The notes under the pieces: generated by a model
Databases searched by the model: none
What the model was told of the DNA's origin: nothing
What the model saw: the letters and a program-made list of their open reading frames with translations, nothing else
In this document: positions 1-37,533 of the stretch, piece by piece
Layout of the letters: each line of letters opens with the position of its first letter
How positions within the stretch are numbered: position 1 is the stretch's first letter
NCBI GenBank assembly: GCA_003554615.1
Contig: PWGX01000002.1
Location: 1-37,533 of the forward strand
DNA: 37,533 nt
Direction of reading: 5' to 3'
From: Syntrophomonadaceae bacterium
Lineage (GTDB): Bacteria; Bacillota; Dethiobacteria; DTU022
Program-made: the position numbers and the translations under genes

Positions 1-471
1 ATTTTTTTCATCATTGCAGGGTTGTTGTTTTTGCTGAATATAAAGCATGGCCGGCATAAGGAAGGGGTTAAATCCGGCCTGCGCCAGATGCTGGTTGCCC
101 TGCCGGTTATTCTGCTGGCCCTGCTGCTGTCCGGTTTGCTGGAAGTTTTAATACCCGAAGAATTCATCAAACGCTGGCTGGCCCAGGAAGCCGGAATTAC
201 CGGTGTGTTTCTCGGAACCTTCGGGGGAATGATGATGGCCTTCGGGCCTTATGCTTCTTATCCCATTATCGCTACTATTTATGGTTCGGGGGCGGGCCTG
301 GGGACAACCATTTCTATGCTCTCCGGCTGGACCATGCTGGGATTGTCCAGGATACCCTTTGAAAGCGGATTTCTTGGTGTTAAGTTTAGTTTGCTCCGGA
401 TGGTCCTGCACGCGGTTTTTTGCGTTGCCGCCGGCACTGTTGCCCATCTCTTTGATCTCTTGTTTTTATAG
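1..471 (+). CDS. Permease-family integral membrane protein, 5' end outside the window
   Basis: The frame is open from base 1. The residues before the first possible start (a TTG at base 22) are hydrophobic, and no ribosome site precedes that TTG, so this is probably the 3' part of a longer gene. The visible part has several hydrophobic segments joined by glycine-rich stretches such as GTFGGMMMAFGPY. This pattern resembles the DUF318/UPF0718 permease family, whose members include organoarsenical exporters, but no substrate-defining residues can be recognised. It ends 48 bases before the amidase start. The family name is an impression from sequence pattern only; membrane location is much more certain than function. 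Confidence 0.6.
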   Translation: MFFIIAGLLFLLNIKHGRHKEGVKSGLRQMLVALPVILLALLLSGLLEVLIPEEFIKRWLAQEAGITGVFLGTFGGMMMAFGPYASYPIIATIYGSGAGLGTTISMLSGWTMLGLSRIPFESGFLGVKFSLLRMVLHAVFCVAAGTVAHLFDLLFL

Positions 472-519
472 ATCGGACAGGTGCTTTAAATAAATAAATT
501 GATATGGGAGGAATATAAT

Positions 520-1836
520 ATGTACCTTCATCCGGCCCCCCTTGCTGTGAGTGTGGAGGATTTAATCAACGATAAGATCAATTTAAAAGATTACATTAAT
601 GCTCAATGTGACCGGATCGATAAATCAGACCGAGAAATACAGACTTTGCTACCTGAACCCGAGCGCAGGGAACGTTTGCTAGGCGAAGCAGGATCACTGC
701 AAAATATTTACCCCAATCCGGAAAGCAGACCCCCGCTTTACGGAGCCCTGGTGGGAGTAAAAGATATTTTCCATGTAGAGGGGTTTGTGACCAGGGCCAA
801 TACCAGGATAGATCCGGAAGAATTTACCGGGCCGGAAGCCGACTGTGTTACTTTTCTCCGCCAGGCCGGAGCTCTTATCCTCGGCAAAACTGTCACTACG
901 GAATTTGCTTATTTTGAGCCGGGGCCGACCAGGAACCCGCACAACCTTGAACACACCCCGGGTGGTTCAAGCAGCGGTTCGGCCGCTGCCGTTGCAGCCG
1001 GTTTTTGCCCGCTTGCTTTGGGCACCCAGACTATTGGTTCTGTTAATCGCCCCGCTGCGTACTGCGGGGTTGTCGGGTTTAAGCCCAGCTACAACAGGAT
1101 CCCCACCGAGGGGTTGATTCATTTCTCCCGCTCAGCCGACCATGTCGGCCTGTTTACTCAGGATGTCGGTGGGATGATTCTGGCTGCAGGAAATCTTTGT
1201 TACAGCTGGCAGGAAATCAGCGTAACCTACCAGCCTGTTCTTGGCGTGCCCAGGGGTAAATATCTGGATGAACAGGTCTCTCCGGAAGGGATGAAAGCTT
1301 TTAAACAGCAGCTGGAGAGCCTGCGTAAAGCCGGTTATGTGATCGAAGAAGTAAATATACTGGACGATATTGAAGAAATTACCTACTGGCACCGTAAATT
1401 AGTAGCGGCGGAAATGGCGGATGAACACAGGGATCTTTATGCCCGTTTTGCTGATTTATACCGGCCGCGCACGGCCGAGCTGATTAAAGAAGGGCAGAAA
1501 GCAACGGAAGAAGAACTGGCAACTGCCCGCAGGAAACAGAAACAACTCAGAGATGAACTTGAATCGGTAATGTGGGAAAAAGGGGTCAGCCTGTGGATTG
1601 CTCCGGCTGCACCGGGCCCGGCTCCGGAAGGAATCCAATCTACCGGGGACCCCGGCCTGAACCTGCCCTGGACCCATGCCGGGCTTCCCGCAGTCACTAT
1701 TCCTGCCGGGAAGTCAGGCAATAATCTGCCCCTGGGGGTGCAGCTGGTGGCTCCGTTTATGGGGGATGAACTGCTTTTATACTGGGCCGAGGATATTGCC
1801 GATAATTATCAGGGCTACCAGGCTTTCAGTGTTTAA
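520..1836 (+). CDS. Amidase, amidase-signature (GatA/AtzF-like) family
   Basis: This is a 438-residue hydrolase of the amidase-signature family, which cleaves carboxamides through a Ser-cisSer-Lys triad. The triad is visible: Lys in GVKDIF (about residue 81), the Gly/Ser-rich stretch GGSSSGSAAA (about 148-157), and the nucleophilic Ser in IGSVNRPA (about 174). The ATG at 520 is chosen because GGGAGGAA lies six bases upstream; the ORF-track start at 499 is a TTG with no such site. No gatB or gatC is adjacent and the protein is shorter than typical GatA, so a free-standing amidase such as an allophanate-hydrolase-like or general amide hydrolase is more likely than a tRNA amidotransferase subunit. 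The substrate is unknown. Its 3' end overlaps the convergent gene by four bases. Confidence 0.9.
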   Translation: MYLHPAPLAVSVEDLINDKINLKDYINAQCDRIDKSDREIQTLLPEPERRERLLGEAGSLQNIYPNPESRPPLYGALVGVKDIFHVEGFVTRANTRIDPEEFTGPEADCVTFLRQAGALILGKTVTTEFAYFEPGPTRNPHNLEHTPGGSSSGSAAAVAAGFCPLALGTQTIGSVNRPAAYCGVVGFKPSYNRIPTEGLIHFSRSADHVGLFTQDVGGMILAAGNLCYSWQEISVTYQPVLGVPRGKYLDEQVSPEGMKAFKQQLESLRKAGYVIEEVNILDDIEEITYWHRKLVAAEMADEHRDLYARFADLYRPRTAELIKEGQKATEEELATARRKQKQLRDELESVMWEKGVSLWIAPAAPGPAPEGIQSTGDPGLNLPWTHAGLPAVTIPAGKSGNNLPLGVQLVAPFMGDELLLYWAEDIADNYQGYQAFSV

Positions 1837-2288
1837 GACAGCCTGGCCCCGGAGCGATCGAGTAAAAAGGCAGCCGCCCTGGTAATCATAACCGCCAGAA
1901 TGATGCGGGTGGTCAGGAGGACCACCGGATTGGCTCCGAATACTGCCAGGATGAAAGTATCTTCAACCACGGAGTGGCATATGCTGAGGAAGATACCGAT
2001 CAGCAGCAGATCGCGCTTGTTCAAAGACCCGTCCCTGGAATACTCGATAATCAAGGCAGCCCCTAAGACGATCCCGAAAAAAATACCGGCCAGCATTGGA
2101 AAAGCTGCCTCTTTGGGCAGGGTTAGAAACCGCAGAACTCCTTTAACCCGGGCGGTCATTTTTTCGATAACCTGGTAATAACGGGCGATTTCAATCAAGA
2201 CCAGGATCGGGATCAGGATCAACGCCAACCGGGCAATGCTGAGCAGGCTGTCGATAATGGTATTGAAGAGCAGCGCAAAGATTTCCAT
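1833..2288 (-). CDS. Gate-domain (nucleoside-recognition-like) membrane protein, second of a pair
   Basis: This 151-residue protein is almost entirely hydrophobic, with about four or five membrane segments. The short polar stretch ICHSVVEDT has the (C/S)H..(V/P).E pattern found in Gate domains (nucleoside-recognition family), the fold shared by spore-maturation proteins SpmA/SpmB and parts of nucleoside and ferrous-iron transporters. It begins three bases after the stop of the upstream partner gene (2292-2732), so the two are almost certainly translationally coupled and may form a heterodimer, each supplying one Gate half. The transported substrate is unknown. The pair sits downstream of, but well separated from, the M50 protease gene on the same strand. 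Confidence 0.75.
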   Translation of the reverse strand: MEIFALLFNTIIDSLLSIARLALILIPILVLIEIARYYQVIEKMTARVKGVLRFLTLPKEAAFPMLAGIFFGIVLGAALIIEYSRDGSLNKRDLLLIGIFLSICHSVVEDTFILAVFGANPVVLLTTRIILAVMITRAAAFLLDRSGARLS

Positions 2289-2291
2289 TTA

Positions 2292-2732
2292 TTATCCTCC
2301 CCCGGCCATATTGTAGATCATATTTATAAGCAGTCCGGCTGCAAGGGCGGTAAAAATCCGCAGGATGGCTGCCGCCGGAATTCGCAGGCCCGTATAACTG
2401 CTGACGGCAGTTTCTATAGGCAATTCGTGACAGATTCCAATCATTACGGCCAGGACTGTCATTTGCTGGGTGGTCAAAGTCATGGCGGTAATTGCGCCCA
2501 GGGCGGCGTAAAAATTCACGAAAAAGCTTAGCAGCAGGGCGATCGTTGCTTCACCGGGGAGCCCAAACAGGGCCATGGCCGGGGAAAAGAAACCGGCTAT
2601 CAATTCCATTATGCCAAAGTGGTTGAGCAGGGCTACCAGGCTTGACACGGGGATAATTATTTTAACCAGGAGCCAGAGCAGGTTCATGCTTTTAATTAAG
2701 CCTCTTTTGATGGGGACTACCAGTGCAGTCAT
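2292..2732 (-). CDS. Gate-domain (nucleoside-recognition-like) membrane protein, first of a pair
   Basis: This 146-residue integral membrane protein begins at an ATG preceded by AAAGGAGATG. It has several hydrophobic helices and carries the motif ICHELPIET, the Gate-domain counterpart of ICHSVVEDT in its downstream partner. The match of the two motifs suggests ancient duplication and a two-chain membrane unit similar in plan to the SpmA/SpmB pair. Sequence alone does not separate a sporulation role from a small-molecule transport role. No sporulation gene is adjacent, although an SpoIVFB-like M50 protease gene lies just upstream on the same strand. Confidence 0.75.
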   Translation of the reverse strand: MTALVVPIKRGLIKSMNLLWLLVKIIIPVSSLVALLNHFGIMELIAGFFSPAMALFGLPGEATIALLLSFFVNFYAALGAITAMTLTTQQMTVLAVMIGICHELPIETAVSSYTGLRIPAAAILRIFTALAAGLLINMIYNMAGGG

Positions 2733-2808
2733 GATTGCATCTCCTTTTGCTATAGCTTAATGTAATAATACGTGCTGGAGCTTTTAACAGCATCTGGGAG
2801 ATGGTTAT

Positions 2809-3930
2809 TTACTCTTCTCCCAGGACCATGTGCATTTGGATTAAACGCATCATATCGGTCCTGCTGAGCAGGCCGACCAGTTCACTGTCGTCTTCCATGA
2901 CCAGGGCCCGTCCGATATTCTGGTTGGCCATTTTCATCATCACTTCGGCGGCATCGCTGTCGGGATTTATAACCATGGTTTCTTTAAGCGGGGTCAATAT
3001 ATGGGCTACCGTGGTATAAGGCCATTTTTCCCGCGGCACCTCTTTCATCTCCTGAAGAGTTACAATCCCGTGGGTAGTGGAGCCATAGACTACAGGAAAA
3101 GCCCCGTACTTATAGTGCAGAAAGTAGTCCACCAGTTCCTCCAGGGTCGCATCCGGGGAGACGGTTTGCAGGTTGGTGCTCATAATTTTAGAAACTTTAA
3201 CTCCGGAAAAAGTATCCTTAAACACGAGCTGTGAATAGCTTGATTGGCCGGCCTGGTAGATCATCCAGCCCAGGAAGATAAGCCAGATGCCAAATAAATT
3301 TCCCTGGAAAAAGATCATGACAAAGCCGAGTCCCATGGCAAAGAAAGAAAGCATGCTGCCCACAGTTACCGCGACCCTGGTCGCTTTAAGCATATTTTTA
3401 CCAAAATACCAGATTATTGAGCGAAATAAGCGCCCCCCATCAAGAGGAAAAGCGGGGACCAGGTTGAAAACGGCCATGATCAGGTTGACACGGGCTACAA
3501 AGAATATGGCTTCACTGAAAATTTGCCCCGGCGGCAAAACCAGGTAATACAAACCGCCGGTGATAAATGCCAGGGCAAAGCTGGTTAACGGCCCGGCTGC
3601 AGTTACCCTAAGCTCTGTTTTAGCGCTGGTTGGCTCCGCTTCCATCTGGGCCACTCCTCCAAAAATAAAGAGGGTGATTTTTTTTATGGGAATGTTTTCA
3701 CTGAGGGCGACAAAGGAATGGCCTAGCTCATGGGTTAACACGGAAGCAAATACCAGCAGTGTGGTGATTATTCCGGCTACCCAGTAAACCTGGCTGTTTA
3801 GTCCTTCCACCATTAAGGGGAAATAACCCTGGGCCAGGCTGATGCTGAACAGAAAAAAAATTAAAAGCCAGCTTATATGTATCTCGACCGGGATGTCCCT
3901 GATGTACATCAGGCGGAACGAGTTGTTCAT
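2809..3930 (-). CDS. M50 site-2 zinc metalloprotease with C-terminal CBS pair
   Basis: This is a 373-residue intramembrane protease of the SpoIVFB/Rip3-like M50 family. The zinc-binding HELGH is at residues 67-71 within a membrane helix, and the second motif NLVPAFPLDGG at 156-166 supplies the zinc-ligand aspartate. About six membrane segments fill residues 15-240. Residues about 248-373 form two CBS repeats, which in this family usually sense adenine nucleotides and gate proteolysis. The ATG start is preceded by GAAAGGAG. The likely role is regulated intramembrane cleavage of a membrane-anchored regulator. The substrate is not indicated by neighbours, and assignment to the sporulation pro-sigma-K pathway would be a guess. 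Confidence 0.92.
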   Translation of the reverse strand: MNNSFRLMYIRDIPVEIHISWLLIFFLFSISLAQGYFPLMVEGLNSQVYWVAGIITTLLVFASVLTHELGHSFVALSENIPIKKITLFIFGGVAQMEAEPTSAKTELRVTAAGPLTSFALAFITGGLYYLVLPPGQIFSEAIFFVARVNLIMAVFNLVPAFPLDGGRLFRSIIWYFGKNMLKATRVAVTVGSMLSFFAMGLGFVMIFFQGNLFGIWLIFLGWMIYQAGQSSYSQLVFKDTFSGVKVSKIMSTNLQTVSPDATLEELVDYFLHYKYGAFPVVYGSTTHGIVTLQEMKEVPREKWPYTTVAHILTPLKETMVINPDSDAAEVMMKMANQNIGRALVMEDDSELVGLLSRTDMMRLIQMHMVLGEE

Positions 3931-4043
3931 TTATACTAAGCTCCTTTCTCGATCCTTACATTTATTATATCAAATCTGTTTCCTCAGCAATATACATTGG
4001 CCGTTTTAAACCTGATTACTGCTCTGCCGGTCCTGCCCGCTGT

Positions 4044-5165
4044 TTATTGTCCTTCGAGGGCTATTTTTGCTTCTGTTTTGACTTCTGTATCGGGGTCATT
4101 TTGAAAAGACTTATCCAGGGCAAAAAGTGATTTCTTAGTCTTGATTCGGCCCAGGGACCAGGCTGCGTGCAGCCTGATTATTTTCCGCGGATCATTTTCC
4201 AGCATGGCTGCCAGGGGCTGTTCTGCAACCGGGTCTTTTATATTGCCAAGGGCTATTACTGCATTGCGCTGCAGGGTGGTTTTACCCCTCCACCCGGCCG
4301 AGGTGAGGCCCACAGTAGTTTTGAATTCTTTCTGGGTTATGCGTAAAAAGGGGAGTAAAAGTGGCTCAGCAGGAAAATAGGAAAAGGCCATTTCCGGAAA
4401 TGGGGAACTTGCCACGTCTTTATTGTGGGGGCAGTTTTCCTGGCAAATGTCGCAGCCGTATATGTGCCTTCCCATCAAGGAACGCATGGGCCTGGGAATA
4501 ATCCCGGGGGCCTGGGTCAGGTAGGAGAGGCATAACTGAGGATCGATGGTGTATGGTTCTGTCAGGGCGCCGGTAGGGCAGACTTCCCGGCATTTGCCGC
4601 ATTTCTGGCAGGGGCTTTTTCCCGGTTGATCTGGTTCCAGCTCTATATTAACCAGGATCGTGCCCAGGGCCGTGTAAGAACCGTAAGTAGAGTTGATCAG
4701 GGTGCAGTTTTCGCCGATTAAGCCCAGGCCGGAGTTACGGGCCAGTTCCCTTTCAAGCAGTGGGCTGCGGTCGCATAAAATCCTGTATTCGAAGATCGGT
4801 TTGATTTCTAGCTTTAGCTTTTCCACTATTCTCCGGCATAAATCTTCCACCAGGAGATGGTAGTCCAAACTCCTGGCACAGCGGGCTACTTTCCCGGCCG
4901 GTTCAGCTGTTCCTTTCAGTCCAGGGAGCTCGGGGGGTGCATAAGGGGCAGCGACGGTTATAATGCTCCGGGTTCCTTGTAATAAAGGGGCGGGATAAAG
5001 ACGCCGGGTTATGTAGCTTTCTTCAAACGGAGTAATCCTTTTTTCTTTTCTACGCTTTTCCAGGCGTCCCTTCATGTAAAGCAGCGGTTCAGCAGTGGTA
5101 ATCCCGACCTGGTCTGCACCTGCAGATAAGGCAATTTTTTTCAGCTTGATTTTGCTAACAATCAC
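4044..5165 (-). CDS. queG: Epoxyqueuosine reductase
   Basis: This enzyme performs the last step of queuosine synthesis in tRNA, reducing epoxyqueuosine with cobalamin and two [4Fe-4S] clusters. The N-terminal catalytic region carries the conserved acid in CDRSPLLERE. The ferredoxin-like part has CQKCGKCREVCP followed by CDICQENCPHN. The last roughly 70 residues are HEAT-like repeats (IRLHAAWSLGRI) typical of longer QueG proteins. The start is the GTG at 5165, preceded by AAAGGAGG about ten bases upstream. No other queuosine genes are present, so the gene is isolated here, as queG often is. Length (373 residues) is normal. Confidence 0.93.
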   Translation of the reverse strand: MIVSKIKLKKIALSAGADQVGITTAEPLLYMKGRLEKRRKEKRITPFEESYITRRLYPAPLLQGTRSIITVAAPYAPPELPGLKGTAEPAGKVARCARSLDYHLLVEDLCRRIVEKLKLEIKPIFEYRILCDRSPLLERELARNSGLGLIGENCTLINSTYGSYTALGTILVNIELEPDQPGKSPCQKCGKCREVCPTGALTEPYTIDPQLCLSYLTQAPGIIPRPMRSLMGRHIYGCDICQENCPHNKDVASSPFPEMAFSYFPAEPLLLPFLRITQKEFKTTVGLTSAGWRGKTTLQRNAVIALGNIKDPVAEQPLAAMLENDPRKIIRLHAAWSLGRIKTKKSLFALDKSFQNDPDTEVKTEAKIALEGQ

Positions 5166-5322
5166 TTCAAGTCAGCCTCCTTTGCAGGCGCCCGCCCGCC
5201 TGTTTATTGTATCATTCCCAACAAAAATCCTCACTACCGGTTTAATAGGTAGTTAATTGATGATCGAATACGGTTCAGAAATTGTGGTGCCTGTGATCTG
5301 CCCGGAAACAAGGCGGCATAAA

Positions 5323-5350
5323 AATTTGATCTAATCGTTTTGGATCAATT
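5323..5350. promoter_or_regulatory. Inverted repeat just upstream of the redox-operon promoter (candidate operator)
   Basis: TTGATC at 5326-5331 and GATCAA at 5343-5348 form an inverted repeat with an 11-base spacer, extended on both sides by A/T bases. It ends four bases before the -35 box at 5354. The position suits a regulator that activates from upstream or blocks RNA polymerase. The IclR gene at the far end of the operon is the obvious candidate regulator, but this is inference. Confidence 0.45.
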
Positions 5351-5353
5351 TGC

Positions 5354-5382
5354 TTGACAGCAGTCCGGAAAGGCCTTATAAT
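5354..5382 (+). promoter_or_regulatory. Consensus sigma-A promoter of the nuoEF-like operon
   Basis: TTGACA at 5354-5359 and TATAAT at 5377-5382 match the housekeeping consensus perfectly with an optimal 17-base spacer. Transcription would start near base 5389, about 50 bases before the GTG of the first gene. A consensus promoter this strong normally needs repression, which fits the adjacent palindrome. Confidence 0.85.
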
Positions 5383-5441
5383 TTTTAATACACTAAAACG
5401 GAAAGTAATTTCATAATGTGGAAATATGACGGGGTGATTAA

Positions 5442-5942
5442 GTGACTGCCATGAAAAAAAATACTGTGCTCGGGCTCGAGGTTCCCTGTGGCCCTAATGG
5501 GGTTTCGGTTATTACAGTGCTTCAAGCTATCCAGGGTTATTATGGCTACCTTCCCGAAGAAGCCTTGGAAAAGGCTGCCCGGGAGCTGAAAGTTCCTCTA
5601 ATAGATTTTTATAGTGTTGCTACTTTTTACAAGAACTTTAGATTGGCCCCGCAGGGCCGTCGCGAGGTTGTCACCTGCACCGGAACGGCCTGCCACGTGC
5701 GGGGAAGTGAAAAAATTACTGAAGAAATTTCCCGAACCCTTGGGGTTGATATAGGTTCCACGACTGAAGACGGTGAGTATTCCCTTAAATGCGTTAATTG
5801 TGTTGGCGCCTGCGCCCTGGCGCCCCTGGTAATTGTTGATGGTCGATATTACGGTCAGATGACCTCCTTGAAAGTGCGTAGACTTTTTAGCGATAACCCG
5901 ACCAAGACTGAACAAACAGTGTCTTCCGGTTTAAGTGAGTAA
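5442..5942 (+). CDS. NuoE/HydC-like [2Fe-2S] thioredoxin-fold subunit
   Basis: This 166-residue protein is the 24-kDa-subunit type found in complex I (NuoE) and in multimeric NAD-dependent hydrogenases (HydC/HndA). It passes electrons between a flavin subunit and a [2Fe-2S] cluster. The cluster cysteines are in CTGTACHVRGS and CVNCVGACALAP, and the N-terminal helical part contains the usual YGYLPEEAL. The GTG at 5442 lies five bases after GGGGTG; an ATG at 5451 is the alternative start. It is the first gene of an operon with the NuoF-like, NuoG-like and GltB-like genes that follow. No proton-pumping complex I genes are present, so a soluble cytoplasmic enzyme is likely. Confidence 0.9.
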   Translation: MTAMKKNTVLGLEVPCGPNGVSVITVLQAIQGYYGYLPEEALEKAARELKVPLIDFYSVATFYKNFRLAPQGRREVVTCTGTACHVRGSEKITEEISRTLGVDIGSTTEDGEYSLKCVNCVGACALAPLVIVDGRYYGQMTSLKVRRLFSDNPTKTEQTVSSGLSE

Positions 5943-5968
5943 TATGATATTAAGAGGAGTCCGGCAAT

Positions 5969-7831
5969 ATGGATTTGGAAGCGCCAAAAATAAAAAGCGC
6001 AGAAGAGTTTTTTTATATCCAGCGGAATTATCAAAAGCAGTACCGGGACAATAATCGTTTTATTGTGATTTGCGGCGATACCGGATGTACCGCCAGAAAT
6101 TCAAAGGCGATTCTGGGAAACCTGGATCGGTGCCTGAAAGAAAAAGATTTGAGTGAAACGGTAGGAACCAGGTTTACAGGTTGCCTGGGCCTGTGTGAAA
6201 GCGGGCCCCTGGTAATTGTTTACCCGGAGGAGATATTATACCACAGGGTCATTCCTGATGATATGCTGGAAATTGTAGAAGAAACTGTCCTGGAGGGCCG
6301 GATTATTGACAGGCTTATTTACAGGGATCCGTCCAGTGGCGAAAAATATGCCTATGCCCGGGACCTTCCATTTTACAAAAAGCAGGTCAGGAATTTGCTG
6401 GGTGGCAATTGGAAAACAGATCCCACCAAAATAGAAGATTATATAGCCCTGGGCGGTTACGAGGCCCTGGTGAAAGCGGTCACGGAAATGAGTCCGGGTG
6501 AAGTTGTGCAAGAAGTCAAAGAGGCCCGTTTAAGAGGCCGGGGTGGAGCCGGATTTGATGCCGGCCTTAAGTGGGAAGAATGCTTCAAGGCATCAGGCAG
6601 GAAGTTTATAATCTGCAATGCCGATGAAGGAGATCCGGGCGCATTTATGGATCGGAGCCTTCTGGAAGGCAATCCTCATGCTGTTCTGGAAGGATTAATT
6701 ATTGGTGCGTATGCCACCGGTGCCCGGGAAGGCGTAGTATATATTCGATCTGAGTATCCCACCGCCGTGGAGAAGATCAAGACTGCGATTAACCGGGCGG
6801 AAGAGTTGGGTTTGGTAGGCGACGATATCCTGGGCAGTGGTTTCGGGGTTCAAATCTACCTAAGCATCGGGGCGGGCGCTTTTGTATGTGGTGAAACTTC
6901 CGCCCTTATTGCTTCGGTTGACGGAAGAATTGGGGAACCGGTCCAAAAGCCTCCCCGCCTGGTACAGCACGGCTACCTGGACAGGCCGACCGTGGTCAAT
7001 AACGTAGAAACCTTGGCCAATGTCCCTCATATTATCAAACAGGGAGCGGAAAACTACCGCGCAACTGGAACCGAGGCATCAAGTGGGACAAAAATATTTT
7101 CGCTGGTCGGCAAAGTCAACAATACCGGCCTGGTTGAGGTGCCTCTGGGCATGACCCTGAGAGAGATCATTTTTGAAATTGGGGGCGGTATCAAAGAGGG
7201 AAAAGCCTTTAAAGCTGTCCAGACCGGAGGTCCCTCGGGTGGTTGTCTGCCTGCTTCATACCTGGATCTGCCCACCGATTTCGAGAGCTTAACAGAAGTG
7301 GGTTCCTTGATGGGTTCAGGGGGCATGATCGTCATGGATGAAGATACCTGTATGGTTGATCTGGCCGGGTATTTTTTAAAATTTTTGGCTGATGAATCCT
7401 GCGGGTGTTGTTTTACCTGTCGGGAAGGAATAAACCGACTGCTCGAGCTGGTGCAGAACATATCCTGTGGACGCGGTTCACTCGACCAGCTGGACCTGTT
7501 AAAAGAACTGGCAGAAGTAGTTAAAGATTCAACCTTGTGCGGGCTTGGTCAAACTGCTCCCAACCCGGTGCTGTCGACCATAAAATATTTTGAAGATGAA
7601 TACAGGGCTCATATTTTACAAAATAAATGTCCGGCCGGTGTTTGCCGGGCGCTGATTACTTTTGAGATCATTGAATCCTACTGTAACGGATGCGGTTTAT
7701 GTAAAAAGAATTGCCCGTCGGATGCTATAACCGGAGAGCAGAAACAGACCCATTATATTGATAAAGATCAGTGTGATAAGTGTGGTATTTGCTTTTCTAC
7801 ATGCCGAAATGAGGCAATCTTAAAGCAGTAG
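5969..7831 (+). CDS. NuoF/HydB-like NADH-binding flavoprotein iron-sulfur subunit
   Basis: This 620-residue subunit binds NAD(H), FMN and several iron-sulfur clusters, and has the domain order of HydB of electron-bifurcating hydrogenases. Residues 1 to about 115 form a thioredoxin-like [2Fe-2S] domain (CGDTGC, GCLGLCESG). The NuoF core follows, with LRGRGGAGFDAG (NADH/FMN site, about 187-198), CNADEGDPGAFMDR and GAGAFVCGETSAL. The [4Fe-4S] ligand region has SCGCCFTCREG and the later TLCGLG. The C-terminal tail has two ferredoxin motifs, CNGCGLCKKNC and CDKCGICFSTC. Complex I NuoF lacks both the N-terminal domain and the ferredoxin tail, so a soluble ferredoxin-linked or bifurcating enzyme is favoured. 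It starts 26 bases after the NuoE-like gene, with GAGGAG upstream. Confidence 0.92.
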   Translation: MDLEAPKIKSAEEFFYIQRNYQKQYRDNNRFIVICGDTGCTARNSKAILGNLDRCLKEKDLSETVGTRFTGCLGLCESGPLVIVYPEEILYHRVIPDDMLEIVEETVLEGRIIDRLIYRDPSSGEKYAYARDLPFYKKQVRNLLGGNWKTDPTKIEDYIALGGYEALVKAVTEMSPGEVVQEVKEARLRGRGGAGFDAGLKWEECFKASGRKFIICNADEGDPGAFMDRSLLEGNPHAVLEGLIIGAYATGAREGVVYIRSEYPTAVEKIKTAINRAEELGLVGDDILGSGFGVQIYLSIGAGAFVCGETSALIASVDGRIGEPVQKPPRLVQHGYLDRPTVVNNVETLANVPHIIKQGAENYRATGTEASSGTKIFSLVGKVNNTGLVEVPLGMTLREIIFEIGGGIKEGKAFKAVQTGGPSGGCLPASYLDLPTDFESLTEVGSLMGSGGMIVMDEDTCMVDLAGYFLKFLADESCGCCFTCREGINRLLELVQNISCGRGSLDQLDLLKELAEVVKDSTLCGLGQTAPNPVLSTIKYFEDEYRAHILQNKCPAGVCRALITFEIIESYCNGCGLCKKNCPSDAITGEQKQTHYIDKDQCDKCGICFSTCRNEAILKQ

Positions 7832-7853
7832 GACCGCTAGATGAGGTGAAAAA

Positions 7854-8534
7854 TTGATTAATCTGACCATGGACGGCCTCAAGATTAGTGTGGAACCGGG
7901 TGCTACCCTGCTCGATGTAGCCAGGTTTTACGGGGCTAATATTCCGACCCTTTGCTATGATGAAGCTTTAAGCCCCTACGGGGCATGCCGGTTATGCTTG
8001 GTCGAAATAGGAGAGCCGGGCAAATCTCGCCTGGTTAGTTCTTGCACCTACCCAGCCAGGGAAAAGCTGAATGTAAGGACCAATACCGTGCGGGTAATGC
8101 AGACCAGAAAAATGATCATCGAGCTTTACCTGGCGACGTGCCCATCCTCGAAAACAATTCAGGATCTGGCTTCAAAATATGGTGTTACCGGAGTCCGCTT
8201 TTCACCAAAAAACGAAGAGTGCATATTGTGCGGTCTGTGTGTCAGAATGTGTGAGGAGCAAATGCAGGCAAAGGCGATCGGCTTTGTTGACAGGGGCGTC
8301 AATCGGCGGATCAGCACCGCTTTTGACAGGAAGTCCGAACAATGCCGCCTCTGTGGGGCATGCATGTATATTTGTCCGGTTTGTCAGGCCCGCTGCCAGG
8401 GTCCCAGTGAAGAAAGCACATTATGCAATGCTTGCCTGAACCTTTCACCGCCCTGCCTGGAAAACAACGATCATACTTTGTGCTATATGGATCCCTGCGC
8501 AGCCTGTGAGTTAAAAAAGAAGACCAATCAGTAA
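7854..8534 (+). CDS. Short NuoG/HydA-N-terminus-like iron-sulfur subunit without a catalytic domain
   Basis: This 226-residue protein has a [2Fe-2S] plant-type ferredoxin domain (cysteines in TLCYDEALSPYGACRLCLVE and SCTYP). The region that normally holds the His/Cys [4Fe-4S] cluster is reduced to ATCPSSKTIQDLA with a single cysteine. Two [4Fe-4S] motifs follow (CILCGLCVRMC, CRLCGACMYICPVC). The last 50 residues add six more cysteines (CNACLN, PPC, LCYMDPCAAC) that could bind an extra cluster or zinc. No hydrogenase H-cluster domain and no molybdopterin domain follow, so this is an electron-relay subunit like HoxU. The TTG start is set by GAGGTG five bases upstream. It probably links the NuoEF-like pair to the FMN protein encoded next. 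Confidence 0.88.
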   Translation: MINLTMDGLKISVEPGATLLDVARFYGANIPTLCYDEALSPYGACRLCLVEIGEPGKSRLVSSCTYPAREKLNVRTNTVRVMQTRKMIIELYLATCPSSKTIQDLASKYGVTGVRFSPKNEECILCGLCVRMCEEQMQAKAIGFVDRGVNRRISTAFDRKSEQCRLCGACMYICPVCQARCQGPSEESTLCNACLNLSPPCLENNDHTLCYMDPCAACELKKKTNQ

Positions 8535-8583
8535 GCAGGTCAATTATAATATATTAGTTTAATTATGAAGGGGAGAATTTGAC

Positions 8584-10167
8584 ATGAGTATTTACAAACC
8601 CAATGCTTCAGCCGCAACCTTAACCAAGAACCGGACGGAAGGCTCGATCAACCCTTACAGCGGAATGTGTGTGACCTGTATTGATGGCTGTGTGGGAATG
8701 TGTGAAATCGGAAAATCGGCCTACCGCGGCCATGAAACCCTTTACCCCCAGCCTTTTGGTATCATTACCACCGCTTCTGAGAAAAAATACCCCGTCGATT
8801 ATTCTCATTTTTCGATCATGGGCACCATGATGGGAGCTAAAGGTATAGAGGCAGATACTGAAAAGGCAATCTTTCCTAATGTGGAATTGGGACGGTCAAT
8901 TGGTAAGAATAAAGATATCAGGGTGAAACTGCCTGTTGTTATATCCGGTATCGGTTCTACCGATGTAGCCAGGAATAACTGGGAAAGTTTGGCAGCCGGT
9001 GCAGCGCTTTGTGGGATTATCCTGACTGTTGGTGAAAATGTCAGCGGCATGGATGAAGATGCGGTACTAGAGAACGGCCGCGTAGTCAAAACGTCTGACT
9101 TAAAGCGCCGGGTGGAATTATTCAAAAAGTGGCAGGTGGGCGGCTGCGGTGCCATAGTGGTCCAGGCTAATGTAGAAGACAGCCGACTGGGAACCCTTGA
9201 ATATGCGCTTGAACAGCTGGATGTTGATGCTGTGGAACTGAAGTGGGGCCAGGGCGCTAAAGATATTGGCGGCGAAGTTAAAATCAAAAGCTTGGATAAA
9301 GCCCTGATGTTGAAGAAGAGAGGATATGTTGTTTTGCCCGATCCGGAGGATCCCCATGTGGCCGAGGCCTTCCGGCGTGGAAGCTTTAAAGAATTTGAAC
9401 GCCATTCTTTGCTGGGCATCGTTGACGAGGAATCATTTCTGCAGAGGGTGAAAAGCCTGAGAGAAGCGGGGGCAAGGAATGTATTTTTAAAGACCGGAGC
9501 TTATAGGCCGGCCGATCTGGCCAGGGCCTTGCGGTTTTCTTCCCTGGCTGACATAGATCTTGTTACCGTGGACGGGGCAGGCGGAGGGACAGGCATGAGC
9601 CCCTGGCGGATGATGAACGAATGGGGTGTTCCCTCAGTAGAGCTGCATTCTCTTCTTTACAGCTATTGTGAGAAGTTAAAAGCCAAGGACCATTATATGC
9701 CCGATATTTCTTTAGGGGGAGGTTTTGCTTTTGAAGACCAGATTTTCAAAGGACTGGCTATTGCCGCCCCCCATGTTAAGCTGATCGGCATGGCCAGGGC
9801 GCCGCTGGCTGCGGCAATGGTCGGGAAAACAATCGGTTCGAGGATAGCGGAAAACAAGCTCCCGGTATACGTGGAGCGCTTTGGTTCCGATGTTGAAGAA
9901 ATATTTGTGACTGCTTCCGAGTTGAAACATGAGCTTGGCAGTGACCTGTTTGAGGAATTGCCCCCCGGTGCACTGGGACTGTACACCTACTATGAACGTC
10001 TGGCCCAGGGCTTGAAACAGTTGATGTGTGGCAACCGCAAGTTTTCCCTGGAATATATATCCAGGGATGACATTGCCGCCCTGACAAAAGAAGCCGCAGA
10101 AATAAGCGGCATCAAACATGTTATGGATTTAGACAGGGAAGAGGCGGAACAAATCTTAGATTTTTAA
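8584..10167 (+). CDS. Glutamate-synthase-like FMN-binding oxidoreductase of unknown substrate
   Basis: This 527-residue protein contains the FMN-binding TIM barrel of glutamate synthase (GltB central domain). The barrel core is visible as DLVTVDGAGGGTGMSPW, the phosphate/flavin loop as DISLGGGFAFEDQ, and AAPHVKLIGMARAP further on. Two things are absent: the N-terminal glutaminase domain, and the CxxxxCP-type 3Fe-4S motif that normally follows the barrel. Instead the N-terminus has four cysteines in CVTCIDGCVGMC, which could hold a cluster. ATG 8584 has GGGGAG upstream. As last gene of the NuoEF-like operon it probably exchanges electrons with those subunits. Databases tend to name such proteins glutamate synthase, but the missing parts argue against that reaction. 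Confidence 0.82.
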   Translation: MSIYKPNASAATLTKNRTEGSINPYSGMCVTCIDGCVGMCEIGKSAYRGHETLYPQPFGIITTASEKKYPVDYSHFSIMGTMMGAKGIEADTEKAIFPNVELGRSIGKNKDIRVKLPVVISGIGSTDVARNNWESLAAGAALCGIILTVGENVSGMDEDAVLENGRVVKTSDLKRRVELFKKWQVGGCGAIVVQANVEDSRLGTLEYALEQLDVDAVELKWGQGAKDIGGEVKIKSLDKALMLKKRGYVVLPDPEDPHVAEAFRRGSFKEFERHSLLGIVDEESFLQRVKSLREAGARNVFLKTGAYRPADLARALRFSSLADIDLVTVDGAGGGTGMSPWRMMNEWGVPSVELHSLLYSYCEKLKAKDHYMPDISLGGGFAFEDQIFKGLAIAAPHVKLIGMARAPLAAAMVGKTIGSRIAENKLPVYVERFGSDVEEIFVTASELKHELGSDLFEELPPGALGLYTYYERLAQGLKQLMCGNRKFSLEYISRDDIAALTKEAAEISGIKHVMDLDREEAEQILDF

Positions 10168-10170
10168 CTG

Positions 10171-10193
10171 CCTGTTACGATATGGATAACAGG
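10171..10193 (+). terminator. Possible terminator of the redox operon
   Basis: CCTGTTA at 10171-10177 and TAACAGG at 10187-10193 form a perfect seven-base stem with a nine-base loop. It starts four bases after the FMN-protein stop and is followed by TCTTTCC. The stem is AT-rich and the T-tract is interrupted, so termination strength is uncertain. It overlaps the 3' end of the convergent iclR gene. Confidence 0.4.
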
Positions 10194-10996
10194 TCTTTCC
10201 CTTTGCTGTAGCCCATCTTGATTGAAGCTTTAGCGGCGATATCTGTTACTATGCCGGCCAGTTCTTGGTTGATATAATCTGCCGTGATCCGGTTATCGGG
10301 ACCGGAAACCCCGATGCTGGCAACGGCTTTGTTCTCATAGTTGAAGATTGGTGCGGCTATGCAGCGTACGTTTTCCTCCATTTCGCCCCAATCTAAGGCG
10401 TATCCCTGTTTCCTGGAGCGGGTCAGTTCTTTTTTTAGCTCTTTCGGGTCGCTAATAGTTTGGCTGGTGTATTTTTTTAACTCTATCCTGGGCAGGACAA
10501 GATCAAGTTCTTTTTCGGAAAGGTAGGCCAGCAGAATTTTCCCTGAAGCGGTACAGTGAACGGGCCCCCTGTTGCCAACCTCAGCAAACATTTTAACGAT
10601 GATATAGTTGTGCGATTCGATTTGATCGATGTAAACTATTTCGGTTTCATCCAAAACGGCAAGGTTGGCGGTTTCGTTGCACCGGTCTACCAGCTCTGTC
10701 AGAAATGGGCTGGCGATGGTCCTTATATCAGAATAAGAAAAAATATTATTGGCTACTTCCAGCAGTTTGAGGCCCAGCTGGTACTTGTTGGTTTCCGGAT
10801 CCTGCTCTACATAGCCACGTTTTAAGAGGGTATTTAAGAGCCGGTGCACAGTGCTGATTTTTAAATTTACACCTTCTGATAGTTCGCTGATGGTAACAGG
10901 GCGGCCAGCCTCGGCCATGTGCTCTACTATTGTCAGCGCCCTTTCCAGGGATTGCACGGTTTTGCCTTTTTCGATAATTGTTTTTTTATTATTCAT
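10175..10996 (-). CDS. IclR-family transcriptional regulator
   Basis: This 273-residue regulator has the IclR plan. An N-terminal winged helix-turn-helix spans about residues 13-75 (SLERALTIVEHM, ISTVHRLLNTLLKRGYVE). A C-terminal GAF-like effector domain follows, ending with the family pattern CIAAPIFNYENKAVASIGVSGP. Members bind small organic acids or aromatics and act as repressors or activators of nearby catabolic operons. The ATG at 10996 has GCGGAGGA upstream. The gene converges on the NuoEF/GltB-like operon with only seven bases between stops, suggesting, without proof, that it controls that operon. Its own promoter is a near-consensus site about 140 bases upstream. Confidence 0.93.
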   Translation of the reverse strand: MNNKKTIIEKGKTVQSLERALTIVEHMAEAGRPVTISELSEGVNLKISTVHRLLNTLLKRGYVEQDPETNKYQLGLKLLEVANNIFSYSDIRTIASPFLTELVDRCNETANLAVLDETEIVYIDQIESHNYIIVKMFAEVGNRGPVHCTASGKILLAYLSEKELDLVLPRIELKKYTSQTISDPKELKKELTRSRKQGYALDWGEMEENVRCIAAPIFNYENKAVASIGVSGPDNRITADYINQELAGIVTDIAAKASIKMGYSKGKDLLSIS

Positions 10997-11327
10997 TTAG
11001 TTCCTCCGCCCGGCATAAAACCGGGATCATGTTTTTATGAGCGGCCTGAGCAGCATGAAAATAAAAGTGCATAACAGGTGTTTGAGTAAAGATTGGCGGT
11101 AAAAAAAAAGGCTACCAGAGCACCATATTATAATCAGATCATAATTCGCTTTAGTTGTCCTGTCAAATTTGTTTATGGTTCCGATCCGGGCCATCAGCAC
11201 CATAACCTGCTGGGTGGTACCTGGTTTTAGTTATTGAATAGGCCGATTCAGCGGCAGGAGTAATGCCTGGTTAAAAAGAAGTAATAAAGAAGTAATATGG
11301 AAATGTAAGACAGCAGAGAAAAGGCAG
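10997..11327. other. 331-base intergenic region between iclR and the DUF2007-like gene
   Basis: It contains the minus-strand iclR promoter and about 135 bases of iclR leader. The leader includes a small CCCGG/CCGGG hairpin just before the iclR ribosome site and a run of nine Ts on the minus strand. I see no open reading frame, RNA gene or clear promoter for the rightward genes. Confidence 0.6.
11138..11166 (-). promoter_or_regulatory. Near-consensus sigma-A promoter for iclR
   Basis: Read on the minus strand, TTGACA (11161-11166) and TATGAT (11138-11143) are separated by exactly 17 bases. Transcription would start near 11131, giving a leader of about 135 bases before the iclR ATG. No promoter of comparable quality is visible for the rightward gene. 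Confidence 0.78.
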
Positions 11328-11591
11328 GTGGCCGTTGCGACAGTGATGCAAAACGACTGGGAAATCTTGGTTGAAGCCAGCAATGATGTAGAAGCGGATA
11401 TAATTTGCGGCTTTTTGCAGGAGAAGGGTATTCCGGCCCGAAAAGCGGACAGCAGTCCCTATACCGGTGCAATGCGGGTTATCGGCGGCCAGGCCATGGA
11501 AGTCCAGGTCCTGGTCCCCGGCCCTTTCCTGGAGCAGGCGGCTCAGTTAATGCTGGAGATCGACCCGGACTTAGAAATCGGTGATAGCTAG
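11328..11591 (+). CDS. Small DUF2007-like protein
   Basis: This is a protein of up to 87 residues resembling the DUF2007 (putative signal-transducing) family. The pattern is a short alpha/beta domain with the N-terminal phrase VEASNDVEADIICGFLQEKGIPA, truncated here by eye to its key part EADIICGFLQEKGI, and a C-terminal LVPGPFLEQA. No catalytic residues are apparent and the function of the family is unknown. The start is uncertain: GTG at 11328 has AAAGG four bases upstream, while ATG at 11346 has no good ribosome site. It lies just upstream of the PAP2 phosphatase gene, probably in one transcript. Confidence 0.7.
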   Translation: MAVATVMQNDWEILVEASNDVEADIICGFLQEKGIPARKADSSPYTGAMRVIGGQAMEVQVLVPGPFLEQAAQLMLEIDPDLEIGDS

Positions 11592-11622
11592 TAACAGAAC
11601 AAGGCGGGGAGGTAAAAGTAGC

Positions 11623-12609
11623 TTGAATTCTCCTGTAACAAAACCTTATTTTTCAGTTGATCCGAAGCGCGAATGGTTCTGGATTAAACTTTTGTGGGCG
11701 GTAACAATCGTGTCGGCGCTGATTTTGATTTTTGCCTGGCAGTTTACCCGGAGTGTGGAAATGATTGCCGCCCTTCAGCAGTGGCGAACGGTGTCCGGTG
11801 TGGAGGTGCTTTTTCGGGCCTTTACTTTTTTAGGCGATGACGAATTTTTCATGGTTCTTTTTAGCGTTTTAATCTGGTGTGTAAGCAAAACCCTTGGTTT
11901 TTGGGGCGCGTTTGTCCTTCTTAGCTCCGCTACCTGCAGCAACCTGATTAAAGACATAACCCTGCTGGAAAGGCCCCCGATTGAAGGAATCGAACATCCC
12001 CCGGGCAGTTATGCTTTCCCCAGTGGGCATACCCTGACTGCAGTTACAGTCTGGGGTTATCTTGCTGTAAGGATTCAGAACAGGGCTTTCTGGGTTTGGA
12101 CTTTTATAGCTGTTGTAATGATTGCTTTTTCCAGGCTGGCCCTGGGATACCACTTTCTGGGTGATGTCCTGGGTGGGTTTGTTTTCGGCATTCCTTTCCT
12201 GCTTTTCTTTTTGTGGATCAGTGCCAGGATTTATGAAAAGGGTTTGCTGGAACGGTATTCCACACCGGCCCTCCTTGTTATTTCTCTGGCCTTTCCGATC
12301 TTGCTGGCAGCTGTGCTGCCGGGAACCGATCCGCCAAAGATCCTGGGATATCTGGGTGGAGCATCCTTTGGTTATCTGCTGGAAAAAGAAAAAGTGGGAT
12401 CTCTTGTTTCAGCACCCCTGCCTTTCCAGGTGCTGAAAACGCTGGTGGGCCTGGCTGTCCTGTTCGGCATTATCCTTGGTTTGGGGGGCGTGCTCCCGGC
12501 AGAGATAACTCACCTTGGTTTCACCAGGTATGCCCTGGGCGGGTTATGGGTGACATTAGGTGCGCCGTTTTTGTTTGTCTATCTCAATTTATCTTCAAGA
12601 AAAGAGTAG
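11623..12609 (+). CDS. PAP2-family membrane phosphatase
   Basis: This is an integral-membrane phosphatase of the type 2 phosphatidic acid phosphatase family, which dephosphorylates lipid phosphates such as phosphatidate or undecaprenyl pyrophosphate. All three catalytic motifs are present: KDITLLERP, PSGHT, and SRLALGYHFLGD, with the active-site histidines in the last two. About eight membrane helices are predicted; three or four after the catalytic region form an extra C-terminal half of unknown role. TTG 11623 is preferred because GGGGAGG lies ten bases upstream. The ORF-track GTG at 11581 would overlap the previous gene and lacks a ribosome site. Which lipid it uses cannot be told. Confidence 0.9.
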   Translation: MNSPVTKPYFSVDPKREWFWIKLLWAVTIVSALILIFAWQFTRSVEMIAALQQWRTVSGVEVLFRAFTFLGDDEFFMVLFSVLIWCVSKTLGFWGAFVLLSSATCSNLIKDITLLERPPIEGIEHPPGSYAFPSGHTLTAVTVWGYLAVRIQNRAFWVWTFIAVVMIAFSRLALGYHFLGDVLGGFVFGIPFLLFFLWISARIYEKGLLERYSTPALLVISLAFPILLAAVLPGTDPPKILGYLGGASFGYLLEKEKVGSLVSAPLPFQVLKTLVGLAVLFGIILGLGGVLPAEITHLGFTRYALGGLWVTLGAPFLFVYLNLSSRKE

Positions 12610-12727
12610 GCGGTTAACTAGTATTAGTTTGGGGTATAAATATTTTACCGCTCCTTTATCGCATTTATAGTAAAGATGGTTTATAATATGATATGGAAAT
12701 GGCTGTTTTTTTTGGAGGTGAAAGGTT

Positions 12728-12919
12728 TTGATCGGTGGAAAGATCGGTTTGTGGGAAATTTTACTGGTTCTCGTAGTGGCCCTGATTATTTTTGGACCGA
12801 ACAAGCTGCCTGAAATGGGCCGTTCAATAGGTAATGGGTTAAAGGAATTTAGGAAAGCGACAAAAGAACTCAAAGATTCAATCAGTCTTGATGATAACGA
12901 AACTGATAAAAGCAGTTAA
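12728..12919 (+). CDS. tatA: Sec-independent translocase subunit TatA/E, first copy
   Basis: This 63-residue protein is the pore-forming Tat component. It has a short N-terminal region, one membrane helix (WEILLVLVVALIIFG), the characteristic FGPNKLPEMGR hinge, and an amphipathic then acidic tail. The TTG at 12728 is fixed by GGAGGTGAAA upstream. It is followed by a second tatA-like gene and then tatC, so a full minimal Tat system (TatA/TatC) is encoded here for export of folded cofactor-bearing proteins. Confidence 0.93.
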   Translation: MIGGKIGLWEILLVLVVALIIFGPNKLPEMGRSIGNGLKEFRKATKELKDSISLDDNETDKSS

Positions 12920-13007
12920 CAATTGGTTTCCCTGTTTGAAGATTTTGTGTTACAATGTCTTAAAATAGGCATAAAATGTTTTGATTCTCTTTTGAGGAGG
13001 ATGTGTT

Positions 13008-13196
13008 ATGTTAGGAAGAATCGGAGCTACAGAAATAATTGCCATTTTGGCTGTAATCCTTTTAATATTTGGCTCTACCAAACTTCCCGAACTCGCCAAG
13101 GCGATTGGGAAGAGCGTTGTAGAACTCAAAGAAGGATTAAAAGGAAGCTCTACATCCGACGAGTCGACCACCCCAAACTCCGAAACTGAAAAATAA
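13008..13196 (+). CDS. tatA: Sec-independent translocase subunit TatA/E, second copy
   Basis: This 62-residue TatA-type protein has one membrane helix (TEIIAILAVILLIFG), the hinge FGSTKLPELAKAIG, and a charged amphipathic helix ending in a Ser/Thr-rich tail. GAGGAGG precedes the ATG. It differs from the first copy at many positions, including GST in place of GPN in the hinge, so the two may have separate roles or belong to a mixed complex. The 88-base gap from copy one shows no clear terminator. Confidence 0.93.
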   Translation: MLGRIGATEIIAILAVILLIFGSTKLPELAKAIGKSVVELKEGLKGSSTSDESTTPNSETEK

Positions 13197-13281
13197 GGCG
13201 GCTGATTGGTCGTAAGCGGAGTTTAGCTAAACAGGGGGGATTATTAACAGTGCCGGGAATGCCGGGAGGTATTCAAAACGA

Positions 13282-14016
13282 GTGGTTAATAATAAAGACG
13301 GCACAATGCCCGTCCTTGAACATCTTTCAGAATTGCGCCTGCGCCTGGTTATCTCGGCAGGCGCTTTGCTTGTTGCATCGGGTATTTGCTTTACGTACAT
13401 CGAACGTATCCGTTCCATACTGACCATCCCGCTGGAAGGGAAACAGCTTATATATCTATCTCCCCCCGAAGCATTCACGGCCAACCTGAGATTGGCTCTG
13501 TTCAGCGGGTTGGTGGTTTCACTTCCGGTTATCCTTTATCAGATATCCGCTTATATTTTTCCCGGCCTGACCCGCAACGAAAAGAAATTTTACGTTGCCG
13601 TTTTATTTGGGATTATTGTACTTTTTTCGGCCGGGATAGTTTTTGCCTACCAGATTGTGTTTCCCTTCACCCTGCGTTTTTTTCTGCAGTTTGCCGACGC
13701 CAGGCTTGATCCGCAGTTTACGATTACCGAGTACATATCATTCGTGATTTCTTTTCATCTGGCTTTTGGTGCCGTGTTTCAACTGCCTTTGTTAACCTGG
13801 GCCCTGGGCAAACTTGGCCTTTTAACGACGCAGTTCCTGAGGCGGCACAGGAAAATCGCCCTTTTGATCATGCTGGTTTTATCGGCGATTATTACACCTC
13901 CAGATATTATATCCCAGGTGGTCATGATTTTGCCGCTGGCTTTTCTTTACGAACTGGGAATTATTATGGTTCTAATCAGTGAAAGAAAGCGGCTGAAGGT
14001 GCAGGAAGAGCAGTAA
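13282..14016 (+). CDS. tatC: Sec-independent translocase subunit TatC
   Basis: TatC is the receptor for twin-arginine signal peptides. This 244-residue protein has the N-terminal signature MPVLEHLSELRLRL, about six membrane helices, and the cytoplasmic loop YQISAYIFPGLTRNEKK with the conserved FPGL and E. The GTG at 13282 is about a dozen bases after GGGAGG, so the ATG at codon 9 (MPVLEHL) remains a possible alternative start. It completes the tatA-tatA-tatC set. The following mobA gene suggests that molybdoenzymes may be among the exported substrates, but no such enzyme is encoded in the window. Confidence 0.95.
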   Translation: MVNNKDGTMPVLEHLSELRLRLVISAGALLVASGICFTYIERIRSILTIPLEGKQLIYLSPPEAFTANLRLALFSGLVVSLPVILYQISAYIFPGLTRNEKKFYVAVLFGIIVLFSAGIVFAYQIVFPFTLRFFLQFADARLDPQFTITEYISFVISFHLAFGAVFQLPLLTWALGKLGLLTTQFLRRHRKIALLIMLVLSAIITPPDIISQVVMILPLAFLYELGIIMVLISERKRLKVQEEQ

Positions 14017-14043
14017 TATTTATTACACGGGCGGGGTGGAATA

Positions 14044-14685
14044 TTGAGCGGTACCGAGCATAATTTCAACGAGGGCTGCAAAGGGGCCATTATTCTTGCG
14101 GGAGGCGACAGCAAACGTCTCGGCCGGCCCAAAGCCCTGCTCGATTTCAACGGACGCCCGTTGATTGCCCTGATGGTCGAGTGGCTTGGCAAACTGTTCC
14201 CGGATATCACCGTGGTTACCGATCGCCCGGAACTCTACAGCGATTTGCCCGTCCGACTGACCGGGGATCTGTTAAAGCAAAAAGAGAAAAGCCCCCTGCG
14301 GGGTATCCATGCCGGCCTGAGCGTATCTTCCCATCCCTACCAGTTTGTTGCCGCCTGCGATATGCCCTTTTTAAACCTGGAGCTGATCAAATACATGGGC
14401 CGGTTTGCTCCTGATTATGATGCGGTGGTTCCCCATGTCGGGGGAGAGTACTTTCAGCCTCTGCATGCCTTTTACAAGCGCACATGTATTGATATAATCG
14501 AAAGACAGGTGAACCGGGGCCATTATAAAGTTAGTGATTTTTACCGGAATTTGAAGATCAAGTTTATCTCTCGCTCAGAAATAGCCAGGCATGATCCGGA
14601 TCAGGAATCATTTATTAATATTAATACCTGGGAAGATTATGAACAGGCTCTTCTAAAGATGGCCCGCAGAAAGAAGTCCAGTTGA
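14044..14685 (+). CDS. mobA: Molybdenum cofactor guanylyltransferase
   Basis: MobA adds GMP to molybdopterin to give the bis-MGD-type cofactor. This 213-residue protein has the nucleotidyltransferase signature ILAGGDSKRLGRPKALL near the N-terminus, the metal-binding AACDMPF in the middle, and PLHAFYKR after it. Homology to other NTP transferases (MocA-like, CTP-using) is possible, but the GG-x-S-x-R-x-G-x-x-K-A pattern and length fit MobA. The start is a TTG at 14044 with GGGGTGGA just before it. It is 27 bases from tatC and followed 19 bases later by the CofE-like gene. Confidence 0.85.
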   Translation: MSGTEHNFNEGCKGAIILAGGDSKRLGRPKALLDFNGRPLIALMVEWLGKLFPDITVVTDRPELYSDLPVRLTGDLLKQKEKSPLRGIHAGLSVSSHPYQFVAACDMPFLNLELIKYMGRFAPDYDAVVPHVGGEYFQPLHAFYKRTCIDIIERQVNRGHYKVSDFYRNLKIKFISRSEIARHDPDQESFININTWEDYEQALLKMARRKKSS

Positions 14686-14704
14686 AAAGGAGGAACTTAG
14701 GATA

Positions 14705-15868
14705 ATGAAAATACCTGACTACATAGGATCGCTGGCTTTTGGATTGAAGATGGGCGTAATATTACCGGGAATGGATATTGCGGAAGAAGTAATTAAAGCG
14801 CTGTCCTGTTGCAGTCGCGATGGTTTGCTTGAGGACAACGACGTGATCTGCATTACCGAGTCCATCGTGGCCCGGGCCCAAAACAATTATATCACCGTTG
14901 ATGATATTGCCCGGGAAATAAAAGAAAAGCTTGGCTTAACCGAGAAAAGCAGGTTGGCGGTGGTCTTCCCGATTGCCAGCCGCAACCGGTTTTCCATGAT
15001 CCTGAAAGGTCTGGCCAGGGCTGTTCCCCGGGGGGAAGTGGTGGTCCAGCTTTCTTTCCCGGCTGATGAGGTAGGCAACCAGGTCATAGATCCGGGGTTT
15101 GCAGAACAGCTGGGTAAAGCCGAGATTACCCTGGAAGATCTGGGCGGGCGCAGTTTCAAGCACCCGGTCACCGGGGTCGATTATATCGATCTTTACCGTA
15201 ATATTATTAATGAGGAAGGGGCAAAACCGGTTATTTTTCTATCCAACAATCCCCGGAGTGCCCTTGGATATGAACCCGAGGGAGTAATTGCTGCTGATAT
15301 CCATACCAGGGCAGCTACTAAAAAAGCCATTTCTTCCCGTTTTGCCAATTGCGTTACCCTGGATCAGCTTTTTAACGAGGGTGAAGTTTACTCTGAATGG
15401 GGCCTGCTTGGCAGCAACATGTCATCTGGCGAAAGGCTCAAGCTGGCGCCTCGTGAAGGAGAACAGCTGGTCAAGGATATTCAGTTCAGGATCAAAGAGC
15501 AGTTTAGCCATGAAGTTCAGGTCATGATCTATGGGGATGGGGCCTACCTTGATCCTACCAGCGGTATATATGAACTTGCCGATCCGCGGGCCGCTTTCGC
15601 CGCCACCGACGGCCTGAACTGCCTCAGGGAAGGTGTTAAATACAAGTACCTTGCCGATCAATGCTACCATGAAGAGCATAAGACAGCCGAAGAAATTGAA
15701 GCTATCCTTACCGAAAGCGCCAAAAGCAAGTTGGCCCAGGATTGCATGGAAAGAGAAGGGACCACCCCCCGGCGTATGGAAGATGTTTTAGCCAGCCTGG
15801 CCGATCTGGTCAGCGGTTCGGCTGATGCCGGGACCCCGGTCGTGGTGGTGAAGAATTTCCTTGTATAG
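14705..15868 (+). CDS. CofE-like (coenzyme F420-0:glutamate ligase family) protein
   Basis: This 387-residue protein resembles the F420-0:gamma-glutamyl ligase family. The N-terminal part has the family-type segment NDVICITESIVARAQ, and SNNPRSALGYEP and YGDGAYLDP further on. It is longer than archaeal CofE (about 250 residues). No other F420 biosynthesis genes are visible and this lineage is not known to me to make F420, so the true substrate may be another carboxylate plus an amino acid. The ATG has AAAGGAGGA upstream. Its last 59 bases overlap the convergent lnt gene. Confidence is good for the family and low for the reaction. Confidence 0.75.
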   Translation: MKIPDYIGSLAFGLKMGVILPGMDIAEEVIKALSCCSRDGLLEDNDVICITESIVARAQNNYITVDDIAREIKEKLGLTEKSRLAVVFPIASRNRFSMILKGLARAVPRGEVVVQLSFPADEVGNQVIDPGFAEQLGKAEITLEDLGGRSFKHPVTGVDYIDLYRNIINEEGAKPVIFLSNNPRSALGYEPEGVIAADIHTRAATKKAISSRFANCVTLDQLFNEGEVYSEWGLLGSNMSSGERLKLAPREGEQLVKDIQFRIKEQFSHEVQVMIYGDGAYLDPTSGIYELADPRAAFAATDGLNCLREGVKYKYLADQCYHEEHKTAEEIEAILTESAKSKLAQDCMEREGTTPRRMEDVLASLADLVSGSADAGTPVVVVKNFLV

Positions 15869-17387
15869 ACTTATAAATGAAATAAGAAGCGGTTATCAAA
15901 AGGAATATACCCCACAAGGCCGGGAAGTAATCGCCGTAGCGGGTATAGACTGTTTCCCTGCGGGTCATATCCAGGGGTACGGCAAAAATTTCTGTTTCGC
16001 TTTTACCGGATCTGAACAGCTCCCGGCCCCGGTAATCAAAAGAAATGGTAATGCCGCTGTTTGCCACCTGGGTTACCCCGGCCCCGGTTTCAGCCGCCCT
16101 GATTGCCGCCACCTGGGCGTGCTGCTCAAGTCCGATTGATTCTCCAAACCAGGCATCATTGGTTACCACAAACTGGTGCAGGGCTCCTTCTTTAGCAAAA
16201 AGGCGCATGTGATCCCCGAAATACGATTCAAAGCAAACCACCCCGGCTACCGGAAAACCTTTCATGTCAAACATGGTAATTTCCTCTCCCGGGGTGTAGC
16301 TTCCCAGCAGCAGGTCAAGCTGCAGGATTCTGTTTAGCACCTGCTCAGCCGGGAAGAATTCGACAAAAGGCACCAGCCGGTGCTTATTATAAACGGGTAT
16401 TTGTTCCTGCCCCCTGGAATAAAGGGTTATTGCGTTGTAAAGGTGATCCGATTTCTGAAGCCGGGCTCCGTAAAGCAGGTTTATCCCGTGTTCTTCGCCC
16501 AGGATTATTATTTCTTCAGGGTGGGTTCTTTCTATTCTGAAATCGAGCCGGGCCACCGTTTCAGGCCAGACCACCAGTTCAACCTCGGGATTATCTTGTA
16601 TTGCCCTCTCTGTCAGGTCAAGATAATGGTCAAGGATGTTTTGGCGATCCTGCCGGGCGATCCGTTCCGGTTGAATGTTGCCCTGGACCATGGCTGTATA
16701 AAGGGGTTCATCCTTCTTTTCCACTTCTTGAAACGCCGGCCCGAGCATGCCTGCTGTTAATATTATCAAAAAGGTTACCGTGACGGCGACAAAGTTTTTG
16801 CCCTGCAGCTTTTTCTGGAAGAAGAGGATTATTATCACCTGGAAAAAAACAATCACAAAAGGCAGGCCCCAGTAACCGTAAACGGAAACGATATTGAGTG
16901 CGGTGGGGTAGCCCCACTGGGTGTAACCCAGGTAGCCTACATTGTAAGCCAGGAAAGTAAGCGAGCGGAGGTACTCCACACCCAGCCAGAGTGAGGGGAC
17001 GGCCAGGGCTGTGAACCAGGCCCTCCCTGAGCGGGCGGCCAAACTGGCGGTGAGTGCGAATACGCCATAAAAGAGGCTGATATATAGAACCAGGCCGATC
17101 ATGGCCACTGTGGCGAGGATGTCGGAAAGGTAGGGATAAAGGACGTATCCCAGGTAATAGTTTACATAAAGCGTAAAAGGGAGGCTGAATAAAAAGCCGG
17201 CCTTGAAAGCGTTAAAGGGTGCTGATCGTAAGGTGGCCCAGAGCAGGGGCAGAAGGGCAAACCAGGCCGCATACCCCTGTTCGAAAGGGGGGAAAGCCAG
17301 GATAATCAGTATCCCCGATAGCAGGGGGCAGATCAGGTAAAAACGGGGCGAGGATTTCAATTGTTGAAGGTTTAATAAACTGCTCAT
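15810..17387 (-). CDS. lnt: Apolipoprotein N-acyltransferase
   Basis: Lnt adds the third acyl chain to the N-terminal cysteine of lipoproteins. The 525-residue protein has about seven membrane helices in its first 200 residues. A nitrilase-fold domain follows with the Glu-Lys-Cys triad visible in VVWPETVA, YNKHRLVPFVEFFP and VVCFESYFGD. A final membrane helix lies near the C-terminus. Lnt is typical of diderm bacteria and actinobacteria and is less common in Firmicutes. Two putative lipoproteins in this window (DUF4349 and the rhodanese protein) would be plausible substrates. The 3' end overlaps the convergent CofE-like gene. Confidence 0.93.
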   Translation of the reverse strand: MSSLLNLQQLKSSPRFYLICPLLSGILIILAFPPFEQGYAAWFALLPLLWATLRSAPFNAFKAGFLFSLPFTLYVNYYLGYVLYPYLSDILATVAMIGLVLYISLFYGVFALTASLAARSGRAWFTALAVPSLWLGVEYLRSLTFLAYNVGYLGYTQWGYPTALNIVSVYGYWGLPFVIVFFQVIIILFFQKKLQGKNFVAVTVTFLIILTAGMLGPAFQEVEKKDEPLYTAMVQGNIQPERIARQDRQNILDHYLDLTERAIQDNPEVELVVWPETVARLDFRIERTHPEEIIILGEEHGINLLYGARLQKSDHLYNAITLYSRGQEQIPVYNKHRLVPFVEFFPAEQVLNRILQLDLLLGSYTPGEEITMFDMKGFPVAGVVCFESYFGDHMRLFAKEGALHQFVVTNDAWFGESIGLEQHAQVAAIRAAETGAGVTQVANSGITISFDYRGRELFRSGKSETEIFAVPLDMTRRETVYTRYGDYFPALWGIFLLITASYFIYKSIQGNSSPPRPGSRHQPNR

Positions 17388-17550
17388 ATTAACCCTTTCT
17401 CACTTTTGCTGAAAAACAGATCGGGCATTATGCCATCCCTCTGCTGCCTCCGGTGGTGTTCTGCACTCTTTTTATTTTCAAGATAGCTAAGCACCGTCTA
17501 AAAATATTTTACCACAGCTTTTAAAGCGGCATAAATTAAGGAGGCTAAAC

Positions 17551-17579
17551 TTGATTTTAGCGGCATTGAATGGTATAAA
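17551..17579 (+). promoter_or_regulatory. Probable promoter of the marR-like gene
   Basis: TTGATT at 17551-17556 and TATAAA at 17574-17579 are separated by 17 bases. Transcription would begin near 17586, about 60 bases before the likely coding start. The 260-base lnt-marR gap is otherwise unremarkable. Confidence 0.55.
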
Positions 17580-17647
17580 ATATATACAAATTACTTAAAC
17601 CAGTTAACAGTTGATTCCTTTAAATATATCCGGAGAGGAGAATAATC

Positions 17648-18133
17648 ATAAAAAGGGACAGCCTGCTCGAATACATAAAAGAACTTGATTACGTCTTTAG
17701 CCGCCTGGTATACCGGGTGAGGGTCCTGCACAACAGGTATACTGCGGACGAAATTACCGACACCCAGTTTATTGTTCTCCGTGCCCTGAAGAAGGGTCCC
17801 TGTAATACGTCTTTCCTTGCCCACATGCTCGGGGTGACTTTAAGCGCAGTAACCGCCCTTATCAATCGTCTTCATAAAATGGGACTGGTTAACAGGGAAC
17901 GGCAGGAGAAAGATCGGCGCCAGGTCTGGATATCCATTACCCCGAAAGGGCTCCAGGTTCTCAATGATGTGGAAGAAAGGCGCAACCTGCTCCTGGCCGT
18001 TTATCTTTCCCACGTTCCCGAAGCGAAGCGGCAGCAGCTGCTCGCCCTTTTGCGAGAAGCTTCGGAACTCTTTGAGCGGGATGACATTTTGCAGGGAGAT
18101 ATTCTCAATGAAGGGCAAAGTCGTGACTCTTAA
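17648..18133 (+). CDS. MarR-family regulator, apparently with a non-standard start codon
   Basis: This winged-helix regulator has the MarR pattern: TQFIVLRAL, the recognition region MLGVTLSAVTALINRLHKMGLV, and the wing sequence RERQEKDRRQVWISITPKG (quoted here in short pieces). The ORF-track start (GTG 17717) would remove the first helix and has no ribosome site. The frame is open back to 17624, and GAGAGGAG at 17633-17640 sits at normal distance from in-frame ATC 17645 and ATA 17648. The added residues KRDSLLEYIKELDYVFSRL are a typical MarR dimerisation helix. I therefore place the start at ATA 17648, giving 161 residues. A sequencing error in an ATG is the main alternative. Confidence 0.82.
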   Translation: MKRDSLLEYIKELDYVFSRLVYRVRVLHNRYTADEITDTQFIVLRALKKGPCNTSFLAHMLGVTLSAVTALINRLHKMGLVNRERQEKDRRQVWISITPKGLQVLNDVEERRNLLLAVYLSHVPEAKRQQLLALLREASELFERDDILQGDILNEGQSRDS

Positions 18134-18205
18134 ACAGCTCCGGCCATGCCATCTCTCAAGCGTGCCCCTTTTAATCAATCCAACAGTTAGCTTTTACCGC
18201 TGTTA

Positions 18206-19180
18206 TTAAATTTTATCATCAGATCCTGCAGCCTGCCCTTCATTCTGGCTTCCAGCCGCTGTCCTTTTGTTTATATGCCTGCGGACCAGCAGCCAGATTA
18301 TACCTCCGATCACAATCAGTAGAATCAAGGCCGGGATCAGGGCCATGAATGTTACTATTAACCCTGATGCGGAATTAAGTATAAAATTAATGCTGCCGAT
18401 AAATGCTTCCGATATGCGGTTTCCCAGGTTGTGAAAAGCAAGGGGCGATACTGTTCCGGTAGGAATAGCTTCTTCCCGCATGGAAACATTGATTGTGGCA
18501 TATGTAACCTGGTCTTTCAAGCGGGTAAGCCGGGCGGTCATTGATTCGATTTCACCGCGGACCCGGCTAAGTTCTTTTTCGATCTCCAGCACATCTTCCA
18601 CCGTTTCAGCCATATCAAGAATTTCTGTCAGCCTTTTTTCCTGGGCTTCCTGGTTGTTGAGGCGTGATTCAAGATCTACATACTCCATGGTTATGTCTTC
18701 GAGTTCGGTCTGGATATTGGTTACCTTGCCGAGGTTTTCCAACTGTTCGAGGGCTGCTTCAAACCTGTTTTCCGGGACACGCAGGGTCATCCGGGCTCCG
18801 TACTGCCCTTCCCGGATTTCATAGACATATGAGCCGGCGATAATTCCTTTCGCCTCCCTGACAAATTTTTGGATCTCCTGGATTTTCTCCCTGGTGTCAG
18901 AAACGGACAAATCGATAGATCCCCGGCGGATTACATGTCTTAAAGAAGGGTCGCCGACACCCGGGGTGGTTACTTCATGATCCGGCAGATCGGGTTCGCC
19001 CCTGGCCATGCCCCACTCTTCCATCGGCTGACCGGGTGCCACCTCTGCGAAATCTTCTGATGTTTTGTAGCCGTAATGGTAAACAGAACCGCAGGAGGCT
19101 AAAGACAAGCCGGTTAAGCCGGCTATTAGTAAAACTAAAGTAAGAAGGGCAATTCTTTTTATGAGCATTTTTGAGGGCAT
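18206..19180 (-). CDS. DUF4349-type lipoprotein with coiled coil and C-terminal membrane helix
   Basis: This 324-residue surface protein has a signal peptide ending in the lipobox LASC. A disordered acidic stretch follows, then a DUF4349-like domain beginning near RHVIRRGSIDLSVSDT, a heptad-rich central region (LESRLNNQEAQEKRL), and near the end a strong membrane helix (LILLIVIGGIIWLLV) followed by a basic tail. It should be anchored at both ends outside the cell. The function of the family is unknown. The ATG at 19180 is preferred because AAAGGAGA lies nine bases upstream, and the ORF-track GTG at 19189 directly abuts that site. It lies downstream of hutP on the same strand, separated by a hairpin. 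Confidence 0.85.
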   Translation of the reverse strand: MPSKMLIKRIALLTLVLLIAGLTGLSLASCGSVYHYGYKTSEDFAEVAPGQPMEEWGMARGEPDLPDHEVTTPGVGDPSLRHVIRRGSIDLSVSDTREKIQEIQKFVREAKGIIAGSYVYEIREGQYGARMTLRVPENRFEAALEQLENLGKVTNIQTELEDITMEYVDLESRLNNQEAQEKRLTEILDMAETVEDVLEIEKELSRVRGEIESMTARLTRLKDQVTYATINVSMREEAIPTGTVSPLAFHNLGNRISEAFIGSINFILNSASGLIVTFMALIPALILLIVIGGIIWLLVRRHINKRTAAGSQNEGQAAGSDDKI

Positions 19181-19204
19181 CGTGGTCACTCTCCTTTAAC
19201 CAAA

Positions 19205-19260
19205 AAGACCACCGGGCATTAAATATGGTTCCCGTAATGATGAACTAGATAGCCCGGTGG
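19205..19260 (-). terminator. Hairpin with T-tract between hutP and the DUF4349 gene
   Basis: On the minus strand CCACCGGGC (19260-19252) pairs perfectly with GCCCGGTGG (19217-19209) across a 34-base loop, followed at once by TCTTTTTGG. The first arm is inside the last codons of hutP. The strong GC stem plus T-run looks like an intrinsic terminator or attenuator before the lipoprotein gene. The loop is long for a simple terminator. Confidence 0.6.
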
Positions 19261-19655
19261 CCCAGGCCGATGGCGATATCGTTGCGGTGCAGTAACCCGA
19301 TACCAAAAAAAATTGAAACGGCTATGTGGGTACCACCCCTGGCTATACCCACTTTTCCTCCAACATTCAGGCCCAGGGCCTTGGGCATAATTTGCGAAAG
19401 GGCTTCCCGGGAAGCCCCGGCCACCGCCCCGTCGGAATGGCTTGAATCGTCAATTATACCTTCTCTCTTTGAAGCCACAACGGCTCTTTCTACTACTTTT
19501 TGTAGGGAACTTAAAAATTCTCCTCCGTAATCTATCGCCAGGGACTGGATCCCCTCTTCCCTGAGGGATTTTTTAAGCTTCATTTCTTCTTCCCTGGAAG
19601 TGGTCATCGCTATACAGATAGCTGCCTTTGCCACATCACGGCTTTCCACGATCAT
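19245..19655 (-). CDS. hutP: HutP-family RNA-binding protein
   Basis: HutP of Bacillus is a hexameric, histidine- and Mg-dependent RNA-binding antiterminator of the histidine-utilisation operon. This 136-residue protein carries the family core SHSDGAVAGASREALS and the C-terminal GIARGGTHIAVSIFFGIG followed by LNDIAIGLGHRAI-like residues (here LLHRNDIAIGLGHRAI). No hut genes are present, and stand-alone hutP-like genes in anaerobes have no known target. The start is uncertain: ATG 19655 is only two bases after AAGGGGCG, and GTG 19649 would have better spacing. A hairpin follows directly and could be its own regulatory target. Confidence 0.88.
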   Translation of the reverse strand: MIVESRDVAKAAICIAMTTSREEEMKLKKSLREEGIQSLAIDYGGEFLSSLQKVVERAVVASKREGIIDDSSHSDGAVAGASREALSQIMPKALGLNVGGKVGIARGGTHIAVSIFFGIGLLHRNDIAIGLGHRAI

Positions 19656-19797
19656 CGCCCCTTTTCAATCAAATCCAAATTACTTTATTTATTATCTACT
19701 GAACTTTCGTAAAGGGCAAGAAAAAAATAACGGGCCGGAATCGAACTTGATAGATCTGCTCAGTCTTATGGTATAATTAAGAAGGAGGTATAGGTTG

Positions 19798-20361
19798 ATG
19801 AAAGAAAATTACTGTAGCGCGTGCGGGCAGGAGTTTCACACAAACGAGTTGACTGTGCGCTGCCGTTTATGTATGAGCAACTACCATGCCCGGTGCTGGG
19901 AAAAAACCGGGGGCTGCACCACCTGGGGTTGTACGGGCAAGCCGGAGCTGGGAAGCGATCAGGATGAGGTAACCTATAAACGCTGTCCATTCTGCGGGGA
20001 GGAAATAATCAGTTTTGCCGTCAAATGCCGCTACTGCCGTTCGTCGCTTCTTGCTCCTGAAAAAGGCGGGCAAGAAGAAACCGGCAAAACAACAACCCGC
20101 CAGGAGAGCTCAGAATTTAGAAAGGACCCCATTTTGACCAGCTTGTTGAACCTGATTTTCCCCGGTGCCGGTTATATGTACCTCGGGTTTTTTAGTAAAG
20201 GTTTCATGTGGTTTTTGATTGGTGTGGGAGCCTGGTTTTTAGCCCGCGGGTTGGGCTTGATTGCTGTTTATCTCTGGGTGATGTATGATTCCGCCCGCCA
20301 GGCGAGGGCGATGAATCGCGGTGAATTTGAAACTCCCAAAAAGACCATGGAACGTCCCTGA
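19798..20361 (+). CDS. Prokaryotic RING-like / zinc-ribbon protein with C-terminal membrane helices
   Basis: This 187-residue protein has three parts. Residues 1 to about 45 hold a RING-like zinc domain (YCSACGQEF, CRLCMSNYHARCW, CTTWGC), matching the prokaryotic RING-finger pattern. Residues about 60-80 form a zinc ribbon (CPFCGEEI, CRYCRSSL). After a polar linker, two hydrophobic segments (LLNLIFPGAGYMYLGFFSKG and WFLIGVGAWFLARGLG) resemble a TM2-type domain. It would sit in the membrane with zinc domains in the cytoplasm. GAAGGAGG precedes ATG 19798. The function is unknown; E3-like activity should not be assumed for bacterial RING folds. Confidence 0.75.
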   Translation: MKENYCSACGQEFHTNELTVRCRLCMSNYHARCWEKTGGCTTWGCTGKPELGSDQDEVTYKRCPFCGEEIISFAVKCRYCRSSLLAPEKGGQEETGKTTTRQESSEFRKDPILTSLLNLIFPGAGYMYLGFFSKGFMWFLIGVGAWFLARGLGLIAVYLWVMYDSARQARAMNRGEFETPKKTMERP

Positions 20362-20387
20362 GAGGGCGATAGTAAACATGTTAATAT

Positions 20388-21653
20388 TTAACCGGGCCTG
20401 GTAAACAGCACGATGCGGTTGCTGTTGGTACCGGCCCGATTGTTTTTTACACCCCAGATATTCGAGGTTTTCGTGAAATTTTGCCGGTTGACAACTACAC
20501 CGGCACATTCGAAACCACACTGCAGTCCCAGGGGCACTACAGTTTCTTCCAGGTTGATTTTGCCGCCCCTAACTTCGCCTACTTCAAAGGCCACCCATCC
20601 TCCCGCCCTGGTAATCCGGTACAGCTCCTTAAATACTGCGCCCATCACGGATGACCATTTCTTTAAAGTGGAGGCCATGGTTATTTTCTTTTCTATTGTT
20701 TCCATCTCGATGTGATTAAACCAGCACCGCAGCCAGTTATCTGAGGAATACTGGACTACGTTCAAAAACGGCGGAGAAGTGACGGTCAAGTCGATACTTT
20801 TAGGCGCTATTTCTTCTGTCTGAGAGGCATCTTTCTCCAGGAAAAGAGCGCTTTTCCAGGCTTTTTTAAGGCTTTTTACCTGGCTTTCGCTCAAGCCGCG
20901 CATCAACTGGTTGCTCTTTCGGATTATAAGCTCCCTGGTATCGCGGTATTCGGGTTCTTGATTCCGTTTTAGATTGATTTTTTTCTGGCGTTCGGCCGAT
21001 ACGGCCTGGTTGGGTGGCATGGTATACACGGAAAAAAAGCCTTTAGAATGCCCGCTCAAGCGGTTGGTTGCCACCATCCTGATCCAGCGGTCAACAGGAT
21101 CTTCAGCCTGCTTATGTTTATTGTGGTTCAGATATTCCCGCAGGGAGAGGAGTTCCGCTTCCGTCCGGGGGTGATAGAACATGGATAGATCCTGATCCTG
21201 AACGGCTGCTTTCCGGAAAGGGATGTCTTGGAGACGTTTTTCGATATTTTCGCTCGGCGGTGGGTTAAGGCGCGGTTCGGTAAGGATCCGGCTCAGGGGG
21301 TTAATATCGTTGGCAATTACTTTACGGTTTAAAAGGGCAGCTTCAAGAATGGTCGTGCCCCGGCCGGCAAAAGGATCATAGACGGTATCGCCCGGTCCGG
21401 TTAATAATTCAATAAAAAACCGGGGCAGTTGTGGTTTAAAACAGGCCCGGTATGATATTTCCTGGATTGATGAAGTTTGCCTTTGCCTGGAGGTCCAGTA
21501 TTCGTTGATGTAAAGCGGGACAGTGATTCCCCCCAGGTCTATTATTTCTATAATCGTATTGCGGGGGACGGGATTGATCATAGAAAGACGGGTTTCATTA
21601 TCACTGTAAGAAAAATTTTCGAGATAGTTGATCGTACTTTCTAACGTCGGCAA
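20388..21653 (-). CDS. Site-specific DNA methyltransferase (N4-cytosine/N6-adenine type), no restriction partner
   Basis: This 421-residue amino-methyltransferase carries AdoMet motif I as YDPFAGRGTT (about residues 90-99) and catalytic motif IV as TSPPF (292-296). The TSPPF/Y form is usual for N4-cytosine enzymes. Motif I precedes motif IV, unlike the beta-class order, and the roughly 190 residues between them could be the target-recognition region. No restriction endonuclease gene adjoins it. It begins 24 bases after the perR stop on the same strand, so it is probably co-transcribed with that redox regulator. Roles in epigenetic control or anti-restriction are possible; the recognition sequence cannot be inferred. 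Confidence 0.85.
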   Translation of the reverse strand: MPTLESTINYLENFSYSDNETRLSMINPVPRNTIIEIIDLGGITVPLYINEYWTSRQRQTSSIQEISYRACFKPQLPRFFIELLTGPGDTVYDPFAGRGTTILEAALLNRKVIANDINPLSRILTEPRLNPPPSENIEKRLQDIPFRKAAVQDQDLSMFYHPRTEAELLSLREYLNHNKHKQAEDPVDRWIRMVATNRLSGHSKGFFSVYTMPPNQAVSAERQKKINLKRNQEPEYRDTRELIIRKSNQLMRGLSESQVKSLKKAWKSALFLEKDASQTEEIAPKSIDLTVTSPPFLNVVQYSSDNWLRCWFNHIEMETIEKKITMASTLKKWSSVMGAVFKELYRITRAGGWVAFEVGEVRGGKINLEETVVPLGLQCGFECAGVVVNRQNFTKTSNIWGVKNNRAGTNSNRIVLFTRPG

Positions 21654-21677
21654 AAGGGTTCACCTTTGGCGGGCTGT

Positions 21678-22082
21678 TCAGGATTCTTCTTCTTTGTCTT
21701 TGCAGTTCTCACAGAGCCCGTAAAAGCTGATCCGGTGCTCCTGGATCTCATGGTTGGTAGATGAACGGACCTGTTCATTTAATCCTCCCATTACTGACAT
21801 GGGCATATCATAGATAGAATCACATGCCCGGCATATAAAGTGGTAATGGGGTTCCACATTGCCGTCAAAGCGATCAAAACTACTGCCTGACTCTATCTTG
21901 GTAACGAGGTCCTGGTCGATCAAGATATTGACATTGCGGTATACCGTTCCCATGCTCAGGTTGTTGAAGTCTTTTTTCAATTCATCGTAAATCCAGCTTG
22001 CCGTGGGATGGGTATCAGTATTTCTCAGGATGTTTAAGATTTCTTCCCTTTGCCTGCTCCGCTTGTACTTGTGTTTAATCAT
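21678..22082 (-). CDS. perR: Fur-family regulator, PerR-like
   Basis: This 134-residue metalloregulator has an N-terminal winged helix (SRQREEILNILR, HPTASWIYDELKK, MGTVYRNVNIL). The dimerisation domain has two CxxC pairs (CRAC, CENC) for structural zinc, and the regulatory-metal segment FDGNVEPHYHF. The HPTA histidine and the HYH pair match PerR, the peroxide-sensing member, better than Fur or Zur, though this is by eye. Its neighbours (superoxide reductase, ZIP transporter) fit an oxidative-stress and metal role. A good promoter and palindromes upstream suggest autoregulation. The DNA methyltransferase gene follows immediately. Confidence 0.85.
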   Translation of the reverse strand: MIKHKYKRSRQREEILNILRNTDTHPTASWIYDELKKDFNNLSMGTVYRNVNILIDQDLVTKIESGSSFDRFDGNVEPHYHFICRACDSIYDMPMSVMGGLNEQVRSSTNHEIQEHRISFYGLCENCKDKEEES

Positions 22083-22110
22083 GATCGTTTAATATCAATC
22101 CTTTTGTTAG

Positions 22111-22123
22111 CATTAACTTAATG
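22111..22123. promoter_or_regulatory. Palindrome in the perR leader (candidate Fur/PerR operator)
   Basis: CATTAACTTAATG is a perfect 6-1-6 inverted repeat. It lies between the perR -10 box and the start codon, where a bound repressor would block transcription. Similarity to a PerR box is only general. Confidence 0.4.
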
Positions 22124-22136
22124 TTGTTCAAAGTTT

Positions 22137-22165
22137 ATCATATCGGTTAATGTGTAAAAGGTCAA
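22137..22165 (-). promoter_or_regulatory. Promoter of perR
   Basis: On the minus strand TTGACC (22165-22160) and TATGAT (22142-22137) are spaced by 17 bases. The start of transcription would fall near 22130, about 50 bases before the perR ATG. An AT-rich near-palindrome (ATTATAT-TGA-AAATAAT, 22169-22185) abuts the -35 box. Confidence 0.72.
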
Positions 22166-22168
22166 GTA

Positions 22169-22185
22169 ATTATATTGAAAATAAT
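22169..22185. promoter_or_regulatory. PerR-box-like inverted repeat upstream of perR
   Basis: ATTATAT and AAATAAT flank TGA with six of seven positions symmetric. The composition resembles the Bacillus PerR box (TTATAAT-N-ATTATAA), but the spacer is three bases rather than one, so the match is weak. Confidence 0.3.
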
Positions 22186-22233
22186 AGCCATTTAAAATCG
22201 GTATAAACAATGTGTATAAAACAGACTAATCAT

Positions 22234-22983
22234 TTAAAACCAGGCAGTAAAAAGGATGCCGAGCACGGTTCCGCACAAGATACCCAGGATTGAAAAATGG
22301 GCTCCGGCGCTTTCATAGGCATCGGGGATCAACTCGTCGCAGACAATGTAAAGCATTGCCCCACCGGCAAATCCAAGAGACAAGCCCAGGATAAGAGGAG
22401 AAATACTGCTGATTGCAGCGCCGATAAAAGCCCCAACCCCCATTGGGGCTCCGGCCAGGGCGGTGATCCAAATTACCTTCAAGTAGCTGTCCCCGCCCGC
22501 CCGCAGAGGGGCGGCTACTGCCATTCCTTCGGGGATGTTATGCAGTCCGATCAAAATGGCCAGGGTTGTCCCCAGTTCGGTGGAACCAATGAAACCGGTG
22601 CCGACAGCTAGGCCCTCCGGGAAATTATGCAGGCCGATGCCAAGAGCAAGTAAGGTGCCTTTTTTCAGGTAAATCCCAAAGGGGAGTTCCTCCGGGCTGA
22701 CCGGATGGTGGTGAGGGAAAAAATGATCGAGCAGGTAGAAAACGGCCATGCCCAGGGTTAAGCCGATAATGGCAACGATGTAATTGCTGAAGTCAATTGA
22801 TTCTTCAATTAATTCCAGGAATACAATGGCCATCATAATACCGGCAGCAAAAGCCAGGATCGTCCCGGTGAAACGGGAAGAAGGTTTACCCATAAAGATG
22901 GCGATCAGGCCTCCAGCGCCAGTTCCGATTACCCCGGCCAGCATTCCGAGGGCGCCTATTTCAAACCAGCTCACAGTAATCAC
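22234..22983 (-). CDS. ZIP-family divalent metal transporter
   Basis: This 249-residue transporter has about eight membrane helices. The two metal-binding helix motifs of ZIP proteins are visible as GLHNFPEGLAVG and GLHNIPEGMAVA, and a histidine cluster (FFPHHHP) lies in the cytoplasmic loop before them. Relatives (ZupT, GufA-type) import zinc, iron or manganese. It lies between the superoxide reductase and perR genes on the same strand, suggesting coordinated metal and peroxide control. The ATG start is preceded by AAGAAAGTG, a weak ribosome site. Confidence 0.9.
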   Translation of the reverse strand: MITVSWFEIGALGMLAGVIGTGAGGLIAIFMGKPSSRFTGTILAFAAGIMMAIVFLELIEESIDFSNYIVAIIGLTLGMAVFYLLDHFFPHHHPVSPEELPFGIYLKKGTLLALGIGLHNFPEGLAVGTGFIGSTELGTTLAILIGLHNIPEGMAVAAPLRAGGDSYLKVIWITALAGAPMGVGAFIGAAISSISPLILGLSLGFAGGAMLYIVCDELIPDAYESAGAHFSILGILCGTVLGILFTAWF

Positions 22984-23128
22984 ACTTTCTTAAAAAATTA
23001 TTGCTATTAATTTGGTAATCAGTTTTAATACCAGGTAGTGCAGGATATATGGTTAAAACACATGCCGATTACTTTTCTTTCTTTTAGTGCAGCATTTAGC
23101 TTGTTTCGTTTTTATTAATTAAAAGCAA

Positions 23129-23162
23129 GCTGTAGAAATCCAGGGCTAGCGATTTCTACAGC
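23129..23162 (-). terminator. Terminator downstream of the superoxide reductase gene
   Basis: GCTGTAGAAATC (23129-23140) and GATTTCTACAGC (23151-23162) form a perfect 12-base stem with a ten-base loop. On the minus strand it is followed by TTGCTTTTAATT. It lies about 50 bases past the sor stop and should separate sor from the ZIP gene. Confidence 0.7.
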
Positions 23163-23215
23163 CAGTTTAGATCAACCTTATTAATTCTGGTTTAAGGCCT
23201 TCTTTTTAAGCTTTA

Positions 23216-23617
23216 TTAGCTGACCTCAACTTTCTGGCAGCTGTCCCACAGGCCGTGAATGTTACAGTAACTCATGGCTACCAGTTCACCCGATTTTTCG
23301 AGGGTGATGGTAGCGGTTATTTTAGGTTCGCACTTGGCGCTGCCTTCATTTGCTCCCTGTACTGATTCACCGTGTGCTTCAAATTGAAATGTCCCGAGAT
23401 GAACAATAAAATTTTCTTCTATCTTATCGGGCTTAAAATAAAGTTGGATATTACGGATATGGTGTTCAGTGGTGTGGGGGTGGGGAATTTCTTTTCCCAC
23501 ACTTAAGGCGACATCAAAAGGTTCACCTTTTTTGGCGGTGCCTTTTACCTCGATCACGGGGACGTGTTTTTCTGATTTCCAGTCTGCTGACTGGATATGT
23601 CCGGCTATGGCGCTCAT
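23216..23617 (-). CDS. Class II superoxide reductase (neelaredoxin type)
   Basis: This 133-residue enzyme reduces superoxide to hydrogen peroxide at a mononuclear iron site without making oxygen. The iron ligands are visible: His in EKHVP (18), the histidine cluster IPHPHTTEHH (46-53), and Cys and His in YCNIHGLW near the C-terminus. The N-terminal desulforedoxin domain of class I enzymes is absent, so it is the neelaredoxin type. The ATG has AAGGAGGAG upstream. Its own promoter overlaps a palindrome and a terminator follows. Rubredoxin, the usual electron donor, is not encoded in the window. Confidence 0.93.
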   Translation of the reverse strand: MSAIAGHIQSADWKSEKHVPVIEVKGTAKKGEPFDVALSVGKEIPHPHTTEHHIRNIQLYFKPDKIEENFIVHLGTFQFEAHGESVQGANEGSAKCEPKITATITLEKSGELVAMSYCNIHGLWDSCQKVEVS

Positions 23618-23657
23618 AAAAACTCCTCCTTAAAATATATGTTTTATATTACTTTAG

Positions 23658-23669
23658 TATATTAATATA
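23658..23669. promoter_or_regulatory. Perfect palindrome over the sor -10 region
   Basis: TATATTAATATA is a perfect 12-base palindrome overlapping the sor -10 element. Such a position fits a repressor site, with PerR encoded nearby as candidate, but an AT palindrome can also arise by chance. Confidence 0.4.
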
Positions 23670-23695
23670 TTAGCAAACCTCGGGAGTTTAAGCAA
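23667..23695 (-). promoter_or_regulatory. Probable promoter of the superoxide reductase gene
   Basis: On the minus strand TTGCTT (23695-23690) and TAATAT (23672-23667) are separated by 17 bases. This gives a leader of about 45 bases to the sor ATG. Confidence 0.6.
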
Positions 23696-23798
23696 GGATT
23701 TTTCAGTTAAATCGTAACGTTTCTTTCCTTTATCATATGTTATAATTAAAATCAAAGGTGTTAGTACCTCTTAATCCATTGCGGAAGGTGAGCCTAAA

Positions 23799-24218
23799 TT
23801 GTATACAGCCAGGGTTATCGAGCATTTTAAGAATCCAAGGAATGTGGGTATTATCCCCGATGCCGACGGGGTGGGAACGATCGGCGATCCGGACTGCGGC
23901 GATTTTGTCCGTATTTTTATCCAGGTCCGGGCCGATCGCCTGAAAGAAGTCAGCTTTGAAATATGCGGCTGCCCGGCGTCCATTGCCACGGCCAGTGTCC
24001 TGACCGAAATGGCAACCGGCAAATCGCTTCGCGGGGCCGTGGCAATAACCGAAGAAGATATTGTTGAAGCCCTGTCCGGGCTGCCGGAATCCAAGGTGCA
24101 TTGTTCCAACCTCGGGGTGGCTGCGCTCAGGCAGGCCATAGTCGACTACCTGCAGAAGCATAAAAAGAAAAAGGAAGAATCGAAGCATAAAGCTTACGGA
24201 AAGTACTTTGCAAAATAA
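23799..24218 (+). CDS. IscU/NifU-type iron-sulfur cluster scaffold protein
   Basis: This 139-residue protein matches the NifU N-terminal/IscU scaffold family, on which iron-sulfur clusters are assembled. The three cluster cysteines are in DPDCGD, ICGCPAS and KVHCSNLG, and the N-terminus YTARVIEHFKNPRNVG is characteristic. The C-terminus ends in a lysine-rich tail (KHKKKKEESKHK). The TTG start at 23799 follows GGAAGGTGAG. No cysteine desulfurase gene adjoins it. It is followed 31 bases later by a small zinc-ribbon/winged-helix gene, which may be functionally linked. Confidence 0.92.
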   Translation: MYTARVIEHFKNPRNVGIIPDADGVGTIGDPDCGDFVRIFIQVRADRLKEVSFEICGCPASIATASVLTEMATGKSLRGAVAITEEDIVEALSGLPESKVHCSNLGVAALRQAIVDYLQKHKKKKEESKHKAYGKYFAK

Positions 24219-24249
24219 AGGGTGCTGGATAGAAAGAGGAGGTGTTGCA

Positions 24250-24627
24250 ATGACAGTCGTATGTGCCAGATGTCAGGGTGAAGTACCTGACGAAGACGTA
24301 TATTATTACCAGGATCAGCAGGTTTGTGAGGATTGTTACATGGAAGTGCTCCAGCGGCCGAAGACCTGCGATGTGGCCGCAACCCAGATGGCTAAAAAGC
24401 ACCGCCGGGCGGCCGGCCAGACCGGTACGGAAGGCCTGCTTGATATCCAAAAGAAAATCTACAACTACATCAAGGAAAACGAAAAAGTTACCCGGCAGCA
24501 GGTCATGGAGGCTCTTGACTTATCAGAACTGGAACTGGACAAGCAGATTGCCGTGCTGAGGCACTGTGAACTGATCAAAGGCCGTAAAGAAGGAAATCAG
24601 GTTTACCTGGTTCCCTTTGACTATTAA
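24250..24627 (+). CDS. Small zinc-ribbon plus winged-helix protein
   Basis: This 125-residue protein has an N-terminal zinc-binding unit (CARCQGEV and CEDCYMEV, LIM/zinc-ribbon-like), a basic linker, and a C-terminal winged-helix domain (QQVMEALDLSELELDKQIAVL, described here by its core LDLSELELDKQ). The start at ATG 24250 is fixed by GAGGAGGTG; the ORF-track start at 24208 is inside the preceding gene. It may be a DNA-binding regulator or an accessory to the scaffold protein. I do not recognise a named family. Confidence 0.75.
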   Translation: MTVVCARCQGEVPDEDVYYYQDQQVCEDCYMEVLQRPKTCDVAATQMAKKHRRAAGQTGTEGLLDIQKKIYNYIKENEKVTRQQVMEALDLSELELDKQIAVLRHCELIKGRKEGNQVYLVPFDY

Positions 24628-25868
24628 TGACGCTGTTCCCGGTGATTTTTTCCGGCGATAATATTCCCGCTGATCCGGGCCAGCGGCAGGGTGATGGCTA
24701 TAGTAAGTATCCCCACGGTTAAAAAGGCGCTGCCCAGCCCCGGTCCCTGGGCGGCAAGCCCAAATACCAGGGCCCCCAGGGCGAACATGATATCAATTGA
24801 GTTTTCCTGCAGGCTCATAGTTGTTGCCCTCAGCTCAGGTTTGCTTAAATCGATCAGCCAGGTTGCAAAAACCAGTGAGCTCCCCTGGATTCCCAGCCCC
24901 AAAATAACGGCGCAAATAATGACCAGGGCCGGTGAGTGGTAGATGAAGGAAAAAGCGATGGCCCCGGTACTGAGAGTGACCAGGAGCGGCCAGGCCAGTT
25001 TCTGGCGGCTGAGGAGGTCCGACAACGCTCCCGCCCCCAGGCATCCGGCCACCCCGGCAATCCCCATGACAATAAAAAAGTAGGGGGCCTGGGAATTCGG
25101 TGAAGCCGATTCAATATGGACCGCAGCAAAGGACACAACAGCACTGTAGGTGAAAGAATAAAGGGCTATTCCGCCGATTACCGGATAGATCTGTTTTTCT
25201 GTGAGCGCTTTTGTGATCTGGCTCAGTGAGCTGGCAACATGACGGGCCCGGTGTGAAACGTCCGGGGTGTTAACAGCGTATAGGAGCAGGAAGGAAATAA
25301 CACAGGTTACGATGTTAATTATAAACCAGCTGTTGTAGTTAAATTCTCCGATCACAAAAAGGGCTGCCGAGGGTCCGGCCAGTAACCCCAGGTTTATAAA
25401 AATCCGTGTAGTCCCCAGGTAAGTGCCAATTTTATCTTGAGGTGCCATTTCTGCAGCCAGGGTGGAGATGCCGGGCAGGTATACTGAAAGCCCGATCGAT
25501 TGGTAAATTCTTGCCGCCAGGAGCATGGGGTAGGTTGGGCTTAGTATCAGCAAAATCGGTGTGGTGGCAAAGGCGAATACTCCTAACAGCATCAGAGGTT
25601 TAGGTCCCTGCCGGTCCATAATCGGTCCAAAGAAAAATCTTAACAGGACTGCTGTTATCGAAAAAGCCGTGTTTTGAAGCCCGGCAAGAAAGGGACTGCT
25701 GCCGATGGCCAGGCTGTAGCTCGGAAATATTGAGACCGAGGCAAACAGATTGATTACGAAAAAGAAGACTGATCCAAAAAAAAGGACCCAGTTTACCGGT
25801 CTGCTATAATAAGTTTCTGTTTGAAGGTGGTCTCTATTGATCTGCATATCCTGAATCAATCCTGTCAA
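24624..25868 (-). CDS. Major facilitator superfamily transporter
   Basis: This 414-residue protein has about 12 membrane helices. The MFS loop-2/3 motif is recognisable as GPIMDRQGPKPL and the second-half counterpart as GALSDLLSRQKLAW. No residue pattern identifies its substrate; the overall look is that of drug- or metabolite-efflux MFS proteins. The start is uncertain: TTG 25868 has AGAGG eight bases upstream, while an ATG seven codons later lacks a ribosome site. It converges on the zinc-ribbon gene, with the two ends overlapping by four bases. Confidence 0.87.
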   Translation of the reverse strand: MTGLIQDMQINRDHLQTETYYSRPVNWVLFFGSVFFFVINLFASVSIFPSYSLAIGSSPFLAGLQNTAFSITAVLLRFFFGPIMDRQGPKPLMLLGVFAFATTPILLILSPTYPMLLAARIYQSIGLSVYLPGISTLAAEMAPQDKIGTYLGTTRIFINLGLLAGPSAALFVIGEFNYNSWFIINIVTCVISFLLLYAVNTPDVSHRARHVASSLSQITKALTEKQIYPVIGGIALYSFTYSAVVSFAAVHIESASPNSQAPYFFIVMGIAGVAGCLGAGALSDLLSRQKLAWPLLVTLSTGAIAFSFIYHSPALVIICAVILGLGIQGSSLVFATWLIDLSKPELRATTMSLQENSIDIMFALGALVFGLAAQGPGLGSAFLTVGILTIAITLPLARISGNIIAGKNHREQRH

Positions 25869-25916
25869 TAGTTTTGCCTCTTTGAGGGAGGCTTTTCAGT
25901 GATCACAGTTTTGGGA

Positions 25917-26585
25917 TCAGGGTTTAATCTGTTCGGCCAGTTCCTTTGCTGTTATAGCTGCCACATCGGCCGCCACATAGTGATTGGCAGCGGCGTCAAA
26001 CAGCATTGTCGCCCAGGCTCGCCCTGAGTCGGGGTGAAGGCGATAACAGAGGCACATCGGCAGGCGGGGCAGAACCCGCCATTCAACGGCTAGGTCGCCG
26101 GGGCCGTCCAGCTCCCAGCCCCCGACAGCCAGGCATTTTTCGCGCAGTTCTTCCAGGTTGTCGCCCCAGGCTTCGGCCAGCTCGTCCCCGCAGTAACCCT
26201 GGAAGGCCTGCTGGTAAAAGAGCCCCCCGATCTCGCTCAAATTTACCCATCGCCTGGTCAGGGGATGGCCGTCGGCGCGGTCGAGATAATGCAGCCAGAG
26301 CGCTTCTTTATTTAAATCTGCCGGATTGCCTTTGCTGTCAATCACGGTTAATTTGGGCCAGGTAATGGTATAGGTTTCAAGCAGGTGGATACCGCTTAAC
26401 TTAAGCTTGCTATTTTGATCTTTTAATAGGCTTACCGCCGCCAGGGCGGCTACTTCCTGGGGGTCGCGTTTTTTCAGGCGTTCTTTGTATTCTTCACACC
26501 TGTCCTTAAGGGCTTTTTGCCGCTTTTGTTCGTTGGCTTGATTGTCGAGCGGGTGAAATTGAGCATCCCGGTTTCGTTCGTCCAT
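25917..26585 (-). CDS. DUF3786-type protein of unknown function
   Basis: This 222-residue soluble protein resembles the DUF3786 family of anaerobes. Features are an N-terminal charged helical region (KALKDRCEEYKERLKKRDP), the segment LWLHYLDRADGHPLTRRW, and the C-terminal VLPRLPMCLCYRLHPD. No known catalytic motif is visible. The ATG at 26585 follows GGCGGTGATCGG; the ORF-track TTG at 26648 is less likely. The role of the family is unknown. The gene is divergent from dapB. Confidence 0.7.
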   Translation of the reverse strand: MDERNRDAQFHPLDNQANEQKRQKALKDRCEEYKERLKKRDPQEVAALAAVSLLKDQNSKLKLSGIHLLETYTITWPKLTVIDSKGNPADLNKEALWLHYLDRADGHPLTRRWVNLSEIGGLFYQQAFQGYCGDELAEAWGDNLEELREKCLAVGGWELDGPGDLAVEWRVLPRLPMCLCYRLHPDSGRAWATMLFDAAANHYVAADVAAITAKELAEQIKP

Positions 26586-26731
26586 CCGATCACCGCCAGT
26601 CTCATTGCAACTGCGCTCATTATAGCGATAAGGGGAGTAATCAGTCAACTTTTTAAAAACCTCTCCCTTTCTCGAAAAAAAATTTAAATGATGAAGGAAT
26701 AATTAAAATTAAACAGAATAACTAACCATTT

Positions 26732-26759
26732 AACTTTAATTAAGGCGAGAACTTTAATT
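26732..26759 (+). repeat. Direct repeat upstream of dapB
   Basis: AACTTTAATT occurs at 26732-26741 and again at 26750-26759, 18 bases apart start to start. The second copy lies just before the dapB ribosome site. Tandem spacing near two helical turns could mark a regulator site, but AT-rich chance repetition is possible. Confidence 0.4.
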
Positions 26760-26781
26760 GCCAGGTGGGAGGTAATTGACA

Positions 26782-27546
26782 GTGCTTATCGGATTAACCG
26801 GTTACGGGAAAATGGGTTCGTTAATCAGGCAGAAGGCGTTGGAAAAAGGCCATGAAGTGCCTTTGATCACAGATCCTTTCAGCAATGCAGCGGAAGTCAC
26901 TGAACGCAAGCTGCCTTCTGAAGCCGTAAAGCTCGATGTTATTATCGATTTCAGCGACCCTCATGTGGTAGTAGGCAATATCAGGCAGTACTCAAAAATG
27001 AAGGTGCCCGCTGTCGTCGGGACCACCGGGTGGTACGATCATATGACTGAGGTGGCCAGGCTGGTTGAAAAAAGCGGGATCGGGCTGATCTGGTCAGCGA
27101 ACTTTTCCCTGGGTGTCAACCTGTTCTTCCATATTATAAAAAAGGCGGGCCGGATCATGAACCGCTTTCCGGAATATGATACCATGGTGCACGAATACCA
27201 TCACCGCCATAAAGCCGAGAGTCCGTCCGGCACCGCCCATATAATCGGCGACATATTAATCGATGCCCTGGATAACAAACAATCCGTTTACGCCGGCACG
27301 CTGAAGGGCAGGAAGGAAGAATCCGCTTTGCACATATCTTCAACCCGGGGCGGTTCAATCCCGGGTACCCACCGGGTTACCTTTGACAGCGTGGTTGATA
27401 CCATTACCCTTGAGCACACCACAAGAAACCGGGACGGTTTTGCCGAGGGGGCAATTATGGCTGCAGAATGGATATCAGGCCGCAAAGGCTTTTATCACAT
27501 TGATCAAATGCTGCAGTCAGTGATTGGAGGTGAAGAAAATGGATAA
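26782..27546 (+). CDS. dapB: 4-Hydroxy-tetrahydrodipicolinate reductase
   Basis: DapB reduces the DapA product with NAD(P)H in the lysine/diaminopimelate pathway. This 254-residue protein has the dinucleotide-binding GLTGYGKMG at the N-terminus, VVGTTGW, the substrate region SANFSLGVNLF, and the catalytic EYHHRHKAESPSGTA. GTG 26782 lies nine bases after GGGAGG and is preferred over the TTG at 26776. It is the first gene of a four-gene operon and overlaps dapA by eight bases. The order dapB before dapA is unusual but known. No lysine riboswitch fits into the short upstream gap. Confidence 0.95.
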   Translation: MLIGLTGYGKMGSLIRQKALEKGHEVPLITDPFSNAAEVTERKLPSEAVKLDVIIDFSDPHVVVGNIRQYSKMKVPAVVGTTGWYDHMTEVARLVEKSGIGLIWSANFSLGVNLFFHIIKKAGRIMNRFPEYDTMVHEYHHRHKAESPSGTAHIIGDILIDALDNKQSVYAGTLKGRKEESALHISSTRGGSIPGTHRVTFDSVVDTITLEHTTRNRDGFAEGAIMAAEWISGRKGFYHIDQMLQSVIGGEENG

Positions 27547-28456
27547 CATCTTCAGGGGCGTGCATACCGCTTTAATTACCCCCTTTACATTGACCGGGGC
27601 TGTTGATATAGGGGCCTTCAAACGGCTGGTCGAACACCAGATTGAAGCCGGGATTGACGGCCTGGTGCCCTGCGGCACAACCGGTGAGAGTTCAACCCTG
27701 ACCCACGACGAGCATGACCGGATCATTGCCCTTACCGTTCAATATGCCGACGGGCGGGTCCCGGTTATAGCCGGTACCGGCAGCAACTCGACAGCAGAGG
27801 CCATCCAGCTTTCTCAGCATGCCGAACAATCCGGTGCCGATGCCGTGCTACTGGTTAATCCCTATTATGTAAAACCGACCCAAAAAGGGCTCTACCTTCA
27901 TTTCAAAGCGATTGCCGAATCGATTTCTATTCCCTGTATACCCTACAACATCCAGAGCCGCACCGCCGTAAACCTCGAGAATGAAACCCTCTTTAAACTG
28001 ATGAATGAACAGGACAACATTGTCGGGGTCAAAGAAGCTTCGGGCAGTTTGGAGCAGATGAAGAATTTGATCGGCATACGCCGGGAAAATTTCCATCTCC
28101 TGTGCGGAGATGACAATATGACCGTGGATTTGATTGAAGCGGGAGGAAACGGTGTGATTTCAGTGGCGGCAAACCTGGTTCCTGCCCTGATGGAGGAAAT
28201 GGTGCACAGCGCCCTGGACGGGGATTTGAAGAAGGCGAGAGAAATTGAGCAAAAGCTGATGCCCCTTTTTAAAGCCACTTTTATTGAAACCAATCCTATC
28301 CCCATTAAAACGGCCATGGCCATGAAGGGGTGGTGCCGCGAGGAATTCAGGCTTCCAATGTGCCGGGTATCCAGCGAAGAAAACTATGCCGTGATCAGGC
28401 AGGCAGTGGAAAGCCTTGATCTCCGGCCGCAAAATAATAAGCATAAAAAGGACTGA
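27539..28456 (+). CDS. dapA: 4-Hydroxy-tetrahydrodipicolinate synthase
   Basis: DapA condenses pyruvate with aspartate semialdehyde. The 305-residue TIM-barrel protein has the pyruvate-binding PCGTTGESSTL, the conserved tyrosine region NPYYVKPTQKGL, the YNIQSRTAVNL motif, and the Schiff-base lysine in VGVKEASG. ATG 27539 follows GGAGGTG and overlaps the end of dapB, which indicates translational coupling. Other members of the aldolase family (NanA, hydroxyproline enzymes) are excluded by context. Confidence 0.96.
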   Translation: MDNIFRGVHTALITPFTLTGAVDIGAFKRLVEHQIEAGIDGLVPCGTTGESSTLTHDEHDRIIALTVQYADGRVPVIAGTGSNSTAEAIQLSQHAEQSGADAVLLVNPYYVKPTQKGLYLHFKAIAESISIPCIPYNIQSRTAVNLENETLFKLMNEQDNIVGVKEASGSLEQMKNLIGIRRENFHLLCGDDNMTVDLIEAGGNGVISVAANLVPALMEEMVHSALDGDLKKAREIEQKLMPLFKATFIETNPIPIKTAMAMKGWCREEFRLPMCRVSSEENYAVIRQAVESLDLRPQNNKHKKD

Positions 28457-28462
28457 AATGTT

Positions 28463-29692
28463 ATGGCAAAGATTAATTTGCATTACCGTAAACTTAGTGC
28501 AGGGTACCTGTTCCCTGAAATTGGTAGAAGGGTGCGTTTATTTCAACAGGAAAACCCGGATCACGAGGTTCACCGCCTTGGTATCGGCAATACTACGGAA
28601 CCCCTGACCCTCACAGTTTTAGAGGGGCTGCGTGACGGCGTGGAACGGCTGGGGGATGCAGAAACTTATACCGGTTACGGGGATGAACAGGGGGAAGAAG
28701 AGCTGCGAAATGAGCTGGCCCGCTTTTACGGGCGCCGGAATATTGTTCTTGACCCCGATGAAATTTTCATCAGCGACGGCGCCAAGCCCGATGCGGCCAA
28801 TATCCAGTCTGTTTTCAGTACTGAAAACCGGGTGGCAGTGCAGGATCCCGCCTACCCGGTCTATGTTGACACTAATGTCATTGCCGGCCGCTCCGGTCCT
28901 TTTGACCCCGATCTCGGCAACTATGCCGGTTTTGTCTACATGGTTTGCAGCCGGGACAATAATTTCATTCCCGATCCGCCCCAGGAACATGTAGACCTGA
29001 TCTACCTCTGCAGCCCCAACAATCCTACCGGGGCGGTGGCTTCCCGCGAAGAACTGAAAAGGTTTGTTGATTACGCCCGCGAAAATAAGGCCGTCCTGGT
29101 CTATGATGCCGCTTACGCCGAATTTATTTCCGACCCGGACTTGCCACGCTCGATCTATGAAGTAGATGGTGCAAAGGAGTGCGCCATTGAAATCAACAGT
29201 TTTTCCAAACTGGCCGGCTTTACGGGAGTACGCCTGGGCTGGTCGGTCGTGCCAAAAGCGCTCGTTGTTGAAGACAGTGAACCGGGTGAGGTCCACCGGC
29301 TCTGGTTCCGCCGGCAAACTACTTTTTTTAACGGGGCCTCCAATATAGCCCAGCGCGGCGGGATGGCCGTATTGTCCGAGCAGGGCTTAAAAGAGTGCGC
29401 AGGTTTAATAAATTATTACATGGAAAATGCCCGGATCATCGGCGATGGATTGCAGGCCCTCGGGCTGGAATATTACGGCGGGGTCAACGCGCCCTATTTG
29501 TGGTTAAAAACCCCCGTAAACCTTTCATCATGGGATTTCTTTGATAAACTGCTCAATGAGGCCCAGGTAGTGGGCACGCCCGGCTCAGGCTTTGGACCAT
29601 CCGGAGAAGGTTATTTCAGGTTGAGCGCTTTCGGGCACCGGGAAGACATAGAAGAAGCGGTTCAAAGCATGAAAAGCAGGCTCAAGTTATGA
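28463..29692 (+). CDS. dapL: LL-diaminopimelate aminotransferase
   Basis: DapL converts tetrahydrodipicolinate directly to LL-diaminopimelate, bypassing the succinyl/acetyl route. The 409-residue PLP enzyme has the DapL-type N-terminus (LSAGYLFPEIGRR, HRLGIGNTTEPL), the aminotransferase motif SPNNPTGAV, the conserved YDAAYAEF, and the PLP lysine in NSFSKLAGFTGVRLGW. It starts six bases after dapA. The succinylase/acetylase genes (dapD, dapE) are absent, in agreement. The pathway still needs an epimerase (dapF), aspartokinase and asd, which must lie elsewhere. Confidence 0.95.
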   Translation: MAKINLHYRKLSAGYLFPEIGRRVRLFQQENPDHEVHRLGIGNTTEPLTLTVLEGLRDGVERLGDAETYTGYGDEQGEEELRNELARFYGRRNIVLDPDEIFISDGAKPDAANIQSVFSTENRVAVQDPAYPVYVDTNVIAGRSGPFDPDLGNYAGFVYMVCSRDNNFIPDPPQEHVDLIYLCSPNNPTGAVASREELKRFVDYARENKAVLVYDAAYAEFISDPDLPRSIYEVDGAKECAIEINSFSKLAGFTGVRLGWSVVPKALVVEDSEPGEVHRLWFRRQTTFFNGASNIAQRGGMAVLSEQGLKECAGLINYYMENARIIGDGLQALGLEYYGGVNAPYLWLKTPVNLSSWDFFDKLLNEAQVVGTPGSGFGPSGEGYFRLSAFGHREDIEEAVQSMKSRLKL

Positions 29693-29729
29693 TCTGCTGT
29701 AGATAATTCCCTATTTTATGGAGGTTGCG

Positions 29730-30992
29730 ATGAGTGAAAAAAAGATTCCTGTGACCAAAGAGGACCTGGAAAATATAGCGCTGGAACATCCCACTCCTTT
29801 TTATCTTTATGATGAAAAGGCGATCCGGGAGAATGTGCGCAATTTTTACAAGGCTTTTTCCTGGGCTCCCGGCTTTAAAAACTATTTTGCAGTAAAGGCC
29901 TGCCCAAACCCGGCCGTCCTGCAAATGCTAAAAGAAGAAGGCTGCGGGGTCGACTGCAGTTCCCTGCCTGAACTTTTAATGTCGGAAAAGGTCGGCTTCA
30001 AAGGTGAAGAAATTATGTTTACATCCAATGACACGCCGCCCGAAGAGTTTGCTGAAGCCGCCAGGCTCGGGGCTGTTATCAACCTTGATGACATAAGCCA
30101 TGTCAACACCCTGGAGCAAAGCGCCGGAATCCAGGAAATGGTGTCATTTCGTTATAACCCGGGCGATCTACGCAGCGGTAATGTTTTAATCGGCGATCCC
30201 CAGGAAGCGAAGTACGGGGTGCCCCGCGATAAAATTATAGAAGCGTACCGACTGGCCGGGGAGAAAGGAGCCAGGCGGTTTGGCCTCCATACCATGGTTG
30301 CTTCCAATGAGCTGGAAGACAGCTACTTTGTTGAAACCGCCTGCATGCTTTTTGAACTGGCCGTAAACATCTACAGGGAAACGGGTATCAATGTCGAATT
30401 AATAAATTTGGGTGGAGGGATCGGTATTCCCTACCGGCCCGAGGATAAACCGGTTGATCTGAATTGGGTGTCCAAAGAAATGAAAGAGCTGTATAATCGG
30501 TTTATAGTCAAAGAAGGCCTTGACCCGGTCAATATAGTATTTGAGTGCGGGCGGATGATTACCGGGCCGTACGGTTACCTGGTCAGCAGGGTGCGGCATG
30601 TGACCCATAAATATAAAGATTATGTGGGTTTGGATGCCTGTATGGCCAACCTGATGCGTCCCGGGATATACGGGGCGTATCACCATATCACTGTCCCCGG
30701 CAAGGAACATTTGTCCCGGGATTACTATTACGATGTTACCGGTTCGCTATGTGAAAATATCGACAAGTTTGCTGTTGACCGGCCCCTGCCGGAAATTGAA
30801 CCGGGGGACCTGCTGGTAATGCATGATGCCGGGGCGCATGGTTATGCGATGGGCTTTAACTACAATGGGAAACTGCGCTCAGCGGAACTGCTGCTTAAAG
30901 AAGACCGCTCTGCACAGTTGATCCGCCGGGCGGAAACCATCGACGATTATTTTACTACTCTCCGTTTTTCGGGCGCGCCGGTGAGCCTGTAA
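29730..30992 (+). CDS. lysA: Diaminopimelate decarboxylase
   Basis: LysA makes lysine from meso-diaminopimelate with PLP. The 420-residue protein has the PLP lysine in YFAVKACPNP, the glycine-rich phosphate loop INLGGGIGIPY, the FECGRMITGPYG segment, and the active-site cysteine in GSLCENIDKFA, a variant of the more usual CESSD form. ATG 29730 has TGGAGG upstream; the ORF-track start at 29718 overlaps that site. It closes the dap operon. Related decarboxylases for ornithine or carboxynorspermidine have the same fold, but context favours lysine synthesis. Confidence 0.92.
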   Translation: MSEKKIPVTKEDLENIALEHPTPFYLYDEKAIRENVRNFYKAFSWAPGFKNYFAVKACPNPAVLQMLKEEGCGVDCSSLPELLMSEKVGFKGEEIMFTSNDTPPEEFAEAARLGAVINLDDISHVNTLEQSAGIQEMVSFRYNPGDLRSGNVLIGDPQEAKYGVPRDKIIEAYRLAGEKGARRFGLHTMVASNELEDSYFVETACMLFELAVNIYRETGINVELINLGGGIGIPYRPEDKPVDLNWVSKEMKELYNRFIVKEGLDPVNIVFECGRMITGPYGYLVSRVRHVTHKYKDYVGLDACMANLMRPGIYGAYHHITVPGKEHLSRDYYYDVTGSLCENIDKFAVDRPLPEIEPGDLLVMHDAGAHGYAMGFNYNGKLRSAELLLKEDRSAQLIRRAETIDDYFTTLRFSGAPVSL

Positions 30993-31062
30993 AAAATGGC
31001 TGCTTGAGGTTACTCGCTGGATGCAAGATACAGATAATCATTTTGAAAGGAGAGTGTTTCCT

Positions 31063-31836
31063 GTGATCAGAAGCGATGTCAGGGCTTACATCAACATCGG
31101 GGCTCTGGTTGTGGTTTTGGTGGTAAATATCCTGTCCAATGCCCTGCCGTTTAATAATATGACCCAGGAACAACTATCAGCAGAATACCCGATCCTGCTT
31201 ACCCCGGCCCCCTACGTTTTTTCGATCTGGGGCCTGATCTATCTGGGCCTGATTGCTTTTACCGTATACCAGGCTTTGCCCGGGTACCGGGAAAACCCGT
31301 CGGTTAAAGCGGTCGGCATATTGTTTGCCGTGAGCTCCGTTTTTAACGTGCTCTGGCTTTTCCTCTGGCACTACCAGCATGTGGGGTGGTCCTTTATCAT
31401 CATTATCCTGCTTCTTGCCACCCTGGTTGTGATTTACATGCGCCTGGGTGCGGTTACTGCGGAAAGAAATATTTACGACCGGGTCCTGGTCAAGTTTCCC
31501 TTCAGCCTTTACCTGGGCTGGCTGTCGGCGGCCACTCTAGTTAACTTTAACGTGTGGCTTTATAATATTGGTTGGCTTGGAACCGGTGCGGGCGGGGTTT
31601 TTTTCACTATCCTGATGATCATCATTGCCGCTCTCCTGGCCCTGGCCGTTTTTTACCTGCGCCAGGACTACATTTACTCCGCCGTCTTTGTCTGGGCCCT
31701 GGCCGGGATCGGGGTGCGCCACGGCTCCGACATCATTATCCTGACCATTGTAGCCTGGCTGGCTGCCGCAGCGGTGCTGTTCTTCCTGGGTTGGATCACC
31801 GCTCGCCAGGGAGGCTTGCCTCTCGGGTCAAGGTAA
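31063..31836 (+). CDS. TspO/MBR-related membrane protein
   Basis: This 257-residue membrane protein has about eight hydrophobic segments. The first half has features of the tryptophan-rich sensory protein family, notably PAPYVFSIWGLIYLGL and FNVLWLFLWH, but it is longer than the 150-residue TspO core. The GTG at 31063 is preferred because AAAGGAGAG lies about ten bases upstream; ATG 31021 is the alternative. TspO proteins bind porphyrins and lipids; the function of these long homologues in Firmicutes is unknown. It is followed by a strong terminator and has no clear link to the dap operon. Confidence 0.78.
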   Translation: MIRSDVRAYINIGALVVVLVVNILSNALPFNNMTQEQLSAEYPILLTPAPYVFSIWGLIYLGLIAFTVYQALPGYRENPSVKAVGILFAVSSVFNVLWLFLWHYQHVGWSFIIIILLLATLVVIYMRLGAVTAERNIYDRVLVKFPFSLYLGWLSAATLVNFNVWLYNIGWLGTGAGGVFFTILMIIIAALLALAVFYLRQDYIYSAVFVWALAGIGVRHGSDIIILTIVAWLAAAAVLFFLGWITARQGGLPLGSR

Positions 31837-31888
31837 CTTGCTGGTTATAAAAAAGCTGGATGTAAATAAAATGTGTTGTTCTAAAATG

Positions 31889-31931
31889 AAGAGCTGTAAG
31901 ACGGTTTGATTTTCGTATTACAGCTCTTTTC
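31889..31931 (+). terminator. Intrinsic terminator after the TspO-related gene
   Basis: AAGAGCTGTAA (31889-31899) and TTACAGCTCTT (31918-31928) form a perfect 11-base stem followed by TTTC. ACG/CGT next to the loop can extend it with one mismatch. It closes the transcript that includes the TspO-related gene, perhaps together with the dap genes. Confidence 0.8.
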
Positions 31932-31972
31932 ATATCCGGACCAGATTATGTTACACTTCCCCTATAATTTCC

Positions 31973-32002
31973 TTGACAATTAGATCTTTTTGCTTTTAGA
32001 TA
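31973..32002 (+). promoter_or_regulatory. Candidate promoter for the N-formylglutamate amidohydrolase-like gene
   Basis: TTGACA at 31973-31978 and TAGATA at 31997-32002 are spaced by 18 bases. This would give a leader of about 105 bases. I see no riboswitch-like structure in the leader. Confidence 0.5.
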
Positions 32003-32115
32003 GGGTTATTATTATGACAGGCAGGGCGAATAATGACCAAATGAATGTATTCACCGGGGAGATCTCTTGCAGAAGAATTTGCTCCTGGCCCAATTGTTGC
32101 TGGAGGATTGAAAAC

Positions 32116-32952
32116 ATGGTTTTAAAAGCCCGGCTGCCGATCCTGGTTTCCGTCCCCCACGGAGGGCTGCAAATACCGCCGGAAGTAAAAAAAATGTGCC
32201 GCCTGAAGGCGACTGACATTCTCAGGGATGGCGATACCTGGTCCGGGTACCTGTATGATCTGGGAAGCAGCATGTATGTCTGCCATTCTTTCCCGGTGGC
32301 CCGGGCAGTGCTTGATGTCAACCGGGCCCCTGATGAGCGGCCTCCTGAAAATCCTGACGGTGTAGTGAAGACCTTTACCGTCGATTACCTTCCAATTTGG
32401 AAAGAACCTTCAGGCCTTCCCCCCGGGCTCACGGAAGCTCTGCTCGAAAACTATTATTCCCCTTATCATAACTACCTGGAGGCGGCTGCTTATAACCGCA
32501 ATATCATTTTGGGCCTGGATTGCCATACCATGCTGGAAAGGGAGCCGCGAATTAAAGGCGGAGGGGAAACCGGAAGGAAACGTCCCCTGGTCTGCCTCAG
32601 CAACCGGGGCGGTAAAGACGGCGAGGAGCTGGATGAGCCGGTAACCGCTCCGCCCGGTTTGCTGCGGGCCCTGGCAGAGATCCTGGAGCGCTGCCTGAAG
32701 GATATAACCGGCGAATGGGAAGGGTTGGCCGTTTCTCTAAATGATCCTTTTCGGGGCGGTTATATAACTAAAAAACACGGCCACGAAGGTTATATTCCCT
32801 GGATTCAGGTCGAATTTAACCGTTCCCTTTACCTGCTCAACAGGCCCCGCAGGATTGTCCCCTCTCGGGAGGCGTTATGGCGTATAAACAGGCTCAGGGA
32901 TTGTTTTACCGGAAGCCTGGAAGAACTTTTTTCCCCGGGCCGGGTGTTTTAA
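32116..32952 (+). CDS. N-formylglutamate amidohydrolase-family protein
   Basis: This 278-residue hydrolase of the N-formylglutamate amidohydrolase family is related to zinc carboxypeptidase-like folds. It has the metal-site motif VSVPHGG at the N-terminus, the family signature DVNRAPDERPP, and the GLDCHTM and FNRSLYL segments. In histidine catabolism the family releases formate from N-formylglutamate; distant members act on other amides. No hut genes are nearby. ATG 32116 follows GGAGGATT, which rules out the longer ORF-track start. Family assignment is firm, substrate less so. Confidence 0.82.
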   Translation: MVLKARLPILVSVPHGGLQIPPEVKKMCRLKATDILRDGDTWSGYLYDLGSSMYVCHSFPVARAVLDVNRAPDERPPENPDGVVKTFTVDYLPIWKEPSGLPPGLTEALLENYYSPYHNYLEAAAYNRNIILGLDCHTMLEREPRIKGGGETGRKRPLVCLSNRGGKDGEELDEPVTAPPGLLRALAEILERCLKDITGEWEGLAVSLNDPFRGGYITKKHGHEGYIPWIQVEFNRSLYLLNRPRRIVPSREALWRINRLRDCFTGSLEELFSPGRVF

Positions 32953-33148
32953 AATTTATTACTGTGCTCTTCGAAATAAAGCCCCTGTATCATTTACGGA
33001 CATCGGATGTTATAATTGTATTAACACTCGGGCACATTGGAAACCATCTCTTTGATTTCACTAGACCATTAGGTGATTGCTGTTAAAATTTTAACTTTAA
33101 GCAGGTGCGCGAGAAAGACCATGTTTCTTAAAATGGAGGTGATTACAG

Positions 33149-33424
33149 GTGGATAAGAAAGAATATCAGGAAAAACTGGAAGCTCAGATTAAAGAATGGC
33201 AGGCAGAAGTTGAAAAACTGAAAGCACAGGCTCAGAAAAAAGGAGCAGAAACAAAACTTGAATACCAGGACCGGATCAAGGAACTGGAGCAAAGGGTAGA
33301 GAAACAGAGAGAGAAGCTGGACGCAATGAAAGGCGCAGGCGAAGACAAGTGGAAAGAAATCAAAAAGGAAATAGAAAAAGAGACTAACGAAATCAAGGCC
33401 CAGCTAAAAGATCTCTTTTCCTAG
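33149..33424 (+). CDS. Small coiled-coil protein
   Basis: This 91-residue protein is almost entirely charged (Lys, Glu, Gln), with heptad spacing of hydrophobic residues throughout (for example WQAEVEKLKAQAQKK and IKELEQRVEKQREKL). It has no signal peptide or membrane segment, so it is probably a cytoplasmic rod or oligomerising protein. The GTG start has GGAGGTG upstream. A strong terminator follows, so it is a single-gene transcript. I do not recognise a named family; function unknown. Confidence 0.72.
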   Translation: MDKKEYQEKLEAQIKEWQAEVEKLKAQAQKKGAETKLEYQDRIKELEQRVEKQREKLDAMKGAGEDKWKEIKKEIEKETNEIKAQLKDLFS

Positions 33425-33457
33425 TAACTTAACAACATAAGTTGGCTTAATCATGGA

Positions 33458-33498
33458 GGACAGCATCCCGGTATAAGCCGGGATTGTCCTTTATTTTT
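33458..33498 (+). terminator. Intrinsic terminator after the coiled-coil gene
   Basis: ATCCCGG and CCGGGAT form a seven-base GC-rich stem with a six-base loop. It is extended by GGACA/TGTCC across a two-base bulge and followed by TTTATTTTT. It is a convincing Rho-independent terminator between this gene and the MFS gene. Confidence 0.85.
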
Positions 33499-33515
33499 GG
33501 AGGCGGCATAAATAG

Positions 33516-34844
33516 ATGGCAGCAAATCAATCTAACAACCAGGGCAGCCTGTTTCGGCTGGTGTTCGGGTCAGTGTTTATGCTCAATGCCGCTATCTTTT
33601 TCTTCCAGGCCCTGACCAAAAACCTTTTCCAGCCCCTGCTTTTACCCCTGCGGGAAGCCTTTTTAATTGACAATACCCAGGCCGGTTTGCTGGTTACCCT
33701 GGTTTTTTTCGGTTATGCCCTGGCCCGGTTCCCCTCAGGCGTGATAGCCGATCATATTGGATGTACTAAAACTGTTCTGATTGGCAGCGCCGCAATGGCC
33801 TTTTCTTTTATTGGTGTTTCCATTTCCCCGAATTACCCGGTCCTGGCCCTGCTGACCTTTATCCTTGGAGTCAGCAGCGGCATATACGTAACGGCGGGGT
33901 ATACCCTGGCGGTGATAATCGGCTCCCGCCGGAGGGCGGCTACCGCTACGGCAGCCTTTGAATCATTCGGCATAATGGCCGGAATTATTTCGCCTCTTTT
34001 GGTAACCCTGTTTGTCCTGTTCCTGAGCTGGCAGCTGCTTTTTATTTTAACTGGACTGGTTCTGATTGTGGTAACCCTGCTTTTTTTCCGGACCCGCAAC
34101 CGTTCTATCCGATTTGAAAAGGAATACGAAGCAGAAAATGGCATTGATCCCGGCCGGCGCGATCAAAACCTGCAGCCTAAGGCAAAGCAGAAAAACAGCT
34201 TCAAAAAAATATACCGGGACCTTTCTTATTCAGCGGCAATATTTCGCGATCCCCTGATCAAGCGCTTTATAATCTGGAGCACCCTTGTCGGCGGCCTGGG
34301 GGCGCTATCCTGGACGGGAATTAATTCTTTTATTCCCACCTTCCTGGTTGAGGAAAGAGGCTACAGCTACGATGTTGCAAACAGCATGTTTATTACCGTG
34401 GCCATCGCCGGCCTGGCGGCAAAGGTTGGCATAGGCTGGCTGGCTGATCGCTTTGGCAATAACCCGGTCTTGTTTTTTAACCTTGTCTTTAGCATAGCAT
34501 CATTTATAACTCTTACTGTTGTTGACGGGTATCTGCAGATTTTGATCGTTCTGGCCTTGCTGGGAGCGATGTGTTTAAATACCAATACCTTGATCAATTC
34601 CTACGTTTTGCGCCATATGCCGCCTCGCTACCAGGGAGCCGGTTTTGGCCTCTTCAGCACCGCTTATACGGCCATCTACAGCCTCGGCCCTTATTTTACC
34701 GGCTTCCTGTCCGATTTTACCGGTTTAAGCAGGGCCATCCAGCTCAGTTCAATCGGAGCGGTCCTGGCGGCCCTGTTGATATTGACCGCCGGTCATTTTG
34801 TGCCAGGCCGACTGGTAAGTGAGATTGCTTCTGTTCACAGGTGA
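33516..34844 (+). CDS. Major facilitator superfamily transporter
   Basis: This 442-residue protein has about 12 membrane helices. The MFS loop motif appears as ARFPSGVIADHIGCTK, and its second-half repeat as AKVGIGWLADRFGNNP. A longer hydrophilic loop in the middle (around residues 190-230) is rich in charged residues. The general look is of a metabolite:proton symporter or anion porter, but the substrate is not identifiable. GGAGGCGGC precedes the ATG. The rhodanese lipoprotein gene follows after 25 bases, perhaps in the same transcript. Confidence 0.87.
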   Translation: MAANQSNNQGSLFRLVFGSVFMLNAAIFFFQALTKNLFQPLLLPLREAFLIDNTQAGLLVTLVFFGYALARFPSGVIADHIGCTKTVLIGSAAMAFSFIGVSISPNYPVLALLTFILGVSSGIYVTAGYTLAVIIGSRRRAATATAAFESFGIMAGIISPLLVTLFVLFLSWQLLFILTGLVLIVVTLLFFRTRNRSIRFEKEYEAENGIDPGRRDQNLQPKAKQKNSFKKIYRDLSYSAAIFRDPLIKRFIIWSTLVGGLGALSWTGINSFIPTFLVEERGYSYDVANSMFITVAIAGLAAKVGIGWLADRFGNNPVLFFNLVFSIASFITLTVVDGYLQILIVLALLGAMCLNTNTLINSYVLRHMPPRYQGAGFGLFSTAYTAIYSLGPYFTGFLSDFTGLSRAIQLSSIGAVLAALLILTAGHFVPGRLVSEIASVHR

Positions 34845-34869
34845 TTATTTCCGATTGGAGGTTCATCCA

Positions 34870-35274
34870 ATGAAAAAGGTTTTGCTAATATTCATGCTAA
34901 TCCTGTCCACACTTTTCTTCGTTTCATGTGCTGCTGAAACCGGGCCGGAGCCGGCAGCAGGAGGTGAATATATTAGGATTGATGCCGCTGAAGCAAAAGA
35001 AATGATGGAAAGTGAAGATGTAATTATCCTTGATGTCCGCACCGAGGAGGAATTTGAAGAACAACGCATTGAGGGCGCTATTTTGATCCCCGACTATGAA
35101 ATAGAAGAACTGGCTGAAGATAAACTGCCTGACAAAGATGCGACTATCCTGGTTTACTGCCGGACCGGCAGGCGCAGCGAACTCGCCTCAAGGGCCTTAA
35201 TTGAAATGGGCTATAAAAATGTTTATGACTTCGGAGGCATTGTGGACTGGGACTATGATATTATTGGCGAATAA
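34870..35274 (+). CDS. Rhodanese-domain lipoprotein
   Basis: This 134-residue exported protein has an N-terminal signal peptide (MKKVLLIFMLILSTLFFVSC) with a lipobox cysteine at residue 20. A single rhodanese domain then starts with RIDAAEAKEMM and has VIILDVRTEEEFEEQRIEGA. The active-site loop is YCRTGRRS, with the catalytic cysteine that accepts sulfane sulfur. It would sit on the outer face of the membrane. ATG 34870 has TTGGAGG upstream; the ORF-track start at 34819 lies inside the MFS gene. Possible roles are sulfur transfer or thiosulfate handling outside the cell. Confidence 0.9.
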   Translation: MKKVLLIFMLILSTLFFVSCAAETGPEPAAGGEYIRIDAAEAKEMMESEDVIILDVRTEEEFEEQRIEGAILIPDYEIEELAEDKLPDKDATILVYCRTGRRSELASRALIEMGYKNVYDFGGIVDWDYDIIGE

Positions 35275-35330
35275 TAATCTATAAACATTATTTGGTCATG
35301 TCCGGCTGAGACTTTAATAAAAAGAAAAAC

Positions 35331-35348
35331 AAGCATTATATTATGCTT
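35331..35348. repeat. Inverted repeat upstream of the EamA gene
   Basis: AAGCAT (35331-35336) and ATGCTT (35343-35348) flank an AT-rich six-base centre, about 30 bases before the EamA start. It may be an operator or a chance AT palindrome. Confidence 0.35.
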
Positions 35349-35379
35349 AATATCTGGAAATAGGTGTAATCAATTTACA

Positions 35380-36294
35380 ATGGGTGGATTTTTTGCTTTA
35401 CTGGCAGCGCTTTGCTTTACCCTTGACAGTATTTTAATCCGTATAGGATTAACGGAAGATAATTCCGGCAATGTATGGGAAATTCGTTTAGTCAGCATGT
35501 CGATGACCCTGGGTATGTTTGTCATGGCAGCTGCTATTGCAGAAGTTTTGGGCTTTAATATTATCCGGGAATTCAAAGCGCTTTCACTTGAAATTTTGTT
35601 AATCCTTATTTTATCCGGTATTATGGGTCCTTTGCTTGGATTGCTTCTTTTAACTACCGCGGTTGCTCAGGTAGGATCTTCCCATGCTTCAGCTCTGTGG
35701 GGAGGTTCAAATCCACTGTTTGCAACTTTGTTTGCTTATGTTGTTCTGAGCGAAACGCCTGATTTAATTGGAAAGTTATCTGTTTTGATGATTATTGCCG
35801 GGATAGTCGTTGTCGGATATCCCCGCCACGCTGGGACTATTATGCTTATGAAAAAAACAAAACTTGCAGGAGGTATTATCGCAATACTGTCCGGGCTATG
35901 TGTTGCTTTTTCACAGATTGGCAGGGGCATGGCTTTAGATATCGGAGCAACTCCAAATACAGCTTTTTTTGTATTCCAGGCTACAGCTTTAACAGTTATA
36001 GCCATGGTTTGCTTTAGAAAAACTGTAAATTTTGGCATGCTCAAGCGCATAAGCCGTAAAAGCATTTACTTTTACTTAGGAGCGGGTATATGTAATTTTG
36101 TTGGAGCTTACAGCCTTTTAATGGCGTTTACATTAATTCCGGTTTGGCATGCTGTTGCCATCAGGAATATCCAACCGGTATTTGCAGTTATATTGTCGTT
36201 TATATTATTGAAACAAATCGATATAATTAATATCCGCTTGATATTGGGCGCCTTTCTAGTAACTGCAGGAGTAGTTGTATTAAACTTATACTGA
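35380..36294 (+). CDS. EamA/DMT-family transporter
   Basis: This 304-residue transporter has ten predicted membrane helices in two EamA repeats, each beginning with a pattern like FFALLAALCFTLDSILIR and GGIIAILSGLCVAFSQIGRG. The family exports amino acids, nucleosides or other metabolites; substrate unknown. The ribosome site (AGGTG) is weak and distant. From here rightward codons are clearly more AT-rich than in the rest of the window. The SDR gene follows after 21 bases, so the two are probably one operon. Confidence 0.87.
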   Translation: MGGFFALLAALCFTLDSILIRIGLTEDNSGNVWEIRLVSMSMTLGMFVMAAAIAEVLGFNIIREFKALSLEILLILILSGIMGPLLGLLLLTTAVAQVGSSHASALWGGSNPLFATLFAYVVLSETPDLIGKLSVLMIIAGIVVVGYPRHAGTIMLMKKTKLAGGIIAILSGLCVAFSQIGRGMALDIGATPNTAFFVFQATALTVIAMVCFRKTVNFGMLKRISRKSIYFYLGAGICNFVGAYSLLMAFTLIPVWHAVAIRNIQPVFAVILSFILLKQIDIINIRLILGAFLVTAGVVVLNLY

Positions 36295-36315
36295 TATTTC
36301 AAAGAGGAGATTTTT

Positions 36316-37089
36316 ATGGATCTTGAGGGAAAAGTTGCTTTAATCACAGGGGGAGGTAAAGGGTTGGGTAGAGAAATATCCAAATGTTTAGCCCAAAAGG
36401 GCGCTAACTTAGTGCTTGTAGCCCGAGATAAAGATCTCCTCGAAATTTTAGCAGAAGAAGTAAAATTATTTGGAGGTAAAGCTTTAGTTTGCCCAGGCGA
36501 TATATCACAAGAAATAGTGGTAGAAAAGTCAGTACAAAAAGCATTGGAATCCTTTGGTAAAATTGATATCTTAGTAAATAATGCAGGAATTATGGGACCG
36601 AATGATCCAATTAAAGATATCATTTTAAAAGATTGGGAGCGAACGATGTCGGTGAACTTAACTTCTTCTTTTCTCTACATCAAAAATGTAATTCCAATTA
36701 TGGCCAAACTTAAACGCGGCTCTATTATTAATATTTCTTCCTTATCCGGGGTCAAAGGGGTTGTGAATCGTAGCCCGTATTGTGCTTCCAAGTGGGCCAT
36801 GATCGGTATGTCTAAAGCTGTAGCCCAGGAAGTAGGGCAATATAATATAAGAGTAAATGTAGTTTGCCCCGGTGCTGTTGAGGGGGAGCGTATTAATCAG
36901 GTTATTAATAAGAGAGCAAAAGACCACAATATTTCATATGAGGAAATGATCGAAAAGACTATCGAAGACACACCTTTAAGAAGAATGGTATCTCCAGGAG
37001 AAGTAGCTTCAGTTGTAGCTTTTTTGGCCAGTGACAACTCATCTGGAATTACAGGAGAAGAGATTGTTGTTTCTGCAGGACGAAGGTAA
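36316..37089 (+). CDS. SDR-family oxidoreductase (FabG-like)
   Basis: This 257-residue NAD(P)-dependent short-chain dehydrogenase has a Rossmann dinucleotide site TGGGKGLGR (about residues 11-19), the structural NNAG motif, a catalytic serine in NISSLSG, and YCASK with the active-site Tyr and Lys. The C-terminus ITGEEIVVSAGRR is typical of FabG-like enzymes. AAAGAGGAG precedes the ATG. It may act on a 3-oxoacyl, sugar or alcohol substrate; the window gives no further clue. It shares the AT-rich composition of the EamA gene upstream. Confidence 0.92.
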   Translation: MDLEGKVALITGGGKGLGREISKCLAQKGANLVLVARDKDLLEILAEEVKLFGGKALVCPGDISQEIVVEKSVQKALESFGKIDILVNNAGIMGPNDPIKDIILKDWERTMSVNLTSSFLYIKNVIPIMAKLKRGSIINISSLSGVKGVVNRSPYCASKWAMIGMSKAVAQEVGQYNIRVNVVCPGAVEGERINQVINKRAKDHNISYEEMIEKTIEDTPLRRMVSPGEVASVVAFLASDNSSGITGEEIVVSAGRR

Positions 37090-37092
37090 TAG

Positions 37093-37106
37093 TTTTAGGC
37101 CTAAAA
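37093..37106. repeat. Perfect 14-base palindrome after the SDR gene
   Basis: TTTTAGGCCTAAAA is fully self-complementary and lies just after the SDR stop codon. As it has no loop it would not make a normal terminator, so a protein-binding site or chance is more likely. Confidence 0.4.
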
Positions 37107-37412
37107 GCCGTATAAACGGTAAAAGTAAAAGGTAAAATAAACGGGATGAATTTCGGCCAATAAAAACGGATAATTTTATCCATTCTCTGGAATTTTGTTT
37201 ATCCGATGGGGTTAATAGTTAGGACTGAAGGCATATCCAGGTATGATAAGTAATGGAGGGAATACAGGGAGGCTGTGACATACGATCACAAACCTGAGGC
37301 TGGATTACCTGTTCACATGGTTTGCCTGATATATAAAAAACAGTTACCGATAAATTGGAAGGCTTGCTGTTAAAAGAATGATGAAAAATTTTCTGTTCGC
37401 TCAATAATGCGC

Positions 37413-37459
37413 AATAAAAGGAGTTTGAGGTAATCATATAACCCCAAACTCCTTTTATT
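37413..37459 (-). terminator. Terminator of the tRNA-Pro gene (bidirectional)
   Basis: AATAAAAGGAGTTTG (37413-37427) and CAAACTCCTTTTATT (37445-37459) form a perfect 15-base stem around a GG/CC-containing loop. On the minus strand it directly follows the CCA end of the tRNA fragment and ends in TTTTATT. The same structure would also stop transcription coming from the left. Confidence 0.85.
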
Positions 37460-37461
37460 AT

Positions 37462-37507
37462 TGGTCGGAGCGGCCGGATTTGAACCGGCGACCTCTTGGT
37501 CCCGAAC
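37462..37507 (-). tRNA. 3' fragment of tRNA-Pro(CGG), probable attachment site
   Basis: Read on the minus strand this is the 3' part of a proline tRNA: anticodon loop TTCGGGA (anticodon CGG), 3' anticodon strand CCAAG, variable loop AGGTC, T-arm GCCGG-TTCAAAT-CCGGC, acceptor strand CGCTCCG, discriminator A and encoded CCA. The 5' anticodon strand that should read CTTGG instead reads TGGAG, and nothing further upstream resembles a D-arm or the complementary acceptor CGGAGCG. The match ends at about 37507. A tRNA 3' fragment with its own terminator is what integration of a tyrosine-recombinase element leaves behind. It is not a functional tRNA as seen. Confidence 0.82.
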
Positions 37508-37533
37508 TCCATTTTTTAATGGTAACAATGAGA
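37508..37533. mobile_element. Possible start of an integrated element, truncated by the window
   Basis: Sequence to the right of the tRNA fragment no longer matches a tRNA and begins with the inverted repeat CCATT-TTTT-AATGG. If the fragment is an attachment site, this is the end of the element, with its integrase and the intact tRNA-Pro beyond the window. Only 26 bases are visible. Confidence 0.4.

Follow-up and report, generated by a model that had tools for sequence, protein, structure and literature searches.

Islands inserted in tRNA genes carry a signature composed of a regenerated tDNA and a displaced fragment, and Islander (PMC4383910) places 2083 of 3919 islands in the anticodon-centred class A, with 3′ fragments in 3760 of the 3919. 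The window analysed here, a stretch of 37,533 nucleotides from a Syntrophomonadaceae bacterium that corresponds to the entire contig C51, resembles class A islands in its 3′ tDNA fragment with a break at the anticodon loop, but it contains one junction only, the island, the integrase and the intact tDNA being off the contig. A prophage of Sporomusa ovata DSM 2662 (NZ_ASXP01000001; L190, L240–L242) offers a closer comparison. There, the intact tRNA-Pro(CGG) and a fragment are 44,103 bp apart and share an exact 50-bp repeat that starts at T32, with no identity before this base, and a 402-aa protein with a Phage_integrase domain ends about 90 bp from the fragment. The two loci have in common the tRNA-Pro(CGG) gene, the breakpoint at T32 and the location of the fragment on the chromosomal side; in contrast to the window, S. 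ovata displays the whole 44.1-kb element with its integrase and the intact tRNA, and the end sequence of this element is unrelated to the 26 bases that close the window. Four things are directly established by our analysis: the fragment, the position of its break, which side is chromosomal, and the recurrence of this breakpoint at complete elements in other genomes. The junction of the window belongs to a known and ordinary type, that of integration junctions, and very probably represents the attR of a mobile element with a tyrosine integrase (prophage, ICE or island) that entered tRNA-Pro(CGG).

A displaced 3′ half of tRNA-Pro(CGG) at the contig end

The fragment (GTTCGGGACCAAGAGGTCGCCGGTTCAAATCCGGCCGCTCCGACCA) covers bases 31–76 of tRNA-Pro(CGG), through CCA, and is identical throughout to the 3′ part of the intact gene of G011, a genome of the same genus (Table 1). 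ARAGORN found no complete tRNA in the window, in agreement with the sequence-only reading, which had described a truncated tRNA-Pro(CGG) with its 3′ half and CCA intact. As in Islander class A, the fragment reaches the 3′ end of the gene and is cut on its 5′ side; the 5′ half and the promoter are missing, and 26 unrelated bases stand in their place. While that reading let identity stop within the anticodon stem, we refine the place to the stem/loop junction, with base 32 as the first meaningful match: identity starts at T32, the first base of the anticodon loop, again as in class A, and the match at G31 is a one-base extension by chance. The hairpin 3′ of the fragment was confirmed, with a 20-bp stem, a folding energy of −26.7 kcal/mol and z = −9.4 versus shuffles, and is probably the native terminator; a simple terminator scan left it uncalled because the T run sits within the stem.

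Table 1. Features at the right end of the window, from the chromosomal flank to the contig end
Feature	Position	Strand	Observation
MFS transporter	33516–34844	+	Chromosomal flank (33516–36294); homologue beside intact tRNA-Pro(CGG) in G011
Rhodanese	34819–35274	+	Chromosomal flank; homologue beside intact tRNA-Pro(CGG) in G011; Pfam
EamA transporter	35380–36294	+	Chromosomal flank; homologue beside intact tRNA-Pro(CGG) in G009; Pfam
Short-chain dehydrogenase	36316–37089	+	Lies after EamA and before the tRNA fragment; G009 and G011 lack it at this position
Hairpin, probable native terminator	37413–37459	−	Just 3′ of the tRNA fragment; inverted repeat, fold z = −9.4
Displaced 3′ half of tRNA-Pro(CGG)	37462–37507	−	46/46 identity to intact gene of G011; meaningful boundary T32 at 37506, first anticodon-loop base
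26 bases replacing the tRNA 5′ half, visible end of a putative integrated element	37508–37533	−	No resemblance to the promoter and 5′ half conserved in four genomes of the genus; contig ends

Contig C51 stops at position 37533 and thereby limits the visible foreign side to 26 bases; this short extent counts against the attR reading, as does its location at a contig end, since assembly errors accumulate there. An assembly artefact would imply that these last 26 bases are a chimeric tail joined at a repeat and that the true tRNA is intact, and the distance of 26 bases between junction and contig end is in its favour. Moreover, 5 of the 22 tRNA matches in the window's bin are no more than about 100 bases away from a contig end, which also fits an artefact and is the reason why the contig break was not counted as evidence. 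However, the break falls exactly at the border of the anticodon loop, and the same break recurs in independent genomes and in S. ovata, whose fragment is internal to a contig of 1.38 Mb; we thus consider a chimeric tail unlikely.

The chromosomal side and the site in related genomes

Gene order in the same genus indicates which side of the junction is native. In G011, the MFS transporter and the rhodanese are followed by tRNA-Pro(CGG) on the opposite strand, and in G009 the EamA gene is followed by tRNA-Pro(CGG); the window presents MFS, rhodanese, EamA, the added dehydrogenase and then the tRNA fragment, in the same orientation as in these relatives. This synteny with G011 and G009 means that the left part of the window is native chromosome and that the missing half of the gene, together with foreign DNA, lies to the right, where the sequence-only reading had placed the element. 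The same reading had used the native terminator to recognize the chromosomal side: the side holds, owing to the synteny, although the terminator itself is weak evidence. Empty sites in related genomes, which it had proposed to look for, were found, since both G011 and G009 carry an intact tRNA-Pro(CGG) at the orthologous place, as expected for class A. In addition, the 5′ side of the empty site was seen in G002 and G005, so that a conserved promoter-like region (GCTCTATGCTATAAT) followed by the full tRNA 5′ half is present in four genomes (G002, G005, G009 and G011), and the last 26 bases of the window match neither this region nor the 5′ half.

The far flank of the site in G009 and G011 consists of a gene pair that we take to be of the acyl-CoA dehydratase activase type. 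A search of the window's own bin (G000, a MAG of 0.98 Mb, 71% complete, in 56 contigs) returned no orthologue of the first of these genes, only a weak match of 39%, and therefore the other side of the locus was simply not binned. Likewise, no intact tRNA-Pro(CGG) was found in this 71%-complete bin, which is also without the conserved right-flank gene, and the tRNA-Pro 5′ half (CGGGGCGT...CTTG) occurs there only within tRNA-Pro(GGG). None of the six integrase-family genes of the bin adjoins a tRNA-Pro sequence. The missing intact gene, together with the element and integrase that were likewise not seen, also counts against the attR reading; the sequence-only reading had named the lack of an intact tRNA-Pro(CGG) elsewhere as refuting, but in so incomplete a bin this lack is not decisive. 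Note that a loss of tRNA-Pro(CGG) in most members of the genus was considered and rejected, as G002 and G005 carry its 5′ part and the promoter-like region at contig ends; the missing gene in genus members is at least partly assembly breakage.

As a separate observation, three tyrosine-recombinase genes stand in a row in the window's own bin (G000:C26:829-3187; L164, L168 and L171), and likewise in the relative G011 (G011:C88:1629-4103; L167, L170 and L172). Both rows presumably resemble recombinase-in-trio elements.

The breakpoint in other genomes

The constancy of the boundary was judged across 71 genomes of the order by a search that used the T arm and the acceptor end as its sole anchors, because the other patterns force the T32 boundary. 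Clear truncations among the matches listed were found in G027, G037, G035, G047 (two) and G068, and each starts at base 32 or within a few chance-matching bases of it. A further match, G055:C96, resembles a degenerate tRNA more than a clean truncation. When named genomes were scanned with a pattern fixing the T32 boundary, 12 truncated cases emerged, some in genomes shared with the order-wide search, and an intact tRNA-Pro(CGG) is also present in 7 of the 12 genomes. Immediately ahead of the break, the base varies from genome to genome (G, A, T or C).

Several of these loci are more complete than the window. An intact tRNA-Pro(CGG) and a fragment cut at T32 are 1,275 bp apart in a Dethiobacter sp. 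MAG, where the interval holds an apparent Fic remnant by eye, and 1,255 bp apart in a Terriglobia MAG, whose 1.26-kb interval between tRNA and fragment contains no integrase-sized gene. Small ORFs that resemble, by eye, a pair of the DUF433/DUF5615 type were noticed in the latter interval (L197, 3848–5179). In the same order, G047 carries a tandem pair of Pro(GGG) fragments separated by 14.4 kb, each broken at the loop, and Phage_integrase genes stand on either side of one of them; the foreign side visible in G027 (about 0.9 kb) encodes a Phd/YefM-ParE toxin-antitoxin pair. A viral contig (L083) carries an intact tRNA-Pro(CGG) with a tyrosine integrase directly after it. Within the genus, a tRNA-Pro(CGG) fragment of G001 lies 21 bases away from the end of a contig, and its upstream sequence differs from that of the window. 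Finally, contigs C22 and C52 of G002 (L080 and L079) share an overlap of exactly 121 bases at tRNA-Pro(UGG) and diverge between bases 30 and 31 of this gene, which is expected in an assembly graph if one intact and one non-intact sequence enter the same 3′ half; this fork is probably a mixed occupied/empty integration site.

These comparisons bear on two further explanations. According to the first, the fragment is a relic whose 5′ half was lost by deletion or through an old element that has since been deleted, so that no element lies to the right now; it would agree with the lack of an intact tRNA-Pro(CGG) in the bin and with the shrunken elements of ~1.3 kb at this site in the Dethiobacter sp. 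and Terriglobia MAGs. Yet a random deletion would not have its endpoint precisely at base 32, and the shrunken elements are still accompanied by the intact tRNA, which makes a relic very unlikely. The second supposes an intron in the anticodon loop that splits the tRNA, the 5′ half following within one intron length. The anticodon arm, where the break is found, is also a location of bacterial group I introns, but these end in G, whereas the bases before the break vary between genomes; moreover, the complete examples possess, in addition to an intact tRNA, a further copy of the 3′ half, which introns do not produce. Rfam, applied to the window and to two more loci that carry truncated fragments, gave sub-threshold matches only and no intron, and we regard an intron as extremely improbable.

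Proposed integration route, putative element and meaning for the lineage

The attR reading is consistent with the geometry of the gene itself. The anticodon stem arms CTTGG and CCAAG form an inverted repeat around the 7-base loop TTCGGGA, an arrangement typical of the core sites of tyrosine recombinases. On this reading, the last 26 bases and the sequence beyond them would belong to an element whose integrase made the junction by exchanging strands across the 7-bp loop, probably with the two stem arms as inverted core sites. The attP of the element would bring along a tRNA copy that runs from base 32 through CCA; the chromosomal 5′ half would join this copy, by which an intact tRNA would be restored at the far end. 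At the near end, the original 3′ half and the terminator would stay behind with neither promoter nor 5′ half, an arrangement like that of the window. Since identity would be needed across the overlap, and the 3′ part would be carried to remake the gene, identity from base 32 to the end of the gene is expected, as seen.

As to the nature of the element, an exact search with the element end joined to the tRNA gave no match in viral contigs; phage and plasmid collections returned only tRNA-Pro genes or tRNA-like matches, none of which covers the 26 bases among the matches listed; and Rfam recognized no element RNA, with sub-threshold matches only. Elsewhere in the order, the last 19 bases before the junction match at 17 of 19 positions, in exact register, between G035 (Pro-GGG) and G037/L194 (Pro-CGG), a hint, at the level of sequence, that one element lineage may use two proline isoacceptors. 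The corresponding ends are L238 (G035:C241) 708–727, L199 (G037:C108) 72–91 and L194 (AGGGAACATCCCCCACGTT / AGGGAATATCTCCCACGTT). By extension, one integrase lineage of the order might move between proline isoacceptors by swapping only the attP overlap and the 3′ tRNA segment, and the element of the window could belong to it, a proposal that we consider rather improbable; the 26 visible bases are without the 19-base motif of G035 and G037. It should also be mentioned that the last 60 element bases before tRNA-Pro(CGG) fragments are identical in a Dethiobacter sp. MAG (L195, 3060–3119) and in a MAG labelled Chloroflexi (L192).

Altogether, the finding leaves existing knowledge on tRNA-targeting integrases unchanged. 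The recurrent exact break at the anticodon loop provides a simple handle for recognizing element ends in fragmented MAGs. For this lineage, the fragment marks a point of entry for mobile DNA, and an occupied tRNA-Pro site is the probable reason why the contig stops here.
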